Source: Sphingobacteriales bacterium (GTDB lineage Bacteria; Bacteroidota; Bacteroidia; Chitinophagales; Chitinophagaceae). Taken from it: a stretch of DNA of 64,000 nt. Below are positions 1-64,000 of the stretch, one piece after another; within the stretch, counting starts at the first letter, position 1, and every line of letters starts with the position of its first letter. The stretch lies in the NCBI GenBank assembly GCA_016200915.1, contig JACQDV010000057.1, forward strand, positions 1 to 64,000, given 5' to 3'. Both the position numbers and the translations under genes were made by a program. Below the pieces are notes generated by a model. That model searched no databases, was not told the origin of the DNA, and saw only the letters and a program-made list of their open reading frames with translations.

Positions 1-111
1 AATACAATTTACCGGATAACCATTACCCGACCCTTCTCAAAAACAAAAGAATCCAGGTTACACCTGCCCAATGAGGAACAACAAAAACTCTTATATTGGT
101 TTGCTGTTTAA
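1..111 (+). CDS. 3' end of an unidentified gene (partial)
   Basis: Frame 1 is open from the first base of the window to a TAA at 109-111 and encodes 36 residues ending in EEQQKLLYWFAV. The composition looks like real protein (charged and aromatic residues, no low complexity). The gene begins outside the window, so the family cannot be decided; a transposase C-terminus is possible but not shown. The 270 bases that follow contain only T- and G-rich sequence and the terminator of the next gene. Confidence 0.35.
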   Translation, partial: NTIYRITITRPFSKTKESRLHLPNEEQQKLLYWFAV

Positions 112-330
112 GCCGGGTGTCCCAGTGCGGAACTCAGGAGGACATTTTTTGGTTTTTTAATAGATTGGACAGGTTTTGGTTTTTTTGGATAAGTGGGTTT
201 TGGATGCCGGATTTTAAGTTCTCTTTGGTATGATATTTTAAAAGTAATATACAATTCAGGTAGGTACTGGCTACATTCGTTGAATGATCAAATAATTTAG
301 ACGAAATGAAAGATTTCTACGATTAAATAA

Positions 331-359
331 AAAATCCCCGCCTTTACAGCAGGGATTTA
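331..359 (-). terminator. Rho-independent-like terminator of the SRPBCC/GyrI gene
   Basis: On the minus strand an AAATCCC arm, a loop of about 13 bases and a GGGATTT arm are followed directly by a T-rich tract (complement of 325-334). It sits 26 bases past the stop codon of the minus-strand gene. Confidence 0.7.
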
Positions 360-384
360 GCCTATTAGTGTCGGTTTTGGCTTA

Positions 385-1419
385 CTACTTTATTGGCTGA
401 TAAATATCTGTCTGTACTTTATAAGGATCTTTTTCAACAACAGGATCGCCGATATAAACTTCGTAGGGGGCACCATTTAACTCTTTATTGTGCGCCTTCA
501 TCCAATCTTTTATTTTGTCATATGCTTTGGGTATTAATTCATATGGTCCCCAAAAATGAATAATAATGGCATTGCTTTCCTGTATTTGTTTAACGTTAAC
601 ATTGCCCTGTGTGGCAGGAGGTAATTTATTAACCGGAACAGCAGCTTCAATCTGCATAGGGTAAATTGGCCCTGAATAAAACGCCATGGGGGCACCGGTG
701 GTTTTAAGACCCAATGATTTTGCAAAACTGCCAATTTCGCTATATGCACTGCCCAATCTTTTTCCAATCTCCTCAAAATTATCTGCAGAAGTTTTGATGT
801 ATAGCAAATCTCTTGAAGGAGAATTTTTTTCTTCAACCTCCATTTTTGGTTCGGGCATGTTTGGCAATGCAGGAGTTGCCTGTGCTGCTTTTTGTAAACT
901 GGCAAGTCCTTCTTCAAAATCAGGACCAACCATTTTATCCATAAACAGAAATACATATTTAGAGATTGCTTTGTTCAAAAATCCTCCTCCGGCTTCACTA
1001 TCCATAAACCATTTTACATTTGTACCACCATCTTTTTCTGCCAGTTCCCAGCCGCCCTTTCCTGTTCCATTTTCCATAAAATTCAAATCGGTTCTCACTA
1101 ATTTGTCAGGCACACTTTCAGTAATGGTAAGGCTTCCATTTCCAACATTCTTATCCTTACTTTCCCAACTGTAAGATGCACCGGTACCTGAAGTTTTTTC
1201 GCCCCAGGTTTTTTTCATATTGGGATCTTTTTTATTCCATGGCATCCACTTGTCATAGCTTTTTAAATCGTTGATTTGCGCATACACAGAAGCGGGTTTT
1301 ACACCGTTCATTTGCAAGCTCCTTTCCACATGAACTTTGGAAGGCAAAAAGAAAGAAATAATGAAAAGTAATACCACTAAAATGACAATAAAATACAGCA
1401 ATCGTTTTAGCAACTTCAT
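385..1419 (-). CDS. Membrane-anchored SRPBCC (polyketide cyclase-like) plus GyrI-like domain protein
   Basis: 344 residues. Residues about 5-26 form one hydrophobic segment after a Lys/Arg start, so the protein is probably anchored by its N-terminus or exported. Residues about 30-180 look like an SRPBCC/START-like ligand-binding fold (VHVERSLQMN start, then a KSYDKWMPWN segment as in polyketide cyclase-type proteins). Residues about 205-344 look like a GyrI/AraC effector-binding domain (YDKIKDWMKAHNKE, PYEVYIGDP). Such two-domain proteins are common in Bacteroidota and have no established reaction; ligand binding is an inference from the folds. It is transcribed alone, divergently from the ferredoxin gene. 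Confidence 0.75.
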   Translation of the reverse strand: MKLLKRLLYFIVILVVLLFIISFFLPSKVHVERSLQMNGVKPASVYAQINDLKSYDKWMPWNKKDPNMKKTWGEKTSGTGASYSWESKDKNVGNGSLTITESVPDKLVRTDLNFMENGTGKGGWELAEKDGGTNVKWFMDSEAGGGFLNKAISKYVFLFMDKMVGPDFEEGLASLQKAAQATPALPNMPEPKMEVEEKNSPSRDLLYIKTSADNFEEIGKRLGSAYSEIGSFAKSLGLKTTGAPMAFYSGPIYPMQIEAAVPVNKLPPATQGNVNVKQIQESNAIIIHFWGPYELIPKAYDKIKDWMKAHNKELNGAPYEVYIGDPVVEKDPYKVQTDIYQPIK

Positions 1420-1571
1420 AACAGTGAAAGTTTAGGTTAAAGAGACTGGAATTTAGCGGGGAGCAGCATACAAGTTAAACTATCTCAAAAGAAAATACAA
1501 ACAGTAGCTAAACATTTTTTTAAGGTGATGGTTTTTTCCCGTTTAAGGAAACCTGTTACCTCATTTTCCAA

Positions 1572-1579
1572 TACATTTG
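1572..1579 (+). promoter_or_regulatory. Possible -7 box (TACATTTG) upstream of the ferredoxin gene
   Basis: TACATTTG fits the Bacteroidota -7 consensus TAnnTTTG and lies 18 bases before the ferredoxin ATG. No clear -33 TTG was found at the right distance. Confidence 0.4.
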
Positions 1580-1597
1580 CGCAAATTTTACTGAGAG

Positions 1598-1936
1598 ATG
1601 TACACGATAAATTTCAAGTTTGAAGAGAAAGGTTTGGAGCCGGTAACCCTTACCAATGTTGCTGCTGATCAGTCCATACTGGAAGTAGCCCTGCTGAATA
1701 ATATAGAACTCCACCATAATTGCGGCGGCGTATGTGCCTGCAGCACCTGTCATGTTTATGTTGAAAAAGGGGATGAGCATTTACCTGAATTAAGTGATAA
1801 AGAAGAAAATTTTATTGACAGGGCGGTAAATCCACGCCTCAATTCCCGTCTTGGCTGCCAGTGTATTTTAGAAGAAGGCAGCAGCGGGGAAATAACTATT
1901 TTAGTGCCTGATCAGGGCCAGTTTTTAGGAGAATAA
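1598..1936 (+). CDS. fdx: Adrenodoxin-type 2Fe-2S ferredoxin
   Basis: 112 residues, the usual length of ISC-type ferredoxins. The cluster ligands are visible as C42-x5-C48-x2-C51 and a distal Cys at 87 (a second, C89, follows), matching the C42/C48/C51/C87 pattern of E. coli Fdx. The protein donates electrons, classically for Fe-S cluster assembly. The next gene is iscX, which supports the ISC connection, although no iscS, iscU or hscAB is present here. The cytosolic location is inferred from the lack of a signal peptide. Confidence 0.9.
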   Translation: MYTINFKFEEKGLEPVTLTNVAADQSILEVALLNNIELHHNCGGVCACSTCHVYVEKGDEHLPELSDKEENFIDRAVNPRLNSRLGCQCILEEGSSGEITILVPDQGQFLGE

Positions 1937-1967
1937 ATTTTTGCTGCATGCTACAAGCTATTAGCTG

Positions 1968-2006
1968 CAAGCAACCAGCAACAAGTAACCAGCAACAAGC
2001 AACCAG
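1968..2006. repeat. AACCAGCAAC-type dispersed repeat
   Basis: Three imperfect tandem copies of a CAAGCAACCAGCAA word fill the gap between the ferredoxin and iscX and end five bases before the iscX ATG. The same word occurs at 10278-10303 and, inverted, at 10157-10188 and 22320-22349. Confidence 0.8.
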
Positions 2007-2010
2007 AAAT

Positions 2011-2250
2011 ATGAGTCATTTTGAACCACCCATCCACTGGAACGATTATGAAGACATCGCCATGAAATTATATGAGCGATTTGGGGATGATTTTTCCGAA
2101 GCAAAAATTTACCGTATCCGTTTTACTGATTTACTGGAATGGGTTTTACAAATCCCAAACTTTAGTGGTAAGAGGGAAGAAAGCAATGAAGGACATCTTG
2201 AAATGATACAGAGCAGCTGGGTATATGAATGGAGAGATAACCAGAAATAA
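2011..2250 (+). CDS. iscX: IscX-like Fe-S assembly adaptor
   Basis: 79 residues from the ATG at 2011. The body aligns well with IscX: HWNDYEDIAMKLYERF, then RFTDLLEWVLQI and EESNEGHLEMIQSSW, corresponding to the TDxxEI...RFTDMHQWI...ASNEKILEAI pattern of E. coli. IscX binds IscS and modulates cluster synthesis. A longer reading from 1948 would translate the dispersed repeat at 1968-2006 as Gln/Asn/Thr-rich sequence and is rejected. It follows the ferredoxin with a 74-base gap and is probably co-transcribed with it. Confidence 0.85.
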   Translation: MSHFEPPIHWNDYEDIAMKLYERFGDDFSEAKIYRIRFTDLLEWVLQIPNFSGKREESNEGHLEMIQSSWVYEWRDNQK

Positions 2251-2291
2251 TTGGATAATTTGAAGATTTGAAAATTTGAAAATTTGATGAT
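2251..2291. repeat. AAATTTGAAAATTTGA low-complexity repeat
   Basis: Four near-copies of a 9-10 base AATTTGAAG word fill the whole iscX-kdsC gap and end three bases before the kdsC start. This type of AATTTGAAAATTTG string is a common intergenic feature of Bacteroidota. Confidence 0.75.
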
Positions 2292-2294
2292 GGC

Positions 2295-2816
2295 ATGAAT
2301 GTATTAGAACTTTTTAAACCCATTAAAGCTTTTGTATTGGATGTTGACGGTGTGTTAACAGACGGTTCTTTATTGATTATGCCCGATGGAGAATGGGTGA
2401 GAAGGATGAATATTAAAGATGGATATGTATTGCAATTAGCTGTAAAGAAAGGGTATTATGTTTTTGTTATCTCCGGAGCCACTTCAAAACCTGTGGCAGA
2501 AAGGCTGCAGCGATTGGGTGTTAAAGAAGTTTATAATGGTATTTCCAATAAAAAAGAATTACTGCTTCAACTGATGGCACAATACAAACTCAGCAAAGAA
2601 CAGGTGTTGTACATGGGTGATGATATTCCCGACTATGAAGCAATGCAGGTAGCCGGTTTATTAACCTGTCCTGCTGATGCTGTTGCAGAGATAAAACAAA
2701 TTTGCCAGTACATTTCCCCTGTAAAAGGTGGCGAAGGTTGCGTAAGAGATGTAATGGAGAAAGTGATGAAACTAAATAAGCACTGGCAAGCAGATATTTC
2801 AGTTGCCAGTCAATGA
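2295..2816 (+). CDS. kdsC: KdsC-like HAD phosphatase (KDO 8-phosphate phosphatase)
   Basis: 173 residues. The HAD motif I is DVDGVLTDG at about residues 16-24, motif II ISGATSKPVAERL near 60, and motif III GDDIPDYEAM near 108-117. The length and the LTDGSL signature are those of the cap-less C0-type HAD family that hydrolyses 3-deoxy-D-manno-octulosonate 8-phosphate for LPS core synthesis. N-acylneuraminate cytidylyltransferase-associated phosphatases share the same fold, so the exact substrate is inferred. It stands alone, without kdsA/B/D nearby. Confidence 0.85.
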   Translation: MNVLELFKPIKAFVLDVDGVLTDGSLLIMPDGEWVRRMNIKDGYVLQLAVKKGYYVFVISGATSKPVAERLQRLGVKEVYNGISNKKELLLQLMAQYKLSKEQVLYMGDDIPDYEAMQVAGLLTCPADAVAEIKQICQYISPVKGGEGCVRDVMEKVMKLNKHWQADISVASQ

Positions 2817-2842
2817 TTATCTTCGGGCAGTAATAAGTCTTC

Positions 2843-3784
2843 ATGAAATTACTTGCAGCATTTTTCAAACTGATTCGCTGGCCCAACCTGGTGTTTATAG
2901 CACTAACACAGTTGCTTTTCTATTATTGCATTATTATTCCTGTTTTCAAAGAAGCAACTCCTTTTGTTTTTGCGGATAAAAAAATTTTATTGCTGTTGAT
3001 TCTTTCTTCCGTTTTAATAGCAGCTGCAGGCTACATTATCAACGATTATTTCGATATCAATATTGACCTTGTAAATAAACCACAGCAAAATGTGGTGGAC
3101 AGCATCATGAGCAGGCGCTGGGCTATGTTCTGGCATATGTTTCTGTCCATGACGGGAATTGTAATGGGTTTTTATGTCGATTTTATCAGTGGTCATTTTT
3201 TGCTGGGTATTTCCAATGTAATTTGTGTAGTGTTATTATTTGTGTATTCACTTACATTTAAAAAAAGAATGCTGATTGGCAATATCATTATCTCTGCATT
3301 AACTGCATGGGTGGTAATGGTAATGGGTTTATATGTGATGATTGATTTTGTATTGAAAATGGGAGAATCATCAACTTCTGTTACCCGAATCATGCGGCTG
3401 ACGATTTTGTACACCGCTTTTGCTTTTATTATTTCATTGATAAGAGAAGTAATAAAAGACATGGAAGATATAGAAGGCGATCGTCGTTATGGGTGCCGTA
3501 CCATGCCAATTGTATGGGGTATTAATTCGTCTAAAGTATTTACAGCGGTTTGGTTAATTGTGCTAATTACTTCGTTAGTGGTAGTGCAGGTTTATGTATT
3601 ATTATTTGGCTGGTGGTGGAGTGCGGTATATGTTTTGTTGCTGATTGTATTACCATTGCTGTGGATACTGCGAAAATTAAGAATAGCAAATGAGCAGGCA
3701 GATTTTCATTACCTGAGTTCATTAATAAAACTGGTGATGCTGACGGGTATTTGCTCGATGATATTTTTTAAATTGTATTTGTAA
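2843..3784 (+). CDS. UbiA-family prenyltransferase (GGGP/geranylgeranylglycerol-phosphate transferase type)
   Basis: 313 residues, about eight hydrophobic helices. The first Asp-rich motif is NDYFDINID (about residues 67-75) and the second is DMEDIEGDRRYG (about 205-216), both needed for Mg-diphosphate binding in this superfamily. The sequence resembles the Bacteroidota proteins annotated as geranylgeranylglycerol-phosphate geranylgeranyltransferase; the real acceptor in bacteria is uncertain. It lies 26 bases after kdsC in the same direction. Confidence 0.8.
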   Translation: MKLLAAFFKLIRWPNLVFIALTQLLFYYCIIIPVFKEATPFVFADKKILLLLILSSVLIAAAGYIINDYFDINIDLVNKPQQNVVDSIMSRRWAMFWHMFLSMTGIVMGFYVDFISGHFLLGISNVICVVLLFVYSLTFKKRMLIGNIIISALTAWVVMVMGLYVMIDFVLKMGESSTSVTRIMRLTILYTAFAFIISLIREVIKDMEDIEGDRRYGCRTMPIVWGINSSKVFTAVWLIVLITSLVVVQVYVLLFGWWWSAVYVLLLIVLPLLWILRKLRIANEQADFHYLSSLIKLVMLTGICSMIFFKLYL

Positions 3785-3792
3785 ATCTAATT

Positions 3793-3827
3793 AAACCTAA
3801 CAGGTGTTTAAGACCTGTTAGGTTTTT
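3793..3827. terminator. Palindromic repeat acting as terminator (AAACCTAACAGGT type)
   Basis: A perfect 13-bp stem (3793-3805 with 3813-3825) encloses a 7-base loop and runs into five T's. It is 8 bases after the prenyltransferase stop. The same AACCTAACAGGT palindrome is a widely dispersed repeat in Bacteroidota genomes (from memory), so it is both a repeat and a plausible terminator. Confidence 0.8.
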
Positions 3828-3835
3828 CTAACAAT

Positions 3836-4396
3836 ATGGAACGAATCATTTTAGCTTCACAATCCCCAAGAAGAAAGCAATTATTAGAATGGGCTGAAGT
3901 TCCTTTTGATATCATGGTAAAGGAAACAGATGAATTATATCCGTCTGATCTGCCGGTGGAAGAAGTACCTGTTTATATTGCCCGTAACAAAGCATTAGCG
4001 GTTAAAGAAGAACTGAGCCATGACCGGATTATACTGGCTGCAGATACTGTGGTAGTATTGGATAATAAAATCATTGGCAAACCAAAAGATAAAGCAGATG
4101 CCATAAAAATATTAAACAGTTTGTCTGGCCAAAAACATTTAGTAATTACCGGCGTGGTAATTATGTATGGAGAAGAGGAAGCCTCATTTGCTGATATTAC
4201 AGCAGTTGTTTTTCATGAACTTACTAATGAGCAAATTGCTTTTTATGTGGAGAAATACAAACCCTACGATAAAGCAGGCGCCTATGCTATACAGGAATGG
4301 ATAGGCGTAATAGGCATTAAATCAGTTAATGGAGATTTTTATAATGTGATGGGCTTGCCGGTGAGCAGGGTGGTACAGGAGTTGAAGAAGTTTTAA
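3836..4396 (+). CDS. maf: Maf-like nucleoside triphosphate pyrophosphatase
   Basis: 186 residues. The N-terminal signature ASQSPRRKQLLEW is the Maf phosphate-binding loop, followed by AADTVVVLDNKIIGKP (active site Asp/Lys) and the YDKAGAYAIQEW motif. Maf proteins hydrolyse non-canonical or m-type NTPs (dTTP/UTP for the YhdE subgroup) to monophosphates and have been linked to septum inhibition. It starts only nine bases after the preceding palindromic terminator. Confidence 0.9.
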   Translation: MERIILASQSPRRKQLLEWAEVPFDIMVKETDELYPSDLPVEEVPVYIARNKALAVKEELSHDRIILAADTVVVLDNKIIGKPKDKADAIKILNSLSGQKHLVITGVVIMYGEEEASFADITAVVFHELTNEQIAFYVEKYKPYDKAGAYAIQEWIGVIGIKSVNGDFYNVMGLPVSRVVQELKKF

Positions 4397-4496
4397 AGTT
4401 TAATAGTTTAAAGGTTATTTAAGTTAATTGAATAAACTTTCATAACTTAATAGCAGTAACTGTTAAACCATTCAACTTATAAACCATTAAACTATC
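4395..4496. repeat. AT-rich inverted AGTTTAATAGTTTAA repeat
   Basis: The maf-DUF2851 gap is made of AGTTTAATAGTTTAAAGGTT on the left (4397-4416) and its approximate complement (AACCATTAAACTAT, 4482-4495) on the right, with GTTAAACCATTCAACTT between. The right arm abuts the DUF2851 start codon. Confidence 0.65.
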
Positions 4497-5759
4497 ATGA
4501 CCGAACGTCTTCTTCAGTTCATCTGGCAGATGCAGCTTTTCAACAAAGCTGAATTATCTACCACCAATTTTGAATCATTACACATTATCTTTCCCGGTCA
4601 GTACAATACCAACCAGGGGCCTGATTTTTCCGCCGCAAAAATTAAAATTGACGACACCATTCTTGCAGGAAATATTGAACTGCATATTTATTCTTCTGAC
4701 TGGAAGACTCATAAACATACTAATGACATCAACTACAAAAACATTATTCTGCATGTGGTATGGAAAGATGATGAGCCATTGGCAGGAGTACCAACACTGA
4801 TTTTAGAAAATCGTGTCTCTGGTCTTCTGCTCAATAAATATGAAGAGCTGATGAATAACAAAGGGTTTATTCCCTGCGAAAAAAATATTGCATTAGTCAG
4901 CAGCCTGATCTGGCAAAGCTGGAAAGAGAGATTATTAATTGAACGCTTACAGCGAAAATCAACTGAAGTTTTATCTTACCTGCAGCAATCCAATAATCAC
5001 TGGGAAGAAACTTTCTGGTGGTTGCTGGCAGGTAACTTTGGCATTAAGGTTAATAAAGAATGTTTTGAAGCTATCGCCAAATCAGTGTCCATAAACATTC
5101 TTGCCAAACATAAAAGCAGTATTCACCAGTTAGAAGCAATACTATTGGGCCAGGCAGGTTTATTGAACGGAGAATTTACAGATGATTATCCTAAACTTTT
5201 GCAAAGGGAATACAAGTTCTGTAAAAGCAAGTATCAATTACAGCCTGTTAAAACTCCGCCTTTATCATTACGCATGCGACCATCCTCTTTTCCTGCAGTA
5301 AGGTTGGTTCAGCTGGCCATGCTGGTTCATCTATCCCTTCATCTTTTTTCAAAAATAAAAGAAGCGGTATCAGTAAATGAAATAAGAAAACTGCTGGATG
5401 TGACGGCCAATGACTACTGGCATTATCATTATACAATGGATGAATCATCTCTATATAAGCCCAAACATCTTGGTGCACAAATGATCGACAATATTTTAAT
5501 CAACACCGTAATTCCGGTATTGTTTGCATTCGGACAGTTTCATAATGAATCTGCTTACAAAGACAAAGCAATAAGATGGCTGAGTGAAATAAGACCCGAA
5601 CAAAATAACATCACTAAACAATTCACATCGCTGGCAATAGAAAACCAATCAGCTTTTGATTCACAGGCTTTGCTGGAATTAAAAAAGCATTACTGCGATA
5701 AAAAACTTTGTCTTAGCTGTGCAGCCGGTAATACGCTGCTTAAAAAATCTACCAGTTGA
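4497..5759 (+). CDS. DUF2851 family protein
   Basis: 420 residues without signal peptide or membrane segment. The N-terminus (ERLLQFIWQMQLFN, then FPGQYNTNQGPDFSAAKIKI and GNIELHIYSSDW) is the hallmark of DUF2851, a conserved Bacteroidota family of unknown function; the GPDF...NIELH pattern recalls PD-(D/E)xK-like folds but this is only a resemblance. A C-terminal CDKKLCLSCAAGN Cys cluster is visible. Its last 11 bases overlap the end of the convergent OsmC gene. Confidence 0.8.
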   Translation: MTERLLQFIWQMQLFNKAELSTTNFESLHIIFPGQYNTNQGPDFSAAKIKIDDTILAGNIELHIYSSDWKTHKHTNDINYKNIILHVVWKDDEPLAGVPTLILENRVSGLLLNKYEELMNNKGFIPCEKNIALVSSLIWQSWKERLLIERLQRKSTEVLSYLQQSNNHWEETFWWLLAGNFGIKVNKECFEAIAKSVSINILAKHKSSIHQLEAILLGQAGLLNGEFTDDYPKLLQREYKFCKSKYQLQPVKTPPLSLRMRPSSFPAVRLVQLAMLVHLSLHLFSKIKEAVSVNEIRKLLDVTANDYWHYHYTMDESSLYKPKHLGAQMIDNILINTVIPVLFAFGQFHNESAYKDKAIRWLSEIRPEQNNITKQFTSLAIENQSAFDSQALLELKKHYCDKKLCLSCAAGNTLLKKSTS

Positions 5760-6153
5760 ATATTACATTTTGTGCAATATCCGGATGAATACTTTTGGCA
5801 ACCGGACAGGTAATAGCCGCTCTTTCCAAAATAGTTCTGTCTTTTTCATCAAGGTTCAGTCCTTGTGGCAGATGAAAAATAACATCTATACCACCCACTC
5901 TGCGGGGATCAGCCTTCATATGTTTTTGAATCTCTATTTTGGTTCCTTCCAGATCAATTTTCATATCCCTCGCTTTAATACCCATTATTGTCATCATGCA
6001 ATTGCCTAATGATGTAGCCAGTAAATCGGTAGGAGAAAAACGTTGTGCCAGACCCTGGTTGTCAAGCGGGGCATCGGTTTCAATAGTAGTACCGGAATAA
6101 AGATGTGTGGCACTCGTTCTTAAATTTCCTTTGTAAATAATTTCTGATGTCAT
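5749..6153 (-). CDS. OsmC/Ohr-family peroxiredoxin-like protein
   Basis: 134 residues. The two redox Cys of the OsmC family are present: SLGNCMMT near residue 52 and AAITCPVAKSIHPDI near 116. OsmC/YhfA-like proteins are thiol peroxidases for organic hydroperoxides or reactive sulfur/oxygen stress proteins. There is an FSPTDLLATSLG helix typical of the YhfA subgroup. It is monocistronic, convergent with DUF2851. Confidence 0.88.
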   Translation of the reverse strand: MTSEIIYKGNLRTSATHLYSGTTIETDAPLDNQGLAQRFSPTDLLATSLGNCMMTIMGIKARDMKIDLEGTKIEIQKHMKADPRRVGGIDVIFHLPQGLNLDEKDRTILERAAITCPVAKSIHPDIAQNVIFNW

Positions 6154-6224
6154 ATTAAAAGTGTTGTTTGGGCAGCGTTTACAGTGCCGTCGGTGTCAAT
6201 CCTTTTTTAACAAAGCAACAATAG

Positions 6225-6254
6225 TTTGCCGTATGGTTGATTCCTTTAAATTTG
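6225..6254 (+). promoter_or_regulatory. Bacteroidota-type promoter TTTG-N18-TAAATTTG
   Basis: TTTG (6225-6228) and TAAATTTG (6247-6254) are spaced by 18 bases, an excellent match to the -33/-7 consensus used by the Bacteroidota primary sigma factor. It precedes the gene at 6286 by 31 bases. Confidence 0.75.
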
Positions 6255-6285
6255 TGTAAATTTATTCATTATAACAATTACTACC

Positions 6286-7095
6286 GTGCGAAAAATATCC
6301 TGTTTCATTTTATTGGTTTTTATCGCTTCGTCTGCGTTCGCTCAGCAAACTAAAACCGAAAGGCCAAAAGACGGAAGACAGATTAAGAAAGATAAACGCA
6401 AAGAAAAAATTAATGCCCTTATCAAACAGGAAGAAGAAGGCGCATTGATCTTTCATAAACAAAATACTTTCGGTTTAAAGATAAATACGGATGGCTATTC
6501 TTTCTTTTTTGAAAAAGGATGGATGCAATCGCAAAAAAAAGCCACACTCCTGAGTTTTGAATTGGGTGAGAAGAAACATCCTAAAGAACATAAGGAATCC
6601 ATGAATGGTGGTATTAGTACATTGCCATTTGTTTACGGTAAAAAGAATATTTTTTACCAGTTTAAAATTGGAGCTGGCCAGCAATTAGTGCTGGGCTATC
6701 GTGGCAATAAAAATGGAGTGTCTGTTACCGGTGTTTATTCAGGCGGACTTTCCATTGGCTTATTGAGGCCTTATTATTTGCGGGTACAACGAACAAATGG
6801 GGAAGTTGATGATATAAAATACTCGGTTGCTGACAGTGCTTTATTTCTTGGTAGCGGACCCCGGGAAGGCACAGGTTTAAAACATGGGTGGAGCGAAATG
6901 AAATTTAGCCCTGGTGTTCATGCAAGAGTTGGTCTTCGGTTTGATTATGGGCGGTTTAATGAAATGGTTTCTGCCATAGAAGTAGGAATAAATGCAGAAT
7001 ATTATTTCTCCAGGCCAGAAATAATGTTACTCACCTCTAATAAACAATTTTTACTGAGCACATACGCCGCTATCATCTTTGGTAAGCGTAAATAG
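6286..7095 (+). CDS. Secreted hypothetical protein, probable outer-membrane beta-rich protein
   Basis: 269 residues from a GTG start, chosen because it gives a full signal peptide (MRKISCFILLVFIASSAFAQ). A short highly charged stretch follows (residues 21-48), then alternating polar/hydrophobic strands rich in Gly and aromatic residues, ending in a hydrophobic strand and KRK. This fits a small beta-barrel or periplasmic beta-sandwich, but no named family was recognised. The gene is monocistronic with its own promoter at 6225-6254. Confidence 0.65.
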   Translation: MRKISCFILLVFIASSAFAQQTKTERPKDGRQIKKDKRKEKINALIKQEEEGALIFHKQNTFGLKINTDGYSFFFEKGWMQSQKKATLLSFELGEKKHPKEHKESMNGGISTLPFVYGKKNIFYQFKIGAGQQLVLGYRGNKNGVSVTGVYSGGLSIGLLRPYYLRVQRTNGEVDDIKYSVADSALFLGSGPREGTGLKHGWSEMKFSPGVHARVGLRFDYGRFNEMVSAIEVGINAEYYFSRPEIMLLTSNKQFLLSTYAAIIFGKRK

Positions 7096-7141
7096 TTCCT
7101 TTTGATTAATAAAATTCTGGTATATGACAGGATAAACAGCA

Positions 7142-7174
7142 TTGCTGTTATAAACCTCATATCAACTATCTTTG
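7142..7174 (+). promoter_or_regulatory. Promoter of lipA (TTG-N22-TATCTTTG)
   Basis: TTG at 7142-7144 and TATCTTTG at 7167-7174. The TATCTTTGCC form of the -7 box recurs before def, pdhA and, on the minus strand, before the RluA-type gene and the gene at 15407. It places the transcription start near 7180, which favours the ATG at 7198 over the TTG at 7183 as lipA start. Confidence 0.6.
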
Positions 7175-7197
7175 CCCTTTAATTGTTGAAGAAGGGT

Positions 7198-8121
7198 ATG
7201 AAAGAGCTCACAATTATCCCCGCTGTTACAGATGAACAAAAGCCCAAAAAGCCGGATTGGTTAAGGGTAAAACTTCCTATCGGGGAAAGTTATAAGAACG
7301 TACGCAACCTGGTTGATACACATAAGCTCCACACGATATGTGAAAGTGGTAATTGTCCCAATATGGGCGAATGCTGGGGAGCAGGTACTGCCACCTTTAT
7401 GATTCTCGGGAATATTTGTACCCGTAGCTGTGGCTTTTGTGCAGTAGCTACTGGCCGGCCTACAGAATTAGACTGGGATGAGCCGCAACGGGTGGCCGAA
7501 GCTATTTACCTGATGAAGGTGAAACATGCCGTCATCACTTCTGTTGACAGGGATGAGCTGAAAGATGGTGGAAGCATCATCTGGTACAATACGATCAATG
7601 CAGTAAAACAATTAAATCCTGATACAACTTTAGAAACACTCATTCCCGATTTTAAAGGAGAGAAAGAAAATATTCAACGCATTATTGAGGCGGCGCCGGA
7701 AGTAGTTTCTCATAATATTGAAACAGTGGAACGCCTCACACGCCAGGTGCGTATTCAAGCCAAATACTGGCGCAGCATGGAAGTGCTGAAAACATTAAAA
7801 GAAGGTAGCATGCGTACCAAGAGTGGTATTATGCTGGGGCTTGGTGAAACAAAAGATGAAGTAATACAAACATTAAAAGACTTGCGTAATGTGGGTGTAG
7901 ATGTGGTGACGATTGGCCAATACCTGCAGCCAACTAAAAAACATTTACCGGTACAACGCTTTGCTCATCCTGATGAGTTTGCTGAATTAAGAGATATCGG
8001 TTACGAATTAGGAATTGATTATGTAGAAAGTGGCCCGTTAGTTCGCTCTTCTTATCACAGTGAGCGGCATGTATTCCCTGGGCTGGGAAGACAAGAGTGG
8101 TTGTTAAAGAAGGGAGCCTAA
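7198..8121 (+). CDS. lipA: Lipoyl synthase
   Basis: 307 residues from the ATG at 7198. Radical-SAM enzyme that inserts two sulfurs into protein-bound octanoyl groups. The auxiliary-cluster motif C-x4-C-x5-C is seen in [12 protein letters not shown] and the radical-SAM CxxxCxxC motif in CTRSCGFC; the C-terminal RSSYH supplies the conserved Ser ligand. Length is normal for the family. lipB lies 6.4 kb downstream in this window, so the two steps of lipoate synthesis are close but not in one operon. The TTG at 7183 would add five residues and is nearly at the predicted transcription start. Confidence 0.95.
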
Positions 8122-8187
8122 TTTCATCCTTCGGTTGATATTTCATTTCACATAATCACTTTAGTTACTTTTGCCAAAATTTTTTGA

Positions 8188-8715
8188 ATGCGGAAGCTGA
8201 GCATGGAGGAACTGAACCGTAAATCGGTTTCAGAATTTAAACGATCGGAAAAATTTCCTGTTGTGGTAGTGCTGGATAATATCCGCAGCATGCATAATGT
8301 GGGCAGTGTGTTCCGTACGGCCGATGCTTTTCTATTGCAGGGAATTTATTTGTGTGGCTACACACCACAACCACCGCACAGGGATATTAATAAAACAGCA
8401 TTGGGTGCTACCGAAACAGTTGAATGGAAATATTATCAGCAAACAACCGATGCTGTAAAAGAATTAAAGGAAGAAGGATATAAAGTATTTGCCATTGAAC
8501 AGGTGGAGAACAGCATTATGCTGGATAAATTGTTGATGGATGAAGTTGAAAAGATTGCTGTGGTATTTGGCAACGAAGTAAGTGGTGTAGAACAGGAAGT
8601 AATTAAATGGTGTGATGGTTGTATTGAAATACCGCAGTTGGGAATGAAACATTCATTAAATATATCCGTGGCGGCGGGGATTGTGTTGTGGGAAATTGTT
8701 AGAACCAGGATTTGA
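8188..8715 (+). CDS. TrmH/SpoU-family RNA 2'-O-methyltransferase
   Basis: 175 residues. SPOUT motifs are visible: motif 1 LDNIRSMHNVGSVFRTADAF, motif 2 VVFGNEVSGVEQEVI, motif 3 CIEIPQLGMKHSLNISVAAGIVLWE, containing the deep-knot SAM site. It lacks the N-terminal substrate-binding domain of RlmB, so it is the short TrmH/TrmL-like class; the RNA target is not evident. Its last codons overlap a degenerate copy of the GAACCTGGATTT repeat. A TACTTTTG -7-like box is at 8166-8173. Confidence 0.85.
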   Translation: MRKLSMEELNRKSVSEFKRSEKFPVVVVLDNIRSMHNVGSVFRTADAFLLQGIYLCGYTPQPPHRDINKTALGATETVEWKYYQQTTDAVKELKEEGYKVFAIEQVENSIMLDKLLMDEVEKIAVVFGNEVSGVEQEVIKWCDGCIEIPQLGMKHSLNISVAAGIVLWEIVRTRI

Positions 8716-8730
8716 TGGATTGAATGGATG
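8697..8730. repeat. GAACCTGGATTT-type dispersed repeat (degenerate copy, overlaps a stop codon)
   Basis: GTTAGAACCAGGATTTGATGGATTGAATGG resembles the copies at 10885-10926 and 23474-23519. This one spans the end of the preceding methyltransferase gene, so the repeat contributes its last residues and stop. Confidence 0.6.
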
Positions 8731-8755
8731 TTGAGGAAATAATGCATTAACTTAT

Positions 8756-8789
8756 AATTGAACATTGAATATTGAGCATTGAACATTAT
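8756..8789. repeat. ATTGAACATTGAATATTGA repeat
   Basis: Three near-copies of the ATTGARCATT word end two bases before the prenyltransferase ATG. It belongs to the AATATTGAATATCGAAC family also seen, in inverted form, at 31005-31080. Confidence 0.65.
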
Positions 8790-8791
8790 TT

Positions 8792-9745
8792 ATGACAAAA
8801 ATTAAAAACTATCTCAGTCTTATAAAATTTTCTCATACCATTTTTGCAATGCCTTTTGCACTGATTGGTTTTTTTCTGGCATTCACAAAAGGGGTTTTGA
8901 TTGACGGTAATTTCTATGGATTAGGTTTTGGTCAATGGAGTTTGAATATGACAACTGGTTGGGGATGGGATATTACAAATTTTGCTTTTTGGATTTTGTT
9001 TCTAAAAAGATTACTTCTTGTTATCCTCTGCATGATTTTTGCCCGCAGTTCAGCGATGGCATTCAATCGTTATCTCGACAGAAGTTTTGATGCAAAGAAT
9101 CCACGTACTGCTATCAGAGAAATTCCTGCTGGTATTATTAAGGCAAACAGTGCATTGCTATTTACCATCATTTGTTGTTTGCTGTTTGTGGTTTGTTGTT
9201 ATTTTATTAATCCATTGTGTTTGGCTTTGTCACCAGTAGCTTTGTTTGTAGTGCTGGGTTATAGTTTTACCAAGCGCTTTACACCGCTTTGTCATTTGAT
9301 ATTAGGATTAGGGTTATCATTAGCTCCTATCGGTGCTTATTTAGCAGTAACTGGCCACTTTGCATTATTGCCAATATTGTTTTCATTCACCGTATTATTT
9401 TGGGTAAGCGGCTTTGATATTATTTATGCTTTGCAGGATGAAGAGTTTGATAAATCTCAAAACTTATATTCTATTCCAGCCTGGCTGGGGAAAGTAAAAG
9501 CATTACGAGTTTCTGAGATATTGCATTTATTGTGTGCGGCCTGTTTGGTATATGCTGGTTTCTATGGTCAGTTTGGTATGTGGTATTGGATTGGTGTTAT
9601 TTTATTCCAGGCATTATTGATTTATCAGCATACATTAGTTAAACCAACTGATTTAAGTAAAGTGAACTTAGCTTTTGCAACTACCAATGGAATTGCTTCC
9701 GTTGTATTTGCAATCTTTGTAATAACAGATTTATTTATGCATTAA
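8792..9745 (+). CDS. ubiA: UbiA-type prenyltransferase (4-hydroxybenzoate/menaquinone-type)
   Basis: 317 residues with eight or nine membrane helices. The first Asp motif is NRYLDRSFDAKNPRT (about residues 92-106) and the second is YALQDEEFDKSQNLYS (about 211-226). The NRYxDRxxDxxNPRT form is that of UbiA/MqnP-like enzymes that attach a polyprenyl chain to an aromatic ring; the quinone pathway of the organism cannot be told from here. An unusual Cys/Val-rich stretch (ICCLLFVVCCYF) is encoded by a TTTGTTGTTTGCTG-like low-complexity DNA string (about 9165-9206). ruvX starts one base after its stop. Confidence 0.85.
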   Translation: MTKIKNYLSLIKFSHTIFAMPFALIGFFLAFTKGVLIDGNFYGLGFGQWSLNMTTGWGWDITNFAFWILFLKRLLLVILCMIFARSSAMAFNRYLDRSFDAKNPRTAIREIPAGIIKANSALLFTIICCLLFVVCCYFINPLCLALSPVALFVVLGYSFTKRFTPLCHLILGLGLSLAPIGAYLAVTGHFALLPILFSFTVLFWVSGFDIIYALQDEEFDKSQNLYSIPAWLGKVKALRVSEILHLLCAACLVYAGFYGQFGMWYWIGVILFQALLIYQHTLVKPTDLSKVNLAFATTNGIASVVFAIFVITDLFMH

Positions 9746-9746
9746 T

Positions 9747-10157
9747 ATGGCCCGGATAATGGCAATAGATTATGGAGGTAAACGTACCGGTTTGGCCGTT
9801 ACTGACCCCTTGCAGATCATTGCCAATGGCCTTACTACCGTTGATACAAAAGAACTATTCCCCTTCTTAAAAAATTATTTCAGCAAAGAACAGGTAGAAC
9901 TGGTGATTGTAGGTGATCCAAAGAACTGGGATGAAAGCGATACTCATGCCACACCATTAGTGAAAAAATTCATTGAAAAGTTTAAAAAAGATTTTCCTGC
10001 CATTCCTTTACTAACTGTTGACGAACGTTATACATCCAAAATGGCCAAACAAGCCATGCTCGACATGGGTATGAAAAAGAAACAACGCCAAAATAAAAAG
10101 CTGGTGGATGAAATTGCCGCCACTATCATCCTGCAGGAATACATGGAGCGTCTTTAG
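9747..10157 (+). CDS. ruvX: RuvX/YqgF Holliday junction resolvase-like nuclease
   Basis: 136 residues, the normal YqgF length. RNase H-like fold with IDYGGKRTGLAVTD at the N-terminus (catalytic Asp), VIVGDPKN, LLTVDERYTSKMA and the C-terminal DEIAATIILQEYM. In E. coli YqgF takes part in 16S rRNA 5' processing; the family is also annotated as a Holliday junction resolvase. Probably co-transcribed with the upstream prenyltransferase (1-base gap). Confidence 0.92.
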   Translation: MARIMAIDYGGKRTGLAVTDPLQIIANGLTTVDTKELFPFLKNYFSKEQVELVIVGDPKNWDESDTHATPLVKKFIEKFKKDFPAIPLLTVDERYTSKMAKQAMLDMGMKKKQRQNKKLVDEIAATIILQEYMERL

Positions 10158-10188
10158 TTGCTGGTTTCTTGTTTCTTGTTGCTGGTTT
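10157..10188. repeat. GTTGCTGGTT repeat, inverted relative to 10278-10303
   Basis: Two copies of GTTGCTGGTTT separated by CTTGTTTCTT start at the ruvX stop codon. With 10278-10303 it forms inverted arms around the def promoter. Confidence 0.75.
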
Positions 10189-10201
10189 ATTAGTTTATTC
10201 G

Positions 10202-10232
10202 TTGGTTAAAACCCTTAGCTGGCTTATCTTTG
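10202..10232 (+). promoter_or_regulatory. Promoter of def (TTG-N20-TATCTTTG)
   Basis: TTG at 10202-10204 and TATCTTTG at 10225-10232, spacing 20. The predicted transcript start is near 10238, so the 5' leader of def carries the 10278-10303 repeat. Confidence 0.7.
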
Positions 10233-10277
10233 CATACATCAAAATAAATTAAAGCGGTTGTTGTAACTCCATAACGG

Positions 10278-10303
10278 GTAACCAGCAACCAGTAACCAGC
10301 AAC
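10278..10303. repeat. AACCAGCAAC-type dispersed repeat adjoining the def start codon
   Basis: Three overlapping copies of AACCAGCAAC/AACCAGTAAC end at the base before the def ATG. The arrangement copies that at iscX, where the same repeat ends five bases before the start. Confidence 0.75.
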
Positions 10304-10882
10304 ATGACTTTGCCCATTGTAGCATACGGCCACCCGGTATTAAGAACAGTTTGTAAGGATATTACTCCCGATTACCCCAACCTTCAAAAATTTATTGAAG
10401 ATATGTGGGAAACCATGTATGACTCCAACGGGGTTGGACTGGCAGCACCACAGGTAAATAAAGAGATTCGTCTTTTTGTAATTGACAGTACGCAGATATT
10501 CGAAAATATGGAAGAAGAGGAGAGAGATGATTATGATGATGCACCGGGTGTAAAGCAGGTATTTATTAATGCACATATTGTGGAACTGGATGGGGATGAA
10601 TGGGCGTATAATGAAGGTTGTTTAAGCATTCCTAAAATAAGAGAAGACATTTTCCGCCAGGAAACTGTTACGCTGAAATATGTGGATGAAAATTTTCAGT
10701 CGCATAAGAAAACTTTTTCCGGAATCACTGCCCGTGTTATCCTGCACGAATATGACCATATAGAAGGAAAACTTTTTATCGACTATATGAAACCCTTCAA
10801 ACGTAAATTACTGAAGGGAAAATTAGATGATATTTCTAAAGGAAAGATTAGTGTGGATTATAAAATGATGTTTCCTAAATAA
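10304..10882 (+). CDS. def: Peptide deformylase
   Basis: 192 residues. All three deformylase motifs are present: GVGLAAPQV (residues about 44-52), EGCLSIP (about 104-110, metal-binding Cys) and HEYDH (about 148-152, the two metal His and catalytic Glu). Removes the formyl group from nascent proteins. It has an acidic insert (ENMEEEERDDYDD) before the second motif, as is common in Bacteroidota deformylases. fmt is not adjacent. Confidence 0.95.
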   Translation: MTLPIVAYGHPVLRTVCKDITPDYPNLQKFIEDMWETMYDSNGVGLAAPQVNKEIRLFVIDSTQIFENMEEEERDDYDDAPGVKQVFINAHIVELDGDEWAYNEGCLSIPKIREDIFRQETVTLKYVDENFQSHKKTFSGITARVILHEYDHIEGKLFIDYMKPFKRKLLKGKLDDISKGKISVDYKMMFPK

Positions 10883-10884
10883 CC

Positions 10885-10926
10885 TGTCTGAACCTGGATT
10901 TATAGAATTAATAAGATTAAAACGAA
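10885..10926. repeat. TGTCTGAACCTGGATTT dispersed repeat
   Basis: Fills the def-10927 gap and ends immediately before the next ATG. A near-identical copy is at 23474-23519 in the aromatic operon and a degenerate one at 8697-8730. TCTGAACC...GGATTT strings of this kind are widespread in Bacteroidota intergenic DNA. Confidence 0.8.
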
Positions 10927-11880
10927 ATGAAGAAGATCACTTTTACATTAAAACACAATCTTCTTCCCCTTTTCCTCTTTCACTCCTTCATTCTCTTAGC
11001 CCAAAAAGATACCATAGTTGAAGTAAAGGGTAAGATGATTACACTTTCCGATGTGGTGGTTCGTACCAATATTAATGTGCCAGCTTTTATGAAACAGGTA
11101 CAGGAGGATACTACTTTTTATAAAGCTTTCCGCAATCTTCATATACTCAGGTTTACGGCTATCAATGACATCAACATGCTGAATAAAAAGCAAAGCATTA
11201 TTGCATCGTTGAAGAGTAAGACGCTTCAATCTGTATCCAATGGTTGCCGTACCATGCAGGTGCTGGAAGAAACTAAAACCGGTGATATCTATAAAGGGAA
11301 TTATGACTGGAACTATTACACAGCTTCTCTCTATGCCGGTTTGTTTTTTACCAAAGGACAGGTATGCGGGGAAACCAATATTGTAAAGGGAGTTGATTTT
11401 TCAGCAAAAGATAAAAGTGGAATGGAGAAGCATAAAGCCCAATTGAAAATGCTGTTCTTTAATCCCGGTAAAAAAATTCCCGGTATTCCATTCATCGGTA
11501 ATAAAATAAACATTTTTGATGAAGAGGTAGCTCAATTGTATGATTTTAGTATTGATTATGCCGACCATAATCAACATCATTGTTATGTTTTCAATATTGT
11601 GCCAAGAGAAAATTTAACGGCAGATGAAAAAAGCCGTTTGGTCATTGATAATATGACTACCTGGTTTGACACCGAAACGATGGAAGTAATTGCCCGTAAT
11701 TATGAAATGAGTTATGATGCCGGTGTGTATGATTTTAAAGTAAAGATGGAAGTGGAAATGACGCATTATAATGAATACCTTGTGCCCGGTGTAATCCGCT
11801 ACAATGGGAACTGGGATGTGATGTTTAAGAAAAGGGAGAGAGGAATATTTACAGCTACGTTATTTGATTTTGGTAACTAA
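10927..11880 (+). CDS. Secreted hypothetical protein, beta-rich
   Basis: 317 residues. Signal peptide approximately 1-26, ending LILLAQKD. The remainder has no recognised family motif; it contains repeated aromatic/Asp-rich strands (DNMTTWFDTETMEVIARNYEMSYDAGVYDFKVKMEVEM) that read like a LolA/outer-membrane-lipoprotein-sorting type beta half-barrel, but this is only a resemblance. Two Cys are far apart. It may follow def on the same transcript. Confidence 0.6.
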   Translation: MKKITFTLKHNLLPLFLFHSFILLAQKDTIVEVKGKMITLSDVVVRTNINVPAFMKQVQEDTTFYKAFRNLHILRFTAINDINMLNKKQSIIASLKSKTLQSVSNGCRTMQVLEETKTGDIYKGNYDWNYYTASLYAGLFFTKGQVCGETNIVKGVDFSAKDKSGMEKHKAQLKMLFFNPGKKIPGIPFIGNKINIFDEEVAQLYDFSIDYADHNQHHCYVFNIVPRENLTADEKSRLVIDNMTTWFDTETMEVIARNYEMSYDAGVYDFKVKMEVEMTHYNEYLVPGVIRYNGNWDVMFKKRERGIFTATLFDFGN

Positions 11881-11888
11881 CTTGCACA

Positions 11889-11917
11889 GGTGTCAGACAT
11901 CTCAAAGATGTCAGAGA
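11889..11917. repeat. GGTGTCAGACATCTCAAAGATGTCAGA palindromic repeat
   Basis: Stem GACATCT/AGATGTC with a CAA loop. Same family as 12427-12457 (full), and fragments at 18129-18146 and 18797-18812. Confidence 0.75.
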
Positions 11918-11939
11918 ACTAATGATTAAAGTATAAATT

Positions 11940-12425
11940 ATGGAAACAAACAACTCCGCTCTGCTAATAAGAATGATTCGTATGTCCTGGGATGCACAGA
12001 ATAATGAACTCAACAAACTCATTAATACATTAAATGACGATCAACTGGCTAAAGAAATTGCTCCCGGCAAAAACACGGGTGTTTACCTGCTGGGACATTT
12101 AATTGCCGTGAGTGATGCTTTGTTCCCATTGTTTGGGTGGGGCGAAATGTTATATCCTGAAATGCAGGATGTATTTATTGAAAGCCCTGATAAATCAGGT
12201 CATAGTTTTCCTCCGGTGGCTGAACTGAAGCTCCGATTAAATACAATAAATACAAAACTCAACTCGCATTTCGATACAACAACAATAGAAGAATGGCTGA
12301 GCCGTCACATGGCTGTTAAGCCGGAAGATTTTGCTACACAGCCACACCGTAATAAACTAAATGTAGTTATCAGCCGTACTGTTCATATGGCCAATCACAT
12401 TGGGCAAATGTTACTACTGAAATAA
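11940..12425 (+). CDS. DinB-family four-helix protein
   Basis: 161 residues, helical throughout. GVYLLGHLIAVSDALFPLFGWGE and TVHMANHIGQMLLLK carry the His residues of the DinB/YfiT metal site (H at about 58 and the C-terminal HxxNHxGQ). These proteins are putative metal-dependent thiol transferases or nucleophile-adding enzymes; the substrate is unknown. A second DinB-type gene is at 56049. Confidence 0.75.
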   Translation: METNNSALLIRMIRMSWDAQNNELNKLINTLNDDQLAKEIAPGKNTGVYLLGHLIAVSDALFPLFGWGEMLYPEMQDVFIESPDKSGHSFPPVAELKLRLNTINTKLNSHFDTTTIEEWLSRHMAVKPEDFATQPHRNKLNVVISRTVHMANHIGQMLLLK

Positions 12426-12426
12426 G

Positions 12427-12457
12427 GGTGTCAGACATCTCAAAGATGTCAGACACC
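12427..12457. terminator. Palindromic repeat/bidirectional terminator between DinB and GNAT genes
   Basis: Arms of 14 bases (12427-12440 and 12444-12457) pair with one mismatch around a CAA loop. It begins one base after the DinB stop, and bases 12449-12451 form the stop codon of the convergent GNAT gene, so the repeat itself ends that reading frame. Confidence 0.7.
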
Positions 12458-12979
12458 TGCAAGCAATAAGCCTGCATCTTCCCAGGCATACCGGCACACC
12501 ATAGATTTTGTACCATCCCAGTTATCATGCTCAATGGTTTCAATATGTATTGCACCTAACTTTTCATAAACAGCTCTTGCATTTTTATTAGCTTCAAAAA
12601 CCCAGAGATACATTTTGTTGTTTGATGCTTTCGCTAAAACTGTTTTAGCACAATCCTGCATCAGCAATTTGCCAATACCAGTTTTTTGTGAATGGATGGG
12701 AACATGCAAATTGTCCAGCAATGAGCCATAATGTTCATCATCATTTAATATTAAGCAGGAGAAGCCAACCATAGTATCATTCATTATCGCTACAGTGGTG
12801 ATTTGATTGTCGGCCGGTTGTTCTAACTGTTCTTTCCAAAATTTTATTCGCTCTTCAATAACTTCATTATCTAAATATTGGTCGCTTAATATGCCACGGT
12901 AAGTATGCTGCCAGTTGGTGGCATGGAGTAGTGCGATGTCCTTATAATCATCTGTTGTGGCAGGACGTAAGTGAAGCAT
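12449..12979 (-). CDS. GNAT-family N-acetyltransferase
   Basis: 176 residues. N-terminal LRPATTDDYKDIALLHATNW and the acetyl-CoA loop HVPIHSQKTGIGKLLMQDCAK (Q/RxxGxG/A near residue 90) identify the GNAT fold; the C-terminal VFEANKNARAVYEKLGA is the usual motif B. Small-molecule acetyltransferase of unknown substrate. The last codons (AGV-stop) are encoded by the dispersed repeat at 12427-12457. Confidence 0.82.
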   Translation of the reverse strand: MLHLRPATTDDYKDIALLHATNWQHTYRGILSDQYLDNEVIEERIKFWKEQLEQPADNQITTVAIMNDTMVGFSCLILNDDEHYGSLLDNLHVPIHSQKTGIGKLLMQDCAKTVLAKASNNKMYLWVFEANKNARAVYEKLGAIHIETIEHDNWDGTKSMVCRYAWEDAGLLLAGV

Positions 12980-13017
12980 GATGATTGCAAGTTAATTTTT
13001 CTTTTGTTGGTTTTCTC

Positions 13018-13148
13018 CGTCATTTCGAAGTAGCGATGGGTTTGTGTAATGGCTGCGACTGAGAAATCTGCCGAGGTTTGTTGCTTCAGTTCATAATTGT
13101 ATTGCTGTACTTATTGCCCGGCCGATTCCTCCTGCGTCGGAATGACGG
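13018..13148. repeat. CCGTCATTTCGA...TCGGAATGACGG dispersed inverted repeat
   Basis: The 327-base gap between the GNAT and RluA-type genes (12980-13306) has no convincing gene. It holds this repeat, with outer arms CCGTCATTTCGA (13018-13029) and TCGGAATGACGG (13137-13148) that pair with one mismatch, and inner words CTGAGAAATCTGCC and GATTCCTCCTGC. This is the well-known Bacteroidota GTCATTTCGAC...GAGAAATCT type of repeat. The rest (13149-13306) shows nothing recognisable. Confidence 0.75.
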
Positions 13149-13306
13149 GTACATTCAACTTATGTACTACTGTGATTTTAACTGTGGTAATGCTGCAATT
13201 TGTTGCATTCATTCTTTACTTATTTGTTCAATAGAATTACTGAACGATGAAGTGAGTGACACAACAGGTGATGCCACAAAGAACAAAAGCCGGCTCAATA
13301 AAATTT

Positions 13307-14377
13307 TTACGAAATAATATTCTTATTCACCGCATACCGTCTCCACTTATCAATCACTTCTTCCATATCTTCCGGCAGCTTGCTTTCAAAAAACATTTCT
13401 TCTCCGGTCTTAGGGTGTACAAAGCCCAGCGTTTTGGCATGAAGGGCATGGCGACTGCAAACTGCAAAGCATCCTTCCACAAACATTTTGTATTTGCTGA
13501 ACACGGTGCCTTTTAAAATTCTGTCGCCACCATACGTATCATCATTAAAGAGGGGATGACCTAAATATTTCATGTGCACCCGTATCTGGTGCGTACGTCC
13601 GGTTTCTAATACACATTCAACCAGCGTAACATAACCAAGACGTTCAATTACTTTGTAATGAGTTATCGCATCCTTGCCATGTTCACCATCAGGATATGCA
13701 TCCATTATCTTACGGAAACGCTGATGACGACCAACATTGGCTCTTATCGTTCCGGCATCTTCTTTTACATCGCCCCACACTAATGCTATGTATTTGCGTT
13801 TAACAGTATGATCAAAAAATTGTTTGGCGAGATGCACACTGGCTTCAGGAGTTTTAGCCATTACAATTAGTCCGCTGGTGTTTTTATCAATGCGGTGAAC
13901 CAAACCAAATCGTGGTAAAAAATTTTCGTCCAGCGTAGGATTTTGTTGTTGCAGGTGCCAGGCCACTCCGTTAATCAATGTACCATCATAATTACCACAG
14001 CCCGGATGCACTACCATTCCATCCGGTTTATCAATCACCATCACCTGGTCATCTTCATACACAATATTCAGTTCTAATTCTTCGGGAACAATTTCATTAT
14101 TGCCGGGGTCATCTTCACTGTATATCAGTATCTCATCGGCCGGCTTAACTTTATAGTTGGCTTTAATGCGTTTGCCGTTAACCGTTACAAAACCGGCTTC
14201 AATAGCCTGCTGCACTTTGTTGCGGGTAGCGCCTTCCACCTTGCCCATAATAAATTTGTCAAGGCGCATCGGTTGCTGTCCCGGCGGACAAGTAATGGCA
14301 CGGCGTTCATACATCTCTTCGGAGCCGTCTCCGTTATCTAACTGGTCGTTTGCAATATCAAGGAGTTGTTCATCCAT
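13307..14377 (-). CDS. RluA/RluD-family pseudouridine synthase
   Basis: 356 residues from the ATG at 14377. An S4 RNA-binding domain (MRLDKFIMGKVEGATRNKVQQAIEAGFVTVNGK, about residues 37-70) precedes the catalytic domain with the HRIDKNTSGLIVMAKT motif carrying the catalytic Asp. C-terminal GRTHQIRVHMKYLGHPLFND is typical of RluD-type enzymes that modify 23S rRNA. A longer reading to 14434 is rejected because a TATCTTTG -7 box (14401-14408, minus strand) lies inside the extension. Likely monocistronic. Confidence 0.9.
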   Translation of the reverse strand: MDEQLLDIANDQLDNGDGSEEMYERRAITCPPGQQPMRLDKFIMGKVEGATRNKVQQAIEAGFVTVNGKRIKANYKVKPADEILIYSEDDPGNNEIVPEELELNIVYEDDQVMVIDKPDGMVVHPGCGNYDGTLINGVAWHLQQQNPTLDENFLPRFGLVHRIDKNTSGLIVMAKTPEASVHLAKQFFDHTVKRKYIALVWGDVKEDAGTIRANVGRHQRFRKIMDAYPDGEHGKDAITHYKVIERLGYVTLVECVLETGRTHQIRVHMKYLGHPLFNDDTYGGDRILKGTVFSKYKMFVEGCFAVCSRHALHAKTLGFVHPKTGEEMFFESKLPEDMEEVIDKWRRYAVNKNIIS

Positions 14378-14400
14378 AAGATACTTAAAGGTAAAGTGGG

Positions 14401-14434
14401 CAAAGATACAACTACAAATTGATGTAGATGGCAA
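14401..14434 (-). promoter_or_regulatory. Promoter of the RluA-type gene (TATCTTTG on minus strand)
   Basis: The complement of 14401-14408 reads TATCTTTG; a TTG (complement of 14432-14434) lies 23 bases upstream. The predicted start is near 14395, which fixes the gene start at 14377. Confidence 0.55.
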
Positions 14435-14464
14435 GTTTTAGAAGCGTAACTTTGAAGATTAAAT

Positions 14465-14521
14465 GGCCACGAAGACACAAAGTCGCAAAGTAAAAACTTA
14501 GTGTCTTAGAGCCTTAGTGGC
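14465..14521. repeat. GGCCACGAAGACACAAAG...CTTAGTGGC dispersed inverted repeat
   Basis: GCCACGAAGACAC (left) and GTGTCTTAGAGCCTTAGTGGC (right) form imperfect inverted arms upstream of lipB. It is the Bacteroidota CCACGAAGACACGAAG type of intergenic repeat. A CGCAAAG-type relative occurs at 55871-55950. Confidence 0.75.
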
Positions 14522-14529
14522 AACAAAAC

Positions 14530-15270
14530 ATGAAACAAATTGTTTATTATAAAGACTTAGGACAACTCTCCTACAAAGCCGCCTGGGATTTGCAGGAAGA
14601 ATTGTTGCAGGAGAATGTGAAGGTGAAGTCAGTTAAAAGTGGACAGTTGATAATGGATAATGGGGAAGAGTCATTGTCAACTATCCATTCTCTGTTATTC
14701 ACTAAGCATCATTTACTCTTTGTAGAACATCCACCCGTTTATACACTTGGTAAAAGCGGCCTTATAGAAAATGTATTGATAAGTGAAGCAGAACAACAGC
14801 AAAAGGGGATTGAATTTTTTAAAACCAACAGGGGAGGAGATATTACTTTTCATGGTCCGCAGCAGATTGTCGGTTATCCCATTTTAGATTTAGAAAGATT
14901 TTATACTGACATTGGTAAATACCTCCGCAACCTGGAAGAAGTCATCATTCTCACCATGGCTGATTATGGATTAAAAGGTGAACGCAGTGCCGGTGAAACA
15001 GGTGTATGGTTAGATGCACATAATAAAGGATACGAAAGAAAGATATGTGCCATGGGTGTACGCTGCAGCCGCTGGATAACGATGCATGGCTTTGCTTTTA
15101 ACATCAATACTGATTTAAGTTATTTTGATTATATCATTCCCTGCGGCATTAAAGACAAACAGGTAACCTCTCTCGAAAAAGAATTAGGCCAGAAAGTAGA
15201 TTTTGAAGAAGCCAAGGAAAGAGTGAAGCGAAATTTTGAAAGAGTATTTGAAGTGGAACTGGTGGAGTAA
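14530..15270 (+). CDS. lipB: Octanoyl-[ACP]:protein octanoyltransferase
   Basis: 246 residues. LipB motifs: VEHPPVYTLGKSG, RGGDITFHGPQQIVGYPI, the catalytic Lys in KICAMGVRCSRWITMHGFAFN, and the catalytic Cys in IIPCGIKDKQVTSL. Transfers octanoate from ACP to lipoyl domains, the step before LipA. Residues about 37-56 (SGQLIMDNGEESLSTIHSLL) are longer than expected before the LLFVEHPP motif and are encoded by 14638-14692, which has the look of an intergenic repeat inserted in frame. Confidence 0.93.
   Translation: MKQIVYYKDLGQLSYKAAWDLQEELLQENVKVKSVKSGQLIMDNGEESLSTIHSLLFTKHHLLFVEHPPVYTLGKSGLIENVLISEAEQQQKGIEFFKTNRGGDITFHGPQQIVGYPILDLERFYTDIGKYLRNLEEVIILTMADYGLKGERSAGETGVWLDAHNKGYERKICAMGVRCSRWITMHGFAFNINTDLSYFDYIIPCGIKDKQVTSLEKELGQKVDFEEAKERVKRNFERVFEVELVE
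14638..14692. repeat. GTTGATAATGGATAATGG repeat inside lipB
   Basis: AGTGGACAGTTGATAATGG (from 14638) and, after a short spacer, CATTGTCAACTATCCATT (14672-14689) are the partly palindromic words of a Bacteroidota intergenic repeat. A similar string lies inside aroA at 28856-28886. Confidence 0.55.
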
Positions 15271-15293
15271 ACCCCAAGTTTCACTACGGCGAA

Positions 15294-15365
15294 TTGTTTG
15301 ATTGTTTAATTGTTTGATGGTTATGGCGGATATTAACAATCAAACCATCCAGCCATCAAACAACC
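15294..15365. repeat. TTGTTTGATTGTTTAA inverted repeat
   Basis: TTGTTTGATTGTTTAATTG on the left (from 15294) and AACAATCAAACCATC...CATCAAACAACC on the right (15335-15365) form imperfect inverted arms between the convergent lipB and 15407 genes. Confidence 0.65.
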
Positions 15366-15406
15366 CGATTTTAAGAGTTGCCAAATGCCCACTGTAAACT
15401 GCCAAC

Positions 15407-16177
15407 TTAATTATCCCGAGTAATTAAAAACTTACTCTTCTCCAGCAACTTTCCATTCTGATACAATTCAAACTTAAACCAGCCGCTGTGCAGGAAGTTT
15501 ACTTTATCTAATAAAAGCGGAGATTCTTTTACTTCATGCAGTTCAAAAATGGGAGTATCGTTTTCTTCAAAGAATTTGATATGATATTTTTTTGTTTTGT
15601 ATTCCGGCAAAACGATTGATACATTACCATCATCTGATGTAAATACATAAATGGAAGGTGCCCATTTTTTTACAGGTGGTGGAACATCTTCATCTTTTCC
15701 TTCTTTATCATTTTTTTCATTCTTTTCACCGCCGTTGCCGGCATGATCAGGAGTAGGAGAATTATCTTTTGTTACATCCGTTTTCTTCTTCCCATCTTTA
15801 TTATCAGCAGGTTTTATTATTACTACCGGCTTGGTAGTATCAATAAAAGGTCGTTTGGCAGGCGTAAAGAAATAATTGACGCCACCAATTAGTACAAACA
15901 CCCTGTAATACAAACTATCGTTGGGAGCTTTATCATCAATAAAAGTATATTTCTTGAGCGATGGATCGGGTAATGAATGAATGGTTAAGAAGTTCTTTAA
16001 ACTATCCTTGGAACGTTGAATGCTTATTTGCTGGGCATTGGGATAGCGGTTGATCCAGTTGATGGTTATTTTCCTGTCTTTAGCCACCAAAGAAAATTTA
16101 GGCAGTGTATCAGTTTGCCCAAATGCTGAGAAAGAGAACACCAACAACAGGATAAAGGACGTAACAATCGGCTTCAT
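15407..16177 (-). CDS. Secreted protein with FN3-like domain and acidic/Lys-rich linker
   Basis: 256 residues. Signal peptide 1-20 (FSFSAFGQ). Residues about 25-115 have the strand and Trp/Tyr spacing of a fibronectin type III domain (ITINWINRYPNAQQISIQRS ... SLYYRVFVLIGG). Residues about 120-168 are a low-complexity linker rich in Lys, Asp, Glu and Gly. The final about 80 residues form a second beta-rich module ending GWFKFELYQNGKLLEKSKFLI. No enzymatic motif. A TATCTTTGCC promoter box lies 39 bases upstream. Confidence 0.65.
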   Translation of the reverse strand: MKPIVTSFILLLVFSFSAFGQTDTLPKFSLVAKDRKITINWINRYPNAQQISIQRSKDSLKNFLTIHSLPDPSLKKYTFIDDKAPNDSLYYRVFVLIGGVNYFFTPAKRPFIDTTKPVVIIKPADNKDGKKKTDVTKDNSPTPDHAGNGGEKNEKNDKEGKDEDVPPPVKKWAPSIYVFTSDDGNVSIVLPEYKTKKYHIKFFEENDTPIFELHEVKESPLLLDKVNFLHSGWFKFELYQNGKLLEKSKFLITRDN

Positions 16178-16215
16178 GTACTATTAACGGGTTATTGCTT
16201 TTTAAGTTATATGGG

Positions 16216-16248
16216 CAAAGATAAAATTATCCACCTATTGGTTGGCAA
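16216..16248 (-). promoter_or_regulatory. Promoter for the gene at 15407-16177
   Basis: Complement of 16216-16223 reads TATCTTTG; a TTG (complement of 16246-16248) lies 22 bases upstream. Confidence 0.55.
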
Positions 16249-16256
16249 ATGAATGA

Positions 16257-17162
16257 TTAAAAGAAGTTAAAAATTAATGTTTCTGGAGGCAATGATAAAT
16301 TTCCCTGTAAACCTCCGGTGTGGAGACATAGAATTTTACTGCCTGACGGAAAGAAATTTTTAACAATAAGATCGTTGACAGCATAAAATTGTTTGGCTGT
16401 ATAAACAAAATCAGTGGGTAGTTGATGCTGCTGGTAAAATTGGTTCATAAAATCAATCAGTTCATCCGTTTTTTTTGCATAACCGCCAAAATGATAATCG
16501 TGGATGAGTTGAAAGTTTTTGTGAGGTGCTAATTCCTCAGCTAAAGTTTTCTCCATGGCTTCAGCACCTTTTAGTACTACGATCCCAATTACAGTTTGTT
16601 TTAGAGAGGAGTTTTTTACTATTCCTTTAAAAGTAGTGCCGGTTCCAATATCACAAACAATATGACTGTATTGATTGCTGTCTTCAATGTAACTGAGTAT
16701 TTCAGCACAACCTTTTTCACCTGCTTCATTATCGCCGCCTTCAGGAACTAAATAATGATCCGGATATTTATTTTGATAGTGATGATATAGTTTTTCTTTA
16801 TTACCATATTCAGCCCTGCTCACAAACTCAATCACCATTCCCATTTCTTTACAGAAAATTAATGTATAACTAAGTTGTGGTGATGCTTCACCTCTTACAA
16901 CAGCTACTGCTTGCAGTCCTGCTTCTTTACAGGCAAATGCAGTGGCTGCTAAGTGATTACTGTAAGCTCCGCCAAAAGTGACAATACCTTTTTTGCCGGC
17001 AGCAAGAGCATCTTTAATATTATACTTCAGTTTAAAATATTTATTGCCGGAGATGATGGGATGCAGTTTATCAAGCCGGGCAACACTTACGGATACTTGT
17101 TTATTACCATAAAGTTCATCAGTTAAATTCACAGTTTCTATTGCCGTACTAATTTGCATCAA
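16257..17162 (-). CDS. PLP-dependent D-cysteine desulfhydrase / ACC deaminase-like protein
   Basis: 301 residues. Tryptophan-synthase-beta-type PLP fold: LDKLHPIISGNKYFKLKYNI contains the Schiff-base Lys in the SGNKxxKL motif, followed by FGGAYSNHLAATAFACKEAGL. CDIGTGTTFKGIV is the phosphate-binding Gly-rich loop. This subgroup is annotated as 1-aminocyclopropane-1-carboxylate deaminase or D-cysteine desulfhydrase; sequence alone does not separate them and a role in D-cysteine or D-serine degradation is likelier in a non-plant bacterium. Somewhat short for the family (usually 300-340). Confidence 0.85.
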   Translation of the reverse strand: MMQISTAIETVNLTDELYGNKQVSVSVARLDKLHPIISGNKYFKLKYNIKDALAAGKKGIVTFGGAYSNHLAATAFACKEAGLQAVAVVRGEASPQLSYTLIFCKEMGMVIEFVSRAEYGNKEKLYHHYQNKYPDHYLVPEGGDNEAGEKGCAEILSYIEDSNQYSHIVCDIGTGTTFKGIVKNSSLKQTVIGIVVLKGAEAMEKTLAEELAPHKNFQLIHDYHFGGYAKKTDELIDFMNQFYQQHQLPTDFVYTAKQFYAVNDLIVKNFFPSGSKILCLHTGGLQGNLSLPPETLIFNFF

Positions 17163-17224
17163 TTGATTAATGAGATTTGATTATTATTTATCTTCGCAGC
17201 GGTTTACAAAAATAATTCTATTCA

Positions 17225-18121
17225 ATGCAACCTACACTTTTGATTTTAGCCGCCGGTATGGCATCCCGGTATGGAAGTATGAAGCAGATCCAATCCTTTG
17301 GCCCTTCCGGTGAAACCATCATGGATTATTCTATTTACGATGCTATGAGGGCCGGTTTTGGTAAAGTAGTTTTTATTATCCGAAAAGATTTTGCTGACCA
17401 ATTTAAAGAAATATTTGAACCCAAACTCGCCGGTAAAATAAAAACAGATTATGTATATCAGGACCTCAGTTCGTTTACCAACGATTTTGTTATTCCAACC
17501 GAAAGAACAAAACCATGGGGAACCGCACATGCAGTATTGTGTGCGAAGAATGCAATCAAAGAACCATTTGCTGTAATTAATGCCGATGATTTTTATGGAA
17601 GGGATGGATTTGAAAAAGCATATAAGTTTTTAACAACTGACTGCAGCTCTCAATTATATTCATTGATTGGTTACGAACTCGAAAAAACATTATCACCACA
17701 TGGAACTGTGAGCCGTGGTGTATGTGATGTAAATGCAAATGGTGAGCTGGTTGCCATCAATGAAAGAATAAAAGTGTATAAGAAAGATGGTGTGATTATT
17801 TATGAAGATGAGAACGGCTTTCATCCAATTCCTGATGAGTGCAAAGCGTCTATGAACTTCTGGTGCTTTGATAGTTCAGTTTTTGAAGTTACAGAAACAA
17901 TGTTTAGTGATTTCTTAAGACATAATATCAGTAATCCAAAAGCTGAATTTTTTATCCCAATTGTTGGGGACGAATTTATTAAGTCTGGCAAAGGAAAAAT
18001 AAAAGTAATTCCTACTTCTTCTCAATGGTTTGGTGTTACTTATAAAGAAGATGCGCCAGGTGTGCAGGAAAGTGTAACCAAGCTGGTGGCAACAGGAGAG
18101 TATCCAACTTCGTTATGGTAA
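17225..18121 (+). CDS. NTP-transferase-fold sugar nucleotidyltransferase-like protein
   Basis: 298 residues. The N-terminal LILAAGMASRYGSMKQIQSFGPSGETIMDYSIYDAM is the nucleotide-binding loop of the GlmU/RmlA superfamily, and NADDFYGRDGFEKAY supplies the metal-binding Asp pair. No left-handed beta-helix domain, so no acetyltransferase half. Substrate unknown; conserved in Bacteroidota as nucleotidyltransferase. Monocistronic, divergent from the PLP enzyme. Confidence 0.82.
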   Translation: MQPTLLILAAGMASRYGSMKQIQSFGPSGETIMDYSIYDAMRAGFGKVVFIIRKDFADQFKEIFEPKLAGKIKTDYVYQDLSSFTNDFVIPTERTKPWGTAHAVLCAKNAIKEPFAVINADDFYGRDGFEKAYKFLTTDCSSQLYSLIGYELEKTLSPHGTVSRGVCDVNANGELVAINERIKVYKKDGVIIYEDENGFHPIPDECKASMNFWCFDSSVFEVTETMFSDFLRHNISNPKAEFFIPIVGDEFIKSGKGKIKVIPTSSQWFGVTYKEDAPGVQESVTKLVATGEYPTSLW

Positions 18122-18128
18122 AGCAAAA

Positions 18129-18146
18129 GTATCAGATATCTCAAAG
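18129..18146. repeat. Degenerate fragment of the TCAGACATCTCAAAG palindromic repeat
   Basis: GTATCAGATATCTCAAAG matches the left half of 12427-12457 with two changes. Confidence 0.5.
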
Positions 18147-18229
18147 TTATTGGTAATTTTAAATTAATCCTTTGAATAAGCTAAAGTATTCAGTTGGTAC
18201 TATCAACTTATTATCGTAAAACTCTAGGC

Positions 18230-18781
18230 ATGACATTCGACGACCCAAGGATTCAAGAAAAGTTAAAGGGAATTTTAGGCGAACCTGATGATACGGTATT
18301 TCATTCAGTTGTTCCATTTGACTTTGGGTGGGACGCTGGTGGTGGAGCAGACGTTTATATCTATAAAAACCACATTGATGGAGTAGTGTACATTACAGGA
18401 GACCTGGTTGGGCAACAGCAGCAAAAAAGCGACGCTGGTAATTACGAGTTGATGATTTGTCACAGAACTGATACCGAATGGGGGCCTGATCTAATATCAA
18501 ATCTTGCATTTTATACATTAGATGCTTCGCTAAACTCAGGTGAGACAATGGACTTGGGTGGTAATTTTATTTTAGAGGACAGTAAGATAACTGCGTTAAT
18601 CTTTGATAAATATTCCGACTTCAAGATTGATAACGTAGATTATGGTCTTATGTTACTCATTGGAATTACCGAAGATGAACTTAGCTGGAAAAATGAAAAT
18701 GGCGGTGCAGCCTTAATAGAAAAACTGAAAGAACATAAAATATATCCATTTACAGATATAAACCGTGAATCAATTTTTTAA
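18230..18781 (+). CDS. SUFU (suppressor of fused) domain protein
   Basis: 183 residues from the ATG at 18230; the in-frame TTG at 18194 would add 12 residues and has less support. The pattern YELMICHRTDTEWGPDLISNLAFYTL, then LNSGETMDLG and LLIGITEDELSWKNENGGAALIEKLKEHKIYPFTDINRESIF is that of bacterial SUFU-domain proteins, many of which act as immunity proteins in contact-dependent toxin systems. No toxin gene is adjacent here, so an orphan immunity role is only an inference. Confidence 0.8.
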   Translation: MTFDDPRIQEKLKGILGEPDDTVFHSVVPFDFGWDAGGGADVYIYKNHIDGVVYITGDLVGQQQQKSDAGNYELMICHRTDTEWGPDLISNLAFYTLDASLNSGETMDLGGNFILEDSKITALIFDKYSDFKIDNVDYGLMLLIGITEDELSWKNENGGAALIEKLKEHKIYPFTDINRESIF

Positions 18782-18796
18782 GACATAAAAACTGGT

Positions 18797-18812
18797 AGAT
18801 GTCAGACACCTG
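18797..18812. repeat. Half copy of the AGATGTCAGACACC palindromic repeat
   Basis: AGATGTCAGACACCTG equals the right arm of 12444-12459. Only half of the palindrome remains. Confidence 0.6.
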
Positions 18813-18842
18813 TATTATGCAATAAATTTATAACTTGGACTG

Positions 18843-20108
18843 ATGAAATATCAGTCCTTTTTTTTCTGCTTACTTTTTTCAGTCATTGTTTCTGCACAAT
18901 CAACAGACTCCATTTTTTTATTAAGGCCTTCGAGTGTTTTTGATGGAGAACAAATGCATGCCAATTGGTGGGTCTTGGTAAAAGGGAATAAAATTGCTGA
19001 AGCCGGTGAAGTAAATTCATTTGCCATTCCGGCTAATGCAAAAGTGATCGACCTGAAAGGAAAAACATTATTACCCGGATTGATTGAAGGGCATTCTCAT
19101 TTATTCCTTCATCCCTATAATGAAACGCCATGGGATGAACAGGTGCTGAATGAATCAAGAGCTGAACGAATAGCCAGAGCAGTGAATCATGCAAAAGAAA
19201 CATTGCTGGCCGGATTTACTACCGTAAGAGATTTAGGAACAGAAGGAGCGATGTATGATGATGTGGGTTTGAAGCAAAGTATTGAAAAAGAAATTGTTCC
19301 CGGTCCCAGAATGTTAGTTGCCACAAGAGCTATTGTAGCAACAGGTAGTTATGGACCAAAAGCAAGTTCGGCTGATGTAGATTATCCCAAAGGCGCAGCA
19401 GAAGCTGACGGAGTGGATGCATTGATAAAAGAAGTAAGAACGCAAATAGGAAAAGGCGCTGACATTATAAAAGTATATGCTGATTATCGCTGGGGAAAGA
19501 ATAAAGAAGCACAACCTTCTTTTAGTGAAGATGAATTAAGATTGGTTGCTCAAACAGCCAATAGCAGCGGAAGACAAATGGTAGTGCATTCAGTAACTGC
19601 AGAAGGAATGAGAAGATCAATTATGGCCGGAGTTGCTACTATAGAACATGGTGATTTTGGAACAGCAGAAATATTTCAGCTGATGAAAGAAAAGAAAGTG
19701 GCTTTATGTCCAACATTAGCTGCCGGTTATTTTATTGAAAAATACAAAGGATGGAAACCCGGAACATCACCAGAGCCGGATAGAATTTTGCAAAAGAGAA
19801 AAAGTTTTAAAGCAGCATTAGATGCAGGTGTTACTATTTGTATGGGCGGAGATGTTGGTGTATTCAGTCATGGTAAAAATTGGATGGAAATGGAACTGAT
19901 GGTAGAATATGGAATGAAACCGATTGATGTGCTTAAATCTGCTACTTCTGTAAATGCGGATGTGTTTGAATTAACTGATAAAGTAGGAAGAATTAAAAAA
20001 GGACTACTGGCAGATATGATTGCTGTTGACATCAATCCTGTTGATGATATAAAAGCATTCCGCAATGTTTCTTTTGTAATGAAGGACGGAGTGATATATA
20101 AAAAATAA
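18843..20108 (+). CDS. Secreted amidohydrolase (imidazolonepropionase-like)
   Basis: 421 residues with a signal peptide (FSVIVSAQ, about 1-19). Metal-dependent amidohydrolase: LLPGLIEGHSHLFLHP holds the HxH pair (about residues 85-87), ADIIKVYADYRW the Lys, QMVVHSVTAEGMRR and ATIEHGDF the two other His, and ICMGGDVGVFSHG the catalytic Asp. A composite beta-sandwich flanks the barrel. The family includes prolidase-type and imidazolonepropionase-like enzymes; the export suggests peptide or xenobiotic hydrolysis but the substrate is unknown. Confidence 0.85.
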   Translation: MKYQSFFFCLLFSVIVSAQSTDSIFLLRPSSVFDGEQMHANWWVLVKGNKIAEAGEVNSFAIPANAKVIDLKGKTLLPGLIEGHSHLFLHPYNETPWDEQVLNESRAERIARAVNHAKETLLAGFTTVRDLGTEGAMYDDVGLKQSIEKEIVPGPRMLVATRAIVATGSYGPKASSADVDYPKGAAEADGVDALIKEVRTQIGKGADIIKVYADYRWGKNKEAQPSFSEDELRLVAQTANSSGRQMVVHSVTAEGMRRSIMAGVATIEHGDFGTAEIFQLMKEKKVALCPTLAAGYFIEKYKGWKPGTSPEPDRILQKRKSFKAALDAGVTICMGGDVGVFSHGKNWMEMELMVEYGMKPIDVLKSATSVNADVFELTDKVGRIKKGLLADMIAVDINPVDDIKAFRNVSFVMKDGVIYKK

Positions 20109-20111
20109 AAA

Positions 20112-20139
20112 TCCCGCCATCAATATGTTGAGGGCGGGA
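20112..20139. terminator. Bidirectional terminator between the amidohydrolase and protease genes
   Basis: TCCCGCC (20112-20118) pairs with GGCGGGA (20133-20139), with an inner TCAA/TTGA pair. A-rich sequence on the left and T-rich on the right suit termination in both directions between the convergent genes. Confidence 0.8.
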
Positions 20140-20164
20140 CATTATTTATTTAGCATAGGTTCTA

Positions 20165-21271
20165 TTAGTTTCCTTTCACCATAAAGATGAAGTCTTTCAC
20201 TTTACGGGCCTGCGCTTTTCTTTCCATCTTTCTAACACTTGATACAGATGATATTTTAATATCAGCATATTTATCATCCTTCTTCAACTCATCCAATGCT
20301 TTTAAAATATATTTTGACTGTATTGCAAACACAGCGCCTTCGGTTTGTAATTGCTTAGTACTTAAAATACCAATCACTTCTCCATTTTCATTAAAGATCG
20401 GGCCGCCACTGTTACCAGGATTAGCAGGTACATCAATCTGGCAGGTAAGCGTATCTCCGTTAAAACCGGTCTTTGCGCTTAAATAACCTTCACCATATAC
20501 AATTTCATCTCTCGGATAGCCAAGTGTATAAATTGGCTCAGCAATATCAGTAGTTGACTTACTGATGCTGTATGGTAATTGTATGTTTTTATAATCTTTA
20601 TCCTCAATTTTTAAAATGGCAATATCTTTTACATTATCTATAAAAGCTATTTTGGCTAAAAACTCATCTCCTTTATTATTTATTACAACAACCGTGTTGG
20701 AGGTTTTAATAATATGAGCGTTAGTAGCGAGGTAACCTTTACCATCAATTAAAAAAGCTGTACCACGGGACTTGAATTGAATTTTAGGGTCAACTTTAGT
20801 TGGGATATCTGTTTTAACTTTACTTATCTCTTTGCCCTGTGCATCAGTTGTTTTTTTGATAGCATCAATTTTCTTACTAAGTTCCTGTATCTGTTCTGCA
20901 TCAGCTTTAGGAGCAACTAAGTTTGTAGCAGCATAAGTAAGTAAAGAAGTAATACCAGCAATAGAAGCAGCAATTGCGATCGTCTTTTTATAACGCCTGT
21001 AAAGATTAACTACTTTAGCTCCGGCGCCTAATTCTTTTTCTTTCAGCACACCTTCTGCTTCCAGTTTGGTTTGTGTTTCGTGGAGGTTATTCTTAAAGGC
21101 TTTGATGCTGCTGTAGCGGTTCACCTCATCTAAAAAGAAATGATGCTCCACTACCAGTTGATCCAGTTCAGGATTGGTACGGCGCATTTGTTCGAAGGAG
21201 GTTTTTTCCTGTTCGTTCATTTCCCCTTTCAGGTAACGCTCAACTGCATCGAGTAATAAAATTTCATCCAT
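20165..21271 (-). CDS. Membrane anti-sigma-like protein fused to a trypsin-like (DegP-type) serine protease
   Basis: 368 residues. Residues 1-95 are a cytoplasmic helical region (LLLDAVERYLKGEMNEQEKTSFEQ, like the N-termini of Bacteroidota anti-sigma factors). Residues about 97-119 are the single membrane segment, 125-155 a coiled-coil-like linker, and 165-330 a chymotrypsin-fold protease with His186 (LATNAHII), Asp216 (VKDIAIL) and Ser288 (PGNSGGP). A short basic tail follows. No PDZ domain. It starts one base after the stop of the ECF sigma gene, so it is most simply the cognate anti-sigma factor whose extracytoplasmic half is an active-looking protease. That role is inferred. Confidence 0.8.
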   Translation of the reverse strand: MDEILLLDAVERYLKGEMNEQEKTSFEQMRRTNPELDQLVVEHHFFLDEVNRYSSIKAFKNNLHETQTKLEAEGVLKEKELGAGAKVVNLYRRYKKTIAIAASIAGITSLLTYAATNLVAPKADAEQIQELSKKIDAIKKTTDAQGKEISKVKTDIPTKVDPKIQFKSRGTAFLIDGKGYLATNAHIIKTSNTVVVINNKGDEFLAKIAFIDNVKDIAILKIEDKDYKNIQLPYSISKSTTDIAEPIYTLGYPRDEIVYGEGYLSAKTGFNGDTLTCQIDVPANPGNSGGPIFNENGEVIGILSTKQLQTEGAVFAIQSKYILKALDELKKDDKYADIKISSVSSVRKMERKAQARKVKDFIFMVKGN

Positions 21272-21272
21272 C

Positions 21273-21839
21273 TCAGTTCCCGTTTTTATATTGAGTAAAG
21301 AAAAGTTTCTTTAGTCGCATCAGGCATTTGTACTTCTGGTTTTTGGCATTGTCGGCATTAGTGTAGCCAAAGTTCTCTGCTATTTCCTGCATGTTCTTAC
21401 CATGTAAGTAATATGCCTCTAACAAACTTTTACACGGTTCACCTATATGCCCCATTGCTTTTTCCATCATTAAATAAGCCTCATTTTTCTTTTGGTGTTC
21501 CTCTAGTTCTTCTTCCACCGGAACAACCTCATCCAGGCTTTCCACCGGCGAGTTATAGCGTTGAGATTGTTGTAACCGTTTAAGCCATAGTCGCCTGCAT
21601 ACGGAATATACATAGGTTTTAATTTGTGCTGTTAACTCAAAGGACCCCGACGCTGCTTTTTCATATAGCACAATCATAGCTTCCTGAAAAATATCCTTGG
21701 CATCATCCGTAGTACCATTATTGTTGAGAATATAGGTCTGTATCAGTCCGAAATTCTCTTTGTAAAGAGCTTCAATGGCCTGTTTATCGTTGGATGCCAG
21801 TCCTTTAAGCAATAAATCATCGTTAGGATATACTTTCAC
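21273..21839 (-). CDS. ECF-type RNA polymerase sigma factor
   Basis: 188 residues. Region 2 is seen in AIEALYKENFGLIQTYILNN..DDAKDIFQEAMIVLYEKA (about residues 21-62) and region 4 in PCKSLLEAYYLHGKNMQEIAENFGYTNADNAKNQKYKCLMRLKKLF (about 136-182), with KYKCLMRLK as recognition-helix end. It is co-transcribed with the membrane protease/anti-sigma fusion (one-base gap), the usual arrangement for ECF control. Divergent from the small repeat lipoprotein at 21978. Confidence 0.88.
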   Translation of the reverse strand: MKVYPNDDLLLKGLASNDKQAIEALYKENFGLIQTYILNNNGTTDDAKDIFQEAMIVLYEKAASGSFELTAQIKTYVYSVCRRLWLKRLQQSQRYNSPVESLDEVVPVEEELEEHQKKNEAYLMMEKAMGHIGEPCKSLLEAYYLHGKNMQEIAENFGYTNADNAKNQKYKCLMRLKKLFFTQYKNGN

Positions 21840-21977
21840 CTGTTCGTTTTTAATACAGAAAGAGCAAAATTGTAACCCAAAAAGCGGAAAAAAAAATTTT
21901 TTAAAATTATCGGGTTACCTTTTTGCACCCTCTGGTATTATTGTTCAAATAATTATTTAAAAACTTTAAAAATCATC

Positions 21978-22178
21978 ATGATGAAAAAAGCATTATTGGC
22001 TTTCGCTATCGTAGCGTTCGTAGCTTGTAACAACGAAACTAAACCAGCAGAAACTAAAGACACAACTGCTGCTCCTGCTGTAGTTGATTCAGCTGTTAAA
22101 GCTGTAGTTGACACTGCTGCTAAGAAAGTTGATTCTACAGTTAAAGCTGTAGTTGATTCTGCAACAAAAAAGAAGTAA
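21978..22178 (+). CDS. Small repeat lipoprotein
   Basis: 66 residues. Signal peptide with lipobox FVAC (Cys at about 17). The mature part is a low-complexity Val/Asp/Ala/Lys peptide with an internal repeat (VVDSAVKAVVDTAAKK, then VDSTVKAVVDSATKKK), predicted alpha-helical and amphipathic, resembling Lpp-like or stress lipoproteins of Bacteroidota. Located just across from the ECF sigma/anti-sigma pair, so it may be a target; this is an inference from position only. Confidence 0.75.
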   Translation: MMKKALLAFAIVAFVACNNETKPAETKDTTAAPAVVDSAVKAVVDTAAKKVDSTVKAVVDSATKKK

Positions 22179-22460
22179 GCTAACAATCGCTGAGCCCGTA
22201 AGGGTATGGTCATAAAAAGGTTGCTTGTAGCTTTTAAAGACCTGAAATCAGCTAAAGATTTTCATATGGCAAGCAATCGTTAGAGGCCGCTTCATTCCTG
22301 GAGTGGCTTTCTTATTTCTGATTGCTGGTTATTTGTTGCTGGTTTCTTGATATAATATTTTTTCCTTTTTATACTCTATATCTTTACTGCTTTTACACCT
22401 GCCAACACACGTTTGTTTTAATAATAATTTGGAAATCAATTAAATTTTTTATTGAAAAGA
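22179..22460. other. Intergenic region without gene
   Basis: No open frame with support. It holds a GCCGCTTC...GAGTGGC hairpin followed by T-rich DNA (about 22289-22318, possible terminator of the lipoprotein gene), a GCTGGTT-type repeat at 22320-22349, and AT-rich DNA before the attenuator promoter. Confidence 0.6.
22320..22349. repeat. GATTGCTGGTTATTTGTTGC repeat
   Basis: Two copies of TTGCTGGTT, inverted form of the AACCAGCAAC family found at 1968, 10157 and 10278. Confidence 0.65.
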
Positions 22461-22491
22461 TTGGCTGTTTAAAACGCAAGTCTTAATTTTG
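22461..22491 (+). promoter_or_regulatory. Promoter of the aromatic amino acid operon (TTG-N20-TAATTTTG)
   Basis: TTG (22461-22463) and TAATTTTG (22484-22491) are 20 bases apart, a very good Bacteroidota promoter. Transcription would begin near 22496-22498, at or one or two bases before the leader-peptide ATG, which suggests a nearly leaderless transcript. Confidence 0.7.
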
Positions 22492-22497
22492 GTCATC

Positions 22498-22581
22498 ATG
22501 CAAATCAACAAAGGATATTTCTGGTTTTATTTTTACTTCTATTTTACCAATAGACCGGGAATGCTTTTGTTGAATGCTTAA
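22498..22581 (+). CDS. Leader peptide of the aromatic operon (Phe/Tyr/Trp attenuator peptide)
   Basis: 27 codons, ATG at 22498 and TAA at 22579-22581. Codons 7-16 (22516-22545) encode YFWFYFYFYF: five Phe, four Tyr and one Trp in an unbroken run, against a frequency of about one tenth in ordinary protein. Such a string is the sensor of charged aromatic tRNA in ribosome-mediated attenuation. The gene is too short for usual prediction. It lies 61 bases upstream of pheA, with an intrinsic terminator between. No ribosome-binding site is seen. Confidence 0.9.
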   Translation: MQINKGYFWFYFYFYFTNRPGMLLLNA

Positions 22582-22618
22582 AAAAGATAAAACCAAAACA
22601 ACATAAAGAGTCCCGGTC
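22523..22618 (+). promoter_or_regulatory. Alternative pairings of the attenuator (antiterminator and competing hairpin)
   Basis: GACCGGGA at 22553-22560, just after the aromatic codons, can pair perfectly with TCCCGGTC at 22611-22618, the left arm of the terminator. GGTTTTAT at 22523-22530, within the aromatic codons, can pair with ATAAAACC at 22587-22594; this crosses the antiterminator and so excludes it. A ribosome stalled on the aromatic codons would cover 22523-22530 and free 22553-22560 to form the antiterminator; one that reads to the stop at 22579 would cover 22553-22560 and let the terminator form. Confidence 0.8.
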
Positions 22619-22640
22619 AAAAGCCGGGACTCTTGCTTTT
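22607..22640 (+). terminator. Attenuator terminator before pheA
   Basis: Perfect 10-bp stem AGAGTCCCGG (22607-22616) with CCGGGACTCT (22624-22633), loop TCAAAAG, followed by TGCTTTT, ending two bases before the pheA ATG. Confidence 0.9.
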
Positions 22641-22642
22641 AT

Positions 22643-23473
22643 ATGGCAACAAGAGTTTCAATACAGGGTTATGAAGGCAGTTTTCACCAGGTGGCTGCAC
22701 AATTATTTTTTGGAAAAGAAACAGAAGTGATTCCCTGCGCTACATTTAAAGAAGTAGTAAAGATTGCTGCTAATAAAAAAGAAAGTAATGGTGGTGTGAT
22801 GGCGATTGAAAACTCTATCGCCGGCAGCATCCTTCCTAATTATAATCTTTTACAAAAGAGCAATCTTAAAATTGTTGGTGAAATATACCTGCAGATTCGT
22901 CAAAACCTGCTTGTAAATCCCGGCGTGAAGCTGGAAGATATCCGTGAAGTGCATTCTCACCCAATGGCCATTCTTCAGTGTTTGGAATATTTGGAAAAGT
23001 ATAACTGGAAACTCATCGAAACAGAAGACACTGCTCTAAGTGCTAAACACATTCATAAAAACAGAAGTAAACATATTGCCGGTATTGCCAGCAAACTGGC
23101 TGCTGAATTATTTGATCTGAATGTAATTGCTCCCAACATTCATACGATGAAAAATAATTATACGAGGTTTTTGATTTTACAGAGAGAAGATGTGGCACAA
23201 CCGGTGAATGATGCGAATAAAGCTTCGGTGAATTTTCATACTGATCATTCAAGAGGGAGTTTGGCAAAAGTGCTCACTGCTATATCCAACGGTGGTATTA
23301 ACCTGAGCAAGCTGCAAAGTTTTCCTATACCGGGAAGTGATTTCAAATACAGCTTTCATGCAGATATGGAGTTTGATACTATGGAACAGTTCAACAAAGT
23401 GATTGATGAAGTAAAGCCATTGACCGCTGAACTGAAAGTGTATGGTGCATATAAAAGAGGACTGTGGAAATAG
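22643..23473 (+). CDS. pheA: Prephenate dehydratase
   Basis: 276 residues, monofunctional. The dehydratase domain covers about 1-185: VSIQGYEGSFHQVAAQLFFG, AIENSIAGSILPNYNLL and the NNYTRFLIL motif (catalytic Thr). An ACT regulatory domain follows (GSLAKVLTAISNGGINLSKLQSFP, about 200-275), so Phe feedback is likely. Converts prephenate to phenylpyruvate. First gene of the aromatic operon, 61 bases after the leader peptide and directly after its terminator. Confidence 0.95.
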   Translation: MATRVSIQGYEGSFHQVAAQLFFGKETEVIPCATFKEVVKIAANKKESNGGVMAIENSIAGSILPNYNLLQKSNLKIVGEIYLQIRQNLLVNPGVKLEDIREVHSHPMAILQCLEYLEKYNWKLIETEDTALSAKHIHKNRSKHIAGIASKLAAELFDLNVIAPNIHTMKNNYTRFLILQREDVAQPVNDANKASVNFHTDHSRGSLAKVLTAISNGGINLSKLQSFPIPGSDFKYSFHADMEFDTMEQFNKVIDEVKPLTAELKVYGAYKRGLWK

Positions 23474-23519
23474 TTTGTCTGAACCTGGATTTGTTGGATT
23501 AAAATGATTAAAAGGAAAT
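23474..23519. repeat. TGTCTGAACCTGGATTT dispersed repeat
   Basis: TTTGTCTGAACCTGGATTT and a following GGATTAAAATGATTAAAA start at the base after the pheA stop and end about a dozen bases before the aminotransferase start. Close relative of 10885-10926. Confidence 0.8.
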
Positions 23520-23531
23520 AAGTTTTTTAAT

Positions 23532-24746
23532 ATGATTCAAACATCAAAAAGATTAGAGGGAATTGGTGAATACTATTTTTCTCAGAAGCTGAGGGAGATT
23601 GATGAATTGAATAAGCAGGGGAAGAATGTAATTAACCTTGGTATTGGCAGTCCTGATTTGCCGCCACATCCTGATGTGATTAAAGTATTACAGGAAGAAA
23701 GCAGCAAACCCAATACACATGCCTATCAATCATACAAAGGTTCGCCGGTGTTGCGTAAAGCGATGAGTGACTGGTATAATAAATGGTATGGTGTTGAATT
23801 AAATCCTGATACGGAAGTATTACCGCTGATAGGAAGTAAAGAAGGTATCATGCACATTTGCATGACCTATTTAAATGATGGCGACAAAGTTTTAATTCCC
23901 AATCCCGGTTATCCAACTTATACCAGTGCAGTAAAATTAGCAGGAGGAGTTTGTGTTGAATACGAATTAGATGATGATAATGATTGGAAGCCAAACTTTG
24001 CGGAATTAGGAAAATTATTTCAAACTAAAGATAATGAGGTAAGTGAGGTTGTGTCCCCTCCCGGGAGGGGCAGGGGTGGGTTTAAGCTGATGTTTGTGAA
24101 TTACCCGCATATGCCTACGGGAAAATTGCCTGAACAAAAATTCTTTGAAGAACTGGTTGCCTTTGCCAAAAAGCACAGCATACTAATTGTTCATGATAAT
24201 CCATATAGTTTTATTCTGAATGATTCACCCATGAGTTTATTAAGTGTGAATGATGCAAAAGAAGTGGTGCTGGAATTAAACTCCTTAAGTAAAAGCCAGA
24301 ATATGGCAGGATGGAGAATAGGGATGTTATGTGCTGCCAAAGAAAGAATTGATGAAGTGCTTCGCTTTAAAAGTAATATGGATAGCGGAATGTTTTTACC
24401 TGTGCAATTAGCAGCAGCAAAAGCATTAAGTCTCGGTAAAGATTGGTATGATAGCGTAAATGCAGTGTACAAACGCAGAAGAGAAAAAGCATTTGAGCTA
24501 CTTGATCTGCTTGGTTGTGAATATTCAAAAGACCAAGCTGGAATGTTTGTGTGGGCTAAAATCAACAGCCGCTATAAAGATTGTTATGATTGTGCTGATT
24601 TTGTTTTGTACAACAGCAATGTGTTCATTACACCTGGTGGAATATTTGGTAATGCCGGTAACAATTATGTGAGAGTGAGTTTGTGTGCTACAGAAGAAAA
24701 ATTTGAAGAAAGCATTAACCGTATTAAAAACAGTTTGAAAAATTGA
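23532..24746 (+). CDS. Class I/II PLP aminotransferase (aromatic operon)
   Basis: 404 residues. Fold-type I aminotransferase: INLGIGSPDLPPHPDV, NPGYPTYTSAVKLAGG, FVNYPHMPTGKLP (the NxPHxPTG substrate loop, near 190), HDNPYSFIL, and the PLP Lys254 in SLSKSQNMAGWRIGM. By position it supplies the transamination of phenylpyruvate, hydroxyphenylpyruvate or prephenate. Residues 175-184 (SPPGRGRGGF) are not part of the family fold; they are encoded by an inverted fragment of the operon's palindromic element (24055-24081), placed just before the conserved KLMFVNYPHMPTG strand, and read through in frame. Confidence 0.9.
   Translation: MIQTSKRLEGIGEYYFSQKLREIDELNKQGKNVINLGIGSPDLPPHPDVIKVLQEESSKPNTHAYQSYKGSPVLRKAMSDWYNKWYGVELNPDTEVLPLIGSKEGIMHICMTYLNDGDKVLIPNPGYPTYTSAVKLAGGVCVEYELDDDNDWKPNFAELGKLFQTKDNEVSEVVSPPGRGRGGFKLMFVNYPHMPTGKLPEQKFFEELVAFAKKHSILIVHDNPYSFILNDSPMSLLSVNDAKEVVLELNSLSKSQNMAGWRIGMLCAAKERIDEVLRFKSNMDSGMFLPVQLAAAKALSLGKDWYDSVNAVYKRRREKAFELLDLLGCEYSKDQAGMFVWAKINSRYKDCYDCADFVLYNSNVFITPGGIFGNAGNNYVRVSLCATEEKFEESINRIKNSLKN
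24055..24081 (-). repeat. In-frame copy of the GC-rich palindromic element inside the aminotransferase
   Basis: CCCCTCCCGGGAGGGG (24055-24070) followed by CAGGGGTGGGT. Read on the minus strand this is ACCCACCCCTG + CCCCTCCCGGGAGGGG, the left end of the long elements at 25611 and 26225. It adds ten residues without breaking the frame. Confidence 0.85.
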
Positions 24747-24756
24747 TTGATAAAAA

Positions 24757-25605
24757 ATGTTTAATAACCTGGCGATAATAGGTACTGGTTTAATTGGAGG
24801 CTCTTTCAGCTTGTGTTTGAAAGAAAGAGGATTAGTTAAACATACCATTGGAGTAAGCCGTACGCAGAAGAGTGCTAACAAAGCACTGGAACTTGGGATT
24901 GTGGATGAGATTCTTCCATTGGAAGAAGCAGTGAAGAAAGCTGATTTGATTTATGTAGCAATTCCTGTTGATGTTACTATTCCCACCATGGAAAAGATAA
25001 TGGACATGGTTACGGATAAACAAATTGTGGTGGATGCCGGTTCAACTAAATATGCGTTATGCAGTGCATTGTCCAATCATCCAAAAAGAAATCGATTTGT
25101 GGCATCGCATCCAATGTGGGGAACGGAGTATAGTGGTCCCGAAGCAGCAGTAAGGGAAGCTTTTGCCGGAAGAGCCTGTGTGATTTGTGAAAAAGAAAAA
25201 AGTGATAAAGATGCACTGGAAGCCGTAGAAAAAATTTATCGTGACTTAGGAATGCATATCGTTTACATGGATGCCGATGCACATGACATACATGCTGCGT
25301 ATGTAAGTCATATTTCTCACATCACTTCATTTGCTTTGGCGAATACTGTATTGGAGAAAGAGAAAGAGGAAGATGCGATTTTTGAATTAGCCGGTGGTGG
25401 TTTTGAAAGTACGGTGCGTTTGGCAAAGAGTAACCCGGCAATGTGGGTACCCATCTTTATGCAGAATAAAGAAAACATACTTGATGTATTGAATGAACAT
25501 ATCAGTCAGCTGAGAAAGTTTAAGGCGAGTTTAGAAAAAGAGAATGCTGATTACTTATTGGAACTAATTGAGAATGCGAATAAGATTAGAAGGATTATTA
25601 AGTAG
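24757..25605 (+). CDS. tyrA: Prephenate dehydrogenase
   Basis: 282 residues. NAD-binding Rossmann loop IIGTGLIGGSFSLCLKERG at the N-terminus and the catalytic His region FVASHPMWGTEYSGP (near residues 111-125). The C-terminal helical domain AYVSHISHITSFALANTVL is typical of TyrA. No chorismate mutase or ACT domain, so the mutase is supplied by the downstream fused gene. It starts 10 bases after the aminotransferase, and its stop is six bases before the left 165-bp element. Confidence 0.93.
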   Translation: MFNNLAIIGTGLIGGSFSLCLKERGLVKHTIGVSRTQKSANKALELGIVDEILPLEEAVKKADLIYVAIPVDVTIPTMEKIMDMVTDKQIVVDAGSTKYALCSALSNHPKRNRFVASHPMWGTEYSGPEAAVREAFAGRACVICEKEKSDKDALEAVEKIYRDLGMHIVYMDADAHDIHAAYVSHISHITSFALANTVLEKEKEEDAIFELAGGGFESTVRLAKSNPAMWVPIFMQNKENILDVLNEHISQLRKFKASLEKENADYLLELIENANKIRRIIK

Positions 25606-25610
25606 AGTGG

Positions 25611-25775
25611 ACCCACCCCTTGCCCCTCCAGGGAGGGGGTGATTAGGGCTAATGCGTAAGTGATAGATAAAGTTCTTTTTAGACTAAAGTAATTTCTTAA
25701 ATAATTAAAGCTGTCTATACCCTCTTGGGAGGGGCGGAGAGTTTTGCAATAAATGAATGATTAAATGGGGTGGGT
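25611..25775 (+). mobile_element. 165-bp MITE/REP-like element, left copy
   Basis: Ends are ACCCACCCC and GGGGTGGGT, 9-bp perfect inverted repeats. Inside are a CCCCTCC..GGGAGGGG hairpin near the left end, a central AAAGTTCTTTTTAGA block, and GGGAGGGGCGGAGAG near the right end. Direct repeat of 26225-26390, with conserved blocks separated by diverged AT-rich stretches. It begins six bases after the tyrA stop and its right end is two bases before the DUF559 start codon. No clear target-site duplication. Confidence 0.85.
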
Positions 25776-25777
25776 GC

Positions 25778-26200
25778 ATGAAACGTAAAATCTTACCATA
25801 TAACCCAAACTTAAAAGAGCTGGCGAAAAAGCTTCGTCAAAACATGACTTATTCGGAAGTAAAGTTGTGGAATGTTTTGAAGGATGGGAAAATGATGGAG
25901 TATGATTTTGATAGGCAGAGGCCAATAGGAAATTATATAGTTGATTTTTATTGTAAGGATCTGATGCTGGCTTTGGAAGTGGATGGGATAACACACGATG
26001 ATGAAAAGGTGATACAGAAAGATGAGATACGACAAGAGGAGTTGGAAGGGATGGGTGTTTCGTTTTTAAGATTTAATGCGTTGGATGTAGTGAATGATTT
26101 TGATAATGTGCTGCGGAGCATCGAAGGATGGATAATGGATTATGAAGATAAGAATGGGATTAGTGAGTTTGTTTTGAAGAGAAGAGCTGAAAGAAAGTGA
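25778..26200 (+). CDS. DUF559 (Vsr/MutH-like) endonuclease-domain protein between two repeat elements
   Basis: 140 residues. LRQNMTYSEVKLWNVLKDGKM, then FDRQRPIGNYIVDFYCKDLMLALEVDG is the DUF559 core: the VDF...LEVDG pattern gives the Asp/Glu-x-Asp residues of a PD-(D/E)xK-type nuclease related to very-short-patch repair enzymes. FLRFNALDVVNDFDNVLRSI ends the domain, as in family members. The start at 25778 is preferred to an upstream ATG at 25757, which lies inside the repeat element. It interrupts the aromatic operon between tyrA and the DAHP synthase gene and is the only non-biosynthetic gene there. Function is unknown for this family; a link with the flanking repeats is inferred. Confidence 0.88.
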   Translation: MKRKILPYNPNLKELAKKLRQNMTYSEVKLWNVLKDGKMMEYDFDRQRPIGNYIVDFYCKDLMLALEVDGITHDDEKVIQKDEIRQEELEGMGVSFLRFNALDVVNDFDNVLRSIEGWIMDYEDKNGISEFVLKRRAERK

Positions 26201-26224
26201 GATTCTTTTAAGTGTGAGTGATTA

Positions 26225-26390
26225 ACCCACCCCTTACCCCTCCCGGGAGGGGATAAAGAAAAACAGCAAGAGTGACTGTTAAAGTTCTTTTTTAGATTGA
26301 AAAAATAATTTATTGAATTAAAGGCATGTTTATCTCCTCCACGGAGGGGCGGAGAGACTTTTAATAAATGAATGTATAAATGGGGTGGGT
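26225..26390 (+). mobile_element. 166-bp MITE/REP-like element, right copy
   Basis: Same orientation and plan as 25611-25775: ACCCACCCC start (26225), perfect CCCCTCCCGGGAGGGG palindrome at 26237-26252, AAAGTTCTTTTTTAGA, GGAGGGGCGGAGAG, AATAAATGAATG and TAAATGGGGTGGGT end (26390). Conserved blocks with the left copy leave little doubt that both derive from one element. Confidence 0.85.
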
Positions 26391-26423
26391 AAAAGATGAA
26401 TAGAATTGTTGTAGTACAAATGT

Positions 26424-26458
26424 GCGACGCAACGAAAGTAAAATAGCATTGCTGTCGC
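26424..26458. repeat. GCGACGCAA hairpin
   Basis: GCGACGCAA near the left and TTGCTGTCGC on the right pair with one bulge. The word AAATGTGCGACGC that starts it recurs at 37891-37903 upstream of pdhA. Confidence 0.5.
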
Positions 26459-26493
26459 CGGTAACATAAAAACAAAACCAAATTTTAATAGTT

Positions 26494-26501
26494 TAATTTT
26501 G
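26494..26501 (+). promoter_or_regulatory. Possible internal promoter -7 box (TAATTTTG) before DAHP synthase
   Basis: TAATTTTG lies five bases before the ATG at 26507, nearly the same layout as TAATTTTG-GTCATC-ATG at the leader peptide. No TTG at the normal -33 distance, only a TTT. It may let the second half of the operon be transcribed despite the insertion. Confidence 0.45.
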
Positions 26502-26506
26502 ACATC

Positions 26507-27592
26507 ATGCAAGCAACACAAACAGTGAATGAAAAAGTACAGGCGGCGTGGAATAAAAGACCGCTGGTGATTTCTGGTCCGTGCAGTGCGGAGACAGAAG
26601 AACAAGTAATTGAAACTGCCCGGCGATTAGCAGCAACCGGTAAGGTAGATATGCTGAGAGCCGGTATATGGAAACCACGTACCAAACCCGGAATGTTTGA
26701 AGGAGTTGGCGCTAAAGGTTTACCCTGGTTACAACAGGCAAAGAAATTAACTGGTTTGCCAACAACAGTTGAAGTAGCAACCGGTAAGCAGGTAGAAGAT
26801 GCCTTAACTTTTGATGTGGATGTATTATGGATAGGTGCCCGTACAACGGTAAACCCTTTCAGCGTACAGGAAGTGGCTGATGCTTTACGTGGAGTGGATG
26901 TACCAGTACTGATTAAAAATCCTATAAATCCTGATTTGGAATTGTGGAGCGGTGCCGTTGAACGTATTGCCAGAGTAGGTGTGAAACAAATTGGTTTGAT
27001 TCACCGTGGATTCAGTGCTTATGGTAATACAGAATACCGTAATGCGCCAATGTGGCATCTTGCTATTGAAATGAAACGCCGCAACCCAAGTATAATGATC
27101 ATTAATGACCCTTCTCACATCTGTGGACGCAGGGACATATTAATGGATGTGGCGCAAAAAGCGATTGACCTTGACTTTGATGGTTTGATGATTGAAAGTC
27201 ATATTGATCCTGATAAAGCATGGAGTGATGCAAAACAACAAGTGACTCCGGAAGCATTAGGTGAAATGATCAGTTCAATTAAATGGCGTAAAGAAGATGT
27301 TCCTTCTGATGAATTTCATTCTGCGCTGGAAAAATTACGTCAGCAAATCAATCACCTTGATGATGAACTGATGGATTTGTTAGGTCAGCGTATGAAGATT
27401 GCTGAAAAGATTGGTGAATACAAAAAGAATAACAGTGTAACTATTTTGCAAACCAACAGATGGAATTCCATCTTAGAAAGAGCTTTTGCAAAAGGGGAGA
27501 AATTAGGCTTGAGCAAAGAATTTATCACCAAGTATTTTGATGCAGTGCATATGGAAAGCATCAATAAGCAAAACAGGATTATGAATTCTTAA
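26507..27592 (+). CDS. Bifunctional DAHP synthase - chorismate mutase (AroQ type)
   Basis: 361 residues. N-terminal DAHP synthase of the KDO8PS-like class II-beta type: VISGPCSAETEEQVIETAR, RAGIWKPRTKPGMFEGVG, IGARTTVNPFSVQEVA, LIKNPINPDLELW, and INDPSHICGRRD (about residues 10-230). The C-terminal about 90 residues are a chorismate mutase AroQ domain (EKLRQQINHLDDELMDLLGQRMKIAEKIGEYKKNN). Condenses PEP with erythrose 4-phosphate and rearranges chorismate to prephenate, so the operon here contains every step needed for prephenate except shikimate-level aroD/E/K. Confidence 0.95.
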   Translation: MQATQTVNEKVQAAWNKRPLVISGPCSAETEEQVIETARRLAATGKVDMLRAGIWKPRTKPGMFEGVGAKGLPWLQQAKKLTGLPTTVEVATGKQVEDALTFDVDVLWIGARTTVNPFSVQEVADALRGVDVPVLIKNPINPDLELWSGAVERIARVGVKQIGLIHRGFSAYGNTEYRNAPMWHLAIEMKRRNPSIMIINDPSHICGRRDILMDVAQKAIDLDFDGLMIESHIDPDKAWSDAKQQVTPEALGEMISSIKWRKEDVPSDEFHSALEKLRQQINHLDDELMDLLGQRMKIAEKIGEYKKNNSVTILQTNRWNSILERAFAKGEKLGLSKEFITKYFDAVHMESINKQNRIMNS

Positions 27593-27622
27593 GGCGAATG
27601 GTGAATAGTCATTGGTGAATGA
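27593..27622. repeat. GGTGAATGGTGAATAGTCATTGGTGAAT-type repeat
   Basis: GGCGAATGGTGAATAG and ATTGGTGAATG are near-direct copies that fill the gap between the DAHP synthase gene and aroB. Confidence 0.6.
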
Positions 27623-27634
27623 TATAAAAGAACA

Positions 27635-28663
27635 ATGAAAGAATTAAAGTACCAGTTTTCTAAAAGAGAGGTAACATATTACTTAGATGCTGAGTTTTCT
27701 TATTTGGAAAATTTAGTTGACAAGAGTAATACTGTGCTGATACTTGATGAGAATGTGGCTGGTTTTTATAAAGAAAAACTGGAAGACTGGAAGACGATTG
27801 TAATTCCCCCGGGTGAAGCTTATAAACAACAATCAACCGTTGATGCTATTATTCTTCAGCTGATAAAAATAGGAGCAGACAGAAAAACATTTTTAGTAGG
27901 GGTAGGTGGCGGAGTGATTACGGATATGACCGGTTATGTTGCTTCCGTGTATATGCGTGGTGTGCAATTTGCTTTTGTTCCTACTACTTTGTTGAGTATG
28001 GTGGATGCTTCTATTGGTGGAAAGAATGGAGTAGATGTTGGTATTTATAAGAATCTCGTTGGTACCATCAATCAGCCGCAATTTATTTTGTTTGATTATT
28101 CACTGCTGCAAACATTGCCCGAAGCAGAATGGATCAATGGTTGTGCAGAAATGATCAAGCATGGCTGTATAAAAGATGCCGGTTTATTTCAATTGCTGGA
28201 AGAAAACAATCTTTCATCTATTCAATCAAACACATCATTATTTGCTTCTATCATTGAAAGAAATGTGACGATTAAATCAGATGTAGTTAAGAACGATGAA
28301 TTTGAAAACGGGGAAAGACGCTTATTGAATTTTGGTCATACACTGGCACATGCTATTGAGAATAGTTATCAATTGCCACACGGACAGGCGGTGAGTATTG
28401 GAATGGTAACAGCAGCAACTATTTCGGAAGAGATCAATAATTTCAACTCGGTTGATAAAGAAAGATTGATTAAAGTGTTAGAGCAATATCATTTAACTAC
28501 ACATTTTTCATTTGACAAAGCAAAAGCATTTGAAACGCTGGTAATGGATAAGAAACGTGCAGGCAATGCAATGAATTATGTGTTGCTTAAAAGGATTGGT
28601 GAGGCAGAAGTAAAATCTATTCCACTGGTTCAGTTAAAAGATTTAGTGCTACAAATTATTTAA
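27635..28663 (+). CDS. aroB: 3-dehydroquinate synthase
   Basis: 342 residues. AroB motifs: ILDENVAGFY, PPGEAYK, GVGGGVITDMTGYVASVYMRGVQFAFVPTTLLSMVDASIGGKNGVD and the metal His in GHTLAHAIE and LPHGQAVSIGM. Uses NAD and a divalent metal to make 3-dehydroquinate. The stop is followed after three bases by the aroA ATG, so translation is probably coupled. Confidence 0.96.
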   Translation: MKELKYQFSKREVTYYLDAEFSYLENLVDKSNTVLILDENVAGFYKEKLEDWKTIVIPPGEAYKQQSTVDAIILQLIKIGADRKTFLVGVGGGVITDMTGYVASVYMRGVQFAFVPTTLLSMVDASIGGKNGVDVGIYKNLVGTINQPQFILFDYSLLQTLPEAEWINGCAEMIKHGCIKDAGLFQLLEENNLSSIQSNTSLFASIIERNVTIKSDVVKNDEFENGERRLLNFGHTLAHAIENSYQLPHGQAVSIGMVTAATISEEINNFNSVDKERLIKVLEQYHLTTHFSFDKAKAFETLVMDKKRAGNAMNYVLLKRIGEAEVKSIPLVQLKDLVLQII

Positions 28664-28666
28664 ACA

Positions 28667-29968
28667 ATGAATGTTACCATATCACCTTCTTCAGTAAATG
28701 GAACGATACAGGCTCCAACTTCTAAAAGTTCGATGCAGAGAGCCTGTGCGGCAGCTTTACTGGTAAAGGGAAAAACTGTGATTAAGAATCCTGGATTCTC
28801 TAATGACGATAAAGCGGCAATGGACGTAATACAGAAATTGGGAACGAAAATTCAAATTGATAATGGACAGTTGATAGTGGATAGTGTTGGTGTAAATCCT
28901 GATAAATTAGAAATCAATACTGGTGAAAGCGGATTGGGTGTAAGAATGTTTACTCCAATTGTTGCGTTGAGTGAAAAAGAGATTTTGATTTCGGGTCATG
29001 GTAGTTTGATGGAAAGGCCGATGGATTTTTTTGACGAAATTCTGCCAAAGCTGGGAGTAAAGATTGAATCTAACAATGGTAAGCTGCCAATGAAAATCGA
29101 GGGGCCGTTGAAACCGGCTACCATTGAAATTGATGGTTCATTAAGTTCACAGTTTCTTACCGGTTTGCTGATGGCCTTTAGTGCTGCTGATGCAAAAGAT
29201 GTTTCTATCAAAGTAAATAACCTCAAGAGTCGTCCTTATGTTGATTTAACGTTAGCGGTGATGAAAGAATTTGGAATGAAAGTTCCGCAGAATAAAAACT
29301 ATGAAGCTTTTTATTTCGACTCAGATACTCACCACTCACCACTCACTACTCACAACTACACTGTGGAAGGTGACTGGAGCGGCGGAGCATTTTTATTGGT
29401 TGCAGCAGGAATTGCCGGTGACGTAACGGTAAATGGTTTGCAGAACACATCTACGCAAGCTGATAAAAAAATTATTGATGCTTTACTGGATGCAGGTGCT
29501 GATGTAACGGTGAATGATGATTCAATCAATATTAAAAAGAATAAACTGGAGGCATTTAGTTTTGATGCAACAGATTGTCCTGATTTATTTCCACCATTAG
29601 TAGCCTTAGCAGCGAATTGTAAAGGCATCACCAAAATACGTGGATTAAGAAGATTGAAACATAAAGAGAGCGATCGTGGTATTACTTTAAAAGAAGAGTT
29701 TGATAAACTGAGTACACAAATTGATTTGAATGATGATGAAATGCTGGTGCATGGTAATGGTGGAATCTTTGTAAAAAACCATACCATGAATTCACACAAT
29801 GATCATCGTATTGCAATGGCTGTAGCGGTAGCTTGTTTAAATGCTGATTTTGATGTGGAGATAAGAAATGCGGAAGCAGTAAATAAATCTTACCCCGATT
29901 TTTATCAGCACCTGCAAAAACTGGGAGTAAACGTAACTTTACCTAATAAGCAAACGGTTCATGAATAG
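28667..29968 (+). CDS. aroA: 3-phosphoshikimate 1-carboxyvinyltransferase (EPSP synthase)
   Basis: 433 residues. AroA motifs: APTSKSSMQRACAAALL, GESGLGVRMFTPIVAL, GSLSSQFLTGLLMA, DWSGGAFLLVAAGIAG, RLKHKESDR and NSHNDHRIAMAVAVA. Joins PEP to shikimate 3-phosphate. Two patches look foreign: residues 65-74 (DNGQLIVDSV) from 28856-28886, and residues 220-232 (DTHHSPLTTHNYT) from a CACCACTCAC string at 29327-29357. Both keep the frame. It overlaps aroC by eight bases. Confidence 0.95.
   Translation: MNVTISPSSVNGTIQAPTSKSSMQRACAAALLVKGKTVIKNPGFSNDDKAAMDVIQKLGTKIQIDNGQLIVDSVGVNPDKLEINTGESGLGVRMFTPIVALSEKEILISGHGSLMERPMDFFDEILPKLGVKIESNNGKLPMKIEGPLKPATIEIDGSLSSQFLTGLLMAFSAADAKDVSIKVNNLKSRPYVDLTLAVMKEFGMKVPQNKNYEAFYFDSDTHHSPLTTHNYTVEGDWSGGAFLLVAAGIAGDVTVNGLQNTSTQADKKIIDALLDAGADVTVNDDSINIKKNKLEAFSFDATDCPDLFPPLVALAANCKGITKIRGLRRLKHKESDRGITLKEEFDKLSTQIDLNDDEMLVHGNGGIFVKNHTMNSHNDHRIAMAVAVACLNADFDVEIRNAEAVNKSYPDFYQHLQKLGVNVTLPNKQTVHE
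28856..28886. repeat. ATTGATAATGGACAGTTGAT repeat inside aroA
   Basis: A string of GATAATGGACAGTTGATAG words like that inside lipB (14638-14663). Reads in frame. Confidence 0.5.
29327..29357. repeat. CACCACTCAC tandem repeat inside aroA
   Basis: About three and a half copies of a 7-8 base CACCACT/CACTACT word (31 bases) inside the coding sequence. CTCACCACTCACTACTCAC strings are otherwise typical of intergenic Bacteroidota DNA. Confidence 0.65.
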
Positions 29969-31010
29969 TTTTGGAAGATTATTACGAGTATCCATATTTG
30001 GCGAATCGCATGGAGAATGTGTGGGAATAACCATTGATGGTTGTCCTGCAGGTTTGTCTTTATCACCAGAAGATTTATTAGCTGACCTCGAAAGAAGAAA
30101 AGGTGGTAAGCAAAAAGGAACTACGCCAAGACAGGAAGAAGATTATCCTATTTTTAAGAGCGGTGTTTTTAATGGTAAGACAACAGGGTTTCCTATCACT
30201 ATTTTATTCGACAATAAAAATACCCGCAGCGAAGATTATAATAAACAAAGAAGCATACCACGGCCGGGCCATGCAGACTGGGTAGCTCATCAGAAATTTG
30301 GTGGCAATGAAGATTATCGTGGCGGCGGCCATTTTAGTGCAAGGTTAACAACGGGAATAGTGGCAGCAGGCGCTATTGCAAAGAAATTATTAACCCTCCC
30401 CAACCCCTCCCGGGAGGGGATAACTGGCCTCAGCATTCATGCAGAGGTGACGGAGATAGGCGGTGAAAAAGATTTAGAGAAAGGATTGCAAAGAGCAATT
30501 GATGCTAAAGATTCTGTTGGTGGAGTGGTGGAATGTAAAGTAACCGGTATGCCGGTTAGCATTGGTGAACCGTATTTTGATTCAGTTGAATCTGTTTTAT
30601 CGCACATATTATTTGCTATTCCTGCTGTAAGAGGAGTGGAGTTTGGAACTGGTTTCGCTGCAGCAAAAATGTTTGGCAGCGAACATAATGATGCGATTGA
30701 AAATATGGAAGGTAAAACGCAAAGCAATCATGCAGGTGGAATAGTAGGAGGTATCAGCAATGGAAATAATTTGGTTTTCCGTTTGGCAATTAAACCAACA
30801 TCCTCTACACCAAAAGAACAATACAGTTTAAACTGGGATACAGAACAAATGGAAAATTTTTCCATAAAAGGGAGACATGATCTTTGCGTGGCGTTAAGGG
30901 CACCTGTTATTGTGGAAGCCGTAACCGCATTAGTGCTGGCAGATTTTATGTTATTAGAACAACAAATACCGAGAGTGTTCCCCGGTTCGGGAATAATGAA
31001 TAAAGAATAA
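29961..31010 (+). CDS. aroC: Chorismate synthase
   Basis: 349 residues. AroC signatures: SFGRLLRVSIFGESHGECVG at the N-terminus, RSIPRPGHADWVAHQKFGGNEDYRGGGHFSARLTTGIVAAGAIAKK, and the C-terminal SIKGRHDLCVALRAPVIVEAV. FMN-dependent last step to chorismate. Residues 145-155 (TLPNPSREGIT) lie where the family has a short loop between KKLL and the ISxHA strand; they come from the palindromic element at 30393-30423, so the enzyme carries an in-frame insertion of about 11 residues. Starts within the last codons of aroA. Confidence 0.95.
   Translation: MNSFGRLLRVSIFGESHGECVGITIDGCPAGLSLSPEDLLADLERRKGGKQKGTTPRQEEDYPIFKSGVFNGKTTGFPITILFDNKNTRSEDYNKQRSIPRPGHADWVAHQKFGGNEDYRGGGHFSARLTTGIVAAGAIAKKLLTLPNPSREGITGLSIHAEVTEIGGEKDLEKGLQRAIDAKDSVGGVVECKVTGMPVSIGEPYFDSVESVLSHILFAIPAVRGVEFGTGFAAAKMFGSEHNDAIENMEGKTQSNHAGGIVGGISNGNNLVFRLAIKPTSSTPKEQYSLNWDTEQMENFSIKGRHDLCVALRAPVIVEAVTALVLADFMLLEQQIPRVFPGSGIMNKE
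30393..30423 (+). repeat. In-frame copy of the GC-rich palindromic element inside aroC
   Basis: ACCCTCCCCAA followed by the perfect CCCCTCCCGGGAGGGG palindrome (30404-30419) and ATAA. This matches the left end of the 26225 element, including the GGGGATAA after the palindrome. Confidence 0.85.
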
Positions 31011-31080
31011 TGAATATCGAATGAAGAAATATGACTTTTCCTTTCATCATTCAATATTCCTTGTTCGGTGTTCGATATTT
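31005..31080. repeat. AATATCGAA...TTCGATATT dispersed inverted repeat
   Basis: AATATCGAA (31014-31022) and TTCGATATT (31072-31080) pair perfectly; inner words AATGAAGAAATATGA and TCATCATTCAATATTCC extend the pairing imperfectly. The left arm overlaps the aroC stop. It is the AACACCGAACAAGGAATATTGAATG repeat family and may end the operon transcript. Confidence 0.75.
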
Positions 31081-31111
31081 TAAATAAGAAATAAAAACTT
31101 TTTGAAAGTAC

Positions 31112-31411
31112 ATGGCAGAGATATATCACATCACCACCAAAAAAGAATGGCAGGAAGCAAAAAAGAAAGGTTCGTATGAAGCTGCTTCATTAGCCACCGA
31201 AGGATTTATTCATTGCTGCGAATTAAAACAGTTGCGTGGCGTAGTTAAAAGATATTATGCAGGACAAAAAGGATTAGTTGCTTTGCTGATTGATACCGAG
31301 CTGATCAAGTCACCTATCAAATACGAACTTTCGCCATCGGTTAACGAAGAGTTTCCTCATATTTACGGACCAATCAATGCTGATGCAGTAGAAGATACTT
31401 TAGAGTTATAA
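31112..31411 (+). CDS. DUF952 family protein
   Basis: 99 residues. IYHITTKKEWQEAKKKGSYEAASLATEGFIHCCELKQL is the DUF952 signature, and VALLIDTELIKSPIKYE...FPHIYGPINADAV the rest of the small alpha/beta fold, related to ADP-ribosyltransferase-like folds by published structure. Function unknown. Followed after nine bases by the thiamine-binding-like gene. Confidence 0.8.
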   Translation: MAEIYHITTKKEWQEAKKKGSYEAASLATEGFIHCCELKQLRGVVKRYYAGQKGLVALLIDTELIKSPIKYELSPSVNEEFPHIYGPINADAVEDTLEL

Positions 31412-31420
31412 GATTTTATT

Positions 31421-31717
31421 ATGCACAATTATATCGTCAACGCTTCTATTCAGATACTTCCGGTTGGTACAGCTAAACATCCGTATAGCTGGGTTGATGA
31501 TGCTATTGCCGTTATTCAGCAATCAGGTATTAAATATGAAGTGGGACCTTTTGCCACGGTGATTGAAGGAACATATAAAGAAATAATGAAAGTTATTGAC
31601 GATGTAAATGAATATCTTGTTTCCAAAGGATGCGAAGAATGGATTAGCAGTTTGCAGATACATATCCGCAGTAATGGTGATATTACTGGTGATGAAAAGA
31701 CAGATAAGTTTAAGTAG
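31421..31717 (+). CDS. MTH1187/YkoF-type thiamine-binding domain protein
   Basis: 98 residues. NASIQILPVGTAKHPYSWVDDAIAVIQQSGIKYEVGPFATVIEGTYKEIMKVIDDVNE matches the DUF77/MTH1187 ferredoxin-like family that binds thiamine or related ligands. Cytosolic. Convergent with the dipeptidase gene (one-base gap). Confidence 0.8.
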   Translation: MHNYIVNASIQILPVGTAKHPYSWVDDAIAVIQQSGIKYEVGPFATVIEGTYKEIMKVIDDVNEYLVSKGCEEWISSLQIHIRSNGDITGDEKTDKFK

Positions 31718-31718
31718 A

Positions 31719-32456
31719 TTATAATTTCAGTTTCTTCAGTTGCTTAAAACTCAAATTCATTACCTCATATTCTTTCCAATCAACCCAGAAATAATGCCAC
31801 CATTCGGTATCAAATGGTTTAAAACCATATTTCTCCATGGTTGATTTCAGCAAATGGCGATTGTTTAATACTTGCTCCGGTAAATTTTTAAAAACATGAT
31901 GAGCAGAATCGGTGAAATTATCAAAACCGGTTCCCATATCTAATTCTTTGCCGGTCTTTAAATCAATAATAGTGAGATCAGCAGCGATACCTCTGTTATG
32001 TCCGCTTCCTTTAGCAGGATTCGCAGTATAACGTTCATCCTTCACCAGTTCCCACATATATTCAGTTGCAGTGTACGCACGATATGCATCCCATATTTTC
32101 AATCCATAACCTTTTTCATTTAAGTCCTTTTGCACCTGTGCTAATGCATTGGCCGCAGGCTGCCGCATATAAGTAGCAGTTACTTTAGGATAAATTTTTG
32201 TGTGAGTAAAATTATTGGTGGTGGCATACACCAGGTTCAGCACAATATTGGGGATCACTTTTTTCAGATTCACCAGTCTTTTAGCAGAATCGTTTGCAAC
32301 TGTTTGCTTATAATCAGCAACTTTAGTAATAACTTTTAATCCGTATTTATTGGGTTCTGTGTTTTGTGCCAGCAAATGACTGGGAGTGGATAAAAAAAAT
32401 CCTTCTGTAAAAAACATTAATAGCAGCAGATACTGTAATTTCCGTTTGGTAACCAT
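31719..32456 (-). CDS. VanX-type D-alanyl-D-alanine dipeptidase (M15 family)
   Basis: 245 residues with a signal peptide (about 1-31, HLLAQ). The Zn site is SGHNRGIAADLT (His and Asp ligands) and EWWHY (catalytic Glu and His), as in VanX/DdpX. IWDAYRAYTATEYMW matches the upstream conserved strand. Releases D-Ala from D-Ala-D-Ala, probably for peptidoglycan recycling or nutrient use; vancomycin resistance is not implied because vanH/vanA are absent. Divergent from an L,D-transpeptidase gene. Confidence 0.88.
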   Translation of the reverse strand: MVTKRKLQYLLLLMFFTEGFFLSTPSHLLAQNTEPNKYGLKVITKVADYKQTVANDSAKRLVNLKKVIPNIVLNLVYATTNNFTHTKIYPKVTATYMRQPAANALAQVQKDLNEKGYGLKIWDAYRAYTATEYMWELVKDERYTANPAKGSGHNRGIAADLTIIDLKTGKELDMGTGFDNFTDSAHHVFKNLPEQVLNNRHLLKSTMEKYGFKPFDTEWWHYFWVDWKEYEVMNLSFKQLKKLKL

Positions 32457-32505
32457 GTACCCTTTTCCTGTGAAGATAGGTTGTTTTTAAATTTATCGTT
32501 ATTAC

Positions 32506-34200
32506 ATGAATCATCGTTTGTCCGGTTTTTTAGTGGCCTTTATGCTTACCTCAGTTTTATTAAATTCCTGTGGTAACCATAGTTCTGTAAAAAAAGAAGA
32601 TATAGTGGAAGAGCCGGAGAACATGGATACCCGTAAAGCAGAAGACATTTCAGATATTGTAATGTTTGCACTGGAACATGAAGGGAAAGTAGATGACAGT
32701 ATAAAGATATCCAATCCTTCATTGATTCAGGATTATTACAAAGGGAAAGATTATAAAGGCGTTTGGAGTGAACAGGAAAACTGGTTGCCGGTAGCTGATT
32801 CTATGTATTCATTTATTGAACATTCAAGGGAGTATGGATTATTCCCTTCGGATTATAATTATAAAAATTTAAAAAAGATACATCAGCAATTTATTACGGA
32901 TAGTTTGTCAACTAAAGATGCTGCTTTATGGTCAAAGGCTGATGTGATGTTTACCGATGCTTTTTTTAGCATTGCTTCTCATTTGCATATTGGCCGATTG
33001 GGCAAAGACAGCACTTATTTAAATCCTGACAGTGTATTGGCAGAAGGTTTCTTTTTTCATAACCTGGAAAATGCATTGAAAAAATCAAACATAAGAGAGG
33101 TAGTTGATTCATTAGAGCCTAAAATACCAGCGTACAGGGAACTGCGTTATGCTATTAAATCTTTTTTGGACTCAGCTGATCTTGAAAAAAAATACACCTG
33201 GGTCTCTTATCCGTTTAAAGACTCATTGGCTTTTATAAAATCGCTGGTAAAAAGATTACAGGAGTATGGAGCACTTTCAACTGAGATAAAGAATGTTGAT
33301 ACCAGTTTACTCAAATCCACCATTGCAAAAATTCAAAAAGCCCGGGGACTAACTGCAGATGGTAAACCCGGAGCACAGTTTATAAGAATGCTTAATAATA
33401 CAGATGCCGAAAAGTTTAAACGATTAGCCATCACGTTAGACCGGTATAAGCAATTACCAACCAAAATGCCAGAGACATACCTGCTGGTAAATCTTCCAAG
33501 TTATTATTTGAAACTATGGAATAGTGATACAGTTGTGTTTGAATCAAAAATAGTGGTGGGCAAACCTCAAACACGAACTCCGGTACTCACCAGCCAGATA
33601 TCAAATATGGTTACCTATCCGCAATGGACCATACCAACCAGCATCATCGTTAAAGAAATTCTTCCGGGACTGAAAAAGAACCCCGGCTACCTGGCAAAAA
33701 AAGGATATATGCTGATGGATGCAAAGGGCGAAGAGGTAGATCCTTATACGGTGAACTGGGAAAAATATTCCAAAGGAATACCTTATAAAGTAGTACAGGG
33801 TAGTGGGGATGATAATGCCCTGGGGGTTTTGAAATTTAATTTCAACAACAAATACGCCGTTTACCTGCATGATACCAATCAACGCTATTATTTTGGCCGT
33901 GGTGTAAGAGCTCTTAGTCATGGCTGTGTAAGAGTGCAGGAATGGCAAAAATTAGCTTACTACATTATTGAGAGAGATAGTTTGGCTCTAAAAGAACCCG
34001 ATGCACTTAAGTATGGTACTGATTCTCTTAATGCATGGCTATCAAGGAAGGAAAAGCATACGCTTTTAATTAAAAATAAACTTCCTGTTTTTCTGCGTTA
34101 TTTTACTTGTGATGCTAAAAAGGGAAAAGTTGTATTTTACGATGATATTTATGGTGAAGACAAGGTTTTGAGGGAAAAATATTTCTCCAGCAAAAACTAA
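32506..34200 (+). CDS. L,D-transpeptidase (YcbB-like lipoprotein)
   Basis: 564 residues. Lipoprotein signal with lipobox LLNSC. Residues about 60-280 are a helical region with a peptidoglycan-binding-like segment (IAKIQKARGLTADGKPGAQFIRML). The YkuD catalytic domain begins at LLVNLPSYYLKLW and ends with the active site SHGCVRV (His472, Cys474). Forms 3-3 meso-DAP cross-links or links proteins to the wall. Neighbouring dipeptidase and RlpA genes fit a cell-wall cluster. Confidence 0.9.
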   Translation: MNHRLSGFLVAFMLTSVLLNSCGNHSSVKKEDIVEEPENMDTRKAEDISDIVMFALEHEGKVDDSIKISNPSLIQDYYKGKDYKGVWSEQENWLPVADSMYSFIEHSREYGLFPSDYNYKNLKKIHQQFITDSLSTKDAALWSKADVMFTDAFFSIASHLHIGRLGKDSTYLNPDSVLAEGFFFHNLENALKKSNIREVVDSLEPKIPAYRELRYAIKSFLDSADLEKKYTWVSYPFKDSLAFIKSLVKRLQEYGALSTEIKNVDTSLLKSTIAKIQKARGLTADGKPGAQFIRMLNNTDAEKFKRLAITLDRYKQLPTKMPETYLLVNLPSYYLKLWNSDTVVFESKIVVGKPQTRTPVLTSQISNMVTYPQWTIPTSIIVKEILPGLKKNPGYLAKKGYMLMDAKGEEVDPYTVNWEKYSKGIPYKVVQGSGDDNALGVLKFNFNNKYAVYLHDTNQRYYFGRGVRALSHGCVRVQEWQKLAYYIIERDSLALKEPDALKYGTDSLNAWLSRKEKHTLLIKNKLPVFLRYFTCDAKKGKVVFYDDIYGEDKVLREKYFSSKN

Positions 34201-34203
34201 TAC

Positions 34204-34629
34204 ATGCTATTATTAAAGCCATTTATCCCGGTTTGCTTTGTTGTAGCTGCACTTGGATTACATGCCCAGGACAGCACCAAAACTAAAAAGAAAATAAGCC
34301 GGGTACAGTATGGTACAGCCAGTTTTTATAGTAATAAATTTGAAGGCCGTAAAACAGCCAGCGGCGAACTATTTAGCCAAAAAAAGCTAACCGCCGCACA
34401 TAATACGCTACCCCTTGGCACTTATATAAGAGTGACAAACCTTAGAAACAAAAGATCGGTAGTGGTGAAAATAAACGACCGCCTTCATGCAAAAAACCTT
34501 AGACTTGTGGACCTAAGCCGGACTGCAGCAACCCAATTAGGGTATATAAAATCTGGCCTCGCAAGGGTGAAAGTTGAGGTTTTAGGCAAAACACCGCCGG
34601 CAGAAAAACAAAAATATGTTAGTAAATAA
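34204..34629 (+). CDS. RlpA-like septal ring lytic transglycosylase domain protein
   Basis: 141 residues. Signal peptide about 1-22. The double-psi beta-barrel shows QYGTASFYSNKFEGRKTASGELF, LTAAHNTLPLGTYIRVTN and VVVKINDRLHAKNLRLVDLSRTAATQLG, as in RlpA. It has no SPOR domain. Follows the L,D-transpeptidase by three bases, so it is probably in the same operon and acts on the cell wall. Confidence 0.85.
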   Translation: MLLLKPFIPVCFVVAALGLHAQDSTKTKKKISRVQYGTASFYSNKFEGRKTASGELFSQKKLTAAHNTLPLGTYIRVTNLRNKRSVVVKINDRLHAKNLRLVDLSRTAATQLGYIKSGLARVKVEVLGKTPPAEKQKYVSK

Positions 34630-34687
34630 TTTCAGCAATTTGTTGATAGCCATTATTTTTGTCAAGATTTAAATCAAAACTTACTGT

Positions 34688-36025
34688 ATGAAGAAAATTA
34701 TACTATCAGTGTTAGCTGTAATAGGTTTCATCTATTCCTTTGCTCAAACAACTGATAATAAGAAAAGATCTGCCATTGGCGTTCACTTCACTCTTACTGA
34801 TTTTAAAACGGCTGCTGATTTAAGAAAATCAGGGTTAAGTTATGTTCTTAGAAAAGGGGATTATACAAATCTTTCATTAATGGATCCAGGCCTGGGAATT
34901 TCTTACTGGAAAGGGTTAACCAATCAAATTGATTTTTCCAGCATGGCTAATTTCTCATTTCTTAAATACCCCGTTCCTAATAAACCAGTTCCAACTATCG
35001 ATGCCTTTACAATCAACCTGGATGCTAATCTTAATTTTAAAATGCTTCCTGATAATTATTGGGTAGTCCCTTACCTGACTGCAGGCTTAGGAGCTACAAA
35101 ATATAAAGGATATTATTCAGCGTATATGCCACTGGGTGCTGGTTTGCAGGTAAGTCTTTTTAATGAAGCCTTTATAATGGTGAATACTCAGTACAGGGTT
35201 CCTGTTACCAGTTTAGGTGCATATAATCTTTTTCATTCAATAGGTATTGTAGGTGTAATTGGTAAGAAGAAAGAACCTGTTGTGTTACCTCCGCCACCTC
35301 CACTACCTCCGCCACCTGTTGATACTGATAAAGATGGTGTAATTGATTCATTAGATGCCTGTCCAACTGTACCTGGTCCTGCTTCATTAAATGGTTGCCC
35401 CGATTCAGATGGGGATGGTATATTAGATAAAGATGATGCTTGTCCAAACAAACCTGGTACAGTAAAATATAAAGGCTGCCCAATACCAGATACCGATGGC
35501 GATGGAATAAATGATGAAGAAGATAAGTGCCCAACTGTTGCTGGTTTGGCCCGCTACCAGGGTTGTCCAATACCAGATACCGATGGTGATGGAATAAATG
35601 ATGAAGAAGATAAGTGTCCTGCTGTTGCAGGTGTTGCTGAAAACTTTGGCTGTCCAAAAATTGATGAAGCTATTGTAAAGAAGATTGAGTACGCTGCTAA
35701 AAACGTTTACTTCGCAACTGGCAAATACACGTTGCTGTCTAAATCATTTAAACCTTTAAATGATGTAGTAAAAATAATGGCAGAGCATACTGAACTTAAG
35801 TTAGATATTAGCGGCCACACTGATAACACAGGTGATGCTACTAAGAACCAGGCATTGAGTCAGAACCGGGCAAAAGCTGTATTGGATTATTTGGTTAAGA
35901 AAGGCGTTGCTGCTGATCGGATTACTTCAGCAGGATACGGCCAGGATCAGCCAGTAGCTGATAATAAAACAGCCGCAGGCCGTGCTAAAAACCGCAGAGT
36001 TGAAATTAAAGTACGCAATTATTAA
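34688..36025 (+). CDS. OmpA-family protein with thrombospondin type 3 repeats
   Basis: 445 residues. Signal peptide 1-20. N-terminal about 25-195 looks like a small outer-membrane beta-barrel. A Pro-rich hinge (PPPPPLPPPPVDTD) leads to four TSP3 Ca-binding repeats (DTDKDGVID..., DSDGDGILD..., two near-identical DTDGDGINDEEDKCP units). The C-terminal OmpA peptidoglycan-binding domain is KNVYFATGKYTLLSKSF...LDISGHTDNTGDATKNQALSQNRAKAVLDYL..RRVEIKV. Links outer membrane and wall. Confidence 0.92.
   Translation: MKKIILSVLAVIGFIYSFAQTTDNKKRSAIGVHFTLTDFKTAADLRKSGLSYVLRKGDYTNLSLMDPGLGISYWKGLTNQIDFSSMANFSFLKYPVPNKPVPTIDAFTINLDANLNFKMLPDNYWVVPYLTAGLGATKYKGYYSAYMPLGAGLQVSLFNEAFIMVNTQYRVPVTSLGAYNLFHSIGIVGVIGKKKEPVVLPPPPPLPPPPVDTDKDGVIDSLDACPTVPGPASLNGCPDSDGDGILDKDDACPNKPGTVKYKGCPIPDTDGDGINDEEDKCPTVAGLARYQGCPIPDTDGDGINDEEDKCPAVAGVAENFGCPKIDEAIVKKIEYAAKNVYFATGKYTLLSKSFKPLNDVVKIMAEHTELKLDISGHTDNTGDATKNQALSQNRAKAVLDYLVKKGVAADRITSAGYGQDQPVADNKTAAGRAKNRRVEIKVRNY
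35479..35650 (+). repeat. 87-bp tandem repeat encoding TSP3 units
   Basis: Two adjacent near-identical 87-base units (29 codons) start with the CAATACCAGATACC word at 35481 and 35568. Confidence 0.8.
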
Positions 36026-36052
36026 TTATAAAGGTTGCTAAAACCTGCTGCT

Positions 36053-36086
36053 AAAAGTTCCCCCAACTTGTTGGGGGACTTTTTTA
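36053..36086 (+). terminator. Terminator of the OmpA gene
   Basis: TCCCCCAA paired with TTGGGGGA around a CTTG loop, flanked by AAAAGT and ACTTTTTT with one bulged base, then T-rich DNA; also suits the convergent recF. Confidence 0.88.
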
Positions 36087-36103
36087 TTTTCAGAAACCCG
36101 GTG

Positions 36104-37189
36104 TTAGCTTAAATCAATAACCTGGAACGGAATGGATAATTGGCCAAGCGAGTTTTTGATTCTTTCTTTATGCGTATCGGTAATAAATACCTGTGCATTG
36201 TTTTCTAAACATACCCGGCGAAGTAAATTATCCATTCGCTGATCATCTAATTTTTCAAAAACATCATCCAGTAAAAGGAGCGGAGCAAAACCTTTATTGT
36301 CTTTTAAAACATCAAATTCAGCCAGCTTCAAAGCAAACAGCAAACTTTTACGCTGACCCTGCGAAGCGACCGATTTAAATATTTGTTCATTTAATTGTAT
36401 TTGCAGGTCATCTTTATGTATTCCGGTATTTGATCGCTGCAAGGCAAAATCTTTTTGTCTGTACTGTTCAATCAGCGATTCAAATGAAAAATCATTTAGC
36501 TGGCTTTCGTACTGCAGGGATACTGTTTCATTGTTATCTGCAATGTCAACGTAAAGTTTTTGAACTTTCGGAATAAAAGATGCTAAAAATTCTTTTCTTT
36601 TGGTATGAATTATATTGGCAGGCTGTATTAGCTGATGGTCTATAATGTCAAGCAGGTTCCAGTCTGTTTTACCGGTTTCAGCAACCGATCTTAATAAACT
36701 GTTTCGTTGCTGTAATACTTTGGTATAGATAATAAGATGCTGCAGGTAATCAGCATCCAGTTGCGATAACATGGTATCAAGAAACTTTCTTCGTTCTTCA
36801 CTTCCTCCGGTAATTAATTCAACATCATCCGGTGCAATCATTACACAGGTAAACTGACCAATATGCGATGAAAACTTTTCGTACAATACATCATTTAATG
36901 AAATTTCTTTTCTGCCGGAACCCCGATAGACAGCAACTACCTTCTGATCTTCTCCCTGTTTTTCGAAAAGGCCTTCAACCCGAAAACCTTCTTTGTTGAA
37001 TTGTGTTGCCTGCGGATCAGTATTACTGAAATAACTTTTTGTAAAGCTGAGATAGTGGATGGCATCAATCAGGTTAGTTTTACCAATACCATTTCTACCA
37101 GTAATTGCCACAATTTTCCCGTTAAAATCGAAAGAACGAAAATCGTAGTTCTTAAATTGGGTTAATGATATTTTCTTCAGCAAAAGCAT
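36104..37189 (-). CDS. recF: DNA replication and repair protein RecF
   Basis: 361 residues from the ATG at 37189 (MLLLKKISLTQFKNYDF is the canonical start; a longer reading to 37240 adds 17 residues). The Walker A motif is GRNGIGKTN; LSFTKSYFS and GSEERRKFLDTMLSQLD follow; the ABC signature SQGQRKSLLFALKLAEF and Walker B LLLLDDVFEKLDD are near the C-terminus. Loads RecA at single-strand gaps. Followed on the minus strand, convergently, by the OmpA gene. Confidence 0.94.
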   Translation of the reverse strand: MLLLKKISLTQFKNYDFRSFDFNGKIVAITGRNGIGKTNLIDAIHYLSFTKSYFSNTDPQATQFNKEGFRVEGLFEKQGEDQKVVAVYRGSGRKEISLNDVLYEKFSSHIGQFTCVMIAPDDVELITGGSEERRKFLDTMLSQLDADYLQHLIIYTKVLQQRNSLLRSVAETGKTDWNLLDIIDHQLIQPANIIHTKRKEFLASFIPKVQKLYVDIADNNETVSLQYESQLNDFSFESLIEQYRQKDFALQRSNTGIHKDDLQIQLNEQIFKSVASQGQRKSLLFALKLAEFDVLKDNKGFAPLLLLDDVFEKLDDQRMDNLLRRVCLENNAQVFITDTHKERIKNSLGQLSIPFQVIDLS

Positions 37190-37264
37190 TCCCCTGCAAT
37201 ATAATTTAGTTTGAAATGAAGTGGTAATAAAAAACGGCATACTCCCCGGGGACTATCAAAATAA

Positions 37265-37741
37265 TTATTTCTGCAAATTGTAAACTTCATAGGGGCAATT
37301 ACATTTACAGGATGTATCTGGTATTATAAACAGAGAGATGGTTTGCTTACGGGAATGAAGTGAGGAATTTTGTGGTATTAAAACCTGGCAATTCCATTGT
37401 TCATATATGTCAACCAGGTTAATGTGGAAATTAAATGTATTAGCCGGGTTTTTAATTAAGGTATCAACGGATGCAGAATATCTTGTTTTATAAACCAGTT
37501 TGTCATCGGTATAAAAAGAAAATTCCGTTGCTGAGATAATAAGTTTTTTAACCGGTAATAGATTTTCATGTTTTTCATTATCCGATAATATCCAAACTCC
37601 GGTTATTTTTATTGCTGAACTATCAGCCGTAGTTGCATTTTTTTGTTGAGTTTTATTACAGGAAGAATTTATCAGGGAAGTTTTTCCGGCAATGGAAGCG
37701 CCGGTAATCAGCAGTAAGGTAAGTTTTAAGATAAAGCCCAT
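37265..37741 (-). CDS. Small exported hypothetical protein
   Basis: 158 residues from the ATG at 37741. A hydrophobic N-terminus (FILKLTLLLITGASIAG) precedes a Ser/Thr/Asn-rich spacer, then a beta-rich domain with GVWILSDNEKHENLLPVKKLIISATEFSFYTDDKL. C-terminal DTSCKCNCPYE is a Cys cluster. The layout GVW...LxPxxxLxFxxxxFxF recalls the lipocalin-like DUF families of Bacteroidota; no firm assignment. Its 24-base gap to recF suggests shared transcription. Confidence 0.55.
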   Translation of the reverse strand: MGFILKLTLLLITGASIAGKTSLINSSCNKTQQKNATTADSSAIKITGVWILSDNEKHENLLPVKKLIISATEFSFYTDDKLVYKTRYSASVDTLIKNPANTFNFHINLVDIYEQWNCQVLIPQNSSLHSRKQTISLFIIPDTSCKCNCPYEVYNLQK

Positions 37742-37989
37742 GATATGAAAAGTTGTACTTAATGGCTTCTTTAAATCTACTACTATTTTTTGGTAATACA
37801 ATCAACCGGACAAAAATGTCATGTTGCATATATCAATATTGTAAGTGCCAATTACAATTTTTCATTTTGTTCAACTGAAGCACAGGCTTTGAAATGTGCG
37901 ACGCCTCTATCGCTAAATCAGGGCTGAAAAAGCCGGGAACATTAAAAAATCAGGCAGTTGTAAACTGTTTTCTGCAAGCTGAAATCCCT

Positions 37990-37997
37990 TATCTTTG
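37990..37997 (+). promoter_or_regulatory. Promoter -7 box (TATCTTTG) of pdhA
   Basis: TATCTTTGCC, same form as at lipA and def, 36 bases before the pdhA ATG. The -33 region has only TTT at a spacing of 19. The remaining 37742-37989 DNA shows no gene. Confidence 0.5.
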
Positions 37998-38033
37998 CCC
38001 CTCCCAAAATCAGCCTTTTGGGGGTATTCATCT

Positions 38034-39026
38034 ATGGCTACAAAGTTTACTAAAGAAACGTATTTGTACTGGTATGAATTAATGCTGCTGCTCCGCAAGT
38101 TTGAAGAAAAAGCAGGACAATTGTATGGTATGCAAAAGATTCGTGGTTTTTGCCACCTGTATATTGGGCAGGAAGCATTAGCTGCGGGAGCAATGACTGC
38201 TACTAAGCCTGAAGATACTTTCATTACAGCCTATCGTGATCATGGATTGGCAATTGCTAAAGGAATTACTGCCAGGGCCTGTATGGCCGAGTTGTATGGT
38301 AAGGCAACAGGTTGTTCAAAAGGAAAGGGTGGAAGTATGCACTTTTTTGGAGTGAAGGAAAGATTCTTTGGTGGTCATGGTATTGTAGGTGCACAGATAG
38401 GAACAGGTGCCGGTTTAGCATTTGCAGAAAGATATAAAGGAACTGATTTTGTTTCGCTCACTTTCTTTGGTGATGGTGCTGCCCGCCAGGGTATCTTGCA
38501 TGAAACATTCAACATGGCGATGACCTGGAAGTTGCCGGTGATATTTATTTGCGAAAACAATAACTATGCAATGGGTACTTCAGTTGAACGTACCAGTAAC
38601 GTAGTTGATATTTATAAATTAGCCGATGCTTATGATATGCCGGGTGATAGTGTGGATGGAATGAGTCCGGAAGCCGTACACGAAGGGGTGGCCCGTGCGG
38701 TGAAGAGAGCAAGAGAGGGTGGCGGCCCAACTTTATTGGAAATTAAAACCTATCGTTATCGTGGACACTCTATGAGTGATCCTCAGAAATACCGTACTAA
38801 AGAAGAAGTAGAAGAATATAAACAACGTGACCCGATTGAACATTGTCACCGTGTGCTGGTAAGTGATTTTGGTGTGGCGGAATCAGAAATTGAAGCCATC
38901 AATGAAAGAGTAAGATTAGAAGTAGAAGATTGTGTGAAGTTTGCTGAAGAAAGTCCGTGGCCAAGTGATGATGAATTGCTGAAGGATGTATATGTGCAGG
39001 AAGATTATCCTTTTATTGTTGATTAA
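38034..39026 (+). CDS. pdhA: Pyruvate dehydrogenase E1 component, alpha subunit
   Basis: 330 residues from the ATG at 38034; an upstream in-frame TTG at 37995 would be inside the -7 box. TPP motif GDGAARQGILHETFNMAMTWKLPVIFICENNNYAMGT, with ERTSNVVDIYKLADAYDMPGDSVDGM and the regulatory-loop TYRYRGHSMSDPQKYRTKEEVEEYK. Decarboxylates pyruvate and loads the E2 lipoyl group, so it depends on lipA/lipB. pdhB and E2 are not adjacent. Confidence 0.94.
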   Translation: MATKFTKETYLYWYELMLLLRKFEEKAGQLYGMQKIRGFCHLYIGQEALAAGAMTATKPEDTFITAYRDHGLAIAKGITARACMAELYGKATGCSKGKGGSMHFFGVKERFFGGHGIVGAQIGTGAGLAFAERYKGTDFVSLTFFGDGAARQGILHETFNMAMTWKLPVIFICENNNYAMGTSVERTSNVVDIYKLADAYDMPGDSVDGMSPEAVHEGVARAVKRAREGGGPTLLEIKTYRYRGHSMSDPQKYRTKEEVEEYKQRDPIEHCHRVLVSDFGVAESEIEAINERVRLEVEDCVKFAEESPWPSDDELLKDVYVQEDYPFIVD

Positions 39027-39079
39027 GTTTTATCTCAACAATTATTCATTTAAACAACAAATCAAACTAAACAATAAAA

Positions 39080-39805
39080 ATGAGCGAAAAGCAAAAGCTT
39101 TCCCACCGATTGGCTGAAGAGGCACCTGCCATTAAAAAGGCACTGGGTTTTTGGGAGAAGTACTCTAAGATGATTATTTATGTAAGTGCTGCCATCATCA
39201 TTTTAGGTGGCGGGTACTTAGTTTATAAATATATGTTTGTTAATCCTGCTAACGAAAAGGCAAATGATGCTGTTTATACTTTGCAGGATACATACGAGCA
39301 AATGATAAACGCACAAACAGACAGTGCCAGAACTGCTTTGGCCGATAAAGTATTAAATGGTGATGCACAAACTACCGGTGCTCTTAAGTTTTTAAGCAAA
39401 CATAGCCGTACGGATGCAGCTAACCTGGCTCATTTTTATGCTGGCCGTGCTTATATTGAAAAAAATGATTTTAAAAATGCTATCAAACAATTAGAAGCTT
39501 TTAATGCACACGGGGCAGATCAACCCGCAACAGCAGCATTAAAATTATTAGGTGATTGTTATATGCAGGATGGACAAAAAGAGAAAGGAGCTGAAACATA
39601 TAAAAAAGCCGGGACATTGAATGATAAAGATGAAAATTTTTCTTCTGAATGTTTGTATTATGCAGGTCAGGCTTATGAAACAGCAGGCAAAACTGATGAG
39701 GCAATTAAAGCTTATCAAATTATAAAAGATAAATATCCAAAAACTCAAAGAGGTTTTAGTGTTGATAAATACTTAGCCCGTTTGGGTGTAATTACCAAAG
39801 ACTAA
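39080..39805 (+). CDS. Membrane-anchored tetratricopeptide protein (YfgM-like)
   Basis: 241 residues. One membrane helix at about 31-51 (MIIYVSAAIIILGGGYLVYKYMF) follows a short cytoplasmic N-terminus. The rest is three to four TPR units (AHFYAGRAYIEKNDFKNAIKQLEAF, ALKLLGDCYMQDGQKEKGAETYKKA, CLYYAGQAYETAGKTDEAIKAYQII). YfgM-type proteins are linked to the Sec translocon and BamB; that role is inferred. Its stop overlaps the ribH start. Confidence 0.8.
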   Translation: MSEKQKLSHRLAEEAPAIKKALGFWEKYSKMIIYVSAAIIILGGGYLVYKYMFVNPANEKANDAVYTLQDTYEQMINAQTDSARTALADKVLNGDAQTTGALKFLSKHSRTDAANLAHFYAGRAYIEKNDFKNAIKQLEAFNAHGADQPATAALKLLGDCYMQDGQKEKGAETYKKAGTLNDKDENFSSECLYYAGQAYETAGKTDEAIKAYQIIKDKYPKTQRGFSVDKYLARLGVITKD

Positions 39806-40290
39806 TGGCAGAAGTAACTAAAAGTAATTTATATACTACAGGCATCCCGCACATACAGGATGCCTGTATCATTATTGTACGTACCGAATGGAATGCGGCG
39901 ATAGTGGATGAACTGGAGAATGGTGTTAGAAGACTCTTGGCTGATTATAAGATAAAGAATGTTGTTACTGTAACCGTTCCGGGTTGTTTTGAAATTCCTT
40001 TTGGTATAAAAAGTTACTGGGATAAGCATAAAACTAAAAAGAAGAAAAAGCCGGATGCCTTTATTGCATTAGGAACTGTTATTCGTGGAGACACGCCGCA
40101 TTTTGATTATGTATGCAAAGCAGTTACTGATGGTGTGGTGCAATTGAATTTGATGCTTCCTGTTCCTTCTATTTTTGGTGTATTGACTGTAGATAATCAA
40201 CAACAAGCCGAAGAAAGAATAGGAGGTAAGCATGGACATAAAGGAGAAGAAGCAGCACTGACTGCATTAAAGATGATTGCTATATCATGA
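39805..40290 (+). CDS. ribH: 6,7-dimethyl-8-ribityllumazine synthase
   Basis: 161 residues. RibH motifs: IVRTEWNAAIVDELENGVRRLL, VTVPGCFEIPFGIKSY, ALGTVIRGDTPHFDYVCKAVTDGVVQL (catalytic His) and GVLTVDNQQQAEER. Penultimate step of riboflavin synthesis. TAATG overlap with the TPR gene and ATGA overlap with the following lipoprotein gene indicate an operon. Confidence 0.95.
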   Translation: MAEVTKSNLYTTGIPHIQDACIIIVRTEWNAAIVDELENGVRRLLADYKIKNVVTVTVPGCFEIPFGIKSYWDKHKTKKKKKPDAFIALGTVIRGDTPHFDYVCKAVTDGVVQLNLMLPVPSIFGVLTVDNQQQAEERIGGKHGHKGEEAALTALKMIAIS

Positions 40291-40730
40291 TTAAATTATT
40301 TTTATACAGTTGTACTATAATTACATTACTATCCTGTAATTCAAGCGATTTAACAAAGGAGATAAAAGTAACAGCTTCCTCAGATACAGTTATCCCAAAA
40401 GATTCTATGAAATCGGCAATAATTCAGGATTCTGCAGATACTTTACTGCAAACACGAATTTGGAAAAAAATATCTGAAATAACTGAAATTAAAGAAGCGG
40501 ATAAATATATTGATTCGATTAGTAAGCATAAAAATCATATAGCTTTTTTGTGGGACGGTTATAATAAAGATTCAAGTGTTTATGTAGTACAGGCTGGATA
40601 TGACAATGATATTCGTTTTGAGAACTATTATTGGTTATATGTAAATCCTAAAACACTTCAGGTAAAATTTTATGACGTGGGAACTGACAGTGCTTATACA
40701 GTAGAGGATTTCAGGAAATTAAAAAAGTGA
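40287..40730 (+). CDS. Hypothetical lipoprotein
   Basis: 147 residues. Lipobox LLSC near residue 17. The mature part has a Ser/Thr/Lys-rich spacer and a compact beta-rich domain (HIAFLWDGYNKDSSVYVVQAGYDNDIRFENYYWLYVNPKTLQVKFYDV) that is recognisable in other Bacteroidota proteins but has no assigned role. ATGA overlap with ribH. Confidence 0.65.
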   Translation: MIKLFLYSCTIITLLSCNSSDLTKEIKVTASSDTVIPKDSMKSAIIQDSADTLLQTRIWKKISEITEIKEADKYIDSISKHKNHIAFLWDGYNKDSSVYVVQAGYDNDIRFENYYWLYVNPKTLQVKFYDVGTDSAYTVEDFRKLKK

Positions 40731-40741
40731 GAATATAAGCT

Positions 40742-41464
40742 ATGAACGTACAAATATTTATACCTTGTTTTGTTGACCAGTTATATCCAGAAACTGCTTT
40801 CAATATGGTGAAAGTATTGGATAAAGCTGGTTGCAAAGTTTCTTATAATACCAATCAAACCTGTTGCGGACAACCTGCATTTAATGCTGGTTTTTGGGAT
40901 GAATCAAAAGCTGTGTGTAGTAAATTTCTGAAAGACTTTAATGGTTCTGATTATGTAGTTGCTCCCAGTGCATCTTGTACAGGCTTTGTTAGAAATTATT
41001 ACAGCAAATTATTTGATAATTCTTCCCTGCATAATGAAGTAAAAGATTTGCAAAAACGTTTGTTTGAGTTTAGTGAGTTTATGACGGATATATTGAAAGT
41101 GGAAGATGTTGGTGCTACCTTAAATGGCAAAGCTACTTATCACGATAGCTGTGCTGGTTTAAGGGAATGTAAAATAAAAGAAGCCCCAAGAAAATTATTA
41201 AGTAAAGTAAAAGGATTGGAATTGGTAGAGATGAATGATGTAGAAACTTGCTGTGGTTTTGGTGGGACTTTCGCTGTTAAGTTTGATGCTATCTCAGTAG
41301 CCATGGCCGATCAGAAAATAACCAATGCACTGGAAACAGGTGCTCAATATATAATCTCTACCGATTTAAGTTGTTTAATGCATATTGACGGGGTAATAAA
41401 AAACAAAGGACTTAATCTTCGTACACTGCATATTGCGGATGTGCTGGCGAATGAAGTTAAATAG
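40742..41464 (+). CDS. LutA/YkgE-type (Fe-S)-binding protein, CCG domains
   Basis: 240 residues. Two cysteine-rich CCG domains: NQTCCGQPAFNAGFWDESKAV with APSASCTGFVRNYY, and YHDSCAGLREC with VETCCGFGGTFAVKF. LutA, GlpC and heterodisulfide reductase subunits share this domain. In lactate utilisation LutA works with LutB and LutC; neither is adjacent here, so the substrate is unassigned. Follows the lipoprotein gene by 11 bases. Confidence 0.85.
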   Translation: MNVQIFIPCFVDQLYPETAFNMVKVLDKAGCKVSYNTNQTCCGQPAFNAGFWDESKAVCSKFLKDFNGSDYVVAPSASCTGFVRNYYSKLFDNSSLHNEVKDLQKRLFEFSEFMTDILKVEDVGATLNGKATYHDSCAGLRECKIKEAPRKLLSKVKGLELVEMNDVETCCGFGGTFAVKFDAISVAMADQKITNALETGAQYIISTDLSCLMHIDGVIKNKGLNLRTLHIADVLANEVK

Positions 41465-41540
41465 TATAGAAATCCTGACGGGTACTACTTTTTAAAACTT
41501 TTATACTCTTATTTACGTAAGTTGAATAAACTTTCAACAC

Positions 41541-42833
41541 GTGAAAAAAATCACCCCTTTTCTGTGTTTTGTAATAATACTGGCTTCCTGCAAACAGGAA
41601 AAAGTAGTTATTGCAGATTCCGCTTTTACAGATAGTCTTATTGCCAATTATACGTTACCAGCTGCCATAAAAGCTAACGAAGATGAATTACAATTTTGGT
41701 TGAGCAGGATTAAGCCTCAAACACCGGACATTGTAAACGATGCCAGGTATGCATCAACCCTTGCTGCAAGGTTTACTTTGCTGGGCGATATTACAGATAT
41801 TAAAAAATCTGATAGTGTTTTAAAAAGATTAGATGCCGCTTTCAGTCATAAGGAAGCATCTCCAAATGTTAGCCTTCTGGCAAATGCTATTCGTCAACAC
41901 AGATTTAAAGAGGCTGAAACGTACCTCGAAAAAGCAAGGACGATCGGGATAAAGAAATACGAAGTTTTTTCTCTTGGATTTGATGTGGATTTTGAACTGG
42001 GCCGCTATGACCAGGCGCAAGCAGAACTAAGGGTTATACGATCGTCTGATGATTATGGTTATTTTTTCCGTAAATCAAAATGGGAGCACTTTAAAGGAAA
42101 TATGGATAGTGCTATAGCAGCTATGTACAAAGCTACAGAACTGGCTCGTTCTAATGATTGGCTCCGGTTAGCAGCTTTGTCCAATGAAGCAGATCTGTGT
42201 ATACATAACGGTGAACTGGAAAAAGCCTATGAACTGTACCAGCAATCAGTAAAAATAAATGCGGCCGACTATCATAGTATCACAGCTATAGGATGGATCG
42301 CATTGGTACATGATAAAAACGATTCATTAGCTGAAAAAATATTTCAGTTTGTGCATTCAAAAATAAAATCACCTGATCCCTTATTCAAACTATATCAAAT
42401 GGCGCAGGGGAAAAAGGATACTGTATTGGAAAAAAGATATGCCACTGAATTTGCCAACCAGGCAAATGATAGTTTATATGGCAATATGTACAATAAATAT
42501 TTAATTGAAATTTATACCGGTATATTAAAAGATCCGGCAAAAGCAGAAGCCATTGCTAAAAAAGAAATTGAAGGCCGGTCAACACCACAAACGTATGCGT
42601 GGTATGCGTACAGCCTTTTAACAAACAATAAAAAAGAAGAAGCCTATAAAGTATATGAGCAATTTGTTTCCGGCAAACCATTAGAAGGATTAGAACTTTA
42701 CTGGATGGGTAAATTGATGCAAACCTTTAATAAAGGATACAACGCAATGGAATTCTTTAAAGCAGCTCATAAAAACAGGTATGATTTAAGCCCTGCTATG
42801 GCCGATGATCTGGAAAACGAATTAAAGGAATAA
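41541..42833 (+). CDS. TPR-repeat lipoprotein (DUF4331/HupE-associated type)
   Basis: 430 residues from a GTG start that gives a complete lipoprotein signal (FVIILASC). Helical repeats throughout, e.g. LANAIRQHRFKEAETYLEKARTIG, WEHFKGNMDSAIAAMYKATELA, ANEADLCIHNGELEKAYELYQQSV, AYSLLTNNKKEEAYKVYEQFV. TPR lipoproteins of this form accompany HupE/UreJ and DUF4331 genes in other Bacteroidota (from memory). Here it is convergent with HupE, overlapping by 12 bases. Confidence 0.75.
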   Translation: MKKITPFLCFVIILASCKQEKVVIADSAFTDSLIANYTLPAAIKANEDELQFWLSRIKPQTPDIVNDARYASTLAARFTLLGDITDIKKSDSVLKRLDAAFSHKEASPNVSLLANAIRQHRFKEAETYLEKARTIGIKKYEVFSLGFDVDFELGRYDQAQAELRVIRSSDDYGYFFRKSKWEHFKGNMDSAIAAMYKATELARSNDWLRLAALSNEADLCIHNGELEKAYELYQQSVKINAADYHSITAIGWIALVHDKNDSLAEKIFQFVHSKIKSPDPLFKLYQMAQGKKDTVLEKRYATEFANQANDSLYGNMYNKYLIEIYTGILKDPAKAEAIAKKEIEGRSTPQTYAWYAYSLLTNNKKEEAYKVYEQFVSGKPLEGLELYWMGKLMQTFNKGYNAMEFFKAAHKNRYDLSPAMADDLENELKE

Positions 42834-43508
42834 TCGCTGAACGGTCCAGTAAGCTGCAATACAAACAATAATTACAGATAATGGAATTACAATGGCTTTA
42901 CGGTAATACGGTTTATCAGCAAAAGGTTTTCCAAATAAAATAAAAGCAGAAAGTATAACGGTGATCTGCCCCAATTCAACACCTACATTAAACATTACTA
43001 AAGAACTTAAATACGCATTTAGAGGTAATCCAAGTTTTCCCAATGCATTGGCAAAGCCCATTCCATGTATCAGGCCAAATAAAAAAACAACGGCAATACG
43101 GGAAGTTTTTATCCTGGGAGAAAAAATATTTTCCAGCGCTACATACATAATGGATAAAGCTATAACTGGTTCTACAATTTTAGGTGAGGGTGTGATAACA
43201 TGATAGATAGCTAACCCTAAAGTAATAGAATGTGCAACAGTAAAAGCCGTTGCTTGCCATAACACAGGTTTTAATTTCGGGCTAAGTAAATAAAGGCTTA
43301 ATACAAATAGAATATGATCGAAACCCAGGGGTAATATATGTTTGTAGCCCAGCTTTAGATATAAGATGGCTGCATCTCCTTTCGACATTTTTTCTAATTC
43401 ATTCACCACATCATGTGCCCATAATGGTTGACTCATTAGCAGAAACAGTATTAAAAATCCTGTGAGTTTGCTAAATGACGTTCTTTTTTTTATTGTACAA
43501 TTATTCAT
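42822..43508 (-). CDS. HupE/UreJ family membrane protein
   Basis: 228 residues. Signal peptide or first helix ends in SQPLWAHDV. Six or seven further hydrophobic helices. The HupE/UreJ motif is GYKHILPLGFDHILFVLSLYL and TVAHSITLGLA (His and Asp of the proposed metal path), with FGLIHGMGFANAL. Family members are thought to be Ni or Co permeases of the inner membrane; the metal is not fixed by sequence. Seventeen bases downstream of the TonB receptor stop, so probably in its operon. Confidence 0.85.
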   Translation of the reverse strand: MNNCTIKKRTSFSKLTGFLILFLLMSQPLWAHDVVNELEKMSKGDAAILYLKLGYKHILPLGFDHILFVLSLYLLSPKLKPVLWQATAFTVAHSITLGLAIYHVITPSPKIVEPVIALSIMYVALENIFSPRIKTSRIAVVFLFGLIHGMGFANALGKLGLPLNAYLSSLVMFNVGVELGQITVILSAFILFGKPFADKPYYRKAIVIPLSVIIVCIAAYWTVQRLFL

Positions 43509-43525
43509 ACAGTATCAGTGGCTTT

Positions 43526-45760
43526 TTAGAAGAGCACAGCAAATTTTACTTTAAAGAAAAAGGGAATGCCTGGTGTAAAATGCAATTCACTTACCGGGTT
43601 TGTTTCATTCTTCAATCTTGTTTCGGTGTCAAACTGCGCTTCATTCCATTGTTTATTAAAAATATTTTCAAGAGTTATTCCAATTTCATATTTTGGCTTA
43701 CTATAGTTTATAGTTCCATCTAATAAAAAATATCCTTTGGCAATTACACTATTATCTTCACTGGCCGGCCAGTCTTTTATATAACGGTAACTCAATCCGC
43801 CATTAAATCCCTGTTTTGCCTTATAAAACAAACCTCCCACACTGGTAACAGCAGGGGCAAGCGGAATATAGTTCTGTCCTTTAGGTTCATCAATTGATCT
43901 TGGCTTAGTTAAATTGATATTTACAGTGGCAAATAAATGATCAGTGAACTGGTAACGGCCAATAATATCAACACCGGTACGCCTTGTTTTTCCACTGGGT
44001 TTTATTATGCCTTCATCACCCACATATACAAACTCCTGCTGCAAATACAAATACCAGGCGGCTACATTTAATAAAAGTTTATCGGTTGGTTTTAAAATAA
44101 TCCCTAAATCGGCCCCATAAGCAGCCGGTAATATTTGAGAACCACTATTGGCAACAACAACCCGTGTATCATTCGAATGAAAACCTTTTCCTGCTTTTAC
44201 ATACACCTGTGTTGATTTGCTAATGGAGTATTGTATATTTAATTTAGGACTTATAATTGTTTTGTTGCGGGATGGCGATGGGTTGCTGCTAAGTTTATCA
44301 AAATAACTGTTATTAAAATAATCATCTCTTAATCCCACATTAATATTCCATTTGCGGTTGCTGATTTGTTTTTCAATAAAAACAAAAGCATTGACTTCTC
44401 TGAGGTTACCCAATTTTATATTTTCTAAAAACTCCCTTTTTACCACATGGGCCAGTGTTGTATTTTGTGTAGCATCATACCTTATTCCGGCTGCGCAGGT
44501 TCCTGTTATTGTCCAGTCATTATAATTTTTCTTAGAACTGAGTTTGGATAGATAACCAAAAATATTTCTTGCTTCTTTTTGATTTATTTTATCGCCGTTA
44601 ACCGGGTCGTTAAAAAAAAAAGTAAAATCAGAATATAAATTGAATTTATAACGGCTGTAATAAGCCTGGTTTTCCCAATTCAATCCATTATTAAAAGAAT
44701 GATTTACGATTAAATTGGCATTGTAACGGGAAGTATTACCGCCTTCACTTGGGTCAATAGAACCAAAGCGGTCAATCATTCCGCTTTCAACTGCCCTGGT
44801 AGGCACTTGTCCGCTGGCATCCCATTTACTTTTAAATGTGGAAGCGGAGAAACTAAGTTTTGTATTTTCAGTGATCGCTAAATTATATTTTCCAAAAATA
44901 TTAATACGGTTAAAATTTTGTTTGCTGATTGTTGCTCCGTCTGTGTAATTAAATTCACCGGCGAGATAAGCACTTTGCTTCACTTTATCTTTTTTTAACA
45001 GATCAAGTATCGCCAGTGTACGGAACGTATTAAACCTTCCAGCTTCTATCTGCACACGACTTTTATCAATAGCATTGAAAGTGGAAAAACTTACATAGCC
45101 TGCCGTATTTAAATTTCCATGTGAAGTATAGTAAGGTCCTGTTCCAAAATCAATATTATTCACTGTTTCAGGAATAATAAAATGTGAATCAGCATAACCC
45201 TGCCCGTGTGCATGACTTACCATATTCACCGGTAACCCATCTACGCTTACCTGTACATCTGTACCATGGTCGCAATCAAAACCACGTAAAAATATTTGCT
45301 CTGCTTTACCGCCGCCGGCATGTTGTGCCACAAATAATCCTGGTACCAAACGCATCAGTTCCTGTGAGTTTTTTACGGGGCGAAGATCCAGGTCAATCTT
45401 ACTAATAGTTTTAAAAATAGCATTAGCTCCTCCGGAAGAAAGAAGAGTGATTTCTTTTAAATTGATATTTCCCCTTTCTAAAGCAACAACAATAAGTTTG
45501 TTGTTTTCTATTTCCGTTTGTTTGGTTGTATAGCCAATAGAAGTAATAGTGAGGTTTAATTTTTCACTGGAAGAAGCAACAGAAAAGTTTCCCTGTTTAT
45601 CTGTTAAAATGTTTTTATTTAATTCTTTTATTTCAATAACAGCCGCTTCCAAAGGTTCTTTGGTTAATGCATCAATAACCTGGCCTTTAAACTTTGTTTG
45701 GGCAAACAAAGTGCTGCACAGTAAAATGCCCGTTAGTATCAGAAATAATTTATGTTTCAT
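43526..45760 (-). CDS. TonB-dependent receptor with CarboxypepD-reg domain and His-rich plug
   Basis: 744 residues from the ATG at 45760. Signal peptide about 1-20. Residues about 25-105 are the carboxypeptidase-regulatory-like domain (FKGQVIDALTKEPLEAAVIEI...NILTDKQGNFSV). The plug (about 115-230) contains RGFDCDHGTDVQVSVDGLPVNMVSHAHGQGYADSHFIIPE, with four His and Cys in 35 residues. The rest is the beta-barrel, ending in ALF. The plug pattern is unlike SusC. With HupE downstream and a His-rich protein upstream a metal substrate is inferred. Confidence 0.88.
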   Translation of the reverse strand: MKHKLFLILTGILLCSTLFAQTKFKGQVIDALTKEPLEAAVIEIKELNKNILTDKQGNFSVASSSEKLNLTITSIGYTTKQTEIENNKLIVVALERGNINLKEITLLSSGGANAIFKTISKIDLDLRPVKNSQELMRLVPGLFVAQHAGGGKAEQIFLRGFDCDHGTDVQVSVDGLPVNMVSHAHGQGYADSHFIIPETVNNIDFGTGPYYTSHGNLNTAGYVSFSTFNAIDKSRVQIEAGRFNTFRTLAILDLLKKDKVKQSAYLAGEFNYTDGATISKQNFNRINIFGKYNLAITENTKLSFSASTFKSKWDASGQVPTRAVESGMIDRFGSIDPSEGGNTSRYNANLIVNHSFNNGLNWENQAYYSRYKFNLYSDFTFFFNDPVNGDKINQKEARNIFGYLSKLSSKKNYNDWTITGTCAAGIRYDATQNTTLAHVVKREFLENIKLGNLREVNAFVFIEKQISNRKWNINVGLRDDYFNNSYFDKLSSNPSPSRNKTIISPKLNIQYSISKSTQVYVKAGKGFHSNDTRVVVANSGSQILPAAYGADLGIILKPTDKLLLNVAAWYLYLQQEFVYVGDEGIIKPSGKTRRTGVDIIGRYQFTDHLFATVNINLTKPRSIDEPKGQNYIPLAPAVTSVGGLFYKAKQGFNGGLSYRYIKDWPASEDNSVIAKGYFLLDGTINYSKPKYEIGITLENIFNKQWNEAQFDTETRLKNETNPVSELHFTPGIPFFFKVKFAVLF

Positions 45761-45877
45761 AACCAGTTTTAAATAACCAATATTCAGCAATGGCTTTTTA
45801 ATTTAATATGCCAATGCATCACTCATCATCCTTTCTTCAAACAAAAGGATTTGTTTATTTTTTAATCATTAAACTGG

Positions 45878-46237
45878 TTAAGCCTGCGGAGGCGGGGTAA
45901 TAATATCTTCTTCAGGTGTAAGAAGAGTTTTCGGGAGATAAAAAAAACTATGTTCAATCATGAGAAAAGGACGTGAGAGGGTGGAGCCCTCATAAAATAT
46001 ATGTACCGATACAGGTTCTGAAGCTTTTACTATAGCAGTATTATTATTGCTGTTTTCTTTTGAGGCTTCTTTAAGATCATTATGCAGATGATTTTTGCCA
46101 TACTGCTGGTGCACCGTGGCAATATGTTCTGCTTCATAAAAAGTATGAGCCAGCATATCATTCACTAATGGCAAAATAGGTTTACACATTGCCATTATGT
46201 AAATGAGAAATAAATAATATACTGCTGCCTGTTTCAT
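45878..46237 (-). CDS. Small exported His-rich protein
   Basis: 119 residues. Hydrophobic N-terminus (AAVYYLFLIYIMAMCKPILPLVNDML). The centre has AHTFYEAEHIATVHQQYGKNHLHNDLKEA, six His within about 29 residues, and the C-terminus ends in a Pro-rich EEDIITPPPQA. Small exported proteins of this shape (KPxLPxxxDxLAHxFxxxEH) often precede TonB receptors in Chitinophagaceae and are thought to bind metal; no experimental role is known to me. Its stop is 117 bases upstream of the receptor start, on the same strand. Confidence 0.65.
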   Translation of the reverse strand: MKQAAVYYLFLIYIMAMCKPILPLVNDMLAHTFYEAEHIATVHQQYGKNHLHNDLKEASKENSNNNTAIVKASEPVSVHIFYEGSTLSRPFLMIEHSFFYLPKTLLTPEEDIITPPPQA

Positions 46238-46265
46238 TAAAATGCAATTGCCTTACTGCTGATTT

Positions 46266-46295
46266 TAAAAAGAGCGGAGACATAAAGTCTCCGCT
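46266..46295 (-). terminator. Terminator of the DUF4331 gene pair
   Basis: AGCGGAGAC (46273-46281) and GTCTCCGCT (46287-46295) form a perfect 9-bp stem with loop ATAAA; the minus strand then reads into CTTTTT. It separates DUF4331 genes from the His-rich protein gene. Confidence 0.82.
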
Positions 46296-46316
46296 GGTGT
46301 TTTCGTTACAAGCAAA

Positions 46317-46838
46317 TTAATGTGGTGTGGCTAAGTATGGGAACGATGTTAAAAAAGCTTTGTCATTTTGATCAACATGATCGCTGGTTAAACCAGGATT
46401 AGAAGTACCGTTTGGCCCACCAAAGATAAGGGTCAATTCAGCATCAATCACATCATCATTCAATGCTCTTCCGGTTAAAACGTTAGTTCCGTCAAAGAAA
46501 GTTGTTTTACCCGTTAATGAAACATTCAATACATCTGTTACCAAAATGCCGGTAAAAGTTGATGCATCTAAACCTAATGCATTAGTAGTGTAGCCCGGAT
46601 TCAATGCAATTAATCTTGCTTTGAATTTTGTGCCAAAAGCTGCATTCATCATAGTTGGAGGAGTAGTGTTGAATGCATCCTTATCAGCCGGTGCATTAAA
46701 TACCGTGTTGATTGCCGGACGGGCCATTTGATCTTGTTGCTCAAATACTGCACCGCCTTCAACCGGCTTATCTTTTTTGCAGGCTGTAAAGCTGATAGTG
46801 CCTGCCATTAATAGTGCGAATAATTTTATTGTTTTCAT
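46317..46838 (-). CDS. DUF4331 protein, C-terminal half (lipoprotein)
   Basis: 173 residues. Lipobox FTAC near residue 20. FEQQDQMARPAINTVFNAPADKDAFN, ALNPGYTTNALGLDASTF, and FFDGTNVLTGRALNDDVIDAELTLIFGG...GLTSDHVDQNDKAFLTSFPYL correspond to the C-terminal part of DUF4331 proteins. The missing N-terminal part is the next gene, 31 bases upstream. Both halves have separate export signals, so they act as two proteins outside the cytoplasm. Confidence 0.82.
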   Translation of the reverse strand: MKTIKLFALLMAGTISFTACKKDKPVEGGAVFEQQDQMARPAINTVFNAPADKDAFNTTPPTMMNAAFGTKFKARLIALNPGYTTNALGLDASTFTGILVTDVLNVSLTGKTTFFDGTNVLTGRALNDDVIDAELTLIFGGPNGTSNPGLTSDHVDQNDKAFLTSFPYLATPH

Positions 46839-46869
46839 TGTTGTTGTTTTTATAATGATTTATTACTGA

Positions 46870-47529
46870 TTAACTATTTTTTCTTTTTTTGGTTTCTAAC
46901 CAAACATTGATTTTACCATTAGAAGAACCTAACATTGATTTAGGAAGTTCTACTACAAGGCTTAATACGTTTGTTCCGGCAAAGGTGTCTGTACCAGGAT
47001 TGTTGAATGATGCTGCATCACCTGCAAGAACATGTTTGAATTGCGTTAAGTCGAAAAAGAAAGGATCATCACGGGGACCTGCAAATACTTTTAATCCGCC
47101 ACCTGTTCCAATTTTAGCATCGCTTCCGTAAGCAGTAATGTCAACGGATGCTGTTGCATTTCCTTTAATTACACTTTGTGTGCCGGTATTGGCTGGTTTA
47201 ACCGGACCATACACATACATCTTACCATTCTTTGCAATACCCTGAATAACGAGGTCTTCTACATTATCACCATTGTTATCAATGTTGAATTCAATTAAAG
47301 TGTTTTCATCAAATTTAGCAGCGGCCGTTGCAGAGGGGGCTAATAAACCCTGTGTGTTGGCAACCAGTACTAAGTTGTTTGCATCCTGTGCCTGGAAAGC
47401 ATACACATCAGTAATGTCAGTAGCCTGGTTAGTAACTGCAGGTGAATCTATATGGTCAGCTGCATACACAATTCCTCCTGCAATAGCTATGATAGCTACA
47501 ACAGCGGAAATGATTTTAATCTTTTTCAT
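46870..47529 (-). CDS. DUF4331 protein, N-terminal half
   Basis: 219 residues. Signal peptide about 1-23. ADHIDSPAVTNQATDITDVYAFQAQDANNLVLVANTQGLL and KVFAGPRDDPFFFDLTQFKHVLAG are the N-terminal signature of DUF4331; the sequence ends after VVELPKSMLGSSNGKINVWLETKKRK. No frameshift: a stop, a gap and a new signal peptide separate it from the C-terminal half, so the split is ancient, not a sequencing error. Function unknown. Confidence 0.85.
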   Translation of the reverse strand: MKKIKIISAVVAIIAIAGGIVYAADHIDSPAVTNQATDITDVYAFQAQDANNLVLVANTQGLLAPSATAAAKFDENTLIEFNIDNNGDNVEDLVIQGIAKNGKMYVYGPVKPANTGTQSVIKGNATASVDITAYGSDAKIGTGGGLKVFAGPRDDPFFFDLTQFKHVLAGDAASFNNPGTDTFAGTNVLSLVVELPKSMLGSSNGKINVWLETKKRKNS

Positions 47530-47651
47530 TGTTTTGATTTTTTGTTTAATGATTTTTGTTTGTGTTAATATATACGCAACTAATTCATTAATGGTTTTAC
47601 TGACTTAAAATTTAATTGCATTTAAAAGAGATAATAATAATTGATAAAAAG

Positions 47652-47677
47652 AAAGGCCCTGTTTTACGGGACCTTTT
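47652..47677. terminator. Hairpin AAAGGCCC...GGGACCTTT downstream of fasciclin gene
   Basis: AAAGGCCC and GGGACCTTT pair with one bulge, loop TGTTTTAC, with A-rich DNA on the left that gives a T tract on the minus strand. Confidence 0.6.
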
Positions 47678-47707
47678 AATGAAGCAGAAAAATAAATACA
47701 GTCAAGC

Positions 47708-48268
47708 TTATTCTGGCATTACTACAGTGTCAATTACATGAATCACACCATTACTCTGGTATACATCTTTAATTGTAACATAAGCCATTCCGCCTTTTTC
47801 ATCTTTCAAAACCACTTTATCACCTTTCATCATCACCCATAACTTTCCACCGGCAACAGTAGTTAATTCTGCTTTACCGTTTCCTTCTTTAATTTTTTCT
47901 GCCAATGCTTTTGAATCTAATCTTCCGGCAACAACATGATAGGTGAGGATTTTTGTAAGCATGTTTTTGTTTTCAGGTTTCAATAAAGTTTCTACGGTAC
48001 CCTTTGGTAATTTATCAAAAGCGTTGTTCACAGGGGCAAATACGGTAAAAGGGCCAGCTCCTTCTAATGTTCCTACCAGCCCGGCAGCTTTTACGGCAGC
48101 TACCAGTGTGGTGTGATCTTTTGAGTTAACAGCGTTCTGAACAATGTTTTTGGATGGATACATGGGAGCACCACCTACTTGCACTGTTTTTTCTTTTGAA
48201 TCGTTCATTTGTGCGAAAGAAGTATTCAACAGTAATACTCCTGCAATCAGAAAGGCGATTTTTTTCAT
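47708..48268 (-). CDS. Secreted fasciclin (FAS1) domain protein
   Basis: 186 residues. Signal peptide 1-19 (LNTSFAQ). One FAS1 domain: NIVQNAVNSKDHTTLVAAVKAAGLVGTLEGAGPFTVFAPVNNAFDKLPKG (H1 motif) and LTYHVVAGRLDS...GVIHVIDTVVMPE (H2 motif). Adhesion-type extracellular domain; Bacteroidota often carry it near DUF4331 genes. Upstream of the DUF4331 pair on the same strand, with its own hairpin. Confidence 0.9.
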   Translation of the reverse strand: MKKIAFLIAGVLLLNTSFAQMNDSKEKTVQVGGAPMYPSKNIVQNAVNSKDHTTLVAAVKAAGLVGTLEGAGPFTVFAPVNNAFDKLPKGTVETLLKPENKNMLTKILTYHVVAGRLDSKALAEKIKEGNGKAELTTVAGGKLWVMMKGDKVVLKDEKGGMAYVTIKDVYQSNGVIHVIDTVVMPE

Positions 48269-48411
48269 CGGTTTTATTTTTAATGTTTAATAAATGGGTT
48301 TCCACTCCGCTTTAATTGATCAACAACGATCCTGTAGTTAATTAGTGGAACTTTATATACGGAATATTTTGACAGCTGGTTTTTCTGTCTTAACCATTTA
48401 TCTTCGCCGCT

Positions 48412-49110
48412 ATGAACAATGAAGCAGTAAATCCTTTTGCAGAGGGGAAAATGTTGTTGATTGATAAATCGCTCCGCTGGACATCTTTTGATGCAGTGGC
48501 AAAAATCCGTTCACTCATCCGCATAAAAAAAGTGGGGCATGCCGGAACATTAGATCCCTTTGCGACAGGATTACTTATTATCTGTACCGGAAAGTTTACC
48601 AAGAAGATTAATGAATATATGGCGCAGGAAAAAGAATACACCGGCACATTTACCTTAGGTGCCACTACACCAACTTATGATCTGGAAAGTAGCCCGGAAA
48701 ATTTTAAACCATACGAACATATCACTGTTGATGAAATGCATAAGGTGCTGCCTAAATTCACCGGAGAGATATTGCAAATACCGCCCATGCATTCTGCCAT
48801 TAAAGTAGATGGGAAGCCATTGTATAAATCAGCAAGAAAAGGTATTGAAGTAAAAGTGGAGCCGAGAAAAGTTTTTATAAAAACATTTGAAATTACTAAA
48901 GTTGAATTACCGGTTATTGAATTTCGCATTGTTTGCTCAACCGGAACTTATATAAGAAGCATGGCCAATGATTTTGGTGAAGCGTTAGGCTGTGGTGCCT
49001 ATCTCAGTAGTTTGCGCAGAACAAGAATAGGGGAATTTAAAGTGGAAGATGCATTGACGATAGATGCCTTTATTGAAAAGTATCAATCCGGCTATTATCA
49101 GAATGCATAG
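48412..49110 (+). CDS. truB: tRNA pseudouridine(55) synthase
   Basis: 232 residues. TruB motifs: LLIDKSLRWTSFDAVAKIR, KKVGHAGTLDPFATGLLIICTGKFTKK (catalytic Asp), PPMHSAIKVDGKPLYKSARKGIEVK and STGTYIRSMANDFGEALGCGAYLSSLRR. Short form without PUA domain, normal in Bacteroidota. The last 13 bases overlap the end of the convergent TamL gene. Confidence 0.95.
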   Translation: MNNEAVNPFAEGKMLLIDKSLRWTSFDAVAKIRSLIRIKKVGHAGTLDPFATGLLIICTGKFTKKINEYMAQEKEYTGTFTLGATTPTYDLESSPENFKPYEHITVDEMHKVLPKFTGEILQIPPMHSAIKVDGKPLYKSARKGIEVKVEPRKVFIKTFEITKVELPVIEFRIVCSTGTYIRSMANDFGEALGCGAYLSSLRRTRIGEFKVEDALTIDAFIEKYQSGYYQNA

Positions 49111-51554
49111 TTGATACCAAAAGTGAAATTGTAGTTTTCATACCGCCATTTTCTTCCGTTTTTACCAAATACATTTTTAATATTGATAGCCGGTATCTGC
49201 CATCCGTTGTTTGCTGAAATATCAGGTCTCTTGAAACGGAAGCCAAAATCAAAACGAAGAATAAAATAATTAAAGTCCAGCCGTAAACCTGTTCCTAATC
49301 CAACCGCTAATTGCTTATACAGGTTATTTAGTTTAAATACTGTGGAATCATCAACTGCATTTATATCTTTTTTTATAGCCCATACATTTCCTGCATCCAT
49401 AAACACAGCGCCTTTAAGATTGATTACATTATTAAAGAGTGTTGTTATATTATACCTGTATTCAATATTAGCTTCAATTTGTACATCACCCACCCGGTCA
49501 TTAAAACGGCTGGTGCCCGGTTGATATTCAGGGAAAGCAGCACCGCCTAAACCCAACGAACGTATAGGCCATGCCCGCATACTATTAGGGCCACCGGCAA
49601 AATATTGTTTAAAGAATGGTAAACCAGAATCGCCCCTGATAGGTGTACCGGCGCCAACAAAGGCTCTTAATGCTAATGTTGATTTCTGAAAATTGATATA
49701 ACGTTTATACTCCACATCAGCTTTTACATATTGCCGCAGGTTTTTTAAAACGGTTTCATCTTTAAACCATTTTTTTATCTCTCCAAAGAGCACACCCGAT
49801 TCTTCCAGGTTGATCTTTAAAGTATGGGATATATTGGTTTTTTTAGAGGGTAATGAAAAAAGATAAGTAGTGCTTAATCCCATTACTAATGAGGTTTGGA
49901 ATGAGTTTCTGAGAAAAGGATTGTCTTTTATCGCATCAATGAATGCCTGTGATTCATTGTAAATATTGGTATAATCAACGTTCATTTTAACAGTACGGGA
50001 AAGATTTGTTCTTTGCTTCCAGTCATAACCGGCGCCTGCACTAAATGAAGCAAGATTGAAAAAGCCAACCCGGTTTAAAGAAGATATGTTGCCACTAACA
50101 TTACTTGATTTATAGATCATCGGCTTCTTTTTCCAGAGTACAAAGAGGTTAGCCATGGGGATGACTTTAATAAATTTTGGAAATACATAATTATTAGTAA
50201 GCCCCAATTCCCTGGAATTCTGACTCCAGTTACTTTTAGTATTGTATTCAACACCGCCACGTAAACTTAATGAAGCCCTGATGCCTTCCTTTCCAACATT
50301 TCTGTCAGTGAGAGAAACATTACCTAAAAAGCCAAGAATATTTCCATTTCCACTTGCGGCAGTACTTACATTGGTAGAGAAACTGGATTCAACATTGGCA
50401 GAAAAGCTGTATCGTTTTACAGGAGTGAGATAAAAATTAAAATTCACCCTGCCAACAGAATCCTGGTAAGTAGAATCAATATACGATTGCACATTCACCA
50501 CCTGCCAGGATCCCAGCAGGTTAATATTGTTGATGGTGCGTATATAATCATCTTCCTTATATAACTCACCCTTCTTTAAATAAATATTATTGGCTAAATA
50601 GGATGTTTTGAACTTGCAGGTATTATATACCACACGGATGTTACTGTCTTTTGAATAGTCTCTGTCAAGGAAATTAGTGTCACGCAGAAAATTATAATCG
50701 GGATATACATTGATGTTTCCTATATAATACACTTTCAGCTTGGCAGTGTCATAAACAGGTGGAGTAACACTGTCAATTTTTGGCCGCATCTTCATCAGCA
50801 CATTAATCATAGGTCTTTTATTCCTGCTGCGGGCCAGTATGATGATGCGTTCAAAATCGCTGAGATCAGGGTTCAGTAATGCTTTATTCACCGTATCAAC
50901 ATCGGCATACAGATCGCCCCGGTTGATATTGTAATAACCATTGTTGCGGTAATCCGTCAGCATACGGTTGATTTCACCAGAAACTTTTTCAACAGTAAAT
51001 GGTTTCCCTTTTTTGAGCAATGCATCGCCTAAATTATTATTGGTTATTTTTTGCAGATCAGCAGTTGGGAGTATATAATTCAGCGAGTCAATGATGGTGT
51101 TCTTTTTGGTATCCACTTTAAAAGTAGTGATAACATGATATTCACCCTGTTCAATTAATGATTTAGTGGAATCAACTTTATACTCTGCCGTAACATCGGC
51201 CCGGAAATAACCAAGGTTATTCATTAATATTTTAATATTCCGGATGGACTTCTTCATTGCAGTGGTATCAAACGCAGGAGGGTTTTTGATAACACCACGC
51301 AACACAGCCCTGTCTAATACATGTACCATCATACTGTCATCAATCTGCGCAGCGATCCTTGATTTTAATGCAGCCCGTTCTGATGCAGGAAGCGAATCTG
51401 CTTTTAGCTCAAAGTTGTTCTTATAAACAAAGGGAACATTCTTCTGGTATTTTTTTACTTTCGGCTCCATAAAAAAACAGGAAGGGAGCAGCGCTGAAAA
51501 AACTATAAGGATAGCGGGACACCGAACGATATTTATTCCTTTCTTTACAATCAT
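49098..51554 (-). CDS. TamL-type lipoprotein of the BamA/TamA (Omp85) family
   Basis: 818 residues from the ATG at 51554, which gives a lipobox (SALLPSC); the longer reading to 51599 would overlap the divergent SpoU gene. N-terminal about 400 residues hold POTRA-like repeats (YYIGNINVYPDYNF..., LYKEDDYIRTINNINLLGSWQVVNVQSYID). The C-terminal Omp85 barrel has FAGGPNSMRAWPIRSLGLGG (the L6 loop, with RAW in the position of the VRGY/F motif) and ends FTFGINYAF. Bacteroidota use a lipidated TamL in place of TamA. The normal partner tamB is not adjacent. Confidence 0.88.
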   Translation of the reverse strand: MIVKKGINIVRCPAILIVFSALLPSCFFMEPKVKKYQKNVPFVYKNNFELKADSLPASERAALKSRIAAQIDDSMMVHVLDRAVLRGVIKNPPAFDTTAMKKSIRNIKILMNNLGYFRADVTAEYKVDSTKSLIEQGEYHVITTFKVDTKKNTIIDSLNYILPTADLQKITNNNLGDALLKKGKPFTVEKVSGEINRMLTDYRNNGYYNINRGDLYADVDTVNKALLNPDLSDFERIIILARSRNKRPMINVLMKMRPKIDSVTPPVYDTAKLKVYYIGNINVYPDYNFLRDTNFLDRDYSKDSNIRVVYNTCKFKTSYLANNIYLKKGELYKEDDYIRTINNINLLGSWQVVNVQSYIDSTYQDSVGRVNFNFYLTPVKRYSFSANVESSFSTNVSTAASGNGNILGFLGNVSLTDRNVGKEGIRASLSLRGGVEYNTKSNWSQNSRELGLTNNYVFPKFIKVIPMANLFVLWKKKPMIYKSSNVSGNISSLNRVGFFNLASFSAGAGYDWKQRTNLSRTVKMNVDYTNIYNESQAFIDAIKDNPFLRNSFQTSLVMGLSTTYLFSLPSKKTNISHTLKINLEESGVLFGEIKKWFKDETVLKNLRQYVKADVEYKRYINFQKSTLALRAFVGAGTPIRGDSGLPFFKQYFAGGPNSMRAWPIRSLGLGGAAFPEYQPGTSRFNDRVGDVQIEANIEYRYNITTLFNNVINLKGAVFMDAGNVWAIKKDINAVDDSTVFKLNNLYKQLAVGLGTGLRLDFNYFILRFDFGFRFKRPDISANNGWQIPAINIKNVFGKNGRKWRYENYNFTFGINYAF

Positions 51555-51566
51555 AAATGCGTAATC

Positions 51567-52310
51567 ATGCTGGGTAAAGCGCAGGTCAAATATATTCAAA
51601 GTTTAAGCCATAAAAAATTCAGGGATGAAGAAAACCTGTTTATTGCGGAAGGCCCTAAGATAGTTGCGGAATTATTAGCGGAAAAGCCACATGCAATAAG
51701 GCATATATATGCGTTGGAAGAATGGTTGAGCAATAATAAAAATTTGGTTAAAAATATTAATGATTCTCTCATTACTCCAATCAATGAAAAGGAACTGGAA
51801 CGTATATCCCAGCTAAGCACTCCCAACCAGGTTTTATTACTGGTTGAAAAATTTAGAATTGATGATAATATTGACCTCAACAAAGAATTAGTGATAATGC
51901 TGGATGCCATACAGGATCCCGGCAATTTGGGAACTATCATCCGCATTGCTGATTGGTTTGGTGTAAAACATATCATTTGTTCGGCTGATTGTGCGGATGC
52001 ATACAACACCAAAGTAGTGCAATCAACCATGGGCAGTATTATGCGGGTGAATGTATTGTATAAAAACCTGGTTGACTATTTAAAGCTTCAAAAGAATATC
52101 CGTATTTATGCTGCGGTGCTGGAAGGAACACCCATACAAAAACTTAGTGGTGAGCATACAGGTATATTGCTTATCGGCAATGAAAGCAAAGGCATTAGTG
52201 AGGAATTACTGCAACTGGCTAATAAAAAAATTACCATTCCACGAAAAGGGGATGCTGAATCATTAAATGCGGCAGTGGCTACGGGAATTATTTTGTCGCA
52301 TCTTCTTTAG
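51567..52310 (+). CDS. SpoU-family 23S/tRNA 2'-O-ribose methyltransferase (RlmB-like)
   Basis: 247 residues. An N-terminal substrate-binding domain (about 5-95: KAQVKYIQSLSHKKFRDEENLFIAEGPKIVAELL) precedes the SPOUT knot: LDAIQDPGNLGTIIRIADWFG, LLIGNESKGISEELLQLA and ITIPRKGDAESLNAAVATGIILSHL. Longer class than the TrmH-type gene at 8188. Its TAG stop is followed at once by the 20-bp inverted repeat. Confidence 0.88.
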   Translation: MLGKAQVKYIQSLSHKKFRDEENLFIAEGPKIVAELLAEKPHAIRHIYALEEWLSNNKNLVKNINDSLITPINEKELERISQLSTPNQVLLLVEKFRIDDNIDLNKELVIMLDAIQDPGNLGTIIRIADWFGVKHIICSADCADAYNTKVVQSTMGSIMRVNVLYKNLVDYLKLQKNIRIYAAVLEGTPIQKLSGEHTGILLIGNESKGISEELLQLANKKITIPRKGDAESLNAAVATGIILSHLL

Positions 52311-52370
52311 GTCGGACGTGTACGTCAGACCGTTGATATAGCTGTCTGACGTACACGTCCGACAGCTATA
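52311..52370. repeat. Large palindrome with two alternative folds between convergent genes
   Basis: A 20-base arm at 52311-52330 (starting GTCGGACGTG) is exactly complementary to 52344-52363, with a 13-base loop. Each arm can also fold on its own: GTCGGACGT-GT-ACGTCAGAC with one mismatch and the mirror at 52344-52363. In addition GATATAGCTGTC (52335-52346) pairs with GACAGCTATATC (52361-52372). The right end supplies the TAG stop codon (52366-52368) of the minus-strand methyltransferase. Confidence 0.85.
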
Positions 52371-53112
52371 TCTTTTTCGCCACCACCATCCAATCCCAGG
52401 GATAAGGATCAGCTAACCACTTTGGTGGATTATGAAATTCAGTTGACCAGGTGTAGTTGATCTTTTCAATTCTATCCACCGTAAATCCTTCCAGCGTTAA
52501 TAATAGCTGGAGTTCTTCCTGCAAATAATGTTTGGTGGGTACATTATCAATATCTGTAACGCCCTGTTTTATATTTTTAGCCAGCGCATAGGCTTTCTCC
52601 ACACTTTCAATCCGCTCTTTATGATCATCATCCACATTCCAGCGGTGAGCAATGATGTTGGTATAGAGTTTTGATTCCAATGAAGGAACCACCAGTATCA
52701 AATGACCACCTTTGTTGATGCAAATGTTGAGCGATTGAAAAAAGTTGATCCGCTTTTTTAAGTCATGTGTTAAAATAGCATTGATGCACACGGCCACATC
52801 GCAGGGAATAACGGTGATGGTGTCAGCACTCATATCCATCCGTTCATAATCCACGTTGGGGTAAGCGGTGCACCTTTCTTTGGCTATGTCTAAGTTTTTT
52901 GCTGAAATATCTGTTGCAATTACCTGTTTGAAAGCAGTAGCCAGCAACGGAATCCACTTGCCAATAGCACAACCAAGATCAGTAACTGTTTTTTCTTTGG
53001 AAGCAATTTGTTCAATAGCGGTTACGATCTTTCCGCTTTTGTCGTTTTTAAGTACGTCAAATATTTCTTCGTTATAACTCGGGGCAATGCGTTCCCAGTA
53101 TTTCCTGTCCAT
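52366..53112 (-). CDS. Class I SAM-dependent methyltransferase
   Basis: 248 residues. SAM-binding motif I VTDLGCAIGKWIPLLATAF, post I ATDISAKNLDIAKERC, and CDVAVCINAILTHDLKKRINFFQSL as motif II. FHNPPKWLADPYPWDWMVVAKKI is the C-terminus. Substrate unknown. The last residues and stop are encoded within the dispersed palindrome. Confidence 0.82.
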   Translation of the reverse strand: MDRKYWERIAPSYNEEIFDVLKNDKSGKIVTAIEQIASKEKTVTDLGCAIGKWIPLLATAFKQVIATDISAKNLDIAKERCTAYPNVDYERMDMSADTITVIPCDVAVCINAILTHDLKKRINFFQSLNICINKGGHLILVVPSLESKLYTNIIAHRWNVDDDHKERIESVEKAYALAKNIKQGVTDIDNVPTKHYLQEELQLLLTLEGFTVDRIEKINYTWSTEFHNPPKWLADPYPWDWMVVAKKI

Positions 53113-53172
53113 GCTTTAAAGATAATTGTTTGTACAGTAACTATCTTCATTCAATAGCTGAACAGGAAACAT

Positions 53173-53205
53173 AAAAAAATCTTCCTGCTTCAGGAAGATT
53201 TTTTT
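53173..53205 (-). terminator. Perfect 15-bp terminator stem
   Basis: AAAAAAATCTTCCTG (53173-53187), loop CTT, CAGGAAGATTTTTTT (53191-53205). Gives a T tract on both strands; on the minus strand it ends the gene at 53236-53955. Confidence 0.9.
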
Positions 53206-53235
53206 AACTGAAGAAAATAATTAATGATGATAAAT

Positions 53236-53955
53236 TTATTTTGACCCGAGATCATTTCTTACAAACAGCAATTCACTCCAGCGGCTTTCTACTATTTTGG
53301 CATAATCTTCAAGGTAATGAGCCCAGGCGCCTTCACCATATACTTCATTATATCTTTCCGGTAGTGGTTTACGATAGCTATCATCTAATTCTTTTAAACC
53401 GGCCTTTAATCTTGTTACCTGGGATATTTGTGGTGCGCCTGAATAAACAGTGTGATAAACTGCTACACTTTCGTTACTGGCCTGCCATACTTTTTTCATT
53501 CTTTTTACTAATTCTCCCAATGCTGGTAACATCCCTGGTTTGGGCATCATGTGATTGATCACAATTTTATCAGCATAATCCGTCATGGCTACATTACTAA
53601 GGTCAGCATCAAATTCATTATAGCTGCTTGATCCCTGGCTGGTAATATATGGTGCTACCATTTTATTCCAGTCAGCCTGGTGTTCGGCGCCAAGGTCTCC
53701 TCTTTTATCAAACTCATCCCAGCTTAATGGCCCTTCTATTACATGAAACCCGTTAGCATCCGGCCCGCTTTGTATTTCATATACCCGCCACTTCCAGTTG
53801 CCCGTATGATATTTTTGGGCATGAGCGGCCATCCCTTTTTCAAACTCTGCTACCTTGTCTGGTTTAGGAAAAACACGAAAACTGTTGATAACATTTTTGG
53901 TTTGACTGTTACTTAATAACGGCACAAGCAACAGCAGGAAGAAAAACTTTCTCAT
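53236..53955 (-). CDS. Secreted hypothetical protein, possibly dimeric alpha/beta-barrel type
   Basis: 239 residues from the ATG at 53955. Signal peptide 1-18 (VPLLSNSQ). SFRVFPKPDKVAEFEKGMAAHAQKYH...WRVYEIQSGPDANGFHVIEGPLSWDEFDKRG reads like an antibiotic-biosynthesis-monooxygenase-type (ABM) ferredoxin-like fold, but no catalytic motif is known. A longer reading upstream to 54438 is antisense to the GNAT gene and is rejected. Confidence 0.68.
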   Translation of the reverse strand: MRKFFFLLLLVPLLSNSQTKNVINSFRVFPKPDKVAEFEKGMAAHAQKYHTGNWKWRVYEIQSGPDANGFHVIEGPLSWDEFDKRGDLGAEHQADWNKMVAPYITSQGSSSYNEFDADLSNVAMTDYADKIVINHMMPKPGMLPALGELVKRMKKVWQASNESVAVYHTVYSGAPQISQVTRLKAGLKELDDSYRKPLPERYNEVYGEGAWAHYLEDYAKIVESRWSELLFVRNDLGSK

Positions 53956-54075
53956 GTGTTTTAAATTTTTAAGAATGAAGAATGAGGTTGGGTGAGTTTT
54001 GTTTAGGGGCGAAAGAGGTAATAAGGTAGACTGATTTTTAACAAACTCAAAATATTTTTTTTGTAGTTTACAGTC

Positions 54076-54591
54076 ATGGGTGTATTTATTAAACCGGCTG
54101 CAGGCAGCGATGCAGCTATAATTGCTGATCTTAGCCGTAAAACTTTTTACGAAACATTTGCACAGTACAACACAAAGGCAAACATGGATAAGTATATGAA
54201 CGAACAGTTTACCCGTGAAATGCTGATAAAAGAAGTGGAGACCGGCAATGGTTATTTTTTTATTGCTTTTGATGAGGAAAGGCCGGTGGGTTATGTAAGG
54301 ATGCAAGATGGTGATAAGTATGCGGCGTTTGGTGATAGATCGTCTGTTGAAATTGTTCGCATCTATGCCGACAACTCTGTAATTGGAAAAGGAGTGGGCA
54401 GTGCCATGATGAAATTTTGTATAGAAGAAGCAAAGCAAATGAACCGGGAAATACTTTGGTTAGGCGTGTGGGAGAAGAACGACCGGGCCGTTGCTTTTTA
54501 TGAGAAGTGGGGTTTTAAAAAATTTGGTGCACATGATTTTTGGCTGGGATATGACCAGCAGACGGATTGGTTGATGATGCGGGAGCTATGA
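54076..54591 (+). CDS. GNAT-family N-acetyltransferase
   Basis: 171 residues. IKPAAGSDAAIIADLSRKTFYETFAQYN start, GYVRMQDGDK, VEIVRIYADNSVIGKGVGSAMMKFCIEEA (acetyl-CoA loop) and LGVWEKNDRAVAFYEKWGFKKFGAHDFWLGYDQQTDWLMMREL. The last segment is typical of the PaiA/spermidine or RimI-like subgroup, so a small-molecule amine is likely but not proven. Divergent from the ABM-like gene. Confidence 0.85.
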   Translation: MGVFIKPAAGSDAAIIADLSRKTFYETFAQYNTKANMDKYMNEQFTREMLIKEVETGNGYFFIAFDEERPVGYVRMQDGDKYAAFGDRSSVEIVRIYADNSVIGKGVGSAMMKFCIEEAKQMNREILWLGVWEKNDRAVAFYEKWGFKKFGAHDFWLGYDQQTDWLMMREL

Positions 54592-54597
54592 AGTTTT

Positions 54598-54638
54598 CCG
54601 TCATTGCGAGACTTGCGTAGCTTGTCGTGGCAATCTGC
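54598..54638. repeat. CCGTCATTGCGAG...GGCAATCTGC dispersed repeat
   Basis: CCGTCATTGCGAGACTTGCG and CGTGGCAATCTGC are the known Bacteroidota/proteobacterial GTCATTGCGAGC..GCAATCTGC repeat; it begins seven bases after the GNAT stop. The following 110 bases to the next gene show nothing. Confidence 0.7.
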
Positions 54639-54748
54639 TGAATGGAGTTGCTGCTGTTCAATGATTGTTTTTATCGGCTGGTATCTCCACCTGAATACTT
54701 AAATATGCCTGTTCTGTTTAATGAATAAATTAATCAGCAAGAAAATAA

Positions 54749-55294
54749 TTATGCCTCAATAACTAAAGAACTTTTGCGTCCTGAGCGTCTATAAATGAAC
54801 CATCCAAAAAAACAAATTGAAGCAAGGGGAAATATCCAAAGCATTTTTTTTAGAGATTTTTTATGGCTTGAAAAATCGAGTAAAATGCTATTATCAGAAA
54901 TGCGGACTATGTGATAAACCTCATTTGGATTATTTGTAGTCCATATTTCAGTCGCCGATTCGTTACTAACAAAATTTCCGAAAAAAGAACTGGAAGTATT
55001 GGTGTATAATTTTACTGAATCGCCAATATTAAGATTTTCATTCAAATGCTCGGCGTATTTTGAAGATAAGTATTCATTATTATCATCGATAAGTTTAAGA
55101 TATATAATTGTTCTTTTTTTGTCGTCCTCAATAGTGTCTATAACCGCTTTGGATTGAATAACTCCTGTATGAACTTGAAGCTTTTCAAAATCATAAAAGG
55201 CTTGCCTGAGTTCCCTGATTGATATAAAAAGAAAAGCAAATGCTCCCAGCAATATGAATGTGTTTATTGAAATTATTTTCTTTAGCAGTCTCAT
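54749..55294 (-). CDS. Two-helix membrane protein, DUF3592-like
   Basis: 181 residues. Membrane segments at about 10-28 (INTFILLGAFAFLFISI) and 150-168 (MLWIFPLASICFFGWFIY), with an extracytoplasmic beta-rich region between (HTGVIQSKAVIDTIEDDKKRTIIYLKLIDDNNEYLSSKYAEHLNENLNIGDSVKLYTN). This layout and the IGDSVKLYTN strand resemble DUF3592 proteins, which have no known role. Confidence 0.68.
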   Translation of the reverse strand: MRLLKKIISINTFILLGAFAFLFISIRELRQAFYDFEKLQVHTGVIQSKAVIDTIEDDKKRTIIYLKLIDDNNEYLSSKYAEHLNENLNIGDSVKLYTNTSSSFFGNFVSNESATEIWTTNNPNEVYHIVRISDNSILLDFSSHKKSLKKMLWIFPLASICFFGWFIYRRSGRKSSLVIEA

Positions 55295-55473
55295 CCCGAT
55301 AATAAATTAATATATGAATAAAGTGTCGTAAAAATAGCGGAAACTTCTCAGGCACTCCATTAAATTAAAATAATCTTGGTGTTTCAAATATTCCTCCCGC
55401 CACATGTCCGGTTTTCTTTCCCTGCCTCGTCATTAGTATGTAACTTAAATTGTAAAACTCAAAAACAACTCTC

Positions 55474-55818
55474 ATGGAAAAGTTTATGTTGATCTTTCAC
55501 GGCGGTATGGGTGCCGAAGGCAAACAACCTACTCCCGAAGAAATGCAGGCGGAAATGGCTAAATGGATGGCCTGGATTGACAAGCTGGCTAAAGCCGGCA
55601 CTTATGTAAGTGGCGAACCTTTACTGCCCGGTGGTAAATTAGTTAGTGGTAAGGATAAAAAAGTAATGGATGGTCCTTATACCGAAGGCAAGGAACTGGT
55701 GGGCGGATTTTTTATCATCAACGCTGTTGATTTGAATGAAGCAGTAGCCATAAGTAAAGATTGTCCTGACTTTGAATATGGAGGCAGTGTGCAGGTGAGG
55801 CAGGTGATGAAGATGTAA
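55474..55818 (+). CDS. YCII-related (DGPF-type) protein
   Basis: 114 residues. MLIFHGGMGAEGKQPTPEEMQAEMAKWMAWIDKLAKAGTYVSGEPLLPGGKLVSG..VMDGPYTEGKELVGGFFIINAVDLNEAVAISKDCP is the YCII/DGPF family; the DGPYTE motif gives it the DGPF name. Such genes sit next to ECF42 sigma factors, as here (DinB, then sigma). Function unknown; a ligand-binding or small-enzyme role is proposed in the literature on ECF42 (from memory). Confidence 0.88.
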   Translation: MEKFMLIFHGGMGAEGKQPTPEEMQAEMAKWMAWIDKLAKAGTYVSGEPLLPGGKLVSGKDKKVMDGPYTEGKELVGGFFIINAVDLNEAVAISKDCPDFEYGGSVQVRQVMKM

Positions 55819-55821
55819 TTT

Positions 55822-56015
55822 GAGAAGCCGGAAGTAGGAAGTCTGATATCGGATATTGGATGCTTGATATTTTCACGCAAAGAAATACAAGGAGCAAAGA
55901 CGCCAGGATTTTTTTTATGCGGCTTATTTTCTTTGCCTCTTGGCGTGAAATCAAACAATACATCGGACAAATTTGAAACTGATACACTATTCATACTTCC
56001 TGCTTCCGGCCTCTC
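55822..56015. repeat. Nested inverted repeats between YCII and DinB genes
   Basis: The outer arms of 21 bases (55822-55842, starting GAGAAGCCGG; 55995-56015, ending GGCCTCTC) pair with two mismatches. Inside, TTTCACGC (55871-55878) pairs with GCGTGAAA (55943-55950), flanked by CAAAG/CTTTG words. Several repeat families are stacked within one another in 194 bases. Confidence 0.75.
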
Positions 56016-56048
56016 AGTTCTGAGTTACTTAACTTTGAAGAAAAGCAA

Positions 56049-56501
56049 ATGAAGACCACTATTGAACAATTGGAAAAAATTATTGCTGACTACACACCAA
56101 TGTTGTTTCAGTTAAAGGAAGAACAGTTAACAGCTAAACCTAATCCTGCTAAATGGAGTAAGAAAGAGATCATCGGGCATTTGGTTGATTCTGCTTTAAC
56201 CAATTCACGGCGTTTTGTAGTGGCACAGTATGAAGATTCGCCACATATTGTGTATGCACAAAATACATGGGTAACAACTTCGGGTTATCAAAACTATGCT
56301 TCTGCTGATTTAATTAACTTATGGTCTTTGCTGAATAAACATATTTGTTCAATACTCGCCAATATGAATTCTGAATTGTACAGCAGAACCTGTGTTACCG
56401 GTGAACCGCATACTATTGAATGGCTGGCGGCTGATTATAATAAACATTTGCTGCATCACATGCATGTAATACTCGATCTGGAGCCTATCGCTTATCCTTA
56501 A
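56049..56501 (+). CDS. DinB-family protein
   Basis: 150 residues. LEKIIADYTPMLFQLKEEQLTAKPNPAKWSKKEIIGHLVDSALTNSRRF and WLAADYNKHLLHHMHVIL show the DinB four-helix fold with His residues of the metal site at GHLVDS and HLLHHMHVIL. A TAACTTTG -7-like box is at 56030-56037, 12 bases before the start. It stands between the YCII and sigma genes. Confidence 0.8.
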   Translation: MKTTIEQLEKIIADYTPMLFQLKEEQLTAKPNPAKWSKKEIIGHLVDSALTNSRRFVVAQYEDSPHIVYAQNTWVTTSGYQNYASADLINLWSLLNKHICSILANMNSELYSRTCVTGEPHTIEWLAADYNKHLLHHMHVILDLEPIAYP

Positions 56502-56523
56502 ATTAGCGTATAAAATTAATTGC

Positions 56524-57783
56524 TTGAGTTCCGGTTCATCTATTCATCAAACAGTTGATCATCTTTTCCGGCACGAATCGGGTAAACTCATTGCGTCTTT
56601 ACTAAAAGTATTTGGTCCGCATAATATAGAGCTGGCCGAGGATGTAGTGCAGGATACTTTATTAAAAGCCATGCATACCTGGAAGATGGGAGCTGTACCT
56701 GATAATCCTACGGCCTGGTTATTTACGGTGGCAAAAAATAAAGCTATCGATGTTATCCGTAAACAAAAGCGGCAACAGGAATTTGCCGGCAAAATTTCTC
56801 CACTCTTAAAATCAGAATATACATTATCGGCAACTGTAAATGAGATCGTTTCTGCTGATGAAATAGAAGATGATCAGTTGCGGATGATGTTTACCTGCTG
56901 CCATCCATCATTAAACACCGAAAGCCAGGTAGCGTTAATATTAAAAACACTTTGTGGTTTTAGTGTGGCAGAAATAGCCAAATCATTTATTAGTTCTGCT
57001 GATACTATCGATAAACGATTGTACAGGGCCAAACAGCAATTCAGAGAAAATAAAATTGCTTACGACATACCATCGGGAAATGAATTAGAACAACGATTAG
57101 ATAATGTATTAACAGCCATCTATCTTTTATTTAATGAAGGATATAATTCAGCTCAACATGTAACACTGGTAAGAAAAGAGTTGCAGGATGAAGCAATACG
57201 TTTAGGAGAATTGCTCTTAAAAAACAGGAACACCGCTCAACCACAGGTATATGCATTGCTGGCTTTAATGTGTGTAACCGCTGCAAGAAATGAGGCCCGG
57301 TTAGACAGTGAAGGCAATATTATATTATTACCGCAGCAGAACCGGAGCTTATGGAATAAGGAGCTGATTGCAAAAGGACTTAATTATATAGAACAATCTG
57401 CTTCCGGCGAAACCATCACCACCTATCATGTGGAAGCAATGATTGCCTGTGAATATGTAATGGCCAATAGTTACGAACAAACCAACTGGTTAGCTATATT
57501 GCGATACTATGATGTGCTCTACCGGCTAAAACCATCACCGGTAGTTGCATTAAACAGGGCTGTAATAGTAAGTGAGTTAAGTGGAGCAGTGGCTGCTATT
57601 GAGGCAGTGCAATCAATACCTGGTCTTGAATCACTAAAAAAATATTACCTGTTGCCTTCCATATTAGGCGATCTGTATAACAAAAATGGAGATACTGAAA
57701 AGGCCAATACTTATTTCAGGGAAGCGGCGGCACTGACAACAAACGAGTGTGAGAAAAAACTATTACTGGCAAAAATCAAATAA
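56524..57783 (+). CDS. ECF42-type sigma factor with C-terminal TPR-like extension
   Basis: 419 residues from a TTG start; no ATG fits upstream. Sigma region 2 at about 10-75 (LFRHESGKLIASLLKVFGPHNIELAEDVVQDTLLKAMHTWK) and region 4 at about 115-175 (DDQLRMMFTCCHPSLNTESQVALILKTLCGFSVAEIAKSF). The remaining about 240 residues are the conserved SigJ/DUF6596-like helical extension (AIYLLFNEGYN, AVIVSELSGAVAAIEAVQSIPG). This is the ECF42 class, usually coded with DGPF (YCII) proteins, which is the case here. No anti-sigma gene nearby. Confidence 0.88.
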   Translation: MSSGSSIHQTVDHLFRHESGKLIASLLKVFGPHNIELAEDVVQDTLLKAMHTWKMGAVPDNPTAWLFTVAKNKAIDVIRKQKRQQEFAGKISPLLKSEYTLSATVNEIVSADEIEDDQLRMMFTCCHPSLNTESQVALILKTLCGFSVAEIAKSFISSADTIDKRLYRAKQQFRENKIAYDIPSGNELEQRLDNVLTAIYLLFNEGYNSAQHVTLVRKELQDEAIRLGELLLKNRNTAQPQVYALLALMCVTAARNEARLDSEGNIILLPQQNRSLWNKELIAKGLNYIEQSASGETITTYHVEAMIACEYVMANSYEQTNWLAILRYYDVLYRLKPSPVVALNRAVIVSELSGAVAAIEAVQSIPGLESLKKYYLLPSILGDLYNKNGDTEKANTYFREAAALTTNECEKKLLLAKIK

Positions 57784-57814
57784 AAAAACCTCCATTGTTA
57801 AATGGAGGTTTTTT
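57783..57814. terminator. Bidirectional terminator
   Basis: AAAAAACCTCCATT and AATGGAGGTTTTTT pair perfectly around a GTTA loop immediately after the sigma gene stop; it also ends the small convergent gene at 57819. Confidence 0.92.
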
Positions 57815-57818
57815 ATTG

Positions 57819-57953
57819 TTAGTTGCTTACGAAGAGCTTAAGTGCAGCAATGAGTACATAAATAAACATGTACATTACAACCATCATAAAGCCGGCTAAT
57901 GCGCCAACTTTGATTAAGATTTGCCACAAGGGCGAGGGTGCCTGGGTGTTCAT
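57819..57953 (-). CDS. Small single-helix membrane protein (44 residues)
   Basis: Open frame on the minus strand from ATG at 57953 to TAA at 57819, ending five bases from the terminator. It encodes MNTQAPSPLWQILIKVGA followed by a hydrophobic helix (about residues 17-38, GALAGFMMVVMYMFIYVLIAAL) and KLFVSN. The short polar N-terminus, one strong helix and a terminator right behind it argue for a real gene. Family not recognised. Confidence 0.6.
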   Translation of the reverse strand: MNTQAPSPLWQILIKVGALAGFMMVVMYMFIYVLIAALKLFVSN

Positions 57954-58070
57954 AGTTTTTCATTTTAGATATGGTTAGTAATACGGATTACTGACATCAA
58001 AGAAACTATATATGTGTTCAAATGGCAAGAGCAAAACCCCTGAACAATCTTTTCCGTAAAATTACTGTCC

Positions 58071-58835
58071 TCACCATCTTTTTAATTGATCTTTATAAAA
58101 CACCCATTCAGGCGTGTAAATAGTATTATCATTTTCAGCAAAATACCAGGGGCTATTGGGATGTTTTGGGTTTTTAAGTATATGAATATCCTGTGCCGGC
58201 ATATAACTCTGTGCCAGCATATAAGCTTTTTTACCCTCTTTATTGATCGCCGCATCCATCACTATAACAGCATGGCCTGGTGAACCTCCTTTTATTAAAA
58301 CATCACCGGGTTCAATATTATCATAGCCCTTAACCTCATTTAATTGTTTGGATAAAGAAGCCGTTCCGCAGTTAGCAAATACCAGTAGCAAATATTTATC
58401 AAAATGTTCTTTGGTATAAGGTGGAGAAAACGAATATGCCCCATGTGCATTATCTGTAAAAGTAATTTCGCTGAATCTTTTTTGACCGAACAGGTATTCG
58501 GCTCTTATCCGCATAACTGCATCAGCACATTGCTGTAAGTCCACTTTTGGAACCGGTATATCCAGCACCGCATATTGTGCGGATTGATTTCGCTTGGGTG
58601 AGCCATTGTATAAATAAACAGTATTATCTTTCTTCAATTTTAGATTGCGCAGGTAACCGGTAAAAGAATTTGATTCAGCTTTTATTCTTTCAAACCCACC
58701 CGGTAGTGGAATATCATTTACTGTGTGGAATATTTTTTTAATCGTATCAATAGAAGAGTTTGGCTGAACATTTGCAGATGGCTGGCTGCATGATATAAAA
58801 GGAATAGCAGCCATGAATAGCAGTATCGGTTTCAT
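58071..58835 (-). CDS. DUF4846 lipoprotein
   Basis: 254 residues. Lipobox FISC near residue 16. NDIPLPGGFERIKAESNSFTGYLRNLKLK, YLYNGSPKRNQSAQYAVLDIPV, LQQCADAVMRIRAEYLFGQKRFSEITF and GDVLIKGGSPGHAVIVMDAA are the signature of DUF4846. The GHAVIVxD...SPWY region resembles NlpC/P60 or CHAP-type active sites, but the catalytic residues are not certain. Function unknown. Confidence 0.82.
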   Translation of the reverse strand: MKPILLFMAAIPFISCSQPSANVQPNSSIDTIKKIFHTVNDIPLPGGFERIKAESNSFTGYLRNLKLKKDNTVYLYNGSPKRNQSAQYAVLDIPVPKVDLQQCADAVMRIRAEYLFGQKRFSEITFTDNAHGAYSFSPPYTKEHFDKYLLLVFANCGTASLSKQLNEVKGYDNIEPGDVLIKGGSPGHAVIVMDAAINKEGKKAYMLAQSYMPAQDIHILKNPKHPNSPWYFAENDNTIYTPEWVFYKDQLKRW

Positions 58836-58918
58836 TTTTCTTATTTTTGGCTTAAATGAGATTTACTGATAACGGTAATCCATAAAAAATACACGTTAAC
58901 GAATAATTAAATCACCGT

Positions 58919-60082
58919 ATGTCGAACATTTTGATAATAGATGATGAAAAGGCGATCCGCAAAACCCTTACGGAAATTCTTTCATATGAAGGCTACAAAA
59001 TTGATGATGCAGAAAACGGAGAAGATGGTTTAAAACAATTGAAAGAAAAAAATTATGATGCAGTGCTTTGTGATATTAAGATGCCAAAGATGGATGGTAT
59101 TGAATTTCTGGAAAAGGCAAGAGAAGCAAGACCTGATGTGCCGGTGATTATGATCTCTGGTCATGGAACAATAGAAACCGCAGTGGAAGCAGTAAAAAAA
59201 GGTGCATTTGATTACGTATCCAAACCACCGGACCTGAACAGGTTGCTTATTACCATACGCAATGCAATGGATAAAACAACTTTGGTGGAAGAAACCAAAG
59301 TGTTGAAACGTAAAGTGAGCAAAGTGCAGGAGATGATTGGTGAAAGTGATCCCATTAAAAGAATAAAAGATACAATTGATAAAGTGGCCCCAACAGAAGC
59401 AAGGGTAATGATCACCGGTGAAAACGGTTCGGGAAAAGAATTGGTGGCAAGATGGATTCATGAAAAAAGTGCCCGTTGTAACGGCCCGCTGGTTGAAGTA
59501 AACTGTGCCGCTATTCCGGGAGAGCTGATAGAAAGTGAATTGTTTGGTCATGAGAAAGGTTCCTTTACGTCAGCCATCAAACAACGTATTGGAAAATTTG
59601 AAACGGCCAACAGCGGTACTCTTTTCTTAGATGAAATTGGTGATATGAGCTTAGAAGCACAGGCCAAAGTATTAAGAGCTTTGCAGGAAGGAAAGATTAC
59701 CAGGGTAGGAGCGGATAAAGATATTAATGTAGATGTGAGAGTGATTGCCGCCACTAATAAAGATTTACTGAAAGAAGTTGAAGATAAAAAATTCAGGTTG
59801 GACTTATATCATCGTTTGAGTGTAATATTGATTCATGTGCCATCTCTTAACGACAGAAAAGATGATATTCCTTTATTAGTAGAAAAATTCCTTATGGATA
59901 TTGCCGCTGATTATGGGCAACCGGTAAAAGCAATCGATACAAGAGCAATAGAATTGCTGAAGAGTCATAACTGGACAGGTAACATCCGTGAGTTGCGAAA
60001 CGTAGTGGAAAGACTGGTTATTCTATCCGGTAAATCAATCAGTGCAGATGATGTAACGAATTTTGTTTTGCCAAGAAGTTAA
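58919..60082 (+). CDS. Sigma54-type AAA+ response regulator lacking a DNA-binding domain
   Basis: 387 residues. Receiver domain 1-118 with Asp8/Asp9, phosphorylation site Asp52 (AVLCDIKMP) and Lys102 (VSKPP). AAA+ domain about 138-370: Walker A GENGSGKE (167-174), Walker B TLFLDEIG (234-241), arginine finger RLDLYHRL. The sigma54-contact loop reads GSFTSA (214-219) instead of GAFTGA. The protein ends 17 residues after the AAA+ lid; the usual Fis-type helix-turn-helix is absent. It therefore cannot bind an enhancer in the normal way. No sensor kinase gene is adjacent. Confidence 0.88.
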   Translation: MSNILIIDDEKAIRKTLTEILSYEGYKIDDAENGEDGLKQLKEKNYDAVLCDIKMPKMDGIEFLEKAREARPDVPVIMISGHGTIETAVEAVKKGAFDYVSKPPDLNRLLITIRNAMDKTTLVEETKVLKRKVSKVQEMIGESDPIKRIKDTIDKVAPTEARVMITGENGSGKELVARWIHEKSARCNGPLVEVNCAAIPGELIESELFGHEKGSFTSAIKQRIGKFETANSGTLFLDEIGDMSLEAQAKVLRALQEGKITRVGADKDINVDVRVIAATNKDLLKEVEDKKFRLDLYHRLSVILIHVPSLNDRKDDIPLLVEKFLMDIAADYGQPVKAIDTRAIELLKSHNWTGNIRELRNVVERLVILSGKSISADDVTNFVLPRS

Positions 60083-60087
60083 ATCAA

Positions 60088-61203
60088 TTATTTACTTTCT
60101 GCATTAATCCATTTTAAACAAACAGGATTGCCCACTTCAATTCTTTTACCGGTATCGGTTAAAAGCCCTGTTTGTTTATTCCTTTTAAATACAACTACAT
60201 TGTCGCTGTTCTGGTTGGCTACTAATAAAAAGTTACCGCCGGGATCAAAGTTAAAATTGCGGGGTGTTAATCCCATGGTTGATTGAAAACCGATGCTGGT
60301 TAATTTACCGGTTGCCGGATTGATTTTGAAAATAGCGATGGTATTGCTCTCACCACGGTTGCTGCAGTATAAAAATTTCCCATCAGGAGATACATGAATA
60401 TCAGCGCTGCCTTTTGTGCCGGTAAAATCTTTCGGGTGACTGGAAATAGTTTGTATTGATTTCAGCTTTCCATTGTTATATGCAAATGCTTCTACAGTTC
60501 CGCTTAATTCTTCCATCAGGTAAGCATATTTGTTGTTGGGATGAAAATCAAAATGTCTCGGTCCTGATCCTGCGGCAATTGATGCAAATGGTTGATCAGC
60601 GGTTGCCAGTTTTCCGGTTGCATTATTAAACCGGTAGATCATTAATTTATCCATACCCAAATCCGGAACAAATAAATATTTATTATCCTTTGATAAAACT
60701 GTTGCATGCACGTGTGCTGATTCCTGTCTTTCTTTATTGGCACTGCTGCCGCTGTGAGCAATTACCTGCGAGGCTGTATCTAAAGAATTATCTTTTTTAA
60801 CAGGATAAACGGAGAGTGTACCGCTGCTGTAATTGCCAACCAATACAAATTTTCCATTGCTGCTGGTGGTAATATAACAAGGGTGATCACCTTTAGATGG
60901 TTGCTGATTGATGGTGGTTAAGCTGCCGTTGCTTTTATCAAATGAATAAGCGGTTACACCTCCCGGTTTATTTTCATTAACAGCATACACATATTTTTGG
61001 TTGGGAGAGATTGCTAAATAAGATGGGTTAGAACTTTTGATGGAACTAACATAAGTAGCATCGCCGGTTTTACCATCGAATTTATAAACATATACACCTT
61101 CGCTTTTACCCGTGGTATAAGTGCCAATCAGTAAATAGTTTTGTTTTTGTGCTAAAGTTGAAATTGAAACAAGTGCAAAGCAAACGTTGAGTAAAAATTT
61201 CAT
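60088..61203 (-). CDS. Secreted lactonase, seven-bladed beta-propeller (6-phosphogluconolactonase-like)
   Basis: 371 residues. Signal peptide 1-18. Propeller blades with YLLIGTYTTGKSEGVYVYKFD, NPSYLAISPNQKYVYAVNE, GDHPCYITTSSNGKFVLVGNYSSGTLSVYPV, SAHVHATVLSKDNKYLFVPDLGMDKL, GSGPRHFDFHPNNKYAYLMEELSGTVEAF, GSADIHVSPDGKFLYCSNRGESNTIAIF. This is the YbhE/Pgl family; an exported member more likely hydrolyses other lactones. Eighteen bases upstream on this strand is purC. Confidence 0.88.
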   Translation of the reverse strand: MKFLLNVCFALVSISTLAQKQNYLLIGTYTTGKSEGVYVYKFDGKTGDATYVSSIKSSNPSYLAISPNQKYVYAVNENKPGGVTAYSFDKSNGSLTTINQQPSKGDHPCYITTSSNGKFVLVGNYSSGTLSVYPVKKDNSLDTASQVIAHSGSSANKERQESAHVHATVLSKDNKYLFVPDLGMDKLMIYRFNNATGKLATADQPFASIAAGSGPRHFDFHPNNKYAYLMEELSGTVEAFAYNNGKLKSIQTISSHPKDFTGTKGSADIHVSPDGKFLYCSNRGESNTIAIFKINPATGKLTSIGFQSTMGLTPRNFNFDPGGNFLLVANQNSDNVVVFKRNKQTGLLTDTGKRIEVGNPVCLKWINAESK

Positions 61204-61221
61204 GCAGGTTGGTTGATGTTG

Positions 61222-62148
61222 TTATACTAATTTATTAAGAGCCGTAATAATTCTTCCTTTTGTTTCTTCATCACTTAATGATTGCGGAATAAATTTTTCA
61301 CCAATCACTTTTTCATATAACTCAATATATCTTTTGGAAATAGTATCTACCCATTCATCACTCATTTCGGGAACAGTTTGACCTTCCTTTCCCATAAAAT
61401 TATTGGCAATGAGCCATTCTCTTACAAATTCTTTGCTTAATTGTTTTTGCCTCTCACCTTTTACCTGTCTTTCTTCAAATCCATCTGCATAAAAATATCT
61501 TGAACTATCCGGCGTATGAATTTCATCCATCAGGTAAATAGTGTCACCAATTTTTCCAAACTCATATTTGGTATCAACCAGTATCAATCCCTGTTTGTCT
61601 GCAATTTCTTTTCCCCTGGCAAATAGTTTTAAAGTATAATCACATAAAGTTTTCCAATCAGACTGAGAAGCCAGTCCGGTAGCAATAATTTCAGCCGGAC
61701 TAATATCTTCATCATGTCCTTCCGCAGCTTTGGTGCTTGGTGTAATAATGGGAGAGGGGAAATAATCATTCTCTTTCATTCCCTCCGGCATTTCGACTCC
61801 GCACAATAATCTTTTTCCGGAAGCATAAGTTCTCCAGGCGTGGCCGGTTAAATTTCCCCTTACCACCATTTCAATTTTAAAAGGCTCACATTTCTTTCCA
61901 ATACCCACATTGGGGGCAGGTACGTCAACCAGCCAGTTGGGACAAATGTCGTTTGTAGCCTTTAGCATATAAGCGGCAATCTGGTTTAATACCTGTCCTT
62001 TGTATGGAATTGGCCGGGGTAAAATAACATCGAAAGCAGAAATGCGGTTGCTGGCTATCATTACCAGCCACTGATCATTAATAGTGTAAACATCCCTCAC
62101 TTTACCTTTATAATAGGCAGTTTGACCCGGGAATTGAAATGAACTCAT
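61222..62148 (-). CDS. purC: Phosphoribosylaminoimidazole-succinocarboxamide synthase
   Basis: 308 residues, the long form. [87 protein letters not shown] (SAICAR synthetase signatures) and the C-terminal extension. Makes SAICAR from CAIR and aspartate in purine synthesis. The lactonase may be co-transcribed (18 bases apart). Confidence 0.95.
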
Positions 62149-62297
62149 GCGCTAAAATACCAAGACGCAGGTTTCTACCCAATTTTAAGGGGGTAAAGAA
62201 ATTAACAGGGTACCTCAAAATGGTGCAAAGAAAATTTTTACAGTAAGCTAACAATCACTATTTTGGCGGCTGATTGTATAATCCAAAACTTCTGAAT

Positions 62298-64000
62298 ATG
62301 AGAAAAAGCACTCGCTCTTTCGCTTGCTTGTTATTAGCATGCCTTATAAGCTTGACTTCGATCGCACAAAGTGTTACTATCACTGGTAATGTAAAAAATG
62401 GTTCAACCAAAGAAAATGTTGCTGCAGTATCTGTAGTTGTAAAAGGAACAACCATTGGCTCCTTTACCGATGATAATGGTAATTTCAAATTAACAGTAGC
62501 TAAGCTTCCTGTAACATTAGTCATTTCATCTGTCGGTTTCGAAAAAAAAGAAGTAACTGTTTCAGGTGCTGAAAAAGTATCTGTTGAATTAACAGCAGTT
62601 TCTTCATTGGGACAGGAAGTGGTAGTAGCTGCTACCCGTACTTCTACCCGTTTACTCGAATCTCCTGTTTCTATTGAAAGAGTTGGTACAGCCGCCATTC
62701 GCAATGCCACGGCCGCCAGCTATTACGACATTTTAAGAAATGCCAAAGGGGTTGACGTAACTAACTCCAGTTTAACTTTTACTACTGTTAGTACCCGTGG
62801 TTTTAACGGTAGCGGTAGTGCCCGTGTAAACCAGGTGGTAGATGGAATGGATAACCAGGCTCCGGGTTTAAACTTTTCAGTTGGTAATATTGTAGGTGTT
62901 ACCGAACTGGACGTTGAAAGTATGGAATTACTTCCCGGCGCATCATCAGCATTATATGGCCCGGGTGGTATGAATGGAACGGTGCTTATTAACAGTAAGA
63001 ACCCTTTCAAATACCAGGGTTTAAGTGCACAGGTTAAAACTGGTATGATGCATACTGACCAACGTGAAAGACCAACCGGAGCTTATCATGATTGGTCTGT
63101 TAGATGGGGTAAAGTAATAGGAGAAAGATTAGCTTTTAAAATAAATGCACAATTAATACAAGCGAAAGACTGGATTGGGGATGATTACAGAAACTATTCC
63201 CGTTTAGGCTCTACAGGTGCAGTAATTCCCGGAACAAGAGCTACCGATCCGAATTATGATGGTATAAATGTTTATGGTGACGAAACAACCCGTAATCTTC
63301 GCAGTGTTCCAACTTCCGGAGGTAACGTTGATATTTTTGGAGCCGTTGCAGCCGCCATTGGTCAACAGCAGCCAACCGCAGTTCCGGTATTAAATTATAT
63401 CGTTTCTTCCTTACCCGGAGCAATGAATGTTTCCCGTACTGGTTATACTGAAAGAGAATTACTCGATAACAATACAACTAACTTCAAATTGTCTGGCGGT
63501 ATATTTTATAAATTAACAAACAAAATTGAAGCATCATGGTTAACCAACTGGGGAACTGGTAATACAGTTTATACTGGTAGTGAACGTTACTCTATTAAAG
63601 ATTTTAAAATGGGGCAGCATAAACTGGAGTTCAAATCAAAGAACTGGTTTTTGCGTGGTTACACCACACAGGAAAATGCAGGTGGTTCACATAACTCAAC
63701 CATCACCGCACAATTGTTTAATGAAGCATGGAAACCCAGCGCTACCTGGTTTCAGCAATATGCTCAAGGTTATTTAGTACAGGAGCTGACTGACTGGACT
63801 ACTGCTTACACAATTGCATTACAGGGTGGACAAAGCCAGGCACAAGCACAGGCAACTGCCTTTAATGCTATTGCTACTACCAGTCCTCTTAAATATCATA
63901 ATGTGGGAAGGACAGCAGCTGATGTAGGTCGCCCCGTTTCAGGTTCTGATCAATTCCGTTCTTTATACCAGCAGGTTACTTCTTCACCAATTCCTATTGG
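62298..64000 (+). CDS. TonB-dependent receptor, partial (runs off the window)
   Basis: ATG at 62298 and open to the last base, 567 residues so far. Signal peptide MRKSTRSFACLLLACLISLTSIAQ-like at 1-24. CarboxypepD-reg-like domain at about 25-110 (GNVKNGSTKENVAAVSVVVKGTTIGSFTDDNGNFKL), plug at about 115-245 (STRGFNGSGSARVNQVVDGMDNQAPG, LYGPGGMNGTVLINSK) and then the beta-barrel. The plug has the SusC-like LYGPGGMNG pattern but the length before it is short of a full SusC. Substrate unknown. Confidence 0.9.
   Translation, partial: MRKSTRSFACLLLACLISLTSIAQSVTITGNVKNGSTKENVAAVSVVVKGTTIGSFTDDNGNFKLTVAKLPVTLVISSVGFEKKEVTVSGAEKVSVELTAVSSLGQEVVVAATRTSTRLLESPVSIERVGTAAIRNATAASYYDILRNAKGVDVTNSSLTFTTVSTRGFNGSGSARVNQVVDGMDNQAPGLNFSVGNIVGVTELDVESMELLPGASSALYGPGGMNGTVLINSKNPFKYQGLSAQVKTGMMHTDQRERPTGAYHDWSVRWGKVIGERLAFKINAQLIQAKDWIGDDYRNYSRLGSTGAVIPGTRATDPNYDGINVYGDETTRNLRSVPTSGGNVDIFGAVAAAIGQQQPTAVPVLNYIVSSLPGAMNVSRTGYTERELLDNNTTNFKLSGGIFYKLTNKIEASWLTNWGTGNTVYTGSERYSIKDFKMGQHKLEFKSKNWFLRGYTTQENAGGSHNSTITAQLFNEAWKPSATWFQQYAQGYLVQELTDWTTAYTIALQGGQSQAQAQATAFNAIATTSPLKYHNVGRTAADVGRPVSGSDQFRSLYQQVTSSPIPI

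Follow-up and report, generated by a model that had tools for sequence, protein, structure and literature searches.

The BoxC/PIT/TM repeats of E. coli have been known since the early 1990s. Their consensus TMECO, CCCTCNCCCN3-6GGGNGAGGGN3GGGNGAGGG, describes a purine-motif intrastrand triplex, and the physical triplex has been demonstrated in vitro for the E. coli single strand only (PMC4666352). The 2015 survey of these repeats covered more than 260 genomes and linked them to genome instability; Holder et al. 2015 state that mobility activities were never encountered in the vicinity of TMECO sites, and they left the origin of the repeats open. The repeats that flank DUF559 genes have their grammar in common with this class, and both occur as single copies or inverted pairs. 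However, BoxC/PIT/TM elements were previously known as repeats only, whereas the present data tie a nuclease gene to them across phyla. In the window—the whole 64-kb stretch of DNA analyzed here—the stems measure 7 nt (CCCCTCC) compared with 9 nt in TMECO, so that the repeats of the window depart from the literal TMECO consensus.

The REP/RAYT system (REPtron) features short GC-rich palindromes, which occur as inverted pairs and as solo and intragenic copies, and one small DNA-processing enzyme bracketed by repeats. The same holds for the DUF559 units. For GTAG REPs, the accepted hypothesis holds that RAYTs mobilize them (PMC3733652). The REPtron enzyme, however, is an HUH tyrosine transposase, whereas that of the DUF559 unit is of the PD-(D/E)XK type; the GTAG tag is missing, the tag being ACCCACCCC / CCTCACCCC; and, unlike the REPtron enzyme, DUF559 is often found in frame within essential genes in the host's order. 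A GTAG/RAYT REP was rejected for the different enzyme and the different repeats. Rickettsia palindromic elements and CGTC REPs resemble the present repeats by being palindromes in frame within genes, and CGTC REPs "lack a dedicated transposase" (PMC3733652); they were considered as a candidate. They are defined by a CGTC (or TGTC/CCTC) tag, an AT-starting stem of 8 to 9 bp, and a CCA tail. CGTC REPs differ in tag and stem and are not the repeat beside DUF559: they were rejected because the DUF559 genes of Pseudomonadota carry triplex repeats of the CCCTCACCC type, none of those displayed having the CGTC form.

On the protein side, the EDxHD homing endonuclease I-Bth0305I (3r3p) is similar to DUF559 in fold, in sequence, and in being inserted repeatedly at a single site within a conserved gene. 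In contrast to I-Bth0305I, DUF559 comes without intron or intein, is bracketed by repeats, and occupies many different host sites. NGO0050 (3hrl), YcjD, and Vsr have their fold in common with the DUF559 protein of the window; Vsr is detected by the profile of YcjD, which was assigned to the PD-(D/E)XK superfamily (PMC1189080). In the literature found on these three proteins, no earlier link to repeats was found. The repeats, the DUF559 family, and its fold are already known. In the initial annotation, such repeats with a PD-(D/E)xK/Vsr-like enzyme were not known as a described system—this stands for the link between DUF559 and triplex repeats, on which no paper was found in the non-subscription literature searched, but not for the repeats, which belong to a known class and obey the BoxC/PIT/TM grammar. 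A REP-like system whose nuclease is a homing-type PD-(D/E)XK enzyme and whose ends are triplex motifs is the description that suits the unit best.

The DUF559 locus of the window

The window carries an aromatic amino-acid operon, in which an element–DUF559–element unit is positioned between tyrA and aroG (Table 1). Sequence, Pfam match, and alignment bear out the initial reading that the gene is enclosed by two direct copies of a repeat with inverted ends, of 165 and 166 bp (25611–26390). Both elements start with ACCCACCCC and finish with GGGGTGGGT, and each thereby possesses the terminal inverted repeats that serve as a criterion for IS and MITE elements. Over 163 aligned positions, the two copies have 75% identity; their ends are highly conserved, whereas the middle varies. 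The ATG of the gene lies two bases beyond the left element and its stop ends 24 bases ahead of the right one; inside the left element, at 25757, is another in-frame ATG that could serve as the start.

Table 1. Positions of the unit and of the single repeats in the window (TM, triplex motif)
Feature	Position	Strand	Description
Left element	25611–25775	+	165 nt; first part, terminal TM half 25611–25638 (ACCCACCCC-TTG-CCCCTCC/GGAGGGG)
Left element, inner parts		+	Variable spacer; inner hairpin 25719–25734; terminal GGGGTGGGT 25767–25775
DUF559 (PF04480) PD-(D/E)XK nuclease gene	25778–26200	+	As judged by Pfam profile, conserved residues, and structure model
Right element	26225–26390	+	166 bp; direct orientation; hairpins 26237–26252 and 26334–26349; terminal GGGGTGGGT 26382–26390
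Single triplex-motif repeat	24055–24081	+	In frame within aminotransferase gene (23532–24746); absent from same-genus G002
Single 30-bp triplex-motif repeat	30390–30419	+	In frame within aroC (29961–31010); absent from G002

The terminal sequence ACCCACCCC occurs five times in the 64 kb compared with 0.26 expected from shuffling, and the hairpin CCCCTCCnnGGAGGGG six times in the window compared with 0.41. A count over the 4.5-Mb genome, as the initial annotation had proposed, yields four complete elements, two of them at this DUF559 gene, and not a repeat of thousands of copies. The other two full copies are 183 and 196 bp long; all four have a 28-nt left end and an approximately 65-nt right end in common, with a variable spacer between them. 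Exactly four copies of the right end are present in the genome, and 12 of the 28-nt left half alone. Neither the complete element nor its right end was found across the eight related genomes searched.

A conserved intergenic stretch of approximately 70 nt (GAACGTACAAGTGAGTGACACAAC...GCCGGTTAC) is present in 15 copies each in the same-genus genomes G000 and G002 (L411–L439), with a degenerate copy in the window at about 26398–26463. Full repeat elements directly adjoin this stretch at three of the four full copies. It matches no Rfam family and is a candidate structured RNA or another repeat.

The DUF559–element unit is supported as an insertion because the whole operon is present in the same-genus genome G002 (locus L140), with proteins 90–99% identical to those of the host, but carries neither the gene nor the elements. 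The junction comparison suggested at the outset thus returns an empty site, in agreement with the early impression that the unit had been inserted into the operon. In addition, a solo element elsewhere in the host genome has an empty orthologous site in G002. A target-site duplication is not visible in the sites compared, which are diverged.

The window protein matches PF04480 with an E-value of 1.4e-28 and 99.3 bits, above the curated cut-off of 20.6. Its structure model has a pLDDT of 90.8 and superimposes on NGO0050 with a TM-score of 0.88 and on the catalytic domain of I-Bth0305I with a TM-score of 0.79 to 0.80 (Foldseek E-value of 7.8e-5); the similarity to the latter is also apparent from the sequence (E-value of 3e-5). 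In the numbering of the 140-aa form, the motif comprises E27, D56, E67-x-D69, and H73. Among 60 DUF559 sequences, including members fused within host genes, E27, D56, E67, and D69 are invariant and H73 is conserved in at least 90%. As judged by the model, the gene product matches a Vsr/I-Bth0305I-like PD-(D/E)XK endonuclease; the initial expectation of such an enzyme in place of an HUH protein agrees with the homing-type fold found here. By analogy, the family can be an active nuclease, because a Caulobacter member, VsrA, triggers an SOS response in vivo if the cytosine methyltransferase is missing (PMC12907096).

Assignment to a known defense protein was rejected, PADLOC giving only a weak match to a type II methyl-directed REase, and so was a phage or plasmid gene, DUF559 occurring in 3 of 50,697 phage records and 45 of 72,556 plasmid records. 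Among sampled Pseudomonadota genomes, 108 of 299 contain DUF559. The Caulobacter phenotype would also be expected of a Vsr-like enzyme with a housekeeping role in mismatch repair or restriction, if terminator-like repeats framed its gene by chance. This is highly improbable: the presence of DUF559 is patchy (45 of 101 relatives), PIT elements are without terminator activity (cited in PMC4666352), and units also lie in frame within genes, where terminators are senseless.

Triplex motifs beside DUF559 genes across phyla

The association of DUF559 with repeats is real, very widespread, and broader than first noted. It was followed over 184 loci in three independent sets—one of 64 DUF559 domains of the host's order, one of 80 taken from named genomes in many phyla, and one of 40 from Pseudomonadota—spanning Bacteroidota, Pseudomonadota, Cyanobacteria, Chloroflexi, Planctomycetota, and Patescibacteria. 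GC-rich hairpins reach a density of 4 to 10 per kb within 100 to 200 bp of DUF559 compared with 0.2 to 0.8 per kb at a distance of 1 to 9 kb on the same contigs, an enrichment of approximately 10- to 30-fold. In the flanking repeats, a pyrimidine arm is followed by a loop and a purine arm; after a short gap of 2 to 4 nt comes the mirror image of the purine arm, in which T replaces A, as in GGAGAGGG..GGGTGAGG; the window version is GGAGGGG-CAA-GGGGTGG, and the window hairpins at 24055, 25623, 26237, and 30404 have seven to eight third-strand matches each. As judged by a rule-based detector, this third strand accompanies 41–58% of the hairpins near DUF559, 1–7% of the distant ones, and 0 of 39 near RAYTs.

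A TM is observed on both sides of DUF559 at 64 of 184 loci (35%), compared with 2 of 7,749 sham gene positions (Fisher p of approximately 1e-107, indicative only because the sham positions overlap), and at approximately 36% of the loci no TM was detected on either side. The bracketing pair is inverted at 52 of the 64 loci. This inverted arrangement is the usual one, and the direct copies described in the initial annotation are peculiar to the window locus. The second DUF559 gene of the host genome is positioned between trpA and trpB, as read from the sequence, with palindromes flanking it. At the locus of Neisseria gonorrhoeae (L400), a block with two TM-type repeats lies 3′ of DUF559 in near-identical tandem copies approximately 281 bp apart.

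Between different genomes, repeat similarity climbs with DUF559 identity (Spearman 0.25, permutation maximum 0.087, 171 loci). Where one genome holds DUF559 genes with less than 45% identity to each other, their repeats differ as much as repeats from separate genomes do. Repeat type appears to track the nuclease and not the genome—a unit-like co-inheritance that fits a unit travelling whole, with genome relatedness contributing. Of the relatives, 13 of the 45 that have DUF559 contain repeats of the CTCACCCC type, as do 3 of the 56 that lack it (p = 0.002). The largest and the third largest sets of this type (24 copies in G042 and 12 in G048) are found in genomes without DUF559; therefore, the repeats can be maintained, or can move, where no DUF559 gene is resident. 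In G042 (L378–L391), the approximately 24 repeats are of the GCCTCACCCC type, many with a conserved tail (GGGGCAATGTTT..TCGAATAGTG), and no DUF559 gene is present.

Repeats in the absence of DUF559, as in G042, G048, and ycjD-negative E. coli, would also be seen if TM repeats were hot spots of fragility or recombination where genes become captured, with DUF559 as trapped cargo and not as the mover. That TM sites are reported to be unstable and rearranged between E. coli strains (PMC4666352), and that the eef operon is found alternatively at the place of E. coli ycjD (PMC12817139), speaks for such capture. We nevertheless regard it as unlikely: other genes, represented by the sham positions, are practically never bracketed on both sides, repeat type goes with DUF559 relatedness, and one nuclease family is involved across phyla.

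Mobilization of the repeats by another enzyme, for instance of the RAYT/HUH type, with the DUF559 units as passengers or composites, is a still less probable reading. The host genome does have two strong Y1_Tnp genes, and RAYTs have the hypothesized role for GTAG REPs stated above, but RAYTs in the same genomes as DUF559 have their own distinct flanking REPs, such as CGTTCCTACGGAACG, and none of the hairpins near RAYTs has the third strand. The RAYT-type transposases of L045, L352, L353, and L359 with their own REPs are a useful positive control.

Units in frame within host genes

Of the 64 DUF559 domains in the host's order, 27 lie in frame within host ORFs, defined by more than 120 open codons on each side of the domain, and are accompanied by flanking repeat-coded peptides. 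The host proteins are LeuS, MetH, homocysteine S-methyltransferase, adenine deaminase, and B12-binding/MeaB/methylmalonyl-CoA mutase proteins; AroC, MetG, HsdR, and an M23 peptidase were identified by eye. Beyond this order, the majority of DUF559 genes are free-standing, and MmeI, HsdR, and asparagine synthase are single fused cases. An intein was rejected, since the Pfam matches of the fused LeuS, MetH, and other ORFs include no such domain and the frame is continuous. A predicted structure of a LeuS–DUF559 fusion was set aside for its low confidence (pLDDT of 54).

Two loops of LeuS take up units: S1, which belongs to the editing domain, in 10 genera, and S2, which lies ahead of the MPGYAGSSW motif, in 3 genera, one of these three carrying units at both sites. 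The leuS gene of G016 (L056:7248–11192) contains two separate in-frame DUF559 units, one per hot site. At S2, the repeat-coded peptide stands alone in two other genera, and most have nothing. At one codon position of aroC, the site is empty in G002, holds the repeat alone in the host genome and G005, and holds the complete repeat–DUF559–repeat unit in G022.

Insertions at the same site recur in many genera, and the leuS S1 domains are clustered on the DUF559 tree, if not as one clade (4 label changes vs 9.3 after shuffling). Both observations would follow if DUF559 were a genuine homing-type endonuclease directed at fixed sites, the leuS loop among them, with its TMs only protecting the host reading frame or helping repair, and the closest solved functional relative, I-Bth0305I, is itself a homing endonuclease. 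This explanation is on the doubtful side, although less so than gene capture, given that closely related DUF559 domains occupy different host genes (metH, metG, adenine deaminase, and M23), that outside the host's order most are intergenic and free-standing, and that an intron or intein domain was not found in the fused ORFs.

Proposed mode of spread and the E. coli case

Instead, DUF559 and its surrounding repeats probably constitute one selfish unit, whose nuclease would cut its own TMs so that repair spreads the unit or its ends. The ends would consist of a hairpin with a mirror-image third strand—the "triplex motif" of BoxC/PIT—mostly in inverted orientation. The nuclease would recognize the TM of its own family, either as sequence or as an unusual structure exposed during replication, and cut there; repair may then copy the TM–DUF559–TM unit, or the TM ends alone, to new places. 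Non-autonomous derivatives or remnants would account for single TMs and for paired ones such as the 165-bp element. Within genes, only in-frame insertions would survive; therefore, the nuclease could become an internal domain of an essential enzyme. This mechanism of cutting and repair-mediated spread is plausible. Evidence to the contrary comes from the repeats kept in genomes that lack DUF559, the DUF559 loci with no TM detected on either side, the lack of a visible target-site duplication at the diverged sites compared, the scarcity of DUF559 in phages and plasmids, and the E. coli BoxC polymorphisms described below. DUF559 is a candidate for the missing mover of triplex-type repeats because nuclease gene and repeats travel together across many phyla, even within essential genes; the mobilization itself would be the work of the nuclease. 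More tentatively, the units may form a previously unrecognized class of transposase-free mobile elements—a homing-type PD-(D/E)XK nuclease with triplex-forming ends that cuts triplex/BoxC motifs, seeds solo repeats across phyla, and inserts as a translated, non-spliced domain in essential enzymes.

The E. coli representative of the family is ycjD, a DUF559 gene between sapF and fabI, with a literal TMECO motif adjoining it: the BoxC copy TMECO 9 on the fabI side, identical in sequence to copies 16, 19, and 22. It is present in 3,364 of 5,426 complete E. coli genomes. Further BoxC places number 11 to 24 (median 17) with ycjD compared with 1 to 16 (median 5) without in a 60-record sample, a contrast that is confounded by phylogroup, strains with a divergent ycjD allele having approximately 12 to 13 like several ycjD-negative strains. 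The place between sapF and fabI is taken either by ycjD or by the eef efflux operon (L402 vs L403–L405), eef having been identified in the literature as the operon at this site in ycjD-negative strains; a clean empty site was rejected, as the ycjD-negative strains examined have this other operon there. Aligned BoxC polymorphisms resemble deletions or replacements and not fresh insertions: tauD–hemB is a replacement, the yjdP–phnP variants look like deletions, one of them between TCGCCCCT repeats, and the zntA–tusA BoxC is conserved. Because of the confounded counts, the other operon at ycjD-negative sites, and these polymorphisms, E. coli is probably an old, mostly inactive case, yet convenient for testing.

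If a DUF559 nuclease acts on BoxC, the question of the origin of these repeats can be put to the test in E. coli K-12 through a single gene, ycjD. If the proposal is true, the unit would be a non-HUH counterpart to the RAYT/REP system, DUF559 as a widespread family of "unknown function" would gain a function, and the odd nuclease domains inserted in LeuS, MetH, AroC, and other essential enzymes would be explained.
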